This document shows, one piece after another, positions 1-38,997 of a stretch of 38,997 nt of DNA. This stretch comes from Patescibacteria group bacterium. GTDB taxonomy: Bacteria; Patescibacteriota; Patescibacteriia; SCPX01. Under the pieces are notes generated by a model. That model did no database searches, was not told the origin of the DNA, and was given only the letters and a program-made list of their open reading frames with translations. Numbering within the stretch: position 1 is the first letter of the stretch; the number at the start of each line of letters is the position of its first letter. The DNA is taken from contig SCPX01000075.1 of the NCBI GenBank assembly GCA_004298615.1, forward strand, positions 1-38,997, read 5' to 3'. The translations under genes were made by a program, and so were the position numbers.

Positions 1-108
1 GCCTCTTGCGCGCAGGGCCTTGGGCAGGGCGCCAATCACATCGGCCAATCCCCCCATTTTGGCGATGGGGGTCATTTCCGAGGCGGCGAAAAGTATTTTT
101 ATTTTCAT
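1..108 (-). CDS. glgA: Glycogen/starch synthase (GT5), N-terminal fragment
   Basis: Only the first 36 codons are inside the window; the gene continues past its left edge. The peptide starts [14 protein letters not shown] and contains the [16 protein letters not shown] signature, which is the ADP-glucose-binding K-x-G-G-L motif of GT5 glycogen synthases. It is the last gene seen of a minus-strand glucan operon and starts 19 nt after the kinase-like gene. A second full-length GT5 gene lies upstream in the same operon, so this organism has two. No SD is visible before the ATG at 106-108. The family call is firm; the rest of the protein is unseen. Confidence 0.88.
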
Positions 109-127
109 AATGCCGTAAAATCTTGGA

Positions 128-1201
128 TTAAATTTTTTGCAAATAATTCAAAGCCTTGTTTATTAATTCTTCGGCCAACACTTTATTGTGTTTTTTTTCC
201 GCGGGCGCCAGAGTAAAAATGGCATTTTGAAACGCGCCCCACGCTTGATAAAGATTCAGGCGTTCGGCCAACTGCATTATTTTTCTCCCGCCACGAGTGT
301 ATTTTTGAATAAACGAGCGTTTTAAGCTGTCAACGAATGAGTGCGGCAGCGTCTGATTAAGATGAAGATAATCAAGTTGAGCAAAAAGCGTTCCGAGATC
401 AATTAGGGGGTCGTAAATACAGCTTTCCGAAAAATCAATTAAGCCGAGTTTTTGCGTCTCGTTCCTCCACAATATATTGCCAAGCGTAAAATCATTATGC
501 GTTAGACAAAAACTGTCGGAATATTTTTTAATAAATTGTTCTTTGAGCGAGAAAACCTTTCTTTTAATAAAAGAAAGCTCTGTTTTACGATGAGGGAAAA
601 AAACAAGGAAATCCTTTGTAAATGCCTTGGCCTTTTGTAGTTCTTTCTGAAAAGAATTTTTAATATGAAAAGGAACGGACATTGAATGCAGCTTCCTTGT
701 CATTTCGGCGATTGACGAAAAAATCAGAGATATTTTTTTTTGATTTAATTTCGGCAAAGATTGGATCAAGGGCACGCCCGAAAGCCCCTCGTACATAATT
801 GTTTTCTCGTTTGAAAAGAAATAAAGCGGTCTTTGCACGGCTAGTTTTCCGCCGGACCAACCATGATGCCAAAGATAATGCAGAATCCGAAATTCATTTT
901 TTGAAGCACCCCCAAATCTATGAATGGCGTAGACGGCGTGTTGATTTTTTGTTCCGTTATCGCGCGTCAATAATATCTCATATTTTATGAACAGCTTGAA
1001 GCTCTTCCCGAGTTTGATTGACGAGTATATTATCTTTTCAAGAGCAATTTCCTTGCTTGCCGGGAAAAAATTTGCGCGGCGCCGCGCAAAAAAATTCTGC
1101 ATAGCATTCTCTTGTATCGTGAAAGCAAATTGACGGGGAACAGGCACTTCTTTAATCATATGAGTTGATATTGTCGAAAGTTTATGGTTTAAATATGTCA
1201 T
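128..1201 (-). CDS. APH-fold phosphotransferase (sugar/aminoglycoside kinase-like)
   Basis: A 357-aa protein of the aminoglycoside phosphotransferase/choline kinase fold. Around residues 235-260 it has [12 protein letters not shown], a Brenner-type catalytic loop (H-N-D-x3-x-N), followed by LGLIDFSE, the Mg-binding D-F motif. The N-terminal lobe is divergent. The start ATG overlaps the upstream GH57 stop by 4 nt (ATGA), so it is translationally coupled in the glucan operon. That context suggests it phosphorylates a sugar or maltosaccharide released by the GH57 enzymes rather than an antibiotic, but this is inference. The substrate cannot be read from sequence. Kinase-like fold is confident, function is not. 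Confidence 0.72.
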
Positions 1202-2712
1202 CCTCTCTGTTCCGGCTGGCCGCCGCGGATTTTTTGATATTGTTTTTTATATTTTTTTATCAGCGCCTCCACTTCGCTGTTGTCCGTATTGGCGCGCAGC
1301 TGATCCACTACATGGATCGCGTCGTACACATCGGTTTTATTCTCCAACTTGGTCATTGCGTCCCGCCAAAGAATGGCTTTCTCAAATTCCTGTCTCTTGG
1401 CCGCGCGGTTCATTTCCCGCTTCATCATTTCCATAAATGCCGGATATTCGCCGGCTTTAGCCCGATCCCCGAAGGGAATGCGCGCCCATTGTCGCTGCTG
1501 GGCCGCTAATTTCCGAATATATCCGGTGCGCTGCCATTCAAATGCCTTAAGCACTATTTTTTGGTAAAGATCAAACGCTTTTTCAATGTCGCCGTTTTTG
1601 GCGCCCGGAATGCTGCGGATCGTATCAAGCAGCCGAAAAGCGCCGGCTTCAATCATCTCCAGGCTCCACCAAGGTTTGGCGCACGCCCACCAATATTGGC
1701 AGGAATGCAGGGCGCGATCCATTTTGGCTCGCGCTTCTTTAAAGCCCTTTGCTTTCGGGTCGGCCCGTTCCATCAGCTTGAGAGCGAAAGAAGTGAGCTC
1801 CCACTGCCACTTATGAATGGGATTTTCCGGATCATCCCAAGATAAAAATTGTTTTTTTTCTTCTATGTCGATTTCCGCGCTTGCCCAATTTGACGCGACC
1901 GGCTCGATCGCTTCGGTAGAGGGAAATTGTTTGATCAGTTCGGAAATGGTGGCGAAGCGGAATTTTTTAGATTGGAAAATTTGGAACAGGAGTTTTTCCA
2001 GGCCCGGCCGGTGGTGGCCGAAAGTTTCTCCGTCCATAGCGGTGATAAGATAGCGGTTTTTTTTCAGCTCGTCTCCCATGACTTCGGTCAGTGTTTTTTC
2101 ATTGCGGACGATAGCGGACATTATCAAATTGGACAATCGGCGTTCTCGAAAAAGAACTTTTAAATTCGGATGGCGATGAATCGTAAAAATTTTATCATAA
2201 GGAACTTGCTCGGTTTTCCCGCTGAAAGCGATTTCATCGATTATAATCCATTCAAACCCCATTTGCGCGGCGGCCTCGGCCACGCGATGGCTGTAGGCCA
2301 TTTCCGGAGGAAAAAAACCGACCGGCCGGTAAGCCGGCCCAAAAAAACGCCGATTCGTATCGCGATTCAAATTAATTTGCCGGATGATTTCTTCCATCGG
2401 GGTGAGCGGAAGAAACGGATGGTATTTGGCGGTCTCAGTCAGCTCTATTTGCCCGCGCTCCAATAAAAAGCGGATGCCGTCTATGACATCTTTGTAGCCG
2501 TGTTCCGCCAGCTGTTCGGTCAACCCCGCGTTGATATTTAGGGTGATTTTGGCCCGCGGGTTTTTTCTCAACCCCTCAATCAGTTTGCGATAGCTTTCAT
2601 TGACAATCCGTTCCAAAATGTCGGCCATTTGATTCGGCGGCTGATAGATGTGCAAAAAATTTGCCCAATACATAGAATAACTTTTTGCGGTTAATTTTTC
2701 ACAATAGTTCAT
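1198..2712 (-). CDS. GH57 glycoside hydrolase with C-terminal UVR-like motif
   Basis: A 504-aa GH57 family protein (alpha-amylase/4-alpha-glucanotransferase type). Family motifs are seen in order: FLHIYQPP near the N-terminus (HxxQP), GFFPPEMAYS around 150, WIIIDE soon after, and TAMDGETFGHH around 235 carrying the catalytic Asp. Residues about 428-460 carry EMNRAAKRQEFEKAILWRD, which closely matches the UVR motif of UvrB/UvrC/McsA, an addition not usual for GH57. The ATG at 2712 overlaps the upstream stop by 4 nt; an internal Met 13 codons in (MYWANFLHIYQPP) aligns with the start of the paralogue upstream and is an alternative start. It probably remodels alpha-glucan made by the neighbouring GT5 enzymes. 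Confidence 0.85.
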   Translation of the reverse strand: MNYCEKLTAKSYSMYWANFLHIYQPPNQMADILERIVNESYRKLIEGLRKNPRAKITLNINAGLTEQLAEHGYKDVIDGIRFLLERGQIELTETAKYHPFLPLTPMEEIIRQINLNRDTNRRFFGPAYRPVGFFPPEMAYSHRVAEAAAQMGFEWIIIDEIAFSGKTEQVPYDKIFTIHRHPNLKVLFRERRLSNLIMSAIVRNEKTLTEVMGDELKKNRYLITAMDGETFGHHRPGLEKLLFQIFQSKKFRFATISELIKQFPSTEAIEPVASNWASAEIDIEEKKQFLSWDDPENPIHKWQWELTSFALKLMERADPKAKGFKEARAKMDRALHSCQYWWACAKPWWSLEMIEAGAFRLLDTIRSIPGAKNGDIEKAFDLYQKIVLKAFEWQRTGYIRKLAAQQRQWARIPFGDRAKAGEYPAFMEMMKREMNRAAKRQEFEKAILWRDAMTKLENKTDVYDAIHVVDQLRANTDNSEVEALIKKYKKQYQKIRGGQPEQRG

Positions 2713-3932
2713 TTCACCTTTTCTCCTCCGAAAAATCTTTCCAGCGATTCGTGGCGGAGAAACGCCTTTTTTATTTTACCAGCTTTTCCGGAAGAATGCC
2801 AAAGCCGGGCGAGTGTTTCAAGGCGGACGAACTGCCGATGGACTTTTTTTGATGCGGCCGTTGACGATGATAATGGAATCGCTTCAACGGCGCGGAGGTA
2901 AAGGGCCGTGCCTCTTAAAAGCTCTTCCACTCCCCACCACGGCATGGCCGATGCCCACCAGTATTGATCGCTGGAGAGTGCTTGATCAAGAAGCGTTTGC
3001 GCCGTGCCGTATTTTTCATTTTTCTTCTGACGGACAAAACGAAGCGCCGTATTGGAAATATCCCATTGTATTTTTTGAAGAGTATTGCCCGGGTATTGCC
3101 AGAGAGGATATGGAATGCCGCGCTTAATGTCTTGGGGGCGGGAAGACCAGGAGGACGCCCCGGGGGAAACTCGTTTATGATCGGAGCAGACGCGAAACAA
3201 TTCGGAATGCGTCAGCATATTAATAGACGGATGTTCGATTATTTCTTCAAAACGATTGTCCATTTGCGGAGAGTGATGGCCGAGGTTTTCCCCGTCAAAA
3301 GCGGTGATTAAAATATCGCCGGTGCGGCGTTTGCCGATCAGGGAAAGAAAGTGATCGGCCGATTTCACGATAGCGGTCGTAAAAAGATCGGAGGCAAAGC
3401 GCGATCGGAAAAAAAAGTGAAGCCCCGATGCCCCATCATAACAAGATGTGGTAATATTGTTGGTTTTTTTGAGACCGGGATTAACGGCTATCTCGTCCAA
3501 GACCACCCACTCAAATCCGAATTTTTTCAATACGGGCGCGAGCGTATTATCCCAGCACATTTCCGGAGGGAAAAATCCTTTAGGTTTGTACCATTGGCCG
3601 AAATATTTTTTATTAGTCAGATTATTGAGCTCAATTTGGCGCGCCGCTTCCTTGCGCGGAATAAGCGGGAGAATGGCGTGGTATTTCGCGCTACCGACAA
3701 ATTCTATTTGTCCGCGTTTGGCCAAAGCGCCGAGTGCTCGCAAAAGCGGCATTTCGCCGTTGGTGGCCAGCTGTTCCGTGAGCGTGCCGTTGATATTGAG
3801 AGTGATCTTGGCCTGCGGGCGCTTTTCCAAAATATGGACAATCCGCCAATAGCTTTGTTTAGCGATTTTTTTTGTCATTTCTTTTTTTTGCCACGGCGGC
3901 TGATAGATGTGAAGGAAGGCGGACCAGATCAT
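2709..3932 (-). CDS. GH57 glycoside hydrolase
   Basis: A 407-aa GH57 protein paralogous to the next gene. It starts MIWSAFLHIYQPPW, with the HxxQP motif; GFFPPEMCWD lies around 115, WVVLDE around 140 and ITAFDGENLGHHSP around 210, the last containing the likely catalytic Asp. It lacks the UVR-like C-terminal extension of its downstream partner. Its start overlaps the glgA stop by 4 nt and its stop overlaps the next start by 4 nt, so it is the middle of a translationally coupled chain. The specific activity (amylase, branching enzyme or transferase) cannot be decided by eye. It acts in the cytoplasm, as no signal peptide is present. Confidence 0.84.
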   Translation of the reverse strand: MIWSAFLHIYQPPWQKKEMTKKIAKQSYWRIVHILEKRPQAKITLNINGTLTEQLATNGEMPLLRALGALAKRGQIEFVGSAKYHAILPLIPRKEAARQIELNNLTNKKYFGQWYKPKGFFPPEMCWDNTLAPVLKKFGFEWVVLDEIAVNPGLKKTNNITTSCYDGASGLHFFFRSRFASDLFTTAIVKSADHFLSLIGKRRTGDILITAFDGENLGHHSPQMDNRFEEIIEHPSINMLTHSELFRVCSDHKRVSPGASSWSSRPQDIKRGIPYPLWQYPGNTLQKIQWDISNTALRFVRQKKNEKYGTAQTLLDQALSSDQYWWASAMPWWGVEELLRGTALYLRAVEAIPLSSSTAASKKVHRQFVRLETLARLWHSSGKAGKIKKAFLRHESLERFFGGEKVK

Positions 3933-5401
3933 ATATTTTTTTTCTTCATCGCGATTTTGTACAAATCAACATATTTTTTGGCAGGGAGTTTCCATGAATA
4001 GGACAGTTGCATCGCTTCCCAAGCCAAGTGCGTCCAGATTTTTGGGTATTGATATGTTTCAATGGCGCGGGTAAGGGCGATTAAAAGATCTTCTTTGGTA
4101 TAAGCCGTGAAAACAAATCCATTGCCCCGCTTGGTTTTGGGATTGAAATTTTCAATCGTGTCGGACAGGCCGCCCGTTTTGTGCACAATGGGAATTGATC
4201 CGTAGCGCAAGCTTTTCATTTGGGAAATGCCGCACGGCTCGTAATGAGACGGCATTAAAAACATATCCGATCCGGCGTAAATTTTACTTTCCATATCGTG
4301 GGAAAAAGGCGACCATGCTCCGATCCGTTTCGGATGCTTTTTCGCGGTTTGCCGGAAAAAATTAAGATATTCTTTTTCGCCCGACCCCACGATGACCAGC
4401 TGCAAGGGCAGCTTCACCAGAATCCACATAATCTCGCGAATCAGATCAAAGCCTTTTTGTTCGGTAAGGCGATGGGTCATTCCGATCAGCGGCGTATCTT
4501 CGTTTTGCTCCAGACCGGTCATTTTCTGCAGGGCCAATTTGTTTTTTTTCTTTTTATATAGAGAGTTCCAATCGTAATTTACTTCAATGTTTTCGTCAAA
4601 AAGCGGATTAGAAACGCTGTAATCTATGCCGTTGATAATGCCGTAAACATCGTCTTTTCTTTTAAGTAAAAGTTTGTCCAATCCTTGGCCGAATTCCGGA
4701 GTCAGGATTTCTTGGGCGTATCGTTCGCTAACCGTATTTATAACATCGGCGCATCTAATGGCGCGTTTGACAAAATTGGCTCTTTGAAGCTTTTTTTCCT
4801 GCTCGGGGAAATCATTTTTCCCATCATCGCGCTTTTCTTCGGGAATATCCCACCAGTTGGTCCCGCCCATTTGGAAAGCCAAATTGTGAACGGTAAATAC
4901 GGTGGCGGTTTTTTTAAGGTTGGGATATTGGTCCGGATTCTGGTTGATGAAATTCGGCAGGGCGCCGGCTTGCCAATCGTGGCAATGGATAATATCGGGC
5001 GACAGATCGGTGATTGATAAAAAATGCAGCGCCGCTTTATTGAAAAACAAAAAACGCAAATTATCGTTGGGATAGCCGTAAAGCTTGGAATGTCCGCTGA
5101 AAAATTCTTCATTGCAAATAAAAATGATTTCGCGGAGATCATCTTCTTTCTTTCTTTTTAGCTTCAGCGGAAATATTCGGCCGTTGATTGAAATTCCTTC
5201 TTTGTTTTCGTAAATTGTTTCCAGATTTTCCAAGTCCGGATTTTTCTTCATAAATCCGTAAAAAGGCGTGACCATAGTCACGAAATGGCCCATTTGCGAC
5301 AAATGATTCGGCAAGGCGCGGCAAACATCGGCCAGTCCCCCGGATTTTGAGTAGGGAGCGACTTCGGATGAAACGGAAATTATGCGGAGAGATTTTTTCA
5401 T
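3929..5401 (-). CDS. glgA: Glycogen synthase (GT5)
   Basis: Full-length GT5 glycogen/starch synthase of about 490 aa, which transfers glucose from ADP-glucose (or UDP-glucose) to the growing alpha-1,4-glucan. The N-terminal KSGGLADVCRALP motif binds the nucleotide sugar; DIIHCHDWQAGALP and VFTVHNLAFQ are typical GT5 blocks; the C-terminal half has the GT-B segment PSHYEPCGISQMKSLRYG with the conserved E-x7-type region. I chose the ATG at 5399-5401 (MKKSLRI) rather than upstream in-frame codons because it matches family N-termini and follows the ruvC stop by 2 nt. It is coupled by ATGA to the downstream GH57 gene. No SD is evident. Confidence 0.93.
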   Translation of the reverse strand: MKKSLRIISVSSEVAPYSKSGGLADVCRALPNHLSQMGHFVTMVTPFYGFMKKNPDLENLETIYENKEGISINGRIFPLKLKRKKEDDLREIIFICNEEFFSGHSKLYGYPNDNLRFLFFNKAALHFLSITDLSPDIIHCHDWQAGALPNFINQNPDQYPNLKKTATVFTVHNLAFQMGGTNWWDIPEEKRDDGKNDFPEQEKKLQRANFVKRAIRCADVINTVSERYAQEILTPEFGQGLDKLLLKRKDDVYGIINGIDYSVSNPLFDENIEVNYDWNSLYKKKKNKLALQKMTGLEQNEDTPLIGMTHRLTEQKGFDLIREIMWILVKLPLQLVIVGSGEKEYLNFFRQTAKKHPKRIGAWSPFSHDMESKIYAGSDMFLMPSHYEPCGISQMKSLRYGSIPIVHKTGGLSDTIENFNPKTKRGNGFVFTAYTKEDLLIALTRAIETYQYPKIWTHLAWEAMQLSYSWKLPAKKYVDLYKIAMKKKNI

Positions 5402-5403
5402 AA

Positions 5404-5892
5404 TTACTTTTCTCGGGGCAGACGATAAAGCGCGCAAAGGGCGATGGCCAGCCCGTCGGCCGCGTCATCCGGCTTGGGAATTTCTTTAAGACCCAAGGTG
5501 GCTTTTACCATAATTTGGATTTGATTTTTATCGGCCCGGCCGTAATTGGTCAGAGTCTGCTTTACTTGGAGCGGAGTAAATTCATAAATCGGAACATTTT
5601 CTTGGGCCAGGGCCGCAAGAATCGCTCCGCGCGCCTCGGATACGGCCAGCGCGGTTTTTAAATTTTTAAAAAAAAAGAGTTTTTCAATGCCAATCGCATC
5701 TGGTTTGGCTTTTTTAATCAGTTTTAAAATATTTTGATAAATTAAAAAAAGGCGATCGTGGTGTTTTTCGCTTTTTTTGGTCTGAATGCAGCCCCAAGCC
5801 GCTTTTTTCACGGCCTTTTTCTTAGGCGACTCAATTTCCAAAATTCCATAACCGGTTTTTTCAATGCCGGGATCAATGCCGAGGATGACCAT
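5404..5892 (-). CDS. ruvC: Holliday junction resolvase RuvC
   Basis: A 162-aa RuvC endonuclease that resolves Holliday junctions with RuvAB during recombinational repair. The four acidic catalytic positions are visible: D7 in ILGIDPG, the Glu in AIGIEKLFF (about residue 68), and two Asp in PKPDDAADGLAIA near 141-146. Length is normal for the family. It is the first gene of the minus-strand glucan operon and sits 2 nt before glgA, so DNA repair and glycan storage share a transcript here. RuvA and RuvB are not in the window. The 93-nt gap from yebC holds an imperfect inverted repeat. Confidence 0.95.
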   Translation of the reverse strand: MVILGIDPGIEKTGYGILEIESPKKKAVKKAAWGCIQTKKSEKHHDRLFLIYQNILKLIKKAKPDAIGIEKLFFFKNLKTALAVSEARGAILAALAQENVPIYEFTPLQVKQTLTNYGRADKNQIQIMVKATLGLKEIPKPDDAADGLAIALCALYRLPREK

Positions 5893-5895
5893 AAA

Positions 5896-5981
5896 GTTGA
5901 GTAGTCGGTAGTAAGTAGTTGGTAGATCGGATTGAAGCGTTGATTTTAATGGATGATCTACGACCTACTAACTACTCACTA
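5896..5981. repeat. Imperfect inverted repeat between yebC and ruvC
   Basis: Low-complexity arms built from GTAGT/AGTAG units. The left arm (about 5908-5928) reads GTAGTAAGTAGTTGGTAG and the right arm (about 5954-5981) is its near reverse complement, with an 8-nt insertion. It could form a long hairpin in the yebC-ruvC spacer. No T-run follows a clean stem, so it is not a standard terminator. Confidence 0.6.
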
Positions 5982-5985
5982 CAAA

Positions 5986-6711
5986 CTAAGATTCGTTCGT
6001 ATAATACTCATTCACTTCATCGCTCGCATCCAGTTCGGCGTACAGAGCGTCCAATTTGGCGCGAACGGACGGATCTTCAATTTTTGTCAGAGTTGACGCG
6101 ATTTTTTCCGCTTCTGCGTATTCTACTACTTCGCCTTTTTGTTCTAAAGATTTTTTAAGATTTTCCAGATTTCCGGGCTCGCAAATTATCGTCAGATCAC
6201 CGTCTGATTCTTTGACATCTTCGGCTCCGGCATCAATGGCGGCCAGCTCCGCCTCTTCCATTGGTATCTTCAGCAAAGCACCCTCAAGCCGGATCACTCC
6301 CTTTGGCGCAAACATCCAGGCCACACTGCCTATGCTTCCCATATTTCCTCCGTGTTTGGAAAAGATGTTACGGATAAGCGGAGCGGTCCTGTTTTTATTG
6401 TCAGTCAACGCTTCAACCAATACAGCGACTCCGCCCGGCCCATAACCCTCGTAAACCACTTCCTCAATTACTGCTCCGCCGAGCTCGCCCGTACCGCGCT
6501 TGATCGCCCGCTCAATATTGTCTTTCGGCACTGATGCCGCTTTGGCTTTATCAACGGCCAAACGCAAACGAAAATTTGTTTCTTGACTCCCGCCTCCCAG
6601 CCGCGCCGCAATGGTTATATTATTGGAAAGCTTGGTAAATAAATTACCGCGTTTGATATCGGCAACGCCTTTTTGTCTTTTTATCTGCGACCATTTGGAA
6701 TGTCCTGACAT
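5986..6711 (-). CDS. yebC: YebC/PmpR family protein
   Basis: A 241-aa YebC/TACO1 family protein beginning MSGHSKWSQIKRQKG, the diagnostic N-terminus. Family members act as ribosome-associated factors easing translation of difficult proline-rich stretches, or as DNA-binding regulators (PmpR-type). Further typical segments are GGNMGSIGSVAWMF and the EVVYEGYGPGGVA block. Its promoter (-35 TTGCTT, 17 nt, extended -10 TGATATAAT at 6720-6748) puts the predicted start of transcription 2 nt before the ATG, so the mRNA is probably leaderless. It is divergent from the PGI/PMI gene. Length and motifs are typical. Confidence 0.95.
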   Translation of the reverse strand: MSGHSKWSQIKRQKGVADIKRGNLFTKLSNNITIAARLGGGSQETNFRLRLAVDKAKAASVPKDNIERAIKRGTGELGGAVIEEVVYEGYGPGGVAVLVEALTDNKNRTAPLIRNIFSKHGGNMGSIGSVAWMFAPKGVIRLEGALLKIPMEEAELAAIDAGAEDVKESDGDLTIICEPGNLENLKKSLEQKGEVVEYAEAEKIASTLTKIEDPSVRAKLDALYAELDASDEVNEYYTNES

Positions 6712-6719
6712 ACCAATCT

Positions 6720-6748
6720 ATTATATCAAAAAAAATCAAAAAAAGCAA
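6720..6748 (-). promoter_or_regulatory. yebC promoter, leaderless type
   Basis: On the minus strand: TTGCTT, 17-nt spacer, TATAAT, with TGA just before the -10 (extended -10). Predicted transcription start is about 6713 and the ATG is at 6711. Confidence 0.75.
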
Positions 6749-6757
6749 ATATCGGGC

Positions 6758-6786
6758 TTGTAATTTTTACGCTTTTTTGATAAAGT
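6758..6786 (+). promoter_or_regulatory. Promoter of the PGI/PMI gene
   Basis: TTGTAA, 17-nt spacer, TAAAGT, with TGA preceding the -10. Divergent from the yebC promoter, with 9 nt between the two -35 boxes. Predicted start about 6793, giving a 23-nt leader. Confidence 0.6.
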
Positions 6787-6815
6787 TAACGCATTAAAAC
6801 CATAAACTTAATCCT

Positions 6816-7880
6816 ATGTCTGGTCAAAAATCATTTTTAGACGACATTGAAAGCATAAAAGAAATAGATTTGGGACACTATCATACATATATTACTGAAA
6901 TTCCGTCCCAATGCGAAACCGCTTACAAACAAATGGCGGATATTAAAATCCCGGAAAATTACAAAAATCCGCAAAATGTGGTGATTTGCTGCATGGGAGG
7001 ATCGGCCATTGGCGCGGATTTGGCCAGAACTTTTTTGCCGGAAGATATAAACGCGCCGGTGATCGTGCATCGCGACTATGATCTGCCAGCCTATGTAAAT
7101 TCAAACACCTTGGTCGTTTGCTCCAGTTTTTCAGGCGAAACCGAAGAAGTCTTGAGCTCTTTTTATGATGCCTTAGCCAAAAAAGCTAAAATGTTCGTGA
7201 TTGCCGGCGGCGGCGCATTGGTAGAGCTGGCCAAAGCAAATAATATTCCTTATTACCAATTTTCCTACAAATCCCAGCCGCGCGCCACTCTTGGTTTTGC
7301 GATGGTCGCGCTTTTGGCGCTGTTTGAAAAAGTTGATATTTTTAAAAATTATTTGGATATCCCAAAAACAGCGGATTTTTTGAAAAAAGTAATATTGGAG
7401 CTTTCTTTGGAAACACCGACCGAGAAAAATAAAGCCAAGCTTTTGGCTTACAAAATTTTTGACCGGATGCTGATAGTGGCGGGGTCCGGCATCCTGACCG
7501 AAGTGGCGAGGCGGTGGAAGTGCCAATTTAATGAAAATGCTAAAGCATTCGCTTTTTTTGAAATTTTGCCGGAGTTGAATCACAACATGGTAGAAGGTAT
7601 TCATTTCCCAAAGCTTATCCGCGACGAAGCGATTTTTTTGCTTTTGGAAAATTCTTTTGATCATCCGCAAAACAAAAAACGCTTCGCCATCCTCAAAGAA
7701 TTATTTGATGAACAAAATGTGGCCTACGAGAGTATTCCGGCCCAAGGCAATACGGTGCTTGAACAAAAACTATCTTCCGTGATTTTCGGAGATTATGTAA
7801 GTTATTATTTGGCGATTCTTAATAAAATAGACCCCACGCCGGTGGAGACGATCCAATGGGCGAAGAAGAAGTTGAAATAA
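6816..7880 (+). CDS. Bifunctional phosphoglucose/phosphomannose isomerase (SIS domain)
   Basis: A 354-aa SIS-fold isomerase of the bifunctional PGI/PMI family, interconverting glucose-6-P, fructose-6-P and mannose-6-P. The first SIS block has CCMGGSAIGADLAR (phosphate loop) and VVCSSFSGETEEVLSS (sugar-phosphate loop); later PELNHNMVEG carries the catalytic Glu/His region. This enzyme is common in archaea and CPR bacteria in place of classic Pgi. It feeds both the glucan operon next door and glycolysis. No SD is seen. Its 3' end is followed after 2 nt by the surface-protein gene, so the two are probably cotranscribed. Confidence 0.9.
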   Translation: MSGQKSFLDDIESIKEIDLGHYHTYITEIPSQCETAYKQMADIKIPENYKNPQNVVICCMGGSAIGADLARTFLPEDINAPVIVHRDYDLPAYVNSNTLVVCSSFSGETEEVLSSFYDALAKKAKMFVIAGGGALVELAKANNIPYYQFSYKSQPRATLGFAMVALLALFEKVDIFKNYLDIPKTADFLKKVILELSLETPTEKNKAKLLAYKIFDRMLIVAGSGILTEVARRWKCQFNENAKAFAFFEILPELNHNMVEGIHFPKLIRDEAIFLLLENSFDHPQNKKRFAILKELFDEQNVAYESIPAQGNTVLEQKLSSVIFGDYVSYYLAILNKIDPTPVETIQWAKKKLK

Positions 7881-7882
7881 GT

Positions 7883-10207
7883 ATGAAGTATAAAGTATTT
7901 AGCATTAAGGAATCATTTGTTTTTTTATTTTTTTGTCTGGCCGTGAGCGGTATTTTTTCGTTTGAGATGGCAAATGAGTCATTAGCCGCGGGCGGTATTT
8001 TAATCAATGAAATATTTTTCAATCCTTCGGGCAGTGATCCGGGAAAAGAGTTTGTTGAATTGTATAATCAGGATTCAAACAGCTATGATCTTAAAAACTG
8101 GTCTTTGAAATTGTCGGACGGAACTTCATTGGCGAAAATCGGATCCATTGCAAGCGATCAGACGACTATTCCGGCTAACGGTTATTTTTTGGTCGGTCTA
8201 AACAATTATGATCAAACTCCAACGGCCGATGTGAAACGATCGGCTTCTTTGCCAAATTCGGCAAAGACTGTTCAATTGTTTGACAATTTAAATGGCGCCA
8301 TTGACAGCGCCTCATACGACGCATCAGTAAGCGAAGGGCAAAGCTGGACGCGAACCAGCCCCCAGCTTCCTACGCCCCAAAATAGCGGTCTGCCAGTTTC
8401 GGTTAGCGCAAATGCAAATTCATCAACCACCGGCGCTAACAGTAATTCCGATGCGCCGACTAACACCAATTCAGGCAATATCAATACTAACGCCAGCTCC
8501 TCGCTTGTTCTTTCCAGTATCATTTTTAACGAAGTTTATCCTAATCCACCGGATGAAAGTACGGAATTTATTGAATTGAAAAACGCGAGCGGATTTGCCG
8601 GATCGCCATTAGGCTGGAAGATTAAAGACGCGAGCGGAGACGAATATAATTTGCCGGACAAAGAGATCGCGAACGGCGCGCTCTGGGTAATTCCTAAATT
8701 AGAGAGCGGAATTTCTTTAAACAATGACGGCGAAACTCTATCATTGATCAATCCGGCCGGCGCCATTGCGGCGACTCTTTCAATCCCCGCCGCTCCGGAA
8801 AGCCAGTCTTACGCCCGAAGCGGCGCGGAAAGCTTTGAATGGACCATCGCTTTGACCGCCGGAGTGGAAAATGTTTTTACGCAAGCTATTTCCGCGCCAG
8901 TCGAAATTGCGGCGCCGGCAAACACAAATTCTTCAGCTTCTAATATTAACGCAAGTAATTCAAACGGTTCGGTTAACGCTAATACAAGTACGAGCGCCAA
9001 TACAAATTCTTCTAAAATCACTATCGATTTTTCTGTTATAAAATTAAGCGAATTAATGCCGAATCCGGCGGGCGACGATGCGGATGGCGAATGGATTGAA
9101 TTGTATAATGGCGGAGACAAAGATATTGATTTGGCCGGCGGATCTTTGAGCGACGCTTCCGGAAAAGCTTATACAATTCCTAAAAATACGAACATTGCCG
9201 CTAAATCGCACAAAGTATTTTATCGCAAACTGACCGGCATTGTCCTTAATAATGATCAAGACGCGATTGATCTGAAAGACTCGTCCGGCAAAAAGATTGA
9301 CAGCGTCTCTTACGCTGACGGAGCGGAAGGAAAATCGTACGCGCTTGGAAAAAACGGCTGGCTTTGGAGTGATCCAACTCCGGACAAAACCAATGTCCAA
9401 GCTGCGGATACTGGAGCCAATGCCAATGAAAATACAAACTCAAACGGTATTAAGCGGGTAGGCGCCACGATCAATGAGGCAAAAAATGCGAAGTCCGGCG
9501 CCATTATCACTGTTTCCGGAATCGTGACGGCGGCATTCGGAGAAATCGCGAAAAATACTTTTTACATACAAGACGATACGGGCGGAATGGCGGTAGTGCT
9601 TGAAAGTACGGCATTGGAAATTTCCCGCGGCGATTTTGTTGTTGTAAAAGGAAAAATGAAAACCAGCGGCGGAGAAAAAATATTGTCCGCGGATGATGAA
9701 AAGCAAATTACGGTTCAATCATCCGGCAATAATGCGGCGGCTTGGCAAATGAATATCGCGGATATTGATTCGCAGTCGCTCGGGCTGTTTATCGGGGTGA
9801 ACGGCAAGGCGGTCGAACTGATTCCCAAAGGATTTATCATTGACGACGGGAGCGGCAGTTTGGCAATATTGCCGCCCGGAGAGACGAGCGCGGAAAAAGG
9901 CCAGATCGCCAGCGTCCAAGGAATATTGAAAAAAACCAAAGACGGCATTGTCTTGATTTTGCGGGACAAAAATGATTTTATTTCCGGAAATGTTTTGGGC
10001 GAAAGCGACCAAAAAAACTTATCAATCGCGGGCGACGGCAAAAAGTATGATATAATTATCCAACTTTTAATTATTATTGTTACGCTGCTTGTCGGGGGCT
10101 ATGCGGCGCGCAAATATTTGCAGAAATATTCTTATGCAACATCAGATACAAAACCTGCCGAAGAATCAAAAAAAGATAGAGATTCTGATTCCGGCTTCGG
10201 ACTTTGA
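7883..10207 (+). CDS. Membrane-anchored lamin-tail domain surface protein
   Basis: About 774 aa. A signal peptide-like segment (VFLFFCLAVSGIFSF) is followed by three lamin-tail domains, each opening with an INEIFFNP / FNEVYPNP / LSELMPNP type strand and containing EFVELYN or EWIELYN, at roughly residues 37-125, 165-285 and 385-490. They are separated by Asn/Thr/Ser-rich linkers. An OB-like module (ITVSGIVTAAFGEIAKNTF, about 530-610) follows, then a C-terminal membrane helix (IIIQLLIIIVTLLVGG) and a short charged tail. It is likely exported and anchored with domains outside. ATG 7883 was chosen because it starts the signal peptide. Its last 74 nt overlap the trigger factor gene out of frame. 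Confidence 0.82.
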   Translation: MKYKVFSIKESFVFLFFCLAVSGIFSFEMANESLAAGGILINEIFFNPSGSDPGKEFVELYNQDSNSYDLKNWSLKLSDGTSLAKIGSIASDQTTIPANGYFLVGLNNYDQTPTADVKRSASLPNSAKTVQLFDNLNGAIDSASYDASVSEGQSWTRTSPQLPTPQNSGLPVSVSANANSSTTGANSNSDAPTNTNSGNINTNASSSLVLSSIIFNEVYPNPPDESTEFIELKNASGFAGSPLGWKIKDASGDEYNLPDKEIANGALWVIPKLESGISLNNDGETLSLINPAGAIAATLSIPAAPESQSYARSGAESFEWTIALTAGVENVFTQAISAPVEIAAPANTNSSASNINASNSNGSVNANTSTSANTNSSKITIDFSVIKLSELMPNPAGDDADGEWIELYNGGDKDIDLAGGSLSDASGKAYTIPKNTNIAAKSHKVFYRKLTGIVLNNDQDAIDLKDSSGKKIDSVSYADGAEGKSYALGKNGWLWSDPTPDKTNVQAADTGANANENTNSNGIKRVGATINEAKNAKSGAIITVSGIVTAAFGEIAKNTFYIQDDTGGMAVVLESTALEISRGDFVVVKGKMKTSGGEKILSADDEKQITVQSSGNNAAAWQMNIADIDSQSLGLFIGVNGKAVELIPKGFIIDDGSGSLAILPPGETSAEKGQIASVQGILKKTKDGIVLILRDKNDFISGNVLGESDQKNLSIAGDGKKYDIIIQLLIIIVTLLVGGYAARKYLQKYSYATSDTKPAEESKKDRDSDSGFGL

Positions 10208-11423
10208 AAATTATTTTTCCCAGGCGCTGGAAGAAGCGCGGAGAGATTTAAAAATTCCCGGATTTCGCCCGGGCAAAGCGCCGGCCGATATCGCGCTGCA
10301 GCGCATTGACCCGAAGCATCTATTGGAGGCGGCGGCCGATTCAGCGGTCCGCCGGACTTTGTATCCTTTGATCGCCGAACAAAAATGGGAGACAATAGGC
10401 GGTCCTGAAGTCAATATTAAAAAAATGGCACGCGGCTCGGATTTTGAATACGAAGCGATTTTTTCGCTGATTCCAGAAATCAAATTGGGCGATTGGAAGG
10501 ATTTGAAAGTTTCAAAAAAACCGGTTGAGGTAAAGGACGATGAAGTGGAAAAAATAATCCTAGACTTGCGCGAACAAAGGGCGGATTTTATTCCCATAGA
10601 CAGAGGCATTACCAAGGGCGATCAAGTGGAGATGGAATATGAAATGTATATGGATAATCTCCGCACGGAAGAGGGAAAACAAAAGACCGATAAAATGATT
10701 ATCGGCCGGGGATTATTTTTGCCGGAAGTGGAAGAAAATCTCATCGGGCTTAAAGCCGGCGACGAAAAATCATTCAAAATAACTTATAAGCAGGATTACG
10801 CGCAAAAAAGATTTGCCGGAAAAGCGGTGGAATTTCGCGTGGCCATAAAGGGCGTTTGCGAAGCCAAATTGCCGGAAGCGACCGATGAGTGGGCGAAAAG
10901 TTTTGGAAATTTTGAAAATATCGGGCAATTGCGCGAAGCGATTAAGAAAAATTTATTAAGCGAGAAAGAAACAAAAGAAGAGGAGAGGACGGAGCTTGAG
11001 GCGCTTGATTTGATTTTGAATACCGCAACATTCGGCGATATTCCGGAAATTTTAGTTAGTTCGGAAACAGAAAATATGCTGGCTGAATTAAAGCAGTCCA
11101 CAGAGCATCAGAAATTGTCTTTTGTCAAATATTTGGAAATGATTAAAAAAACCGAAGATGATTTGCGCAAAGAATTTACAGCCAAAGCCGAGAAGCGGAT
11201 AAAAACGACTTTGATTATCAGAGAAATCGCCAAGCTGGAAAATCTTAAAGTAAGCGATGAGGAAATTGAAGAAGAAATGGAAATCGCCAAAGGCGAGCAC
11301 GCGGGCCACGGGCATAAAGACGAATATTACGAAAGCGGTGAATTCCGCGATCGGCTGGAAAATATTCTCCTGTCGCGCAAAGCGGTTAGATTTATAAAGG
11401 ATCAAATAATCGAGAAAAAGTAG
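10134..11423 (+). CDS. tig: Trigger factor (ribosome-associated chaperone/PPIase)
   Basis: About 429 aa. The N-terminal ribosome-binding domain contains the signature KIPGFRPGKAP (family G-F-R-x-G-K), which docks at the peptide exit tunnel. The central FKBP-like PPIase domain follows (KGDQVEMEYEMY to FRVAIKGV), then the helical C-terminal chaperone arms with the conserved EADLRKEF-like block (EDDLRKEFTAKAEKRI). The start ATG 10134 (MQHQIQNL) fits family N-termini and lies inside the preceding gene, giving a 74-nt overlap. The upstream in-frame residues are translation of the neighbour's DNA and not part of the protein. No SD is visible. Confidence 0.93.
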   Translation: MQHQIQNLPKNQKKIEILIPASDFENYFSQALEEARRDLKIPGFRPGKAPADIALQRIDPKHLLEAAADSAVRRTLYPLIAEQKWETIGGPEVNIKKMARGSDFEYEAIFSLIPEIKLGDWKDLKVSKKPVEVKDDEVEKIILDLREQRADFIPIDRGITKGDQVEMEYEMYMDNLRTEEGKQKTDKMIIGRGLFLPEVEENLIGLKAGDEKSFKITYKQDYAQKRFAGKAVEFRVAIKGVCEAKLPEATDEWAKSFGNFENIGQLREAIKKNLLSEKETKEEERTELEALDLILNTATFGDIPEILVSSETENMLAELKQSTEHQKLSFVKYLEMIKKTEDDLRKEFTAKAEKRIKTTLIIREIAKLENLKVSDEEIEEEMEIAKGEHAGHGHKDEYYESGEFRDRLENILLSRKAVRFIKDQIIEKK

Positions 11424-11427
11424 TATT

Positions 11428-11525
11428 GTTCGCCGCTCGGAGTAGACCAATTTTCTTCTGCGGAACTCGCTCGCTTACGCTTCGCTCAAACAGTCCTCGT
11501 GCGAAAATTGGCTGATCCTCGCGGC
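11428..11525. repeat. Palindromic intergenic element
   Basis: Outer arms CGCCGCTCGGAG / CTGATCCTCGCGGCG and inner arms CCAATTTTC / GAAAATTGG enclose about 40 nt containing alternating CTCGCT/CGCTTCGCTC words. The whole spacer between tig and nfo can fold as one long imperfect hairpin. No coding potential is seen. Confidence 0.65.
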
Positions 11526-11556
11526 GATGTCAAGGCAAAGAATCATTATCCGCGCT

Positions 11557-12390
11557 ATGTACTTTGGCGCTCACATCTCCATTGCTAAAAATATTTTAGA
11601 AGCGCCCAAAAGGGCCAAGGATTTGGGTTGCGAAGTTTTTCAGATTTTTACACGCTCGCCGCAGGGCGGACCAACACCGGAAATCAGTGAAGAAATGGGC
11701 AAAAAATTCCGCGCCGAATGCGAAAAATACGGCCTGGCGGACTATGTAGTGCATACGCCGTATTTTATAAATTTGGGTTCAAAAAGCAGCCGGATTTTTT
11801 ACGGATCAGTCAGCGCCATCCGTCAGGAATTGGAAAGAGCGAGTATGCTCGGCGCCAAATATGTGATGACGCATTTGGGCAGCGGCAAGGATTTGGGACG
11901 AGCCGAGGGCATTGAACAAACAGTCAAGGGATTAAAAAAAATAGTGGAAGATTATAATGGAAAAACAGAATTGCTAATTGAAAATTCAGCCGGAGCGGGC
12001 GAAATAATCGGGGATCAATTTGAAGAAATCGCGGAAATATTAAACAGCGTTGACCATAAAAAATTATCCGGCGTGTGTTTTGATACTTGCCACGCGTTTT
12101 CATCAGGCTATGATCTAAGAACCCTGGAGACCGTAAGCCGGACATTTGATGAATTTGACAAAACAATCGGCCTTGATCGCGTCAAATGGTTTCATTTGAA
12201 CGACTCCAAATTTGAAATTTTTAATCACAAAGATCGGCATGAGCACATTGGCAAAGGGTTTATCGGTCTAGAAGGTTTTAGAACTGTTGTGAATTTTTCA
12301 AAATTCAAAAATCTGGGTGGTGTGATTGAAACGCCGCCGGACGGCGTGGCGGATGATATCACAGTTTTGAAGGAGTTAAGAAAAAAATAA
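11557..12390 (+). CDS. nfo: Endonuclease IV (AP endonuclease)
   Basis: About 277 aa. A TIM-barrel AP endonuclease with trinuclear zinc site, cutting 5' of abasic sites in base excision repair. Metal-ligand blocks are visible in order: THLGSG, IENSAG, CFDTCHAF, WFHLNDSK, DRHEHIGKG and VIETPPDG. I chose ATG 11557 (MYFGAHISIAKN) because family proteins begin with this strand; 10 further in-frame residues upstream arise from the palindromic spacer. The last codons run into an A-rich stretch that doubles as the T-run of the opposite-strand csrA terminator. No SD is visible. Confidence 0.94.
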   Translation: MYFGAHISIAKNILEAPKRAKDLGCEVFQIFTRSPQGGPTPEISEEMGKKFRAECEKYGLADYVVHTPYFINLGSKSSRIFYGSVSAIRQELERASMLGAKYVMTHLGSGKDLGRAEGIEQTVKGLKKIVEDYNGKTELLIENSAGAGEIIGDQFEEIAEILNSVDHKKLSGVCFDTCHAFSSGYDLRTLETVSRTFDEFDKTIGLDRVKWFHLNDSKFEIFNHKDRHEHIGKGFIGLEGFRTVVNFSKFKNLGGVIETPPDGVADDITVLKELRKK

Positions 12391-12412
12391 GGGGATTCAA
12401 AAATGAATCCCC
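12391..12412 (-). terminator. Intrinsic terminator of the csrA-like gene
   Basis: Perfect 9-bp hairpin (GGGGATTCA, 4-nt loop, TGAATCCCC). Read on the minus strand it is followed by TTATTTTTTT. It abuts the nfo stop codon and may also stall convergent transcription. Confidence 0.85.
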
Positions 12413-12440
12413 TATGGAATGAGTAGCGTCCTTAATGCGC

Positions 12441-12758
12441 TTAAGCGCATTTCTTTACTTTGTCAAGAAATTTCTGCAGTAAGTTCCGTTTGCGCGGAGA
12501 TGCCGATTTCAAAATCTCTTTTGTCGGAATATAAATCTCTGATCGCAGAATGGTGAAATGCCGCGGCGCATCAAACGATATCTTTACTTGACCACTTTCA
12601 ATATTGATGTCATCAACTTTAATTATGATCGTAGAATTGATCAGAGGTATAATATCGTCGCGCTTAGCGCTTTGAGCTATATCAGTTAGACACTGTTTCT
12701 CTTCCGATCTTACAAATAAAACAACTTTTTCATTCCTCCGTCTAGTTAATACTAACAT
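12441..12758 (-). CDS. csrA: CsrA-like RNA-binding regulator, enlarged
   Basis: A 105-aa protein with CsrA ends: MLVLTRRRNEKVVL at the N-terminus (canonical MLILTRR) and GQVKISFDAPRHFTILRSEIY matching the beta4/beta5 region with the RNA-contacting Arg. Canonical CsrA is about 60 aa. Here roughly 25 residues are inserted between beta1 and beta2 and a Lys/Arg-rich tail of about 25 residues is added. CsrA dimers bind GGA motifs at SD regions and block or stabilise mRNAs. The gene has its own promoter and its SD region has repeated GGA/GGG motifs 7-17 nt before the ATG, compatible with autoregulation (inference). Confidence 0.8.
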   Translation of the reverse strand: MLVLTRRRNEKVVLFVRSEEKQCLTDIAQSAKRDDIIPLINSTIIIKVDDINIESGQVKISFDAPRHFTILRSEIYIPTKEILKSASPRKRNLLQKFLDKVKKCA

Positions 12759-12843
12759 TTTTCCCTCCCTTCCTCCATTGTTGGTTGTTAAGTGTATTTA
12801 AACGGCAAAAAGCCGATAAATTAAAGAACAAAATAGTAAAGAT

Positions 12844-12872
12844 ATGATATAGGCAATGTTGCGTCTTGTCAA
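12844..12872 (-). promoter_or_regulatory. csrA-like gene promoter
   Basis: Minus strand TTGACA, 17 nt, TATCAT. Start of transcription about 12837 gives a 78-nt leader containing a small CGGC/GCCG hairpin. The -35 box overlaps the -35 of the tRNA promoter on the other strand. Confidence 0.75.
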
Positions 12873-12894
12873 GAGGGGTGTGGTTTGGTAAACT
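12866..12894 (+). promoter_or_regulatory. Promoter of tRNA-Arg/tRNA-Lys
   Basis: TTGTCA, 17 nt, TAAACT with TGG before it (extended -10). The tRNA-Arg starts 10 nt downstream of the -10. Confidence 0.65.
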
Positions 12895-12903
12895 TTATTT
12901 CGC

Positions 12904-12975
12904 GCCCTTGTAGTATAATGGATAGAACGCTTGGCTTCGAACCAAGAGATGGGGGTTCGATTCCCTCCGAGGGCA
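12904..12975 (+). tRNA. tRNA-Arg (anticodon TCG)
   Basis: Cloverleaf with acceptor GCCCTTG/CGAGGGC, anticodon stem CTTGG/CCAAG and loop CTTCGAA, T-loop TTCGATT. CCA is not encoded. The D-stem has one mismatch. Confidence 0.93.
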
Positions 12976-13004
12976 AATACGAAGCATTTGAAAATATAAG
13001 TTGG

Positions 13005-13077
13005 GCCTCGTTAGCTCAGTTGGTAGAGCAGCTCCCTCTTAAGGAGATTGTCGGGGGTTCGAATCCCTCACGGGGCA
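13005..13077 (+). tRNA. tRNA-Lys (anticodon CTT)
   Basis: Acceptor GCCTCGT/ACGGGGC, D-arm GCTC/GAGC, anticodon loop CTCTTAA, T-loop TTCGAAT. Pair 27-43 is a G-A mismatch. CCA is not encoded. Confidence 0.93.
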
Positions 13078-13099
13078 AATACAAAGTATTTGACTAAGA

Positions 13100-13200
13100 G
13101 CGACACACTTGATGTGTGTCGCGATGGGATTCGAAGGGCGCGAGTGCGCGCAGCGCCCCGGACTCCGAGTCGGAGCGAGGAGGTATCCCTACACGGGGCA
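13100..13200. repeat. Hairpins and partial tRNA 3'-end copy
   Basis: A perfect 8-bp hairpin (13100-13122, GCGACACA/TGTGTCGC) is followed by a T-arm-like GGGATTCGAA, a GC-rich palindromic stretch, and then ATCCCTACACGGGGCA (13185-13200), which copies the last 15 nt of the tRNA-Lys with one insertion. It looks like a tRNA 3' end split by a GC-rich insert. Confidence 0.6.
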
Positions 13201-13212
13201 TTTGGAATATTT

Positions 13213-13725
13213 ATGGAAAAAGTAATCTTGGTTGATAAAAAAGATAAAGAGGTGGGAATTGAAGAAAAATTAAAAGCGCATAAAGATGGAAAATTGCACA
13301 GAGCATTTTCCATTTTTGTTTTTAATGCAAAAGGCGAACTTTTACTGCAAAAACGCGCCAAAGAAAAATACCACTCGGGCGGCTTGTGGTCTAATACTTG
13401 TTGCGGACATCCGCGGCCTAAAGAGATTTTGGAAAATGCGGCTCGCCGAAGATTGAGAGAGGAAATGGGCTTTGATTGTTCGCTTAATCATTTGAAATCC
13501 GCTTGTTTTATCTATAAAGTAAAAATCAACGATCTTTTTGAAAACGAATACGACCATATTTTTATTGGGAAGTCTAATCAAGACCCGCTGCCAAATTCGA
13601 AGGAAGTGGATGAATATAAATGGATAGCCATGAACGATCTTAGAAAAGATATTTCATTACATCCTAATAAATACACTTACTGGTTCAAAGCGTCTATAGA
13701 AAATGTTTTGAAATCTATAAAATAA
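13213..13725 (+). CDS. idi: Isopentenyl-diphosphate delta-isomerase, type 1
   Basis: A 170-aa Nudix-fold type I IPP isomerase, interconverting isopentenyl and dimethylallyl diphosphate for isoprenoid synthesis. Visible landmarks are WSNTCCGHPRP (catalytic Cys and metal His), RRLREEMG (Nudix-like helix) and the acidic block EVDEYKW before the C-terminal YTYWFKASIE. Start ATG 13213 gives family length; the long in-frame stretch upstream is read-through of the tRNA-Lys 3' region. No SD is seen. It has its own terminator 28 nt after the stop. No other isoprenoid gene lies nearby. Confidence 0.92.
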   Translation: MEKVILVDKKDKEVGIEEKLKAHKDGKLHRAFSIFVFNAKGELLLQKRAKEKYHSGGLWSNTCCGHPRPKEILENAARRRLREEMGFDCSLNHLKSACFIYKVKINDLFENEYDHIFIGKSNQDPLPNSKEVDEYKWIAMNDLRKDISLHPNKYTYWFKASIENVLKSIK

Positions 13726-13753
13726 TTGCTTGTATTGATAGTCGGAGCGAAGC

Positions 13754-13787
13754 ATATCTACTACACTGTGTAGTAGATATTATTTTT
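13754..13787 (+). terminator. Intrinsic terminator after idi
   Basis: 12-bp perfect stem ATATCTACTACA/TGTAGTAGATAT with a 3-nt loop, followed by TATTTTT. Confidence 0.88.
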
Positions 13788-13823
13788 ACAGCGAGGGATC
13801 CCCTGCCTTTGATTTATTTTTTA

Positions 13824-13832
13824 TGATATAAT
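13824..13832 (+). promoter_or_regulatory. Extended -10 promoter of trxA
   Basis: TGATATAAT with no good -35. Predicted start about 13839, leader 23 nt. Confidence 0.65.
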
Positions 13833-13861
13833 GCGATTATTAAAGTTAAGCCATTTAAATT

Positions 13862-14182
13862 ATGTCCTTAAAATTTGACGAGAAAAATTTCAACGAAGAA
13901 GTGATTAAATCAGAAACACCGGTTATTGTGGATTTTTGGGCTGAATGGTGCGGACCTTGCCACATTATGTCGCCGATCATTGATGAAGTTGCGAAAGAAT
14001 TTGAGGGAAAAACCAAAATCGGCAAAGTTAATGTGGATGAGAATCAGGTTATATCCAGTAAATATGGAATAATGAGCATCCCGACAATTTTAGCATTCAA
14101 AGACGGGAAGGTAATCGGACAATTAGTAGGCGCGCGGCCAAAAAAAGACATAGTGGATCTTATTAAAAAAGTTATTGTTTAG
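13862..14182 (+). CDS. trxA: Thioredoxin
   Basis: A 106-aa thioredoxin, cytoplasmic disulfide reductase. The redox centre is FWAEWCGPCHIMSPI (WCGPC, residues about 31-35), and the cis-proline is in MSIPTILAFKDG. Length and order of elements are typical. It is read from an extended -10 promoter and lacks an SD. The rnhB gene follows with only 33 nt before its likely GTG start, and a parS palindrome lies in that spacer. A thioredoxin reductase is not in the window. Confidence 0.96.
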   Translation: MSLKFDEKNFNEEVIKSETPVIVDFWAEWCGPCHIMSPIIDEVAKEFEGKTKIGKVNVDENQVISSKYGIMSIPTILAFKDGKVIGQLVGARPKKDIVDLIKKVIV

Positions 14183-14188
14183 TTGAAA

Positions 14189-14204
14189 TGTTCCACGTGG
14201 AACA
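14189..14204. promoter_or_regulatory. parS site 1
   Basis: Perfect 16-bp palindrome TGTTCCACGTGGAACA, matching the bacterial parS consensus TGTTNCACGTGNAACA. It lies between trxA and rnhB. Confidence 0.85.
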
Positions 14205-14215
14205 TTTTCATATTT

Positions 14216-14860
14216 GTGTCTAAAACAGCCATTAAACCGGATTTTACTGAAGAAAATTCGCTTTGGGATAACGGATATAGCAATGTATGCGGAATAGATG
14301 AGGTTGGGCGCGGATGCTGGGCCGGTCCGCTTGTTGCCGGAGCTGTAATATTTAGTGTAAATCCCGAAGTTGGGATAAAAGAACTGGGGCAAATAACTGA
14401 TTCTAAGAAAATAAGCCCTAAAAAACGCGAACAATTAGCTGAATTTATCATTCATTATTCAAAACATTGGGGTATAGGATATGTAGACTCGAAAGAGTTG
14501 GATAGAATAGGGCTTTCTAGCGCAAATACGCTTGCCATGGAGAGGGCTGTGAACAATCTTGGAAATAAACCAGATTTTAGTTTAATTGATGGAAATGTGA
14601 TGATGGTGCGTCCAAATATAGGTTTAAATAAAAATATTGTGAAAGGCGACTCAAAATCAATCAGTATTGCTGCGGCATCTATTTTAGCAAAGGTATTTCG
14701 GGATAAATTAATGAATTCTATTGATTCTGACTATCCGGAGTATGGATTCCGTGAGCATAAAGGATATGGTACAAGCTTGCACAGAAAGAGCATACAAAAA
14801 AACGGCATATTGCCAATTCACCGCATGACATTTGCGCCAATTAAAGAATTAAGCAAATAA
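14216..14860 (+). CDS. rnhB: Ribonuclease HII
   Basis: A 214-aa type 2 RNase H that removes ribonucleotides and RNA primers from DNA. CGIDEVGRGCWAGPLVAGAV carries the first Asp-Glu pair of the active site, DSKKISPKKRE follows, LIDGN holds the third acidic residue, and KGDSKSISIAAASILAKV the fourth. There is no ATG near the expected N-terminus. GTG 14216 (VSKTAIKPDF) is preferred; TTG 14183 would place the parS palindrome inside the coding sequence. It is bracketed by two parS sites and probably cotranscribed with trxA. Confidence 0.92.
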   Translation: MSKTAIKPDFTEENSLWDNGYSNVCGIDEVGRGCWAGPLVAGAVIFSVNPEVGIKELGQITDSKKISPKKREQLAEFIIHYSKHWGIGYVDSKELDRIGLSSANTLAMERAVNNLGNKPDFSLIDGNVMMVRPNIGLNKNIVKGDSKSISIAAASILAKVFRDKLMNSIDSDYPEYGFREHKGYGTSLHRKSIQKNGILPIHRMTFAPIKELSK

Positions 14861-14876
14861 TGTTCCACGTGGAACA
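14861..14876. promoter_or_regulatory. parS site 2
   Basis: Second identical copy of TGTTCCACGTGGAACA, immediately after the rnhB stop codon. Confidence 0.85.
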
Positions 14877-14894
14877 TTTATTCTAAAATATGAT

Positions 14895-15485
14895 ATGATA
14901 GGAACAAATGTGAATCAAAAAGCGGTTCAGACATCTTTTGAAAATGAGACAGTGATTGCTCCAAAAGAGGTTCTGCAATATTGCGGCGTAAAGCCGGGAA
15001 TGAATTTAGCTGATTTAGGTTGCGGGCCAAATGGCTATTTTGCCATTCCGATGGCAAAAATAATAGGTCCCGGCTCAAAAGTATATGCTGTTGATATTAT
15101 AAAAGCATCATTGCAGTCGTTAAAAAGCAAAGCTGATTTAGTTGGATTGTCAAATATTATTACAATCTGGTCAAATCTTGAAAAAGTTGGAGCCGTCAAT
15201 GTTCCACGTGGAACAATTGATATGTGTTTTATAGTGAATACGCTATATCAATCAAATCAGCATCGCGAAATTCTCATTGAAACCGCCTCGCTAATAAAAC
15301 CGAACGGAAAGATTGTGATAATCGATTGGGAAAAAGATACAGGAGGAGCCGGACCACTGAATAACCAGCGTATATCAAGGGAAAATCTTAAGAAAATAGC
15401 TGATGAAATAGGATTGAGAACTATTAATGAGTTTATGGCGAGTAAATTCCATTTTGGGCTAATTTTAGATAAAATTGTATCATAA
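14895..15485 (+). CDS. Class I SAM-dependent methyltransferase
   Basis: A 196-aa Rossmann-fold methyltransferase of UbiE/MenG-like type. Motif I is LADLGCGPNGYFAIP (about residues 37-51), motif II/acidic loop is VYAVDIIKASLQ, and the post-I region reads IDMCFIVNTLYQ and NGKIVIIDWEKD. The substrate is unknown. A third parS palindrome is embedded in frame and encodes the residues VPRG. It starts 19 nt after parS site 2 and its end overlaps the yraN reading frame by 11 nt. No SD is seen. Confidence 0.85.
   Translation: MIGTNVNQKAVQTSFENETVIAPKEVLQYCGVKPGMNLADLGCGPNGYFAIPMAKIIGPGSKVYAVDIIKASLQSLKSKADLVGLSNIITIWSNLEKVGAVNVPRGTIDMCFIVNTLYQSNQHREILIETASLIKPNGKIVIIDWEKDTGGAGPLNNQRISRENLKKIADEIGLRTINEFMASKFHFGLILDKIVS
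15200..15215. promoter_or_regulatory. parS site 3 (inside a coding sequence)
   Basis: Third identical copy of TGTTCCACGTGGAACA, within the methyltransferase gene. Confidence 0.85.
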
Positions 15486-15981
15486 ATTTGCTATTTTAGC
15501 AAATTTAGTTCATAATGTGAGCATTGTAAGCAAATTATCCAATTTACTAAATAAAAAATCAAGTCAAAATTTTTCGCCTAATGGTTATATTTGTGAGCAA
15601 TATCAAATTTCAGAATTAGGTGATTTGAATAATGATAGCGTTGGGAAATTCGGCGAGAGCTTGGCTAAAAAATATTTGGAAAATTCCGGGTATAAAATTA
15701 TTGAAACCAATACGCACAAACGCTTTGGGGAAATAGATATAGTGGCGCAGAGTAACGGCAAGACAATTTTTTGCGAAGTAAAAACTCGAACTTCTGATCG
15801 TTTTGGTTCGGCGGTAGAGTCATTGACTCACACAAAGAAAAAACGGATCTTGAGAATGATCCGTTATTATTGTCTTAAAAACCGAATTCCGGATGGAAAT
15901 ATCCGCGCCGATTTTGTCGCGATTCAAATTGATGGCGACATTGCTGAACTAAAACATTTTAAAGGCATCGAGTTGATGTAA
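15475..15981 (+). CDS. yraN: YraN/UPF0102 family nuclease-fold protein
   Basis: Up to 168 aa. The C-terminal 115 residues are a YraN domain: GKFGESLAKKYLENSGYKII, then RFGEIDIVAQSNGKTIFCEVKTR, which has the E-x-D ... E-x-K pattern of restriction-endonuclease-like folds. Biological role of the family is unsettled; it is usually next to rnhB, as here. There is no ATG near the domain. Possible starts are TTG 15475, GTG 15517 or TTG 15625, so the true N-terminus is uncertain and the first 50 residues may not be translated. It overlaps the methyltransferase by 11 nt under the longest model. Confidence 0.85.
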   Translation: MYHKFAILANLVHNVSIVSKLSNLLNKKSSQNFSPNGYICEQYQISELGDLNNDSVGKFGESLAKKYLENSGYKIIETNTHKRFGEIDIVAQSNGKTIFCEVKTRTSDRFGSAVESLTHTKKKRILRMIRYYCLKNRIPDGNIRADFVAIQIDGDIAELKHFKGIELM

Positions 15982-16009
15982 GATTCCATATCTTTTTGCA
16001 TAAAAAAAG

Positions 16010-16035
16010 CGCCCCAAGAGTTTATGCTCGGGGCG
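16010..16035 (-). terminator. Intrinsic terminator of the cupin gene
   Basis: Minus-strand hairpin with CGCCCC/GGGGCG plus GAG/CTC stem and a two-nt bulge, followed by seven T (16002-16008 on the plus strand are A). It lies 27 nt past the cupin stop. Confidence 0.8.
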
Positions 16036-16061
16036 ATTTGCGTTCGCATTGTATTTGGATA

Positions 16062-16631
16062 TTAAAATAATGGGCGGAAGAACGGCCATTGTCTCATTTC
16101 ATTAACATAAGCCTCTTTCTTTTTCTGGAATTCCTTTTTAAGATTATGGAACTCGTTTAAAGAATAGGTGTCCCAGGTCTCCTTATCAGCGGCATCATAA
16201 AGAGTGTTAGCTACGACAATGATGGCGCTGTTATCTTCCAGGGTTTCATAGGTATGCATCACGAGTGGAGGAAGCCAAATGCTGGTTTTGGGAGTTAGAT
16301 CAAAGCTTCGCTTTTGGCCAAACAGATCTTCGCACTCATAAGCCAGGCGGCCCTTGATCGGAATAATTATTTCCTGTCTGATCCGATGGAACTCGTTTCC
16401 GCCGATGCCGCCTTTGGGAATATTGTCCACGCGGTACATTCGCAAACCACGAACATCTCTTGAGATCTTTTCCAGCTCCGTGGCACTGTACTCAAAAAAT
16501 AAGCCATTGATAAAACTCAAATGCCGGGCGAATAAAACATTCAACTCACCGTTTGATTTGGTTTTCCACGGGCCTTCATTTGGAAACACCCCAATTTCCC
16601 AGATTGACTTTGGAACAATTTGCTCGTTCAT
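16062..16631 (-). CDS. Cupin protein, sugar 3,4-ketoisomerase (FdtA/QdtA, WxcM C-term)-like
   Basis: A 189-aa single-domain cupin. The core (about residues 60-160) has GLRMYRVDNIPKGGIGGNEFH, IIIPIKGRLAYE, SIWLPPLVMHTYETLEDNS and IIVVANTLYDAADKE. This order, with the IPP-x-x-H and final A-x-x-x-YD blocks, resembles dTDP-sugar 3,4-ketoisomerases such as FdtA and WxcM C-terminal domains. Role in making an unusual sugar is therefore plausible, but no nucleotide-sugar genes are adjacent. It has an SD (AAAGGAG) and overlaps the upstream small gene by 4 nt. It ends in its own terminator. Confidence 0.65.
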   Translation of the reverse strand: MNEQIVPKSIWEIGVFPNEGPWKTKSNGELNVLFARHLSFINGLFFEYSATELEKISRDVRGLRMYRVDNIPKGGIGGNEFHRIRQEIIIPIKGRLAYECEDLFGQKRSFDLTPKTSIWLPPLVMHTYETLEDNSAIIVVANTLYDAADKETWDTYSLNEFHNLKKEFQKKKEAYVNEMRQWPFFRPLF

Positions 16632-16846
16632 CTTGTTTCTCCTTTCTTTGGTTGCTCTCCTTCTAAGATATCCGCCAATTCTTGGGTAATCTTTTTCCCC
16701 TCGTCAATCAGCTCCCGGCATCCTCCGTAGGAATTAAAAAACTCTCCGCGCCGGCGCCGCAATACTTGTATTGCTTCCTCTAATAAGAATAAATCCTTAA
16801 ATAAATCTCTCTTTTTCGCTATTTTCTCTTCGTTTTCCAATTTCAT
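16628..16846 (-). CDS. Small charged hypothetical protein
   Basis: About 72 aa, starting MKLENEEKIAKKRD. It is predicted to be mostly helical and highly charged, with a Lys/Arg-rich centre (VLRRRRGEFF). I do not recognise a family. ATG 16846 was chosen because GAAAGGCGG sits just upstream, whereas the in-frame codons before it have no SD. It is the first gene of a two-gene unit with the cupin protein (4-nt overlap) and is read from one of two near-identical 52-nt promoter regions. Confidence 0.6.
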   Translation of the reverse strand: MKLENEEKIAKKRDLFKDLFLLEEAIQVLRRRRGEFFNSYGGCRELIDEGKKITQELADILEGEQPKKGETR

Positions 16847-16879
16847 CACCGCCTTTCTTTTTTTTTGATTTGTTGTGGT

Positions 16880-16931
16880 AAAGGACAAATTAAGACAATC
16901 TTATCTAATAACTATTAATCAGTCAATAACC
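16880..16931 (-). promoter_or_regulatory. Promoter region, copy A of a 52-nt repeat
   Basis: Minus strand TTGACT (16921-16926), 17 nt, TAAGAT (16898-16903), then a conserved segment to AAAGGACAAAT. Nearly identical to copy B at 17646-17697. Predicted start about 16891. Confidence 0.78.
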
Positions 16932-16949
16932 ATTACGGGGACAAAAATA

Positions 16950-16978
16950 AGACCGCTTCTTTGTTAAGGAAGCGGTCT
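16950..16978 (-). terminator. Terminator of the YkgJ-type gene, overlapping its stop codon
   Basis: 10-bp perfect stem AGACCGCTTC/GAAGCGGTCT with a 9-nt loop, then TTATTTTTG on the minus strand. The gene's TAA stop (16964-16966) is in the loop, so the last codons form one half of the stem. Confidence 0.88.
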
Positions 16979-17611
16979 GCCCGGTATGTAGCGGGATACA
17001 CATTGTGATGATTCCATTCGTGATGCTAAATTAATAAGCGATCCGCCTTCTCCTTCTCTTCCGAGTCGTTCCTGCTCTTCTTCCAGTAAAATATAAGCAA
17101 ATCCCTCCCAAAGGAAGTGATATTTTCTTACTTCCGGTTGGTGCCAGCTCACGCACGCTTTGGAACTGTCTAAGGTGCGGCATTGCAGAGGTCTGACATC
17201 GTAGATTAGACAGCCGCCGTCGCCGCCAAGGAAAATGCAGGGCGTGCCGCGCCAATCGTCAAGCAATTTTTCCGGATCGCTAACAAGCCTGTTTTGATTG
17301 CGCTCTAAATACCACAGCCATTTCCCACGCATTTTGTGCAGCCGTTTACGAAAGAGTTTCTTTTGCCGCATCACAAAGGGGACTATTTCTTCCCATTCAA
17401 TCGCTGTGCAGGTGGCGATTTGATGACAACAAAAGGAGCATCCTTTCTGACATATGGGTTTTATTTCCCGATGTTCCTTGCGCCAACGCTCTGTAAGGCC
17501 GTCGCTTACCATATATAACGCTCTGACAAATGAGACTTTCCTCGCAGCCGCTTCCCGTCTTACAAGATTTTCGAACTCTTTTTTGCTGAACGGATATTGG
17601 TCCATTAACAT
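16964..17611 (-). CDS. YkgJ-family cysteine cluster protein
   Basis: About 215 aa. Cysteines are arranged as in YkgJ/CxxCxxCC proteins: CQKGCSFCCHQIATCTAIEWEEI around residues 50-75, then TPCIFLGGDGGCLIYDVRPLQCR around 125-150. These are thought to bind a zinc or iron-sulfur centre; biochemical function is mostly unknown. ATG 17611 is supported by GAGGAGG 7 nt upstream; a second ATG is two codons in. It has its own consensus promoter (copy B) and a terminator in which its stop codon is embedded. It is divergent from the helicase gene. Confidence 0.78.
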   Translation of the reverse strand: MLMDQYPFSKKEFENLVRREAAARKVSFVRALYMVSDGLTERWRKEHREIKPICQKGCSFCCHQIATCTAIEWEEIVPFVMRQKKLFRKRLHKMRGKWLWYLERNQNRLVSDPEKLLDDWRGTPCIFLGGDGGCLIYDVRPLQCRTLDSSKACVSWHQPEVRKYHFLWEGFAYILLEEEQERLGREGEGGSLINLASRMESSQCVSRYIPGRPLP

Positions 17612-17645
17612 TGTTCGCCTCCTCGGTTTATTAATATTATTTAAC

Positions 17646-17697
17646 AAAGGACAAATCAAGACAATCTTAGCTAAAAATCATAAATCAGTCAATAACC
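17646..17697 (-). promoter_or_regulatory. Promoter region, copy B of the 52-nt repeat
   Basis: Minus strand TTGACT (17687-17692), 17 nt, TAAGAT (17664-17669), same downstream block ending AAAGGACAAAT as copy A. Drives the YkgJ-type gene. Confidence 0.78.
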
Positions 17698-17706
17698 TGA
17701 TTGCTC

Positions 17707-17736
17707 TTGACAATTTGTCGATGAATGTTCTAAGAT
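17707..17736 (+). promoter_or_regulatory. Promoter of the helicase-sigma4 gene
   Basis: TTGACA, 18 nt, TAAGAT. Its -35 begins 15 nt past the -35 of the divergent promoter. Predicted leader about 82 nt, ending in AGGGGG 8 nt before ATG 17825. Confidence 0.7.
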
Positions 17737-17824
17737 GGGCTTTAGAGAGAAAATCTTGCGATTTAACGAGCAAGCTCTTAATGTTCTTTGAATTTAAAAC
17801 AACAAAACTAAGGGGGTATTGAAA

Positions 17825-19615
17825 ATGGATGAAAACGAATTAGTTCCATTAATCTTAAGAGAATATCAAATCTCTGTATTTGATAAATTGATGGAATTTG
17901 TTGAGTCAAATAGCCGCAGATTCCATTCGCGCGGTTTCGTGGTTATGCCGTCCGGAGCGGGAAAAACATTGATTTTCACAGAATTCGTTAAAATGCTGAA
18001 CGAAAGAGCAATTATTGTTGCTCCTACGCGCATTATTTTGGAGCAAAACATCAAGGCGATGAGGCGGCAAGAGCCGGAGATGAATATTTCCGTGTACCAT
18101 AAAGACGAGAAAGACCTTTCCGGTCAAGTTGTCTTTACCACCTATCATTCGCTGGTACAGCTGATTAAGAAAAATATTATTCCGCGGGACTTTGCGCGAG
18201 TAGTTATTTTTGACGAGGTTCACCGCTCGCTTTCCTTGGAAAGATCGCGAATTCCGGATCGGTTGAACGCGCTTTGCATCGGTTTCACGGCTACTGATAA
18301 ATTCTCAGTTCAAAAAAATGTGGAGCGGATTTTTCAAAACGAAATTTATCGGATGCACTTGAAGGAAGCGATTGAAGATGGAGTGCTTTTGCCTTTGCGC
18401 GGATTCATAGCTGAAACCAATGTTGATTTAAGTCGCATAAGAATTTCACACAATAATATGTTGGACGAGACCGTGGCTGAACGGATGCTTAATATTGAAG
18501 CGCGCAATAAGGTTGCCCGGGATTATTATTTAAAAAATTTTAAGAATGTTCCGGCTGTTGCTTTTTGCGTCAGTATTGTCCACGCCGAAGCTCTGGCCCG
18601 ATATTTTTCTGATTCTGAAATCAAGGCCGCGGCGATTCATTGCGACACGCCTCACAAAATAAGGCAAGAGATCATAAGAAAATTCAACCACGGCGAACTG
18701 GATATTTTATGTTCGCGCGACGTGCTGATTGAGGGATGGGATTCCGGACGGGTGGCAGTGGCTTTGAATTTACGACCGACTTATTCGTGGGTTTTAGCGG
18801 AACAGCGCGCCTGCCGGGTAGTCCGTCCTCACAAAAACAAAACTTGTGGTATTATTGTTGAATTTCAAGATATTTACCGCCGCAAAGACCAGCCACTTTT
18901 TATTCATCATCTTTTTGGGGAACGCAAATACCGCCAAGGCGGTTTCGTAGCCGCTCCTAGAAAACTCCGCCAGGAAGAAGAAAAAGCGGTGGAACGGGAC
19001 GAACCGGTTTATGTATTTGAAGGATTGCAAGTTTCCTCGTCTGTTCAAGAAGTGGTTAGTATCGGGTCATTGTCGCCAACCATAGATTTCAACGATGTTA
19101 GACTAATCAAAGAAATTTTTTCATCCAAGCCGGAGATTGATTATTCTGAATTAACATCGCATCAATTCATTCAACTGAAATTCAGTCACCCGAAGTTTAG
19201 AGGCGTCGGAGATACATTGGCGCGAAAATACTTAGGCGCTCTTTGGGATAAAAGCCCAGAAAGCTATCGGATATTAGTAGAGGATGTGTTTGGAGATGAG
19301 ATGTTTTATCAGCATTTTGAAGTTAATAGATCTTTGGCAGAATCTTTCCCCAGCGCCGATCCAAGCCCTGAAGAAATCGTTTTTAGCCGTGAATTCCAAA
19401 AAGCAGTAAAAAGGGCGCTAAAAACATTACTGCCTCATGAAGAAAAAGTGATAAAGGAAAGGTTTTGGGATGAAAAAACTTTTTTTCAGATTGGTCAAGG
19501 TTTTGGTCGTTTCTCTGATATGTCCTGTCGGACTCGACCTCCTCAGATTCTGAATAAGGCGCTTCGCAAGCTCCGACATCCTTCTAGAAGCAAACGCCTT
19601 GAGCCGTTTTATTAA
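17825..19615 (+). CDS. SF2 (DEAD/DEAH) helicase with C-terminal sigma-70 region 4-like domain
   Basis: A 596-aa protein. Residues 1-370 form an SF2 helicase/translocase: LREYQ near 11-15, Walker A PSGAGKT (42-48), VAPTR, DEVH (130-133), GFTAT, and motif VI QRACRVVRPH (about 327-336), a pattern seen in XPB/Res-type DNA translocases. Residues about 510-594 resemble the end of a primary sigma factor: DPSPEE, then ALKTLLPHEEKVIKERF and KALRKLRHPSRSKRL, nearly identical to RpoD region 4. Regions 1-3 are absent. The recognition helix is altered (about five extra residues and a PP pair), so -35 binding may be weakened while RNA polymerase flap binding could remain (inference). SD-bearing single gene next to nusA; no frameshift evident. 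Confidence 0.85.
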   Translation: MDENELVPLILREYQISVFDKLMEFVESNSRRFHSRGFVVMPSGAGKTLIFTEFVKMLNERAIIVAPTRIILEQNIKAMRRQEPEMNISVYHKDEKDLSGQVVFTTYHSLVQLIKKNIIPRDFARVVIFDEVHRSLSLERSRIPDRLNALCIGFTATDKFSVQKNVERIFQNEIYRMHLKEAIEDGVLLPLRGFIAETNVDLSRIRISHNNMLDETVAERMLNIEARNKVARDYYLKNFKNVPAVAFCVSIVHAEALARYFSDSEIKAAAIHCDTPHKIRQEIIRKFNHGELDILCSRDVLIEGWDSGRVAVALNLRPTYSWVLAEQRACRVVRPHKNKTCGIIVEFQDIYRRKDQPLFIHHLFGERKYRQGGFVAAPRKLRQEEEKAVERDEPVYVFEGLQVSSSVQEVVSIGSLSPTIDFNDVRLIKEIFSSKPEIDYSELTSHQFIQLKFSHPKFRGVGDTLARKYLGALWDKSPESYRILVEDVFGDEMFYQHFEVNRSLAESFPSADPSPEEIVFSREFQKAVKRALKTLLPHEEKVIKERFWDEKTFFQIGQGFGRFSDMSCRTRPPQILNKALRKLRHPSRSKRLEPFY

Positions 19616-19651
19616 TCACCTCTTTGCTTTATAGGGTCACGGTATTTGAGT

Positions 19652-19685
19652 GAGGCGTAGTCTTTACGATGCGCCTCCTCTTTTT
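19652..19685 (+). terminator. Terminator of the helicase-sigma4 gene
   Basis: GAGGCG/CGCCTC stem with a 14-nt loop, followed by CTCTTTTTCTTT. Confidence 0.7.
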
Positions 19686-19731
19686 CTTTAAAGAGATGTG
19701 TATTATTAAAATTGATCTGCGCCGGCTGAAT

Positions 19732-19759
19732 TTGACAAAATTTTACAGTATGCTACACT
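19732..19759 (+). promoter_or_regulatory. nusA upstream promoter
   Basis: TTGACA, 16 nt, TACACT with TGC before it. Predicted start about 19766, only a few nt before a terminator hairpin. A second TATAAT (19861-19866) with a poor -35 lies downstream of that hairpin and could give an attenuator-free transcript. Confidence 0.72.
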
Positions 19760-19770
19760 ATCAATTAGAA

Positions 19771-19798
19771 ACTAGCCAATTAGGCTAGTCATTTTTTT
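19771..19798 (+). terminator. Mini-attenuator in the nusA leader
   Basis: Perfect 7-bp stem ACTAGCC/GGCTAGT, 5-nt loop, then CATTTTTTT. It begins about 5 nt after the predicted transcription start, so terminated RNA would be about 33 nt. Confidence 0.75.
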
Positions 19799-19910
19799 AC
19801 CCGCCTAAGTTTTTGCGTTTTATTCATTCTTAAATTAAGACGTTTAAGGTTAGGTATAAATATAATAAAGTAGAAACGAGATTGCGTTGGACACAAAAAT
19901 TTGGGCGGGT
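19799..19910. repeat. CCCGCC/GGCGGG inverted repeat in the nusA leader
   Basis: Left arm ACCCGCCTAAGTTTTTG (19799-19815) and right arm CAAAAATTTGGGCGGGT (19894-19910) pair with two mismatches. The same arm family flanks tRNA-Ala and tRNA-Val elsewhere in the window. The 78 nt inside show no tRNA. Confidence 0.7.
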
Positions 19911-19926
19911 TTATTCTTCAAATATT

Positions 19927-21114
19927 ATGTCCTCACAAATTTATCAGGCGATTCAGCAGATTTGCGAAGAGAAAAATCTGCAAATGGAGCAGGTGGTGTC
20001 TACGATTGAAGCGGCATTGGCCGCGGCCTATCGCAAAGATTTCGGAGAAAAAAACGAAAATATCAAGGTGGAATTTGAACCGAAAACCGGAAAATTCCGC
20101 GTTTTTGACATTAAAACAATCGTGGAAGGACCGGCTGAAGACAAGGAAGAAATCAATCCCCGGTCGGAAATTTTGCTTTCCGAATACATCAAAGATCATC
20201 CGGACGCCAAGACCGGCGATGAGATAAAAACTGAGCTTTTTCCTCCGGCCGAATTCGGCCGAATGGCCGCGCAGACGGCCAAGCAAGTGGTGATCCAGAG
20301 ACTGCGCGAAGCCGAACGGGAAATGATTTTCAACGAGTATAAGGGCAAGGAAGGAGAGATTATTGTCGGGACGGTGCAGAGAGTGGAGGGCCGTCTGGTT
20401 TTGGTTAATTTGGGAAGCGTCACGGCCATTGTGCCGCCGTCCGAACAAATCCAGCGCGAGCGGTATGATTCCGGGCAGCGCATCAAAGCGGTGGTCAATT
20501 CAGTGAGCATCGGGCCGCGAGGGCCGGAAGTGGTGCTATCGCGCACCAGTCCCGAGATGGTGCGCAAATTTTTCGCCATTGAAGTGCCGGAAATCGCCAA
20601 TGGCGCGGTAGAACTCAAAGCCGTAGCCCGGGAAGCCGGCGAGCGGTCAAAAATCGCGGTCAAGGCCATGGAAGAAAGTATTGATCCGATCGGAGCGTGC
20701 GTAGGGCAAAGAGGATCGCGCGTGCAAACCGTCATTTCAGAATTGGGCGGAGAAAAAATTGACATTATAGAATACAGCGATGATCCGATAGAATTTATTA
20801 CCAACGCTCTGGCGCCGGCCAAGGTCTTGAGCATCAAGCTTAATGAAGAAGCCAAAGAAGCGTCCGTGGAAGTTGATTCGGCTCAATTTTCTCTGGCCAT
20901 CGGCCGCGGCGGACAAAATGTGCGGCTAGCTTCAAAACTGACCGGCTGGAAAATCAGCTTAATTGAGAAAAAACCGGAGGGAATGGAAGAAGAGCCTAAA
21001 GAAAAAATTGAAACAACGGAAGGCGAGGCAGTTGAGACAGAGGAAGCGATTAAAGAAAAAGCAATGGAAAAAAAAGTGGAGGTTGAAGAAAACGAAGAAA
21101 AGAAAGAGAAATAA
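19927..21114 (+). CDS. nusA: Transcription elongation/termination factor NusA
   Basis: About 395 aa. The N-terminal RNA polymerase-binding domain (SSQIYQAIQQICEEKNL to VEGPAEDKEEI) is followed by an S1 domain (EGEIIVGTVQRVEGRLVLVNLG, about 130-200) and two KH domains with VGQRGSRVQTVISELGGEKIDII and AIGRGGQNVRLASKLTGW. The last 55 residues are a low-complexity Glu/Lys tail. ATG 19927 gives the standard N-terminus. NusA strengthens hairpin pausing and intrinsic termination, which makes the attenuator in its own leader notable. No SD is seen. hppA follows after 38 nt. Confidence 0.95.
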   Translation: MSSQIYQAIQQICEEKNLQMEQVVSTIEAALAAAYRKDFGEKNENIKVEFEPKTGKFRVFDIKTIVEGPAEDKEEINPRSEILLSEYIKDHPDAKTGDEIKTELFPPAEFGRMAAQTAKQVVIQRLREAEREMIFNEYKGKEGEIIVGTVQRVEGRLVLVNLGSVTAIVPPSEQIQRERYDSGQRIKAVVNSVSIGPRGPEVVLSRTSPEMVRKFFAIEVPEIANGAVELKAVAREAGERSKIAVKAMEESIDPIGACVGQRGSRVQTVISELGGEKIDIIEYSDDPIEFITNALAPAKVLSIKLNEEAKEASVEVDSAQFSLAIGRGGQNVRLASKLTGWKISLIEKKPEGMEEEPKEKIETTEGEAVETEEAIKEKAMEKKVEVEENEEKKEK

Positions 21115-21152
21115 AAATTTAGATTCAATTAAAATTAAAAATTTTTTATAAT

Positions 21153-23144
21153 ATGTATCTCAATCTTTCAATACTATCAGGCGTTATCGCTATTACTTCC
21201 GGATTATTATTAGCCCGTTGGATCATAAAGCTTCCGGCCGGATCAGAGAAGATGCAAGAAATCGCCGGAGCGATCCAGGCAGGCGCCAAGGCTTATCTTA
21301 ATAGGCAATACAAAACTATTGCCGTGATTGCGGTGATTATCGCGGCGATTCTTTATTACAAATTGGGATCAAATACCGCGGCCGGATTTTTGGTCGGCGC
21401 CGTTTTTTCGGCCATAGCCGGATATATCGGCATGATGGTTTCGGTGCGGGCCAATGTTCGCACGGCTGAAGCGGCCAAAAATGGGATGTCTGCCGCTTTT
21501 AATGTGGCGGCCAAGGGCGGCGCTGTCACCGGTCTATTGGTGGTCGGTTTGGGAATGGTGGCGGTGGCCGGATTTTATTATTTGACAAAAGATATTTCAG
21601 CTTTGGTCGGACTGGGATTTGGCGGAAGCTTGATTTCCGTTTTTGCCAGGCTCGGCGGAGGCATTTACACCAAAGCGGCTGATGTGGGTGCGGATTTGGT
21701 AGGAAAAGTGGAAAAAGGAATTCCCGAAGACGATCCGAGAAATCCGGCCGTGATCGCGGATAATGTGGGCGACAATGTGGGCGACTGCGCCGGTATGGCT
21801 GCGGATCTTTTTGAGACTTACGCCGTCACCACTATCGCGACAATGCTTTTGGGATCATTTATGTTTCCGGAAAATGAATTTATAATTGTTTATCCGATCG
21901 CCCTGGGCGCTGTCGCGATCATCGCTTCAATCATCGGGACTTGGTTTACCAAATTGAATGCCGCTGGCGCGATAATGGCCTCGCTTTACAAAGGATTGGC
22001 CATATCGGCCGTGCTTTCGGCTATCGGATTTTATTTTATAACTGATAATTTAATCAAGGACATTGAATACTCTTCTTGGAATATTTATTTGGCAACTCTT
22101 ATCGGCCTGGGCGTCACCGTACTGCTTGTGGCTATTACCGAATATTTTACTTCAACCAAATACAAGCCGGTAAAATCAATCGCGGCCGCTTCCCAAAGCG
22201 GGCATGGCACCAATGTTATCGCAGGACTGGCGGTGTCCATGAAATCAACCGCTTTGCCGGTAATCGTCATAGCCGGCGCGATTTTTGGCGCGTATCAATT
22301 GGCCGGTTTGTACGGAGTGGCGGTAGCCGCGATGAGTATGGTGTCTCTTACCGGCATTATTGTCACGCTTGACGCTTATGGGCCGATTACGGACAATGCC
22401 GGCGGCATTGCGGAAATGGCCGGACTTCCCAAAGAAGTGCGCGAAGTCACCGATCCTTTGGACGCAGTGGGCAATACTACTAAAGCCGTGACCAAGGGTT
22501 ATGCCATTGGCTCGGCCGGTCTGGCCGCCACCGTGCTTTTCGCTTCGTATGTTCAGGAAATTGAAAAAGCCGGCAAGAGCGTGGAATTTTTACTAAGCGA
22601 TCCTTTTGTGATTATCGGTCTTTTCATCGGCGGTCTTTTGCCTTATCTTTTCGGCGCGTACGCTATGGAAGCGGTGGGCAAAGTGGCCGGCAATGTGGTG
22701 GAGGAGGTGCGGCGGCAATTCAGAGAAATTTCAGGAATTATGGAAGGAATCGCGAAGCCGGATTACGGCCAGGCCGTGGATATTGTGACGCGCGGCGCTT
22801 TGCGCGCTATGATCTTGCCGGCAATGATTCCGGTAGCCACTCCGCTTTTGATTGTTTTCTTTTTCCCCAATGACGCGGCCAAAGTCTTGGGCGGCGTTTT
22901 GGTCGGCAGTATTGTGACGGGAATATTTGTGGCGATTTCCATGACTTCGGGCGGCGGCGCTTGGGATAATGCCAAAAAATATATTGAAATGGGTAATTTC
23001 GGCGGCAAAGGATCTTTTGCCCATCAAGCGGCCATCACCGGCGACACGGTCGGCGATCCGTACAAAGACACCGCCGGCCCGGCCATCAATCCGATGATCA
23101 AAATCCTCAATATCGTTGCCCTTCTATTAGTGGCGTTTTTATAA
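21153..23144 (+). CDS. hppA: Membrane-bound proton-pumping pyrophosphatase
   Basis: A 663-aa polytopic protein with about 15-16 membrane helices that couples pyrophosphate hydrolysis to ion pumping. The catalytic segments are [20 protein letters not shown] followed by [20 protein letters not shown], and near the C-terminus [37 protein letters not shown] has Lys at the position that distinguishes potassium-independent (Lys) from potassium-dependent (Ala) enzymes, so it is predicted to be the K-independent H-pumping type. It probably energises the membrane using pyrophosphate from biosynthesis. A TATAAT just before the ATG is too close to be its promoter. Confidence 0.95.
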
Positions 23145-23163
23145 TAAAAAAGCTTAATCTAGT

Positions 23164-23203
23164 AAACAGTACCGCTCCGAGACTTCTGGGCGGTATTTGT
23201 TTT
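23164..23203 (+). terminator. Terminator after hppA
   Basis: Stem AAACAGTACCGC / GCGGTATTTGTTT with small bulges, ending in TTTGTTTT. Confidence 0.75.
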
Positions 23204-23211
23204 ACAAGCCC

Positions 23212-23240
23212 TTGATTTTATAATTAAAAAAGTTTATTAT
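23212..23240 (+). promoter_or_regulatory. tRNA-Gly promoter
   Basis: TTGATT, 17 nt, TATTAT. The tRNA begins 14 nt downstream. Confidence 0.65.
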
Positions 23241-23253
23241 ACATAAAGAATTT

Positions 23254-23324
23254 GCGGGTATAGCACAAGGGTAGTGTACTTGCTTGCCAAGCAAGATATA
23301 CGGGTTCGAGTCCCGTTACCCGCT
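23254..23324 (+). tRNA. tRNA-Gly (anticodon GCC)
   Basis: Acceptor GCGGGTA/TACCCGC, anticodon stem CTTGC/GCAAG with loop TTGCCAA, T-loop TTCGAGT. Discriminator T; CCA is not encoded. Confidence 0.95.
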
Positions 23325-23354
23325 CATTTTTTGTTAGCTAACAAAAAATGAGCG
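23321..23354. repeat. 34-bp perfect palindrome at the tRNA-Gly 3' end
   Basis: The arms start in the tRNA acceptor (CGCTCATTTTTTGTTAG) and continue as the exact reverse complement. Followed at once by another hairpin, CCGCC/GGCGG (about 23362-23380). It may serve as the tRNA terminator. Confidence 0.85.
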
Positions 23355-23390
23355 AGGCTCGCCCGCCTTCGGCGAGGCGGCCCGCTCCAA

Positions 23391-23639
23391 ATGGTTATGT
23401 TTTGGGTCTATATTTTGCAAAGTTTGAAAGATAAAAGAACATATACTGGCTACACAAAAGATTTAATAAAGAGATTGCAACAGCACAATGCTGGACAAGT
23501 AAAAGCCACAAAACACAGAAAGCCAATGAAATTATTATTTTCAGAGCAATTTCAAACCGAACAACAAGCGAAGAATCATGAATTATGGTGGAAAAGCGGC
23601 AGCGGCAGAAGAGAACTCAAAAAGTTTTTTAAAACATAA
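23391..23639 (+). CDS. Single-domain GIY-YIG nuclease-like protein
   Basis: An 82-aa protein, essentially one GIY-YIG domain: FWVYILQSLKDKRTYTGYT (the GIY-YIG strand pair reads VYI...TYTGYT), LIKRLQQHNAGQVKATKH with the conserved Arg, and a C-terminal helix with KNHELWWKSGSGRRELKKF. Free-standing members (YhbQ/UPF0213-like) are common in small genomes, with unclear roles in DNA processing. The usual catalytic Glu region (EQQAKNHE) is present. ATG 23391 or 23397 are both possible. It lies directly after the tRNA-Gly palindrome and 1 nt before proS. Confidence 0.85.
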   Translation: MVMFWVYILQSLKDKRTYTGYTKDLIKRLQQHNAGQVKATKHRKPMKLLFSEQFQTEQQAKNHELWWKSGSGRRELKKFFKT

Positions 23640-23640
23640 T

Positions 23641-25080
23641 ATGTCTGAAATAGAAGCCAAAGTAAAAATTACGCCCAGAAGCGAGGATTTTTCCGAATGG
23701 TATCAGGATGTGATCGCGGCTGCGGAATTGGCCGATTACGCGCCGGTGAAAGGGTGCATGGTGATCCGGCCGAATGGTTACGCTATTTGGGAAAATATTC
23801 AAAAAATTTTAGACCAAGAATTCAAAAAGACCGAAGTGGAAAACGCTTATTTTCCGCTTTTCATTCCCCATGAATTTTTAAAACGCGAATCAGAGCATGT
23901 GGAAGGTTTCTCTCCCGAGCTGGCTGTGGTGACGCACGCCGGCGGAAAAAAGCTGGATGAGAGTCTGGTAGTGCGCCCCACTTCGGAAACCATAATTTAC
24001 GACAGTTTTTCCAAATGGATTCATTCGTGGCGGGATCTGCCTTTGAAAATCAATCAATGGTGTAATGTGGTGCGCTGGGAAATGCGCACCAGGCTTTTTT
24101 TGCGCACCTCGGAATTTTTGTGGCAGGAAGGCCACACGGCGCACGCGTCGGAAAACGAAGCTGAAAAGGAAGCGAAGTTGCGCCTTGAAATGTATAAAAA
24201 TTTTGTTGAAGGATATTTGGCCATTCCGGTGATCTCGGGACAAAAGACTGAAAACGAAAAATTCGCCGGCGCATTGCGCACTTATACTTTTGAAACAATG
24301 ACGCAGGATAAAAAAGCTCTGCAAAGCGGCACTTCGCACAATCTGGGACAAAATTTTTCCAAAGCATTCAATGTTAAATTTTTGGATGAAAAAGGGGAAA
24401 ACCAATTTGTCTGGCAGACGAGCTGGGGAGTATCCACTCGGCTTATTGGCGCGCTGATTATGGCGCACGGGGATGACAAAGGTATAATTATACCGACGAA
24501 AATCGCACCAGTGCAAGTCGCTATTGTGCCGATTTGGAAAAGCGACGAGGAAAAAAAAGAAATGATTGGCGCGGCGGAAAAAATCGTTTTAAAATTGCAA
24601 GATGTAAAATTCAAGATTGACAAACGGGACCAGCGGCCGGCTTGGAAATTTTTTGATTGGGAAAGAAAGGGCGTCCCCCTTCGCGTGGAAATCGGACCGA
24701 AAGATTTGGAAAAAAATCAGGCAGTTTGCGTGCGGCGAGACACGGGCGAAAAAATAATTGTGCCGCAAAGCGATTTGGCGGACAAGCTTCCGGAGATTTT
24801 GGAGGAAATTCAAAAAAATCTTTTTGACCGCGCTCTTAAATTCCAACAGGAAAATACGCATGAGATTGGCTCTTGGGAAGAATTTAAAAATACGATTGAG
24901 AATAAAAAAGGATTTTTAAATGCTTTATGGTGCGGCGATTCTTCCTGTGAATTAAAAATAAAAGAACAGACCAAAGCCACGATCCGTTGCATTCCTTTTG
25001 AGCAAGAAGAAGTTTTAGGCCAGTGCGTTCATTGCGGAAAACACGCGAAATACAAAGTCATTTTCGCAATCGCTTATTAA
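23641..25080 (+). CDS. proS: Prolyl-tRNA synthetase, archaeal/eukaryotic type
   Basis: A 479-aa class II aminoacyl-tRNA synthetase. Motif 2 is VVRWEMRTRLFLRTSEFLWQEGH, and TSWGVSTRLIGALIMAHGDD is motif 3. There is no editing insertion between motifs 2 and 3. The C-terminal extension has CGDSSC ... CVHCGKHAKY with four Cys that probably bind zinc, and ends in FAIAY; both are hallmarks of the archaeal-type ProRS. ATG 23641 was chosen over the longer in-frame stretch, which is the tail of the GIY-YIG gene. No SD is seen. Confidence 0.95.
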   Translation: MSEIEAKVKITPRSEDFSEWYQDVIAAAELADYAPVKGCMVIRPNGYAIWENIQKILDQEFKKTEVENAYFPLFIPHEFLKRESEHVEGFSPELAVVTHAGGKKLDESLVVRPTSETIIYDSFSKWIHSWRDLPLKINQWCNVVRWEMRTRLFLRTSEFLWQEGHTAHASENEAEKEAKLRLEMYKNFVEGYLAIPVISGQKTENEKFAGALRTYTFETMTQDKKALQSGTSHNLGQNFSKAFNVKFLDEKGENQFVWQTSWGVSTRLIGALIMAHGDDKGIIIPTKIAPVQVAIVPIWKSDEEKKEMIGAAEKIVLKLQDVKFKIDKRDQRPAWKFFDWERKGVPLRVEIGPKDLEKNQAVCVRRDTGEKIIVPQSDLADKLPEILEEIQKNLFDRALKFQQENTHEIGSWEEFKNTIENKKGFLNALWCGDSSCELKIKEQTKATIRCIPFEQEEVLGQCVHCGKHAKYKVIFAIAY

Positions 25081-25097
25081 TTGATTAAGGCGCCGGC

Positions 25098-25221
25098 ATT
25101 TGTTCCAAAAAGACATAAATTTTCCCAGCGTGAAAATCTTATTCGGATTTCGTCCTCGCTCCTCCGATGTAAAATCGGAGACCATGCCCGCTCGGACGAA
25201 AAACGCTTTTTGAGAACAAAT
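25098..25221. repeat. Nested palindromic element upstream of gdhA
   Basis: Three nested arm pairs: ATTTGTTCCAAAAAG / CTTTTTGAGAACAAAT (25098-25112, 25206-25221), TTTCGTCC / GGACGAAA (25148-25155, 25194-25201) and CTCCGAT / ATCGGAG (25162-25168, 25174-25180). The frame stays open through it, but the gdhA family start is downstream. Confidence 0.7.
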
Positions 25222-25245
25222 CGCCCATGCCTAAAAGATAAAAAT

Positions 25246-26508
25246 ATGTCTCTTTTTGATTCCACAATTCAAAAAATTGAAACCATTGCCCGGCAACTGG
25301 GCGCTCACCCCAATATTATTGAGCAATTAAAATATCCGGAAAGGGTGATTGAATTTAATATTCCTCTTTTGATGGATAATGAGACTGTGCGCATGATTCC
25401 GGCGTGGCGATCCCAGTACAACAGCGCGTGCGGGCCGTACAAGGGCGGGATTCGTTTTCATGAGAGCGTGAGCAAGGATGAAGTGATGGCCTTGTCCGCT
25501 TGGATGGCGATCAAAACCGCCGTGGTAGGTGTGCCTTTTGGCGGAGGAAAAGGCGGCGCCAGAGTTAGTCCAAGAGAGTTGTCTAAAAGCGAACTGGAAA
25601 GATTAAGCCGCGGATATATGAGAAAGCTGGCGCAGAGCATCACTTCGGACACGGATATTCCTGCGCCGGATGTCAATACTAACTCCATGATTATGGGTTG
25701 GATGGTTGACGAGTATGAAAAAGTTTCCGGCAAGCGCGATGTGGCAATCGTCACCGGAAAGGCCATTAAAGACGGAGGAAGCGAGGGTCGGGAAGTAGCG
25801 ACCGGATATGGCGGAGCCGTGACTATAGATCAAGCTGCCAAACATATTTTGAAAAAATCACCCAAAGACATTACCATAGCGATTCAAGGATTTGGCAATG
25901 TCGGGTCTTATGCCGCGAAATTTCTTTTTGATAAAGGCTACAAAATCGTATCTCTTTCGGACCATCATGGCGCGCTGGCCGGAGTCAAAGAATTAAATCC
26001 TTATGCTGTAAAAAAATGCGTTGAGGAAAAAGGTTTCGTGGCTGGGTGTTATTGCACGGGCGATGTATGCGATTACAGCGAGAAAAATCGAATCACGATT
26101 GCCGAGCAATTAGAAAGTAATGTAGACATTCTGATACCGGCAGCGATGGAAAGCCAAATCACAAATGACAATGCGCGCCGCATCAGAGCAAAGGTAATAG
26201 TGGAGCTGGCCAATGGTCCGATCAATCCGTCCGCCGAGCCGATTCTTTTGAAAAAAGGCATAATTATCGTACCGGATGTTTTGGCTAACACCGGCGGCGT
26301 GGCGGTGAGCTATTATGAGTGGCTGCAAAATAAAAAGAATGAACGCTGGACAGAAAAGAAAGTTTTGGGTAAACTGGAACGGCTGATGGTTAAAGGTTTT
26401 GATGTGGTTTGGACAGAAGCCAAATCCAAAAAAACCGATTTGCGCACCGCGGCTTACTCGCTGGCTATCCAAAGGATTGCCAAAAAGATTAAGGCGAAGC
26501 CGAAATAA
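25246..26508 (+). CDS. gdhA: Glutamate dehydrogenase (Glu/Leu/Phe/Val dehydrogenase family)
   Basis: A 420-aa NAD(P)-dependent glutamate dehydrogenase, hexameric type. Substrate-binding and catalytic residues sit in GPYKGGIRFH, VPFGGGKGGARV and IPAPDVNT; the Rossmann motif is IQGFGNVGSYAAKF, and VVELANGPINP and LANTGGVAVSYYEW are family blocks. It links 2-oxoglutarate/glutamate with ammonia metabolism. ATG 25246 (MSLFDSTIQ) fits family length; the 55 upstream codons are translation of the palindromic element. No SD is visible. Confidence 0.95.
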   Translation: MSLFDSTIQKIETIARQLGAHPNIIEQLKYPERVIEFNIPLLMDNETVRMIPAWRSQYNSACGPYKGGIRFHESVSKDEVMALSAWMAIKTAVVGVPFGGGKGGARVSPRELSKSELERLSRGYMRKLAQSITSDTDIPAPDVNTNSMIMGWMVDEYEKVSGKRDVAIVTGKAIKDGGSEGREVATGYGGAVTIDQAAKHILKKSPKDITIAIQGFGNVGSYAAKFLFDKGYKIVSLSDHHGALAGVKELNPYAVKKCVEEKGFVAGCYCTGDVCDYSEKNRITIAEQLESNVDILIPAAMESQITNDNARRIRAKVIVELANGPINPSAEPILLKKGIIIVPDVLANTGGVAVSYYEWLQNKKNERWTEKKVLGKLERLMVKGFDVVWTEAKSKKTDLRTAAYSLAIQRIAKKIKAKPK

Positions 26509-26510
26509 AT

Positions 26511-26541
26511 CGCCTCGTTTGTCCACCCGCCTAATTTTTTT
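26511..26541 (+). pseudogene. 5' anticodon-arm fragment plus inverted-repeat arm before tRNA-Ala
   Basis: CGCCTCGTTTG (26511-26521) is a copy of the 5' half of an Ala-type anticodon arm. It is followed by CCCGCCTAATTTTTTT, which pairs with AAAAAATTTGGGCGGG after the tRNA. No D-arm or acceptor 5' strand is present. Confidence 0.6.
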
Positions 26542-26615
26542 GGGCCGGTAGTCTCAGTTGGTAGAGCGCCTCGTTTGCAACGAGGAGGCCAGGGGTTCGA
26601 GTCCCCTCCGGTCCA
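26542..26615 (+). tRNA. tRNA-Ala (anticodon TGC)
   Basis: Acceptor GGGCCGG/CCGGTCC (one G-T), anticodon stem CCTCG/CGAGG with loop TTTGCAA, T-loop TTCGAGT. CCA is not encoded. Confidence 0.95.
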
Positions 26616-26630
26616 AAAAATTTGGGCGGG

Positions 26631-26670
26631 CAAGACGAGGAGGTCAGCGGTTTGAATCCGCTCGGGTCCA
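26631..26670 (+). pseudogene. tRNA 3'-half fragment after tRNA-Ala
   Basis: 40 nt comprising anticodon 3' strand (GACGAGG), variable AGGTC, T-arm (CGGTTTGAATCCG) and acceptor 3' strand CGGGTCCA. The matching 5' acceptor GGACCCG is absent, so it is a half tRNA, different in sequence from the complete tRNA beside it. Confidence 0.7.
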
Positions 26671-26690
26671 AAAAGGAATTTTGTGATTTG

Positions 26691-26724
26691 AAAACCGTCC
26701 TGATTTGAATCAAGGCGGTTTTTT
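26691..26724 (+). terminator. Terminator after the tRNA-Ala locus
   Basis: AAAACCG/CGGTTTT outer stem and CC-TGATT/AATCA-GG inner stem, followed by TTTTTT. Confidence 0.8.
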
Positions 26725-26779
26725 GCCGGGTCTTTATTTTTTCATAAATTTCTTGTAGTATCAAGATAGAAATTATTTT

Positions 26780-26866
26780 GCTGGGGTGGCGGAACTGGCA
26801 TACGCGCTGGCCTTAGAAGCCAGTGGTCGCAAGACCTTGGGAGTTCAAATCTCCCCTCCAGCACCA
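26780..26866 (+). tRNA. tRNA-Leu (anticodon TAG)
   Basis: Acceptor GCTGGGG/CTCCAGC, anticodon stem CTGGC/GCCAG with loop CTTAGAA, long class II variable arm (GGTCGCAAGACC), T-loop TTCAAAT. The genomic sequence continues ACCA, so CCA seems encoded. Confidence 0.94.
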
Positions 26867-26882
26867 GTAAATGTTTCGGTTT

Positions 26883-26910
26883 TTGGATTATTCAGATATT
26901 CTGATATACT
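26883..26910 (+). promoter_or_regulatory. tyrS promoter
   Basis: TTGGAT, 16 nt, TATACT with TGA before it. Predicted start about 26917, 5 nt before the first ATG. Confidence 0.65.
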
Positions 26911-26921
26911 TGATAAATACT

Positions 26922-28136
26922 ATGATTATGAAAATTTCAACCGATCCGAATAAAATAAAAGAAATTTTGGAGCGCGGCACTGAAGATGTGATTGAAAAAG
27001 ATCATTTGGAAAAAAGTTTAAAATCCGGAAAAAAATTGCGCGTCAAATTTGGCATTGATCCGACCGGACCAAAAATCCATTTGGGACGGGCTGTGCCTTT
27101 GCGCAAGCTCAAAGCTTTTCAAGAATTGGGACACCAGATTGTTTTAATCGTGGGCGATTTCACGGCTACGATCGGCGATCCGTCCGATAAACTTTCCAAG
27201 CGACCGATACTGACTAAAGAAGATGTTAAGAAGAATATGAAATCATACAAAGATCAGCTTGGCAAGATTTTGGATATGAAAAAAGTCGATCTTAACTACA
27301 ATAGCAAATGGTTGGGAAAATTAAATTTAGAGAAAATCGCGGATTTGGCCGAATCGTTTTCTTTGCAGCAAATGGAGCAGAGAAGAAATTTTAAAGAAAG
27401 AATTGACAGAGGAGAAGATGTAAGTTTGCGCGAGTTATTATATCCTCTAATGCAGGGATATGACAGCGTGGTGGTTAAAGCTGATGTGGAAGTGGGCGGA
27501 TTTGATCAATTATTCAATCTGAAGGCCGGACGGATTATTCAAAAGCATTACGGACAGCCGGAGCAGGATATTTTGACCGCTAAAATGATTGAAGGTGCGG
27601 ACGGAAGAAAAATGTCCACCAGTTGGGGCAATGTGATAAATATTGTTGACGAGCCCAATGAGATGTTTGGCAAAATTATGTCAATGATAGACGAATTGAT
27701 TTTACCGTATTTTTGGCTGTGCACGGATATAACCAAAGAAGAATATGATGATTTTGAAAAATACTTGAAGCAAGGCGATAATCCGCGCAATATCAAAATA
27801 GAGCTGGGCAAGCGGATCGTGGAGCTCTATCATTCAAAAAAAGAAGCGGAAGAAGCGGCCGCTGAATTTGAAAAAGTATTTTCCAAAAAAGAATTGCCGA
27901 CCGATATGCCGGAACATCGCGTCACGTCCGATCAAATCGCGCTGGTTGATATTTTGGTCCAAACTAAATTGGCGTCCAGTAAGGGCGAGGCCAGAAGACT
28001 GATTGCGCAGGGCGGCGCTAAGGTTGATCAAAAAGTTATCACCGACATACAAGCAGTCTTGCCAATCCCGGACAAAGGTGTTATTCTCCAATGCGGCAAA
28101 AGGCATTTTGTGAAGATTATTAAAAAGGGTGCTTAA
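26922..28136 (+). CDS. tyrS: Tyrosyl-tRNA synthetase
   Basis: About 404 aa, class I synthetase. The ATP-binding HIGH-like motif is KIHLGRAVPLRK, and the KMSKS loop is DGRKMSTSWGN. GFDQLFNLKAGR is the tyrosine-recognition region. The C-terminal 60 residues form an S4-like RNA-binding domain (LASSKGEARRLIAQGGAKVD). Two ATGs (26922, 26928) are possible starts. The extended -10 promoter ends 12 nt before the first ATG, so the mRNA is nearly leaderless. This long S4-containing type is the one usual outside Enterobacteria. Confidence 0.94.
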   Translation: MIMKISTDPNKIKEILERGTEDVIEKDHLEKSLKSGKKLRVKFGIDPTGPKIHLGRAVPLRKLKAFQELGHQIVLIVGDFTATIGDPSDKLSKRPILTKEDVKKNMKSYKDQLGKILDMKKVDLNYNSKWLGKLNLEKIADLAESFSLQQMEQRRNFKERIDRGEDVSLRELLYPLMQGYDSVVVKADVEVGGFDQLFNLKAGRIIQKHYGQPEQDILTAKMIEGADGRKMSTSWGNVINIVDEPNEMFGKIMSMIDELILPYFWLCTDITKEEYDDFEKYLKQGDNPRNIKIELGKRIVELYHSKKEAEEAAAEFEKVFSKKELPTDMPEHRVTSDQIALVDILVQTKLASSKGEARRLIAQGGAKVDQKVITDIQAVLPIPDKGVILQCGKRHFVKIIKKGA

Positions 28137-28140
28137 CTTC

Positions 28141-28212
28141 CGCCTTCGCAAAAGCTGCTTCCTTCGACGAAGTAGCTTCGGCTACGAAGGTCGAGTCGGC
28201 GGACAAGCAGTT
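28141..28212. repeat. GC-rich hairpin element after tyrS
   Basis: Contains GTAGCTTCGGCTAC (28172-28185 region, a stem with a UUCG tetraloop) inside larger CTTCG/CGAAG and CCGCC/GGCGG arms. Possibly the tyrS terminator, but no T-run follows. Confidence 0.55.
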
Positions 28213-28226
28213 TATTTATTAAAATT

Positions 28227-28257
28227 AGCGTCTCGTTTATTCACCCGCCTAAATTTG
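28227..28257 (+). pseudogene. 5' anticodon-arm fragment plus inverted-repeat arm before tRNA-Val
   Basis: AGCGTCTCGTTTA (28227-28239) copies the 5' anticodon arm of the adjacent tRNA-Val. Then CCCGCCTAAATTTG pairs with CAAATTTGGGCGGG after the tRNA (13 of 14). Confidence 0.6.
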
Positions 28258-28264
28258 GGCAAAT

Positions 28265-28338
28265 GGGCAACTAGCTCAGCTGGTTAGAGCGTCTCGTTTA
28301 CACCGAGAAGGTCGTAGGTTCGAATCCTACGTTGCCCA
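28265..28338 (+). tRNA. tRNA-Val (anticodon TAC)
   Basis: Acceptor GGGCAAC/GTTGCCC, D-arm GCTC/GAGC, anticodon stem TCTCG/CGAGA with loop TTTACAC, T-loop TTCGAAT. CCA is not encoded. Confidence 0.95.
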
Positions 28339-28350
28339 AATTTGGGCGGG

Positions 28351-28390
28351 CAAACCGAGAAGGTCTGAGGTTCGAATCCTCAAGCGCCCA
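28351..28390 (+). pseudogene. tRNA 3'-half fragment after tRNA-Val
   Basis: 40 nt, the same length as the fragment after tRNA-Ala: anticodon 3' strand ACCGAGA, AGGTC, T-arm TGAGGTTCGAATCCTCA and acceptor strand AGCGCCCA. The 5' partner GGGCGCT is missing. Confidence 0.7.
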
Positions 28391-28405
28391 TATTTATTAA
28401 ATCCA

Positions 28406-28434
28406 AAAAGACAGCGCATAAAGCGCTGTCTTTT
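28406..28434. terminator. Bidirectional terminator between tRNA-Val and pnp
   Basis: AAAAGACAGCGC/GCGCTGTCTTTT, 5-nt loop. T-runs on both strands serve the tRNA locus (+) and pnp (-). Confidence 0.88.
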
Positions 28435-28455
28435 GTTGTTAAGATGATTTGCTGA

Positions 28456-30669
28456 TTAGTCTTCTTGGCGGCGGTGAAAATGCCGGCGATCAGAGCCGCC
28501 TCTTTTTTCTTCAACCATCGGGCGATCGGAAACGGCGCGCAGTTCCTCGGGCGACATTGCCTGCCGGCGCGAAAGATTGAGCCGTCCCATTGAATCAACC
28601 TCAATCAATTTCACTTTGACAGTATCCCCTTCTTTTACGATATCAGTCACCTTGCCGACGCGATATGGCGCCAGCTCTGAAATATGCACCAAACCTTCTT
28701 GTTTGGGAAGAATTTCCACAAACGCTCCAAAATCCATAATGCGCATTACTTTGCCTTCAAAGATTTCTCCGACCACCGCTTCTCTGGTCAGATTCTTCAC
28801 CCACTCGGCGGCTTTGTCAACGCTCTCTTGCGATACCGCGCTTACAAACACCGTGCCGTCTTGCTCAATGTCAATATTGGCTCCGGTGGCGGCGATTATT
28901 TCATTGATTATTTTTCCGCCCGCGCCGATCACATCGCGGATTTTTTCCGGCTTGATTTTTATCACCGTGATTTTCGGAGCGTATTGGGAAACGGCCGGAC
29001 GCGGAGCTTTAATCGCTTCATCCATTACATCCAAGACTTGAAGCCGCGCGATTTTTGCCCGGTCAATCGTCTCGCGCACCATCTGATCAGTCAGACCGGA
29101 GATTTTCACATCCAGTTGGACGGCCGTGATGCCATCCCTCGTGCCCGCCACTTTGAAATCCATATCTCCGCCAAAATCTTCCACTCCTTGGAGGTCGGTG
29201 AGCACTTTGTACCGTTCGGTCGCTTCGTCGTAAATCAATCCCATGGCGATACCGCCCACCGGTTTTTTAATCGGTACGCCCGCGTCCATCAGGGACAATG
29301 TGGATCCGCAAGTGGCGCCCATTGATGAAGATCCGTTGGATGATAATACTTCCGAGACCACTCGGATCGTGTATGGAAATTCTTCTTTGGACGGCAGGAC
29401 GGGCATCAAAGCTTTTTCTGCTAAAGCGCCGTGCCCGATTTCTCGCCTTCCGGTGGAGCGCATCGGCTTGGCTTCCCCGACTGAAAATCCCGGGAAATTA
29501 TAATGGTGCATATACCGCTTGTGCGTCGTTTCTTCCATCCCGTCCAAGATTTGCTCTTCCGAAGGGCTGCCCAAAGTGACTATGGACAATACTTGAGTCT
29601 CGCCGCGTTGAAAAAGACCGGAACCGTGCGTGCGGGGAAGGATTCCAACGGATGAAGAAAGCGATCGAATTTCGCTGATTGCCCGATTATCAACGCGCCG
29701 CTCTTTTTCCAAAACCGATTTGCGCGATTCTTCTTCAATGATTTCATCAACTATGCTTAATCCTTTTTGTCTGTCTTCTTTGGAAATATCATTGTCCGCT
29801 TTTAATAATTCATCAAGATCGGCTTTAGCCTTTTTTAAATTTTCGTTTTTTGTCATTTTGCTGTCGCCGGTTTTATAGAATAAAACATCGTCAAGTTTCG
29901 AGATGATAAAAGCGCGCACCTTTTCTTTGAGGATGTTTATTTTTTCAACTTCTTCGGCCGAAGGAGCCGGTAATTCATTCTTGGCAATCCCGATTTCTTT
30001 TTGCATCTGCAGAATCAGATCAAGGATTTTTTTGTAATGCTTTTGCCCGAATTCCACCGCTTCGGAAAATACGCTTTCCACTATTTCCTGGGCTTGGCAT
30101 TCCAACATCAGCACGCGATTTTCCGTGCCGGACACGACTAGATCCAAATCCGATTTGGTCCGCGCTTCATAGCTCGGATTAATCACCCATTCGCCGTTTA
30201 TCCGGCCGACTCTGATTCCGCCGATCGGACCATTCCAAGGAATGGGCGAAATGGCGAGCGCCGCCGAAGCGCCGATCAAGGATAATATATCCGGATCGTT
30301 TTCCTGATCGTGGGATAAAAGAGTGAGAACGACTTGAATATCATTTCGGATGCTGTAAGAAAATAAAGGCCGGATGGATCGGTCTACCAGGCGGCTCGTC
30401 AGAATTGATTCATCGGATGGGCGGCCTTCTCTTTTGATAAATCGCGATCCTTTGATTTTTCCGGCGGCATACAGCCTCTCCTCGTAATCAACCATCAGCG
30501 GCAAAAAATCCACTCCTTCGCGCGGTTTGCCGGACATCACCGCCGTGGCCAAAATCACCGTGTCGCCGTATTGCACGGTCACGGCGGCATCGGCCAATCC
30601 GGCAAATCTGCCGGTCTCAATCATTAATTGCTTTCCTCCCCACTCGCACTCGTATTTTTTGGGTTGCAT
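28456..30669 (-). CDS. pnp: Polyribonucleotide nucleotidyltransferase (PNPase)
   Basis: A 737-aa PNPase, phosphorolytic 3'-5' exoribonuclease. Two RNase PH domains are separated by a helical linker; the second carries FGGDMDFKVAGTRDGITAVQLD with catalytic Asp residues. A KH domain (VIGAGGKIINEIIAATGANIDI, about 575-630) and an S1 domain (GEIFEGKVMRIMDFGAFVEI, about 640-705) follow, then a charged His/Arg tail. AAAGGGG lies 5 nt before the ATG, a modest SD. It is the last gene of a minus-strand group rpsO, NYN protein, pnp. Confidence 0.96.
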   Translation of the reverse strand: MQPKKYECEWGGKQLMIETGRFAGLADAAVTVQYGDTVILATAVMSGKPREGVDFLPLMVDYEERLYAAGKIKGSRFIKREGRPSDESILTSRLVDRSIRPLFSYSIRNDIQVVLTLLSHDQENDPDILSLIGASAALAISPIPWNGPIGGIRVGRINGEWVINPSYEARTKSDLDLVVSGTENRVLMLECQAQEIVESVFSEAVEFGQKHYKKILDLILQMQKEIGIAKNELPAPSAEEVEKINILKEKVRAFIISKLDDVLFYKTGDSKMTKNENLKKAKADLDELLKADNDISKEDRQKGLSIVDEIIEEESRKSVLEKERRVDNRAISEIRSLSSSVGILPRTHGSGLFQRGETQVLSIVTLGSPSEEQILDGMEETTHKRYMHHYNFPGFSVGEAKPMRSTGRREIGHGALAEKALMPVLPSKEEFPYTIRVVSEVLSSNGSSSMGATCGSTLSLMDAGVPIKKPVGGIAMGLIYDEATERYKVLTDLQGVEDFGGDMDFKVAGTRDGITAVQLDVKISGLTDQMVRETIDRAKIARLQVLDVMDEAIKAPRPAVSQYAPKITVIKIKPEKIRDVIGAGGKIINEIIAATGANIDIEQDGTVFVSAVSQESVDKAAEWVKNLTREAVVGEIFEGKVMRIMDFGAFVEILPKQEGLVHISELAPYRVGKVTDIVKEGDTVKVKLIEVDSMGRLNLSRRQAMSPEELRAVSDRPMVEEKRGGSDRRHFHRRQED

Positions 30670-30776
30670 AAACCCCTTTCAAAAAGGCCCTGCCCGCAAG
30701 GCTGAAAGACAAGGAAACTTGCCTTCTGTGTCTTACGGCCAGCGCCTAAATTAACTTTTAATTATTTAATATAATT

Positions 30777-31340
30777 TTATTCTTCCTCCCTATTCCGGCT
30801 CATCATCCTTCCCAAATACCGCACCGGCTGTTTGATCGCTTTCATTAAAAACCATTCTTGCTCTTGCGAAAGATCGGTAAATTCGTCAACCACTTCAATA
30901 AGTTTCCCGGAAGCGGATTCGCGAAAAGCCATTGCTTCCACAAAAACGCCCTGATGCTGTAAATACTCAACGAGCGGAACATAATCTCCGTCGCCCGATA
31001 CCAGCACTACCGCGTCCAATTTGGGCGCCAGGCGTACCGCATCCATGGCGAGCCCTACATCCCAATCGCCTTTTTTCGTACCGTCGTAATACACCTGCAG
31101 ATCCTTCATTTTTACGGAGAATCCTTGTCCGGACAATGCGTCAAAAAACCCCTGTTCGTCGGGGTTGTTTGATTTGATGACATAGGCCAGAGCGCGGATG
31201 AGCTTTCTGCCCGAAACGGCCCGCTCTAGAATATTTCCGAAATTAACGCGCATCTGATACAAATTCTTGGCAGAATAGTACATGTTTTGTATGTCCACGA
31301 AAACTCCGACGCGCTGTTCTGCGTGTTTGGCTACGGCCAT
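30777..31340 (-). CDS. NYN (PIN-like) domain nuclease, LabA/DUF88 type
   Basis: A 187-aa NYN-domain protein. The PIN-like acidic centre is visible as VGVFVDIQNMYYSAKN (first Asp and N-x-x-Y), KGDWDVGLAMDAVRLA (D-x-D), and VLVSGDGDYVPLVEYL (S-G-D-x-D). NYN domains are metal-dependent RNases. It starts 4 nt after rpsO and precedes pnp, so an RNase candidate lies between ribosomal protein S15 and PNPase, normally adjacent genes. A role in RNA turnover is likely but the target is unknown. No SD is seen. Confidence 0.85.
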   Translation of the reverse strand: MAVAKHAEQRVGVFVDIQNMYYSAKNLYQMRVNFGNILERAVSGRKLIRALAYVIKSNNPDEQGFFDALSGQGFSVKMKDLQVYYDGTKKGDWDVGLAMDAVRLAPKLDAVVLVSGDGDYVPLVEYLQHQGVFVEAMAFRESASGKLIEVVDEFTDLSQEQEWFLMKAIKQPVRYLGRMMSRNREEE

Positions 31341-31344
31341 AAAA

Positions 31345-31647
31345 TTATGCTTCGGCTTTCTCGCCCTCTTCCTTTACTTCCTTTTTCTTTAATTTTAATT
31401 TATCCACCAATACTTCGTATCTTTTGGCGCTTTCTTTGGAAAGATATTTGAGTAATCGATGCCTTTGCCCGATTTTTTTCAAAAGCCCGCGCCGGGATGA
31501 AAAATCTTTCTTGTGCTCTTTGAGATGCTCGGCCAGCCTTTTTACTTCTTCGCTCAAAAGGGCGATCTGCACTTCGGGCGAACCGGTGTCGCCGGCATGC
31601 GTTTTATATTTATCAATGACCTTATCCTTGATTTTTTTATCCAACAT
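31345..31647 (-). CDS. rpsO: 30S ribosomal protein S15
   Basis: A 100-aa S15, primary binder of the 16S rRNA central domain. Typical segments: THAGDTGSPEVQIALLSEEVKRLAEHL and SSRRGLLKKIGQRHRLLKYL. The C-terminus has an extra Lys/Glu-rich tail of about 12 residues. ATG 31647 is the family start; the preceding in-frame residues belong to the leader. The 76-nt leader holds two interleaved complementary pairs that could make a pseudoknot ending 7 nt before the ATG, recalling known S15 autoregulation. It has its own promoter. Confidence 0.96.
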   Translation of the reverse strand: MLDKKIKDKVIDKYKTHAGDTGSPEVQIALLSEEVKRLAEHLKEHKKDFSSRRGLLKKIGQRHRLLKYLSKESAKRYEVLVDKLKLKKKEVKEEGEKAEA

Positions 31648-31654
31648 AATATTT

Positions 31655-31707
31655 TTGTCCGCGAAATTCCATGAATTGCCGATAAGCCGGACAACCGTAG
31701 AATTTCG
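31655..31707 (-). promoter_or_regulatory. Interleaved pairing in the rpsO leader (S15 autoregulation candidate)
   Basis: On the mRNA, CGAAATTC (31700-31707) can pair with GAATTTCG (31662-31669), and TTGTCCG (31688-31694) with CGGACAA (31655-31661). The order A-B-A'-B' is a pseudoknot topology. A' and B' touch with no linker, so the two helices may be mutually exclusive instead. Confidence 0.6.
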
Positions 31708-31729
31708 TAAATTAATAATAAGCAATAAA

Positions 31730-31758
31730 AGCGTACCATATATGCCGAAAAAAAGCAA
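31730..31758 (-). promoter_or_regulatory. rpsO promoter
   Basis: Minus strand TTGCTT, 17 nt, TACGCT with TGG before it. Predicted start about 31723. Confidence 0.65.
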
Positions 31759-31779
31759 GCGTCGCAAATTTAGACGGCC

Positions 31780-31808
31780 TTGCGCGATTTTAAATTAAGT
31801 AGTATACT
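31780..31808 (+). promoter_or_regulatory. Promoter of the carbonic-anhydrase-like gene
   Basis: TTGCGC, 17 nt, TATACT. Leader of about 180 nt with hairpins TTGGTT/AACCAA, CCGCGTAC/GTATGCGG (31878-31903 region) and CGCTCGTC/GATGAGCG with loop GGAT (about 31903-31923). Confidence 0.6.
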
Positions 31809-31994
31809 GTCTTTTGGTTTTTAACCAATTCGTTCTTTTACAGTCAGTGCAGATGATTTTATCTTCCAAACGAAGACCGCGTACTCCTTGGTATGCGGCC
31901 CCGCTCGTCGGATGATGAGCGTTTTAGTTTAGAGCATAAATATCGTCTGCAATATATAAACACGGAGTAATAACCAAAACAAGGAGGTGTAAAG

Positions 31995-32525
31995 ATGCTT
32001 AACGAAGCGGAGAAGTTGTTGATTGCTGATTGGAAGGGTAAAAACGTTTTGAAAGATGTTTCTGCCGATCTTGAGCAGGAAGGTGTGATCTTGGTTTGCT
32101 GCAGCGATGGCCATCGGTTTGGCGAAATGTTTTGCCACCTTCAGAATTTTACAGAGAATATTCATGCTTTGGCTCTTAATGGCGGCGCGCTCGGTATGGG
32201 ATTCCCCATAAAGTTCTTTTTTCGTAAAAGAGCTTTGCGGCGCAATATTCAGGAAGCTGTAGACATGAAAGGGTGGCGACACATTGTTGTCTCATCACAT
32301 TGGCCTTGCGGAATTGCAACAAGTAACAAACTAACACTTCCGGAGGTATTAAAAAGGACCGTTAATGCCTCAAATTACATAAAAACTCGCATACGCGGCG
32401 AGAATATCGAGGTTTTTCCTCATCTTCATGTTGATTTTAGGATTCTTCCTGAAAAAGAAAAAGGCAATCAGCGGACCTACGAAATCTGCCATCATCGCAT
32501 CAAAGAGCTCGCCCTTGCCTATTAG
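31995..32525 (+). CDS. Beta-carbonic-anhydrase-fold protein
   Basis: A 176-aa protein with the zinc-ligand pattern of beta carbonic anhydrases: VCCSDGHRF (C-x-D, residues about 35-41) and, about 65 residues later, VVSSHWPCGIATS (H-x-x-C-G). Between them ALNGGALGMG corresponds to the family RNAGA segment, and AVDMKGWRHIVV to the strand before the His. The usual C-S-D-S-R Arg is replaced by a shifted Arg, so catalysis is uncertain. A strong SD AAGGAGGTG sits 7 nt before the ATG. Single gene with own promoter, long structured leader and terminator. Confidence 0.6.
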   Translation: MLNEAEKLLIADWKGKNVLKDVSADLEQEGVILVCCSDGHRFGEMFCHLQNFTENIHALALNGGALGMGFPIKFFFRKRALRRNIQEAVDMKGWRHIVVSSHWPCGIATSNKLTLPEVLKRTVNASNYIKTRIRGENIEVFPHLHVDFRILPEKEKGNQRTYEICHHRIKELALAY

Positions 32526-32552
32526 AGAAGGTTCTCCGTTTGTTTCCATTTG

Positions 32553-32588
32553 CCCCGGCGTCTTTATACGGCCGGGGTTGTTTTTTTT
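32553..32588 (+). terminator. Terminator after the carbonic-anhydrase-like gene
   Basis: CCCCGGC/GCCGGGG stem followed by T-rich TTGTTTTTTTT. The T-run overlaps the -35 of the next tRNA promoter. Confidence 0.85.
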
Positions 32589-32606
32589 AAAAAAATGTTG
32601 TAGGAT
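32578..32606 (+). promoter_or_regulatory. Promoter of tRNA-Arg(TCT)/tRNA-His
   Basis: TTGTTT, 17 nt, TAGGAT; tRNA starts 13 nt downstream. Confidence 0.6.
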
Positions 32607-32618
32607 AGAAAAACAATA

Positions 32619-32690
32619 GCCCCTATAGTTCAATGGATAGAATAGCTCCCTTCTAAGGAGTAGATCGAGGTTCGATTCCTCGCGGGGGCA
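32619..32690 (+). tRNA. tRNA-Arg (anticodon TCT)
   Basis: Acceptor GCCCCTA with CGGGGGC (one weak pair), anticodon stem GCTCC/GGAGT, loop CTTCTAA, T-loop TTCGATT. CCA is not encoded. Confidence 0.92.
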
Positions 32691-32700
32691 AAAATTATAT

Positions 32701-32775
32701 GGTGGCTATGGTGTAGTAGCAGCACAGAGGCCTGTGAAGCCTTTAGTGAGGGAGCGTAACCCTCTAGCCACCCCA
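32701..32775 (+). tRNA. tRNA-His (anticodon GTG) with non-canonical elbow
   Basis: Acceptor GTGGCTA/TAGCCAC plus an encoded extra 5' G opposite C73, as in bacterial tRNA-His, and encoded CCA. Anticodon loop CTGTGAA. The T-loop is AGCGTAA instead of TTCRANN, and the D-loop TAGTAGCAG lacks the GG pair. T54-A58 appears swapped to A54-T58, while C56 and one G for the 19-56 pair remain. Confidence 0.88.
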
Positions 32776-32788
32776 ATAAATGATATTC

Positions 32789-32817
32789 AAACCGCCCCGA
32801 AAGGGGCGGTTTTATTT
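32789..32817. terminator. Terminator shared by tRNA-His (+) and dinB (-), copy A
   Basis: AAACCGCCCC/GGGGCGGTTT with GAAA tetraloop and TTTATTTT. The preceding CCCCAATAAATGATATTC is duplicated, with few changes, before the terminator at 35547. Confidence 0.88.
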
Positions 32818-32824
32818 TAAGATA

Positions 32825-34141
32825 TTAATTTACTTCCCCTAAAAACATCGGGATGGCGAGACGCTTGCGCTTGGTCTCGCCTTTGAACAATGCGGCTTTG
32901 CGCGCGGGAGCGATTCCCCTGTCCCCTTCGTGGCCAGAAAATCTATGCGCGGAAAAACTTGATCCCAAAAAGAGCGTGTGTTTTCCGTATTTTTCTTTTA
33001 TTTTATCCACCCCCTCGTACAGCCGCGTCATTTTTTCAACGATAAGATGCGAGCCGAACAAATCCATCTGCGAATTTTCCTGATTTTCCAAATTCAGAAG
33101 AATGACGCCCGTTGAACGGTATTGTCTATTTCGTTTGAACAATTCTTTAAACGCCGGTTCAATAATTTTAATGACTTCGTTTGGAAACGCCGTCGCCCTT
33201 GAAAATCTTGTCTCCAGTCCGCTGTCCCGAAAATCCTGCGTTCGCAAAAAAATGACCGCTCCTCTGGCCGCTTGTCTGTAACGCCTTGCCTTAATGCAGG
33301 CGTTTTCAATATTCTTTGACAATTGCGCAAAGATGAAGCGCTCGTCATTTGACGGCGGAGTAAAGGTTTTAACTTTCTGAATTGATTGATAGCTTTCTTT
33401 TTCCTTCGTATCAACGGCGAGAACGGAGCGTCCGTTGAGCTCCTCCCATATTTCTTTGAATGGTTTTATCATTTTTTTCTCAATCCACTCTTTTGATTTT
33501 CGCGCGAAATCAAGCGCGGTTCGGATTCCGTATTTATTCAACAACGCCGTTGTTTGATGACCGATGCCCCACACTTTTTCAACGGGAAGTTTTGCGAGAT
33601 AGAGATGAATATCTTTTCCGGGAATAACAGTCAGCCCGGATGGCTTTTTCCATTTGGAGCCGATCTTGGCAACCACTTTGGTAGGCGCAAGGCCGATGGA
33701 AAAAGTAAACCCGAGCTCTAAATCCAAATCGCGCTTTATTTGTTCGGCAATTTGAGCGTAAGACATGCGAAGGGGCCTTTGCAGGCCCGTAAGATCGGCA
33801 AAGCACTCGTCTATGCTGTATTCTTCCACATCGGGCGTGTATCGCCTCACTATTGAAAAAAATCGCTTGGAAAGAAGGCTGTAGGTCTCATAATCTGACG
33901 GCAAAATTATGTCTTCGGGGCAGATTTTTTTAATTTCAAATATTCTCATACCCCGCGCCACCCCCCGCGCTTTCGCTTCATAGCTCATGGAAGCGGCGAT
34001 GCCCCGCTCTTTGCCCGTGACGACGGGCTTTCCTTTGAGCGCCGGATTCCTGGACTGCTCGCAGGACGCAAAAAAAGCATCGCCATCTATGTGCAGGATG
34101 GCGCGGGGAAATGTCCCGATTGCGAGAGGAGAATTCTCCAT
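32825..34141 (-). CDS. dinB: Y-family DNA polymerase (DinB/Pol IV)
   Basis: A 438-aa translesion polymerase. Catalytic acidic residues are in LHIDGDAFFASCEQ (first Asp, steric-gate region) and VEEYSIDECFADL (SIDE motif); FSIGLAPTKVVAKIGSKWKKP and PVEKVWGIGHQT (thumb HhH) follow, then a little-finger domain. A QMDLFG segment (about residue 365) resembles the beta-clamp binding motif. ATG 34141 overlaps the lexA stop (TGATG), so the polymerase is translated from the lexA transcript and under SOS control. Longer than typical DinB, with about 60 extra C-terminal residues. Confidence 0.94.
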   Translation of the reverse strand: MENSPLAIGTFPRAILHIDGDAFFASCEQSRNPALKGKPVVTGKERGIAASMSYEAKARGVARGMRIFEIKKICPEDIILPSDYETYSLLSKRFFSIVRRYTPDVEEYSIDECFADLTGLQRPLRMSYAQIAEQIKRDLDLELGFTFSIGLAPTKVVAKIGSKWKKPSGLTVIPGKDIHLYLAKLPVEKVWGIGHQTTALLNKYGIRTALDFARKSKEWIEKKMIKPFKEIWEELNGRSVLAVDTKEKESYQSIQKVKTFTPPSNDERFIFAQLSKNIENACIKARRYRQAARGAVIFLRTQDFRDSGLETRFSRATAFPNEVIKIIEPAFKELFKRNRQYRSTGVILLNLENQENSQMDLFGSHLIVEKMTRLYEGVDKIKEKYGKHTLFLGSSFSAHRFSGHEGDRGIAPARKAALFKGETKRKRLAIPMFLGEVN

Positions 34142-34710
34142 CAATATTTTCTGATAACGGCGATGACTACCGCCGCTATGTTTAATGTTTCTTTGGCGAC
34201 GATCGGCTTATATCTTTCATTCGCCGCCTCCAAAAATGCTTTGCCCCCTTTTTTCCGCAAATATTTCATTGTCCATTGTCCGTCCACTTCCGCCAGCACG
34301 ATTTCTCCTTCTTTGGCATTGCTTCGGCGCTCAACAAGCACCATGTCGCCTTCCATAATCCCCGCTCCGATCATGGAATCTCCCCGAACTTTCAGCATAT
34401 AAGTCGCCTCTTTGTTTCCAATCAAATATTCGTCCAAATTCATAGTGTCCGAAAGCTCTTCTTCGGCCGGGGAAGGAAAGCCCGCCTCCACAGTCCCCAG
34501 CACTTTTGTGGAATAAAAAAGATTGCTCGGAATAATCTTGCCCGCGGTATCTTTTGCGATGAATCCGTTTGCGATAAAATGCTTTATTAGTTTGTAGGCG
34601 GAATTTCTCGATTTGTATCCCAAAAGATCGGCAAGCTCCGCATAGCTCGGCATTCGCTTGTTGTCTTGATAAAAACGCTTAAATTTATTAAATGACTCTT
34701 GCTTTTCCAT
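34141..34710 (-). CDS. lexA: LexA-type SOS repressor
   Basis: A 189-aa LexA/S24 protein. The N-terminal winged helix (FKRFYQDNKRMPSYAELADLLG then SRNSAYKLIKHF) is followed by the cleavage site (EAGFPSP, Ala-Gly), catalytic Ser in KVRGDSMIGAGI and catalytic Lys in WTMKYLRKKG. ATG 34710 was chosen because the consensus promoter places transcription start about 34712, making the mRNA leaderless. The palindrome GTGTAC-N4-GTACAC in the promoter spacer is the likely operator. It is cotranscribed with dinB and divergent from the SRAP gene. Confidence 0.93.
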   Translation of the reverse strand: MEKQESFNKFKRFYQDNKRMPSYAELADLLGYKSRNSAYKLIKHFIANGFIAKDTAGKIIPSNLFYSTKVLGTVEAGFPSPAEEELSDTMNLDEYLIGNKEATYMLKVRGDSMIGAGIMEGDMVLVERRSNAKEGEIVLAEVDGQWTMKYLRKKGGKAFLEAANERYKPIVAKETLNIAAVVIAVIRKY

Positions 34711-34718
34711 ATATACGC

Positions 34719-34747
34719 AGTATAGTGTACGATTGTACACCTGTCAA
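34719..34747 (-). promoter_or_regulatory. lexA promoter with embedded SOS operator
   Basis: Minus strand TTGACA (34742-34747), 17 nt, TATACT (34719-34724). The spacer holds the perfect palindrome GTGTAC-N4-GTACAC (34725-34740). A repressor bound there would cover both boxes and also the -35 zone of the divergent SRAP promoter. Confidence 0.82.
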
Positions 34748-34760
34748 GCAGGCGTATTTT

Positions 34761-34769
34761 TGATATACT
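34761..34769 (+). promoter_or_regulatory. SRAP gene promoter, extended -10
   Basis: TGATATACT with a poor -35. Predicted start about 34776, 3 nt before the ATG. Confidence 0.65.
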
Positions 34770-34778
34770 AAAAATGTT

Positions 34779-35441
34779 ATGTGCGGAAGATTTACTTTGG
34801 AGCCAACCGCGCGATTTTATGAGCGTTTCCAAATCGCCAATCGATTGGAGCGTATTGAACCGCGCTACAATATCGCACCCTCCCAAGAGGTGCCGATCAT
34901 TATCAAACAAAGCCCGAATAAAGTCGTGATGATGAAGTGGGGCTTAATACCGCACTGGGCGAAAGATCCTAAGATCGGATACAAAACAATAAATGCGCGA
35001 GCGGAAACAATCGCTGATAAGCCTATGTTTCGCTCGTCTCTCAAATCCAAAAGATGTCTTGTTCCGGCTAGCGGATTTTATGAATGGCAGGCAACCAAAC
35101 AAGGAAAAATTCCTCACTATATTCATTTGGATAAGGAGCCTTTATTCGCATTTGCCGGATTATATGATGTTTGGAAAAATGACAAAAAGGGGGAGATTTA
35201 TACTTTTACGATCATTACAACTTCGCCAAACGAACTGATTAAAAAAATACACGATCGCATGCCGGCGGTTTTGAAACAAAGCGATGAGGATAAATGGCTT
35301 GATACGGAAAATATTGCCGTGGAAATCGCTTTAAAAATGTTGGCGCCATATCGAGCTTCTGACATGGAGGCATATCCGATATCTCGTAAAGTCAATTCTC
35401 CAGAAAATGACACACCCGACCTTATCGTACGGACAAAGTAA
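34779..35441 (+). CDS. yedK: SRAP/HMCES (YedK) abasic-site shielding protein
   Basis: A 220-aa SRAP-domain protein that covalently captures abasic sites in single-stranded DNA through the Cys exposed after Met removal. It begins MCGRFTL with Cys2; NIAPSQ, MMKWGLIPHWA, TINARAET, RCLVPASGFYEW (catalytic Glu) and IHDRMPAVL with the His follow. All key residues are present. It is transcribed divergently from lexA-dinB across a shared operator, fitting an SOS role. The mRNA is probably leaderless. Its terminator at 35547 is a near copy of the one ending dinB. Confidence 0.94.
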   Translation: MCGRFTLEPTARFYERFQIANRLERIEPRYNIAPSQEVPIIIKQSPNKVVMMKWGLIPHWAKDPKIGYKTINARAETIADKPMFRSSLKSKRCLVPASGFYEWQATKQGKIPHYIHLDKEPLFAFAGLYDVWKNDKKGEIYTFTIITTSPNELIKKIHDRMPAVLKQSDEDKWLDTENIAVEIALKMLAPYRASDMEAYPISRKVNSPENDTPDLIVRTK

Positions 35442-35544
35442 AGTTAAAATGTGGATTTAGAGAAATTGGTCGTAATTCTTCTTTAACGCGCACCCAATCT
35501 ATAGTTCTGAGCACATCCAACCAGCGACCCCAATTAAATGACAT
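35422..35544 (-). other. Short ORF with WGR-type motif (coding status doubtful)
   Basis: A 40-codon ORF from ATG 35544, beginning MSFNWGRWLDVLRTIDW. It overlaps the SRAP 3' end by 20 nt on the other strand. A second short ORF (36722-36826, GTG start) reads CWGRFVEDIKTV, aligning with conservative changes. Either both are remnants of one small family, or they are antisense to a tRNA-like 3' end (CGACCCCA on the plus strand). Confidence 0.25.
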
Positions 35545-35546
35545 TC

Positions 35547-35571
35547 AAGCCGCCCCGAAAGGGGCGGTTTT
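35547..35571 (+). terminator. Terminator after SRAP gene, copy B
   Basis: AAGCCGCCCC/GGGGCGGTTT with GAAA loop and TTTT. With its upstream CCCCAATTAAATGACATTC it repeats copy A over about 45 nt. Confidence 0.85.
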
Positions 35572-35595
35572 GGTATGAATTTTCGCAAATGAAAA

Positions 35596-35621
35596 GCCTA
35601 CAGACATAAATGCCTGTAGGC
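35596..35621 (-). terminator. Terminator of the 79-aa gene
   Basis: GCCTACAG/CTGTAGGC, 10-nt loop, then TTTTCATTT on the minus strand. Confidence 0.75.
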
Positions 35622-35639
35622 GTGAAGCGTATTAAACTA

Positions 35640-35879
35640 TTAGTCCGTTCTAAAAACTGGCGAATCTGGCGACACCTCTCTTAGGACATTATTGAAAAAA
35701 ATATCAAGCGTGCTGATTTGCAGCCATGAAACTGGCCTTCCGTCCGTGCCAATAATTTTTTGAAAGACGACTGATTCATGTTTGATTTCATGGGCCCGTC
35801 CTATTAATGCAATTTTATGTCCGGGGACATTTGAATAAAATCGATACCATTTTCCTAATTGAATTTCTTTGATCTTCAT
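35640..35879 (-). CDS. Small orphan protein (79 aa)
   Basis: A 79-aa protein starting MKIKEIQLGKWYRFYSNVPGHKIALIGRAHE. I do not recognise a family. It is predicted mostly beta, with alternating hydrophobic residues (KWYRFYS, SVVFQKIIG), and could be a small SH3-like barrel, but that is a guess. A strong SD (AAGGAGGG) lies 5 nt before the ATG. It has its own consensus promoter (35974-36002), an 88-nt leader and a terminator, the same single-gene layout as the other SD-bearing accessory genes here. Confidence 0.7.
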   Translation of the reverse strand: MKIKEIQLGKWYRFYSNVPGHKIALIGRAHEIKHESVVFQKIIGTDGRPVSWLQISTLDIFFNNVLREVSPDSPVFRTD

Positions 35880-35973
35880 TGCTTCCCTCCTTAGTTAATA
35901 TTGGTGATTTTTATGTGCCTAATGAATTACTGTTAAGTATCGTTTTTAGATAGCAAATAAATGAACTATAATA

Positions 35974-36002
35974 ATATTATATTTTTCACGAAGAAAAGTC
36001 AA
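35974..36002 (-). promoter_or_regulatory. Promoter of the 79-aa gene
   Basis: Minus strand TTGACT, 17 nt, TAATAT. Predicted start about 35967. Confidence 0.7.
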
Positions 36003-36063
36003 TATGTGTAACATTATGTGTTATAATCTTTATATTTCTAAAAAATAATGATTGCGTACATCC

Positions 36064-36092
36064 TTGACAACCATGAAAATTCGATATACTAT
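36064..36092 (+). promoter_or_regulatory. Promoter of the 149-aa gene
   Basis: TTGACA, 17 nt, TACTAT. Another extended -10 (TGTTATAAT, 36019-36027) lies upstream. The 262-nt space between the two divergent genes holds only these signals. Confidence 0.65.
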
Positions 36093-36141
36093 GGAAGTAA
36101 ATTTGTTCTTAAAATAACCAATCACCATAGGAGGTGTCATC

Positions 36142-36591
36142 ATGAAACAAATTACACGCGAAGAAGCTCTTAAACTTTTTCCATTTATTGAAATGATATT
36201 GAAGAGACACGCAATTCAAGAATCGAGGATAAAGTTTTATTTAACGCAGTTCGATGTTAATTTTCGTAGATATTCGCTCATTGAGACAGTCAGGGAGGGT
36301 ATTAACAGTCTGCATGATAGAAGTTCTTTATTTATAGTATCGCAAAATTATTGTCATCGCGTAGGGATCGGGCGGGAATATGGAGTCGTATATGATCGAA
36401 GTGACGAAGGAGTGTATGATTCTTATCTCAATGATATTATAACATATCCAGAAGACTTAAAAGGACGGAGTGAAACAATGTCTGAAGCTCTAAAGCGCGA
36501 AGACCTAGAAAGAGCCCAGTATATCATTTTATATCGTTATGGAATAGATTTGACAGAATTTAACGAGCTTATAATAGCATCGTTAAATTGA
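36142..36591 (+). CDS. Orphan protein (149 aa)
   Basis: A 149-aa protein, MKQITREEALKLFPFIEMILKRHAIQ, with alternating helices and a central FIVSQNYCHRVGIGREYGVVYD beta segment. I do not recognise a family. No signal peptide or membrane helix is present, so it should be cytoplasmic. It has a strong SD (TAGGAGGTG) 6 nt before the ATG, a consensus promoter and a terminator 13 nt after the stop. It is a typical SD-bearing single-gene unit of this accessory region. Confidence 0.72.
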   Translation: MKQITREEALKLFPFIEMILKRHAIQESRIKFYLTQFDVNFRRYSLIETVREGINSLHDRSSLFIVSQNYCHRVGIGREYGVVYDRSDEGVYDSYLNDIITYPEDLKGRSETMSEALKREDLERAQYIILYRYGIDLTEFNELIIASLN

Positions 36592-36603
36592 ATAAATTTC
36601 ATC

Positions 36604-36637
36604 ACGCCGTTGGGGATGCTTCTCAGCGGCGTTTTAT
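36604..36637 (+). terminator. Terminator after the 149-aa gene
   Basis: ACGCCG/CGGCGT stem, long loop, followed by TTTTATATTT. Confidence 0.75.
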
Positions 36638-36816
36638 ATTTCGATTATTGACCTACGCGCTATATATTTAACACACAACATCTTATAATAATAGTGAATA
36701 GAGGGTAGGGTAATCGCTGAATTAAATTTGACCTTGTTTGTTGAGATTAAGGATGTAAATATACTCTCTTGACTGCACAAAGACAGTTTTAATATCTTCA
36801 ACGAATCGACCCCAGC

Positions 36817-36851
36817 AAAAAATCACTCACTTAATTGGCGAGTGGTTTTTT
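36817..36851. terminator. Bidirectional terminator-like hairpin
   Basis: AAAAAATCACTC / GAGTGGTTTTTT with an 11-nt loop. What transcript it ends is unclear. The interval 36638-36918 has no convincing gene; a single perfect DnaA-box 9-mer (TGTGGATAA, 36860-36868) is present. Confidence 0.7.
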
Positions 36852-36918
36852 ATTTACCCTGTGGATAACTCCTCGCTCATACCATAACCTCCGCCAACCT
36901 TAGCCAAAGCATTACCTC

Positions 36919-36946
36919 TTGACAGAATATATTGATATGTTAAACT
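36919..36946 (+). promoter_or_regulatory. Promoter of the structured ncRNA
   Basis: TTGACA, 16 nt, TAAACT with TGT before it. The predicted start, 36953, is the first base of the RNA's closing stem. Confidence 0.75.
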
Positions 36947-36952
36947 AATATC

Positions 36953-37199
36953 AAGATTGATAGCGGATAGAAGTTTGAAAATATAAGGGACGAGGAAGAA
37001 GGCATGAGGCGGTGGGAAGGATTCTCAAGTTCAAGCAATTGGACTAAAGAATCCTCCCCAACACTCTCCTTCTCAAATCAAAATTTGGTTATTTCTAAAA
37101 TAACCACAACACAATCCTCACAACAACACCAACCCCCTCCCCCTTATATCACAACCAACACAAACTTCCCAATCCACAAAAAACTATCAATCTTTTTTA
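36953..37199 (+). ncRNA. Candidate structured ncRNA, about 247 nt, rod with paired ends
   Basis: The 5' and 3' ends pair: AAGATTGATAG (36953-36963) with CTATCAATCTT (37184-37194), then GGAT/ATCC (36965-36968, 37172-37175), GAAGTTTG/CAAACTTC (36970-36977, 37161-37168) and ATATAAGGG/CCCTTATAT (36981-36989, 37141-37149). Inside, AGAAGG/CCTTCT encloses a hairpin with GGATTCT/AGAATCC and a GTTCAA-GCAA-TTGGAC tip (37029-37044); a second hairpin is GGTTATTT/AAATAACC (37087-37105). A long C/A-rich, G-poor strand remains single. The closing stem is followed by six T. I cannot match RNase P, tmRNA, SRP or 6S consensus. Possible 6S-like rod or C-rich regulator (inference). Confidence 0.7.
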
Positions 37200-37214
37200 T
37201 TTGGAAAAAATGTG

Positions 37215-37250
37215 AACCCGCTCCGACCAAAGTCGAAGCGGTTTTTTGTT
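37215..37250 (+). terminator. Second terminator downstream of the ncRNA
   Basis: AACC-GCT and CGAC/GTCG stem with a bulge, followed by TTTTTTG. Confidence 0.78.
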
Positions 37251-37278
37251 TGATGTTAGCCAAAAATATCATCAGAGC

Positions 37279-37307
37279 TGGACAAATGACGATTTTTTTG
37301 ATATAAT
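37279..37307 (+). promoter_or_regulatory. Promoter of a short transcription unit
   Basis: TGGACA, 17 nt, TATAAT with TGA before it. Predicted start about 37314. Confidence 0.72.
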
Positions 37308-37370
37308 ACAATTGAGTGTTAACCCTCCTTCGCATAAAGCTACGGAGGGCGAAGAAACAAAAATAAAATT

Positions 37371-37544
37371 ATGCAAAATTTATACAAAAAACTTCTCGCA
37401 GAAGTGCTATTATTGGAGCTCCCGCTTTTACGGGCTCCGAAACAAAAAAGGAAAAACCCATTTCGCTGGATTATTGTTGATTCATATTCTAAGCATATGG
37501 GAAACGGAGAGCATTATCATACCGCGACGCGCCTTTGGGAGTAA
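37371..37544 (+). CDS. Possible 57-aa small protein within a short transcript
   Basis: ORF MQNLYKKLLAEVLLLELPLL, basic in the middle (APKQKRKNPFRW). No family is recognised and no SD is at a useful distance; GGAGGG lies 21 nt upstream but is paired. The unit from about 37314 to 37566 has promoter and terminator and may instead be an ncRNA. In its first 45 nt CCCTCC/GGAGGG (37323-37328, 37344-37349) and TTCG/CGAA (37329-37332, 37350-37353) interleave. The ORF stop is in the terminator loop. Confidence 0.35.
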   Translation: MQNLYKKLLAEVLLLELPLLRAPKQKRKNPFRWIIVDSYSKHMGNGEHYHTATRLWE

Positions 37545-37566
37545 TTCCTATGGCGCGTTTTGTTTT
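37527..37566 (+). terminator. Terminator of the short transcription unit
   Basis: ACGCGCC/GGCGCGT (37527-37533, 37552-37558) with inner GGGA/TTCC, then TTTTGTTTT. Confidence 0.82.
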
Positions 37567-37607
37567 ATATTAGAAAAAAATATTTTCGGTACGGAAATTT
37601 ATAAAAT

Positions 37608-37769
37608 ATGAAAGACAATAAGCAAGCCATTGATCAAATAATGCATATTATGGAGGATTTTCGCGCCAAAGTGTCTAAAGTGCGATCCGAATACCGCACC
37701 AAAATTGCGGCAATATTGAAGCGCATTGATGATCAAAAACTGAAAGAAATTAGAAATAAATTGAAATAA
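37608..37769 (+). CDS. Small helical protein (53 aa)
   Basis: A 53-codon ORF starting MKDNKQAIDQIMHIMEDFRA and ending RNKLK, entirely predicted helix with heptad-like hydrophobics and a basic tail. I do not recognise a family. There is no SD. It ends 6 nt before the next start, so the two are probably cotranscribed. It follows a terminator; no clear promoter is seen in the 40-nt gap, so start of transcription is unresolved. Confidence 0.5.
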   Translation: MKDNKQAIDQIMHIMEDFRAKVSKVRSEYRTKIAAILKRIDDQKLKEIRNKLK

Positions 37770-37775
37770 GCCCTT

Positions 37776-38997
37776 ATGCCGAAATTTGATAAGGGAGAAT
37801 CTGCGATAATGGAAAAAGAAGCATTTTCAATTGATGATGCGGAAAAAATAGTAAAAAGCGCGTTAGGCGGCGACGCTCTTAAAAGAGCGGATAAAATGAC
37901 TGATAGTGATATAACCGAAGAGGAATATAAAAAATATGAAGAAGCCGACAAACTCCCGCCGGACATAAGGAATATTTGGTGGAAAGCGGAAAACGAACGG
38001 GCGCAAATATGGTTCCTCGCTAATAATGAAGCTCAGCAAGAAGGCGAGGAGTCAGGCGGTTTGGCGGAAATTTTAAGAGAAAAAGATGACATTTTAAGTG
38101 AAGCGCAGAAGATTATCCTTAAGGAAAAAGTGCCGGACAAAATTATAAAAGCTTTTGACGAATTGACAGATGATTATAAGAGTAAATTAAATAATAATGA
38201 TTTTTTAAAAGAAAGCGGCGACGAAAATGCGGAAAAAGTTTCAAATAGTCTGAAAGCGGCCATAAACGAATTAACAAATTTTAAAAATCAAGTAAAATTT
38301 ATTACATCAAATAATAATACAAATTTTATGCCAGAATCATCATCAAAAGAAATATCGTCAATTATAAATATTCAAAATAATAATGATGGCGAGGAGGTTG
38401 GCAGGATCGCCGATGAAGAGTTGGCGCAGGAAATGGCCAATAAGGCGAATGAAATGCATAAGGAGTGGAAAGATAAAATTGAGGATGCATCCAATAAAGA
38501 AATCAATGAAACAATTGGACCGGCCGCGGATAAAGCCATGGAGGATGTTTTTATAAATGAGACAGGCGTGAAATACGAGATAGCCGTACAAGAAGCGATG
38601 AAGGATATGAAAGGAACGGAAGATGAGATTAATAAAGAAGTCGATAATAACGATGGAATCGTGAATGATCGAGCCTCTGACATCAAAGATGACGCGGTGA
38701 GAAACGAAATTATTGGCGACAATGATGAAGCGAAACAAAACATGAATAATGAAGTAAGCAACTTAAAAGTTGACGCTGAAAGAAAAATCGGCGAGATTGA
38801 TCCGGAACCGCCGAGCAAAGAGCCGATTCAAGAGAAAGAAAAAGAAATTAAAGACGAAAAAATAGAATCCGCAAAAAAAGACATTGGTGGCAAAATTAAA
38901 AGCATTGACGGCAAAATTCAAATTTTGGAAAATTCGCACGGCAATCCATATGATCGCCGCCTTTATATCGCGCGCGAGGCAGGTATAGATATAAAGC
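37776..38997 (+). CDS. Large acidic helical protein, 3' end beyond the window
   Basis: Open for 407 codons without a stop to the window edge, from ATG 37776 (MPKFDKGESAIMEKEAF). Very rich in Glu, Asp, Lys and Asn. Several long helix/coiled-coil stretches are likely (DEELAQEMANKANEMHKEWK; ERKIGEIDPEPPSKEP then EIKDEKIESAKKDIGGKI). An Asn-rich spacer lies around residues 175-205. No signal peptide or membrane helix is seen in the visible part. I do not recognise the family. An internal Met 11 codons in is an alternative start. No SD. Confidence 0.75.
   Translation, partial: MPKFDKGESAIMEKEAFSIDDAEKIVKSALGGDALKRADKMTDSDITEEEYKKYEEADKLPPDIRNIWWKAENERAQIWFLANNEAQQEGEESGGLAEILREKDDILSEAQKIILKEKVPDKIIKAFDELTDDYKSKLNNNDFLKESGDENAEKVSNSLKAAINELTNFKNQVKFITSNNNTNFMPESSSKEISSIINIQNNNDGEEVGRIADEELAQEMANKANEMHKEWKDKIEDASNKEINETIGPAADKAMEDVFINETGVKYEIAVQEAMKDMKGTEDEINKEVDNNDGIVNDRASDIKDDAVRNEIIGDNDEAKQNMNNEVSNLKVDAERKIGEIDPEPPSKEPIQEKEKEIKDEKIESAKKDIGGKIKSIDGKIQILENSHGNPYDRRLYIAREAGIDIK

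Follow-up and report, generated by a model that had tools for sequence, protein, structure and literature searches.

An SF2 helicase fused to a predicted C-terminal sigma-70 region 4 in a Patescibacteria group bacterium

RESULTS

A helicase and sigma region 4 in one reading frame

In a 38,997-nucleotide stretch of a Patescibacteria genome (termed the window, i.e., the whole stretch of DNA that was analyzed), one open reading frame on the plus strand (positions 17825 [ATG] to 19615 [TAA]) encodes a 596-aa SF2 helicase that ends in a sigma-70 region 4. The gene is present in a single copy in the 1.15-Mb genome, and its product comprises an SF2 motor core (aa 10 to 365), a mid domain (aa ∼424 to 492), and the C-terminal region 4 (aa ∼513 to 596). 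Sequence comparisons and a structural model together confirm as real the predicted fusion of an SF2 motor to about 85 aa of sigma-70 factor. We tentatively propose, with confidence just short of even, that region 4 brings the motor to RNA polymerase and/or to DNA close to promoters and that the motor, pulling on DNA at the expense of ATP, would there remodel or clear the polymerase.

The motor core (positions 17852 to 18919, plus strand) was recognized from Pfam, Foldseek, and motif analyses. A preliminary description of this DNA had read it as a complete SF2 translocase, and indeed every one of motifs I to VI is intact (PSGAGKT, FDEVH, FTATD, FCVS, EGWDS, and QRACRVVR), with Pfam matches to ResIII (6e-24) and Helicase_C (1e-14). 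The core resembles those of RadD (YejH) and the XPB family, the best Foldseek match being RadD (8h5y; 1.1e-18), followed by SauUSI and XPB. The NCBIfam RadD model scored 93 bits, below its cutoff of 720, which places the protein outside RadD proper, and RadD has a C-terminal part of its own, whereas the window protein carries the mid domain and sigma region 4 instead. Pfam scans of the protein found neither a nuclease domain nor a CarD-like RID or TRCF C-terminal domain, as would mark an Mfd, and the TRCF domain was not found in the genome either.

The mid domain (∼70 aa; positions 19094 to 19300, plus strand), modeled with a pLDDT of about 94, shows the pattern F..L.F.H.LF.G.G..LLR.LG and matched no named family. 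When the window protein was left out of a mid-domain profile, the profile still retrieved it (1e-5) together with its near relatives L037 and L054, and the same profile had no match in 15 other helicases.

The tail matches sigma-70 region 4 in sequence and predicted fold

The tail (aa 513 to 596; positions 19361 to 19612, plus strand) consists of an acidic DPSPEE linker followed by region 4, and its reading as the end of RpoD joined to a helicase is borne out by independent comparisons. The last 211 aa matched SigA region 4 in the PDB (phmmer, E value of 2.2e-7), and Pfam Sigma70_r4 (PF04545; cutoff of 24.1 bits) scored 27.7 bits on the last 89 aa, 24.4 bits on the last 211 aa, and, slightly below the cutoff, 21.3 bits on the whole protein. 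The 89-aa tail also scored 41 bits against the RpoD model NF004208; the protein does not belong to RpoD, as regions 2 and 3 are missing, and phmmer, Pfam, and NCBIfam gave no sigma match outside the tail. An AlphaFold model of aa 346 to 596, built with 18 relatives, predicted a confident helical fold (pLDDT mostly 86 to 96 in region 4). When this model was compared with the PDB by Foldseek, the top 50 matches were all sigma factors, the kind of match that the preliminary description had named as support for its reading. The Foldseek E values for region 4 were modest (0.005 to 0.08), in keeping with the small size of the domain and the disordered beginning of the modeled fragment, and isolated SigA region 4 chains superposed on the model at an rmsd of about 1.7 to 2.7 Å, with 34 to 40% identity. 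In sum, the tail shares with RpoD/SigA the region 4 fold, the DPSPEE entry, and an H5 with RHPSRSKRL, and differs from these factors by lacking regions 1 to 3, by a longer turn, a shorter loop, and changed −35 residues, and by the attached motor. The same genome encodes a 378-aa protein (L002, G000:C75) that begins with a region 4-like domain and continues with a long C-terminal part of another kind.

The flap side is kept and the −35 helix is altered in the window protein

In E. coli sigma70 numbering, the window tail keeps R584, R586, and Q589 and carries the changes R554H, E585T, I587P, and R588P. The −35-reading residues R584, E585, R588, and Q589 are thus R, T, P, and Q, two of the four being kept, which falls short of a −35 reader. 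The turn preceding the recognition helix is 5 residues longer than in sigma70, and the H2-H3 loop is 4 residues shorter. According to the alignment and the model, the altered turn and recognition helix span aa 562 to 584 (SCRTRPPQILNKALRKLR; positions 19508 to 19576, plus strand), with the five additional residues and the Pro-Pro at I587-R588 exactly where they had been described. On the flap side, the H1/H2 core, the equivalents of F563 and L598, and H5 KALRKLRHPSRSKRL (RHPSRSKRL) are kept. H5 is kept even though the organism's own RpoD lacks RHPSRS, which we count in favor of docking on RNA polymerase. The window tail scored 38 bits against the tail of the relative L041, 38 bits against the RpoD of another genome, and 14.5 bits against its own RpoD.

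In sigma factors, the flap is contacted by H1, H2, and H5 and their vicinity, and the −35 element by the HTH (review PMC2988021). On this map, the earlier suggestion that flap contact is retained and −35 reading changed holds for the window protein; it does not carry over to the family. Across 18 family tails, R586 is found in 16 and Q589 in 12, whereas the HP of H5 is present in only 3; several members retain RERIRQ or RERVRQ and have lost the H5 tail, and some stop directly after the HTH. Such a pattern, a conserved HTH with a mostly lost flap side, is what would be expected if region 4 were a plain DNA-binding HTH that loads the helicase at promoter-like or other sites without RNA polymerase. 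A further point for this main rival to our proposal comes from the helicase relatives L010, L038, and L055, which in the same place carry C-terminal tandem repeats of ∼40 aa (...F.EL..EV.A.GI.S...Y......WPS.P..FY...W.GW..FLGK) that look like exchangeable DNA-targeting parts. It fits the window protein poorly, because there the DNA-reading helix changed and H5 stayed, and we regard it as possible but rather doubtful.

The same residues bear on two further readings. A tail with its flap side kept and its −35 helix altered could mimic sigma and keep RpoD region 4 from the flap by competition, the protein being mainly a transcription regulator; the motor motifs, all intact, would be needless for competition alone, and many relatives keep the −35 residues, making such a role unlikely. 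The odd recognition helix could also hint at an assembly or frameshift artifact or a decayed gene, as could the closest relative, L037, which stops before region 4. The frame is single and open, with a terminator at its end, many independent genomes share the architecture, and the five-residue insertion in the turn is also found in the relative L013, so there is no obvious frameshift in the helix; other frames, inspected by eye, gave no canonical helix either. We consider an artifact extremely improbable.

Relationships among the fused helicases

In a tree of the motor cores, the window protein pairs with L037 (100/99), separately from a 17-member clade with the core-mid-tail architecture (100/100). 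A grouping of the window protein, L037, and the large clade was not demonstrated, nor was it rejected (AU test, P = 0.32), and a single origin of the fusion was accordingly not adopted. L037 is 41% identical to the window protein and lacks region 4. The preliminary description had envisaged, as evidence against a true fusion, relatives without the domain beside a sigma gene that supplies it; L037 bears out the first half, and the second was not seen, since its 9.4-kb locus contains no region 4 or sigma gene. Either L037 lost the tail or the window protein gained it separately; the longer turn common to the window protein and L013 weakly favors common descent.

In the large sister clade, Thr replaces the second arginine of motif VI (QKxFxRPMT) in all readable members (L013, L014, L015, L041, L043 to L046, L049, L053, L058 to L060, L065, L067, L070, and L077), and the window protein and L037 keep Arg. 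The substitution suggests altered ATP hydrolysis, and motor activity may therefore differ in that clade.

Distribution of the family

A search for the same fusion in other CPR genomes, as had been advised, was successful. With a C-terminal profile, we found the mid-plus-tail architecture in about 14 of the 381 genomes of the same CPR class, a count that includes G088, where the frame is broken (310 aa), and some degenerate tails. Likewise, among 380 genomes sampled from the phylum, the architecture occurred only in members of that class. CPR relatives with named records belong to "Candidatus Uhrbacteria" and other Patescibacteria. Outside the CPR, five contigs (L058, L059, L060, L065, and L067), which come from Myxococcota/Deltaproteobacteria and from proteobacterial MAGs, show the core-mid-tail order. 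Independent Pfam scans placed region 4 above the cutoff in L141, L139, L148, L147, L060, and L067, and L139 reached 98.9 bits against RpoD; in L043, L045, L014, L059, and L070, the tail lies at the right place and is degenerate. Two helicase-plus-HTH matches on plasmids, from Waddlia and Alicyclobacillus, proved to be separate neighboring genes and were discarded. A phage origin was also set aside, as no relative with region 4 was found in the phages or viral contigs searched.

The TRCF domain was found in 0 of the 14 queried genomes versus 25 of 95 in the class; Fisher's exact test gave P = 0.02 when the 13 genomes possessing the mid-tail architecture were considered. We attribute this absence to kinship rather than to replacement of Mfd, because sampled members of the same families without the fusion also lack TRCF.

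A second helicase-sigma fusion

A different helicase branch contains another combination: in L016 (positions 1 to 2544 of the locus, minus strand; G081:C15), an SF2 helicase and sigma regions 2.4 to 4.1 share a single frame. The sigma part matched SigA in the PDB (E value of 6.8e-8 over 185 aa) and TIGR02997 (1.8e-14). The helicase core is partly masked, and continuity of the frame across the gap is judged from the flanking sequence. The L016 branch is long, and its relatives end in tandem repeats. The repeated joining of such helicases to sigma parts is more suggestive of transcription than of a chance capture of an HTH, and a sigma portion as large as that of L016 would be needless for a mere HTH. 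It is possible, at a confidence clearly below even, that SF2 translocases took up sigma parts at least twice (region 4, and regions 2.4 to 4), giving undescribed sigma-tethered motors that would load on RNA polymerase via the β-flap, chiefly among members of one CPR class and of Myxococcota.

Genetic context

As previously described, the fusion gene adjoins nusA, the next gene downstream on the same strand. Of the signals proposed to make it a separate transcription unit, the Shine-Dalgarno-like AAGGGGG (positions 17810 to 17816, plus strand, 8 nt 5' of the ATG, from sequence) and the terminator stood: folding and sequence show a hairpin followed by a T-rich tail (positions 19648 to 19690, plus strand), the hairpin itself (19648 to 19680) having −19 kcal/mol and a z score of −3.05. 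The promoter fared less well: a TTGACA-18-TAAGAT sequence exists (positions 17707 to 17736, plus strand; 10/12 match), but promoter-like matches near the gene (6) show no excess over shuffled sequences (4.6 ± 2.3). A second terminator-like hairpin lies 5' of nusA (positions 19771 to 19799, plus strand). The neighbors in the window also include genes for an H+-pyrophosphatase, aminoacyl-tRNA synthetase, and glutamate dehydrogenase. Positions 7856 to 10204 of the window encode a 783-aa protein containing three Lamin Tail Domain stretches.

Among the family loci, we found no common neighbor and, in particular, no conserved transcription-linked one. Twenty neighbors were scanned across loci, and those matched to families were ordinary (M50 protease, UvrB, GltX, thymidylate kinase, EPSP synthase, and RecQ). 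From these ordinary surroundings, the fusion gene probably acts alone, outside any conserved cluster. They also disagree with a defense island, which we rejected, and with the broader notion of a genome-defense or mobile-element helicase whose region 4 helps sense phage or foreign transcription. Its patchy spread and weak PADLOC similarities (type IV restriction enzymes and PbeA for the core, MzaA for the tail) would suit such a function, whereas the lack of a nuclease domain match, the ordinary cellular neighbors, and the failure to find region 4 in viral relatives make it very unlikely.

DISCUSSION

The helicase-sigma region 4 proteins apparently form a small undescribed family. The preliminary description knew of no characterized protein of this design, and our literature search, which covered few subscription papers, likewise returned no SF2 motor with sigma region 4. 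The combination is what is new; region 4-like tails, as in MzaA, and RNA polymerase-bound motors are already known. MzaA, from the MZA anti-phage system, has a C-terminal sigma-like region 4 (NF041931 positions 623 to 713) like the window protein; the similarity is limited to the tail (39 bits, against a cutoff of 800, so the protein is not an MzaA), and searches for MzaA returned only unrelated papers. Mfd, RapA, and HelD are RNA polymerase-associated motors, tethered, like PcrA/UvrD, through Tudor, RID, or other folds rather than sigma region 4. All are helicase-type ATPases attached to RNA polymerase, an attachment that for the window protein is possible, and all belong to SF1 or to other SF2 branches, unlike the window protein. 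A precedent for a tethered motor is provided by PcrA, which is bound to RNA polymerase by its C-terminal domain, and by UvrD, whose core cross-links to the β-flap tip (PMC8318588).

According to our proposal, the protein would be an ATP-driven motor on double-stranded DNA with sigma region 4 as its address tag. The tag would dock on RNA polymerase, most likely on the β-flap via H1, H2, and H5 as in sigma factors, and/or on promoter-proximal DNA, and the motor would then pull the adjacent duplex and thereby remodel, push, or clear a stalled, initiating, or leftover polymerase. The polymerase contact, the translocation, and its outcome are inferred. An address tag is supported by the sequence and structure matches of region 4 and by the recurrence of the core-mid-region 4 order in genomes that are only distantly related. 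The rarity of the HP of H5 among family tails, the tail-less L037, and the lack of a conserved transcription-linked neighbor count against it.

If region 4 does tether the motor to RNA polymerase, these proteins would represent a new way to join a translocase and transcription, and this in bacteria where both transcription and repair have received little study. The fusion offers a directly testable case, through flap binding and promoter loading, and L016 provides a separate natural design, in which one protein unites a helicase with most of a sigma factor.
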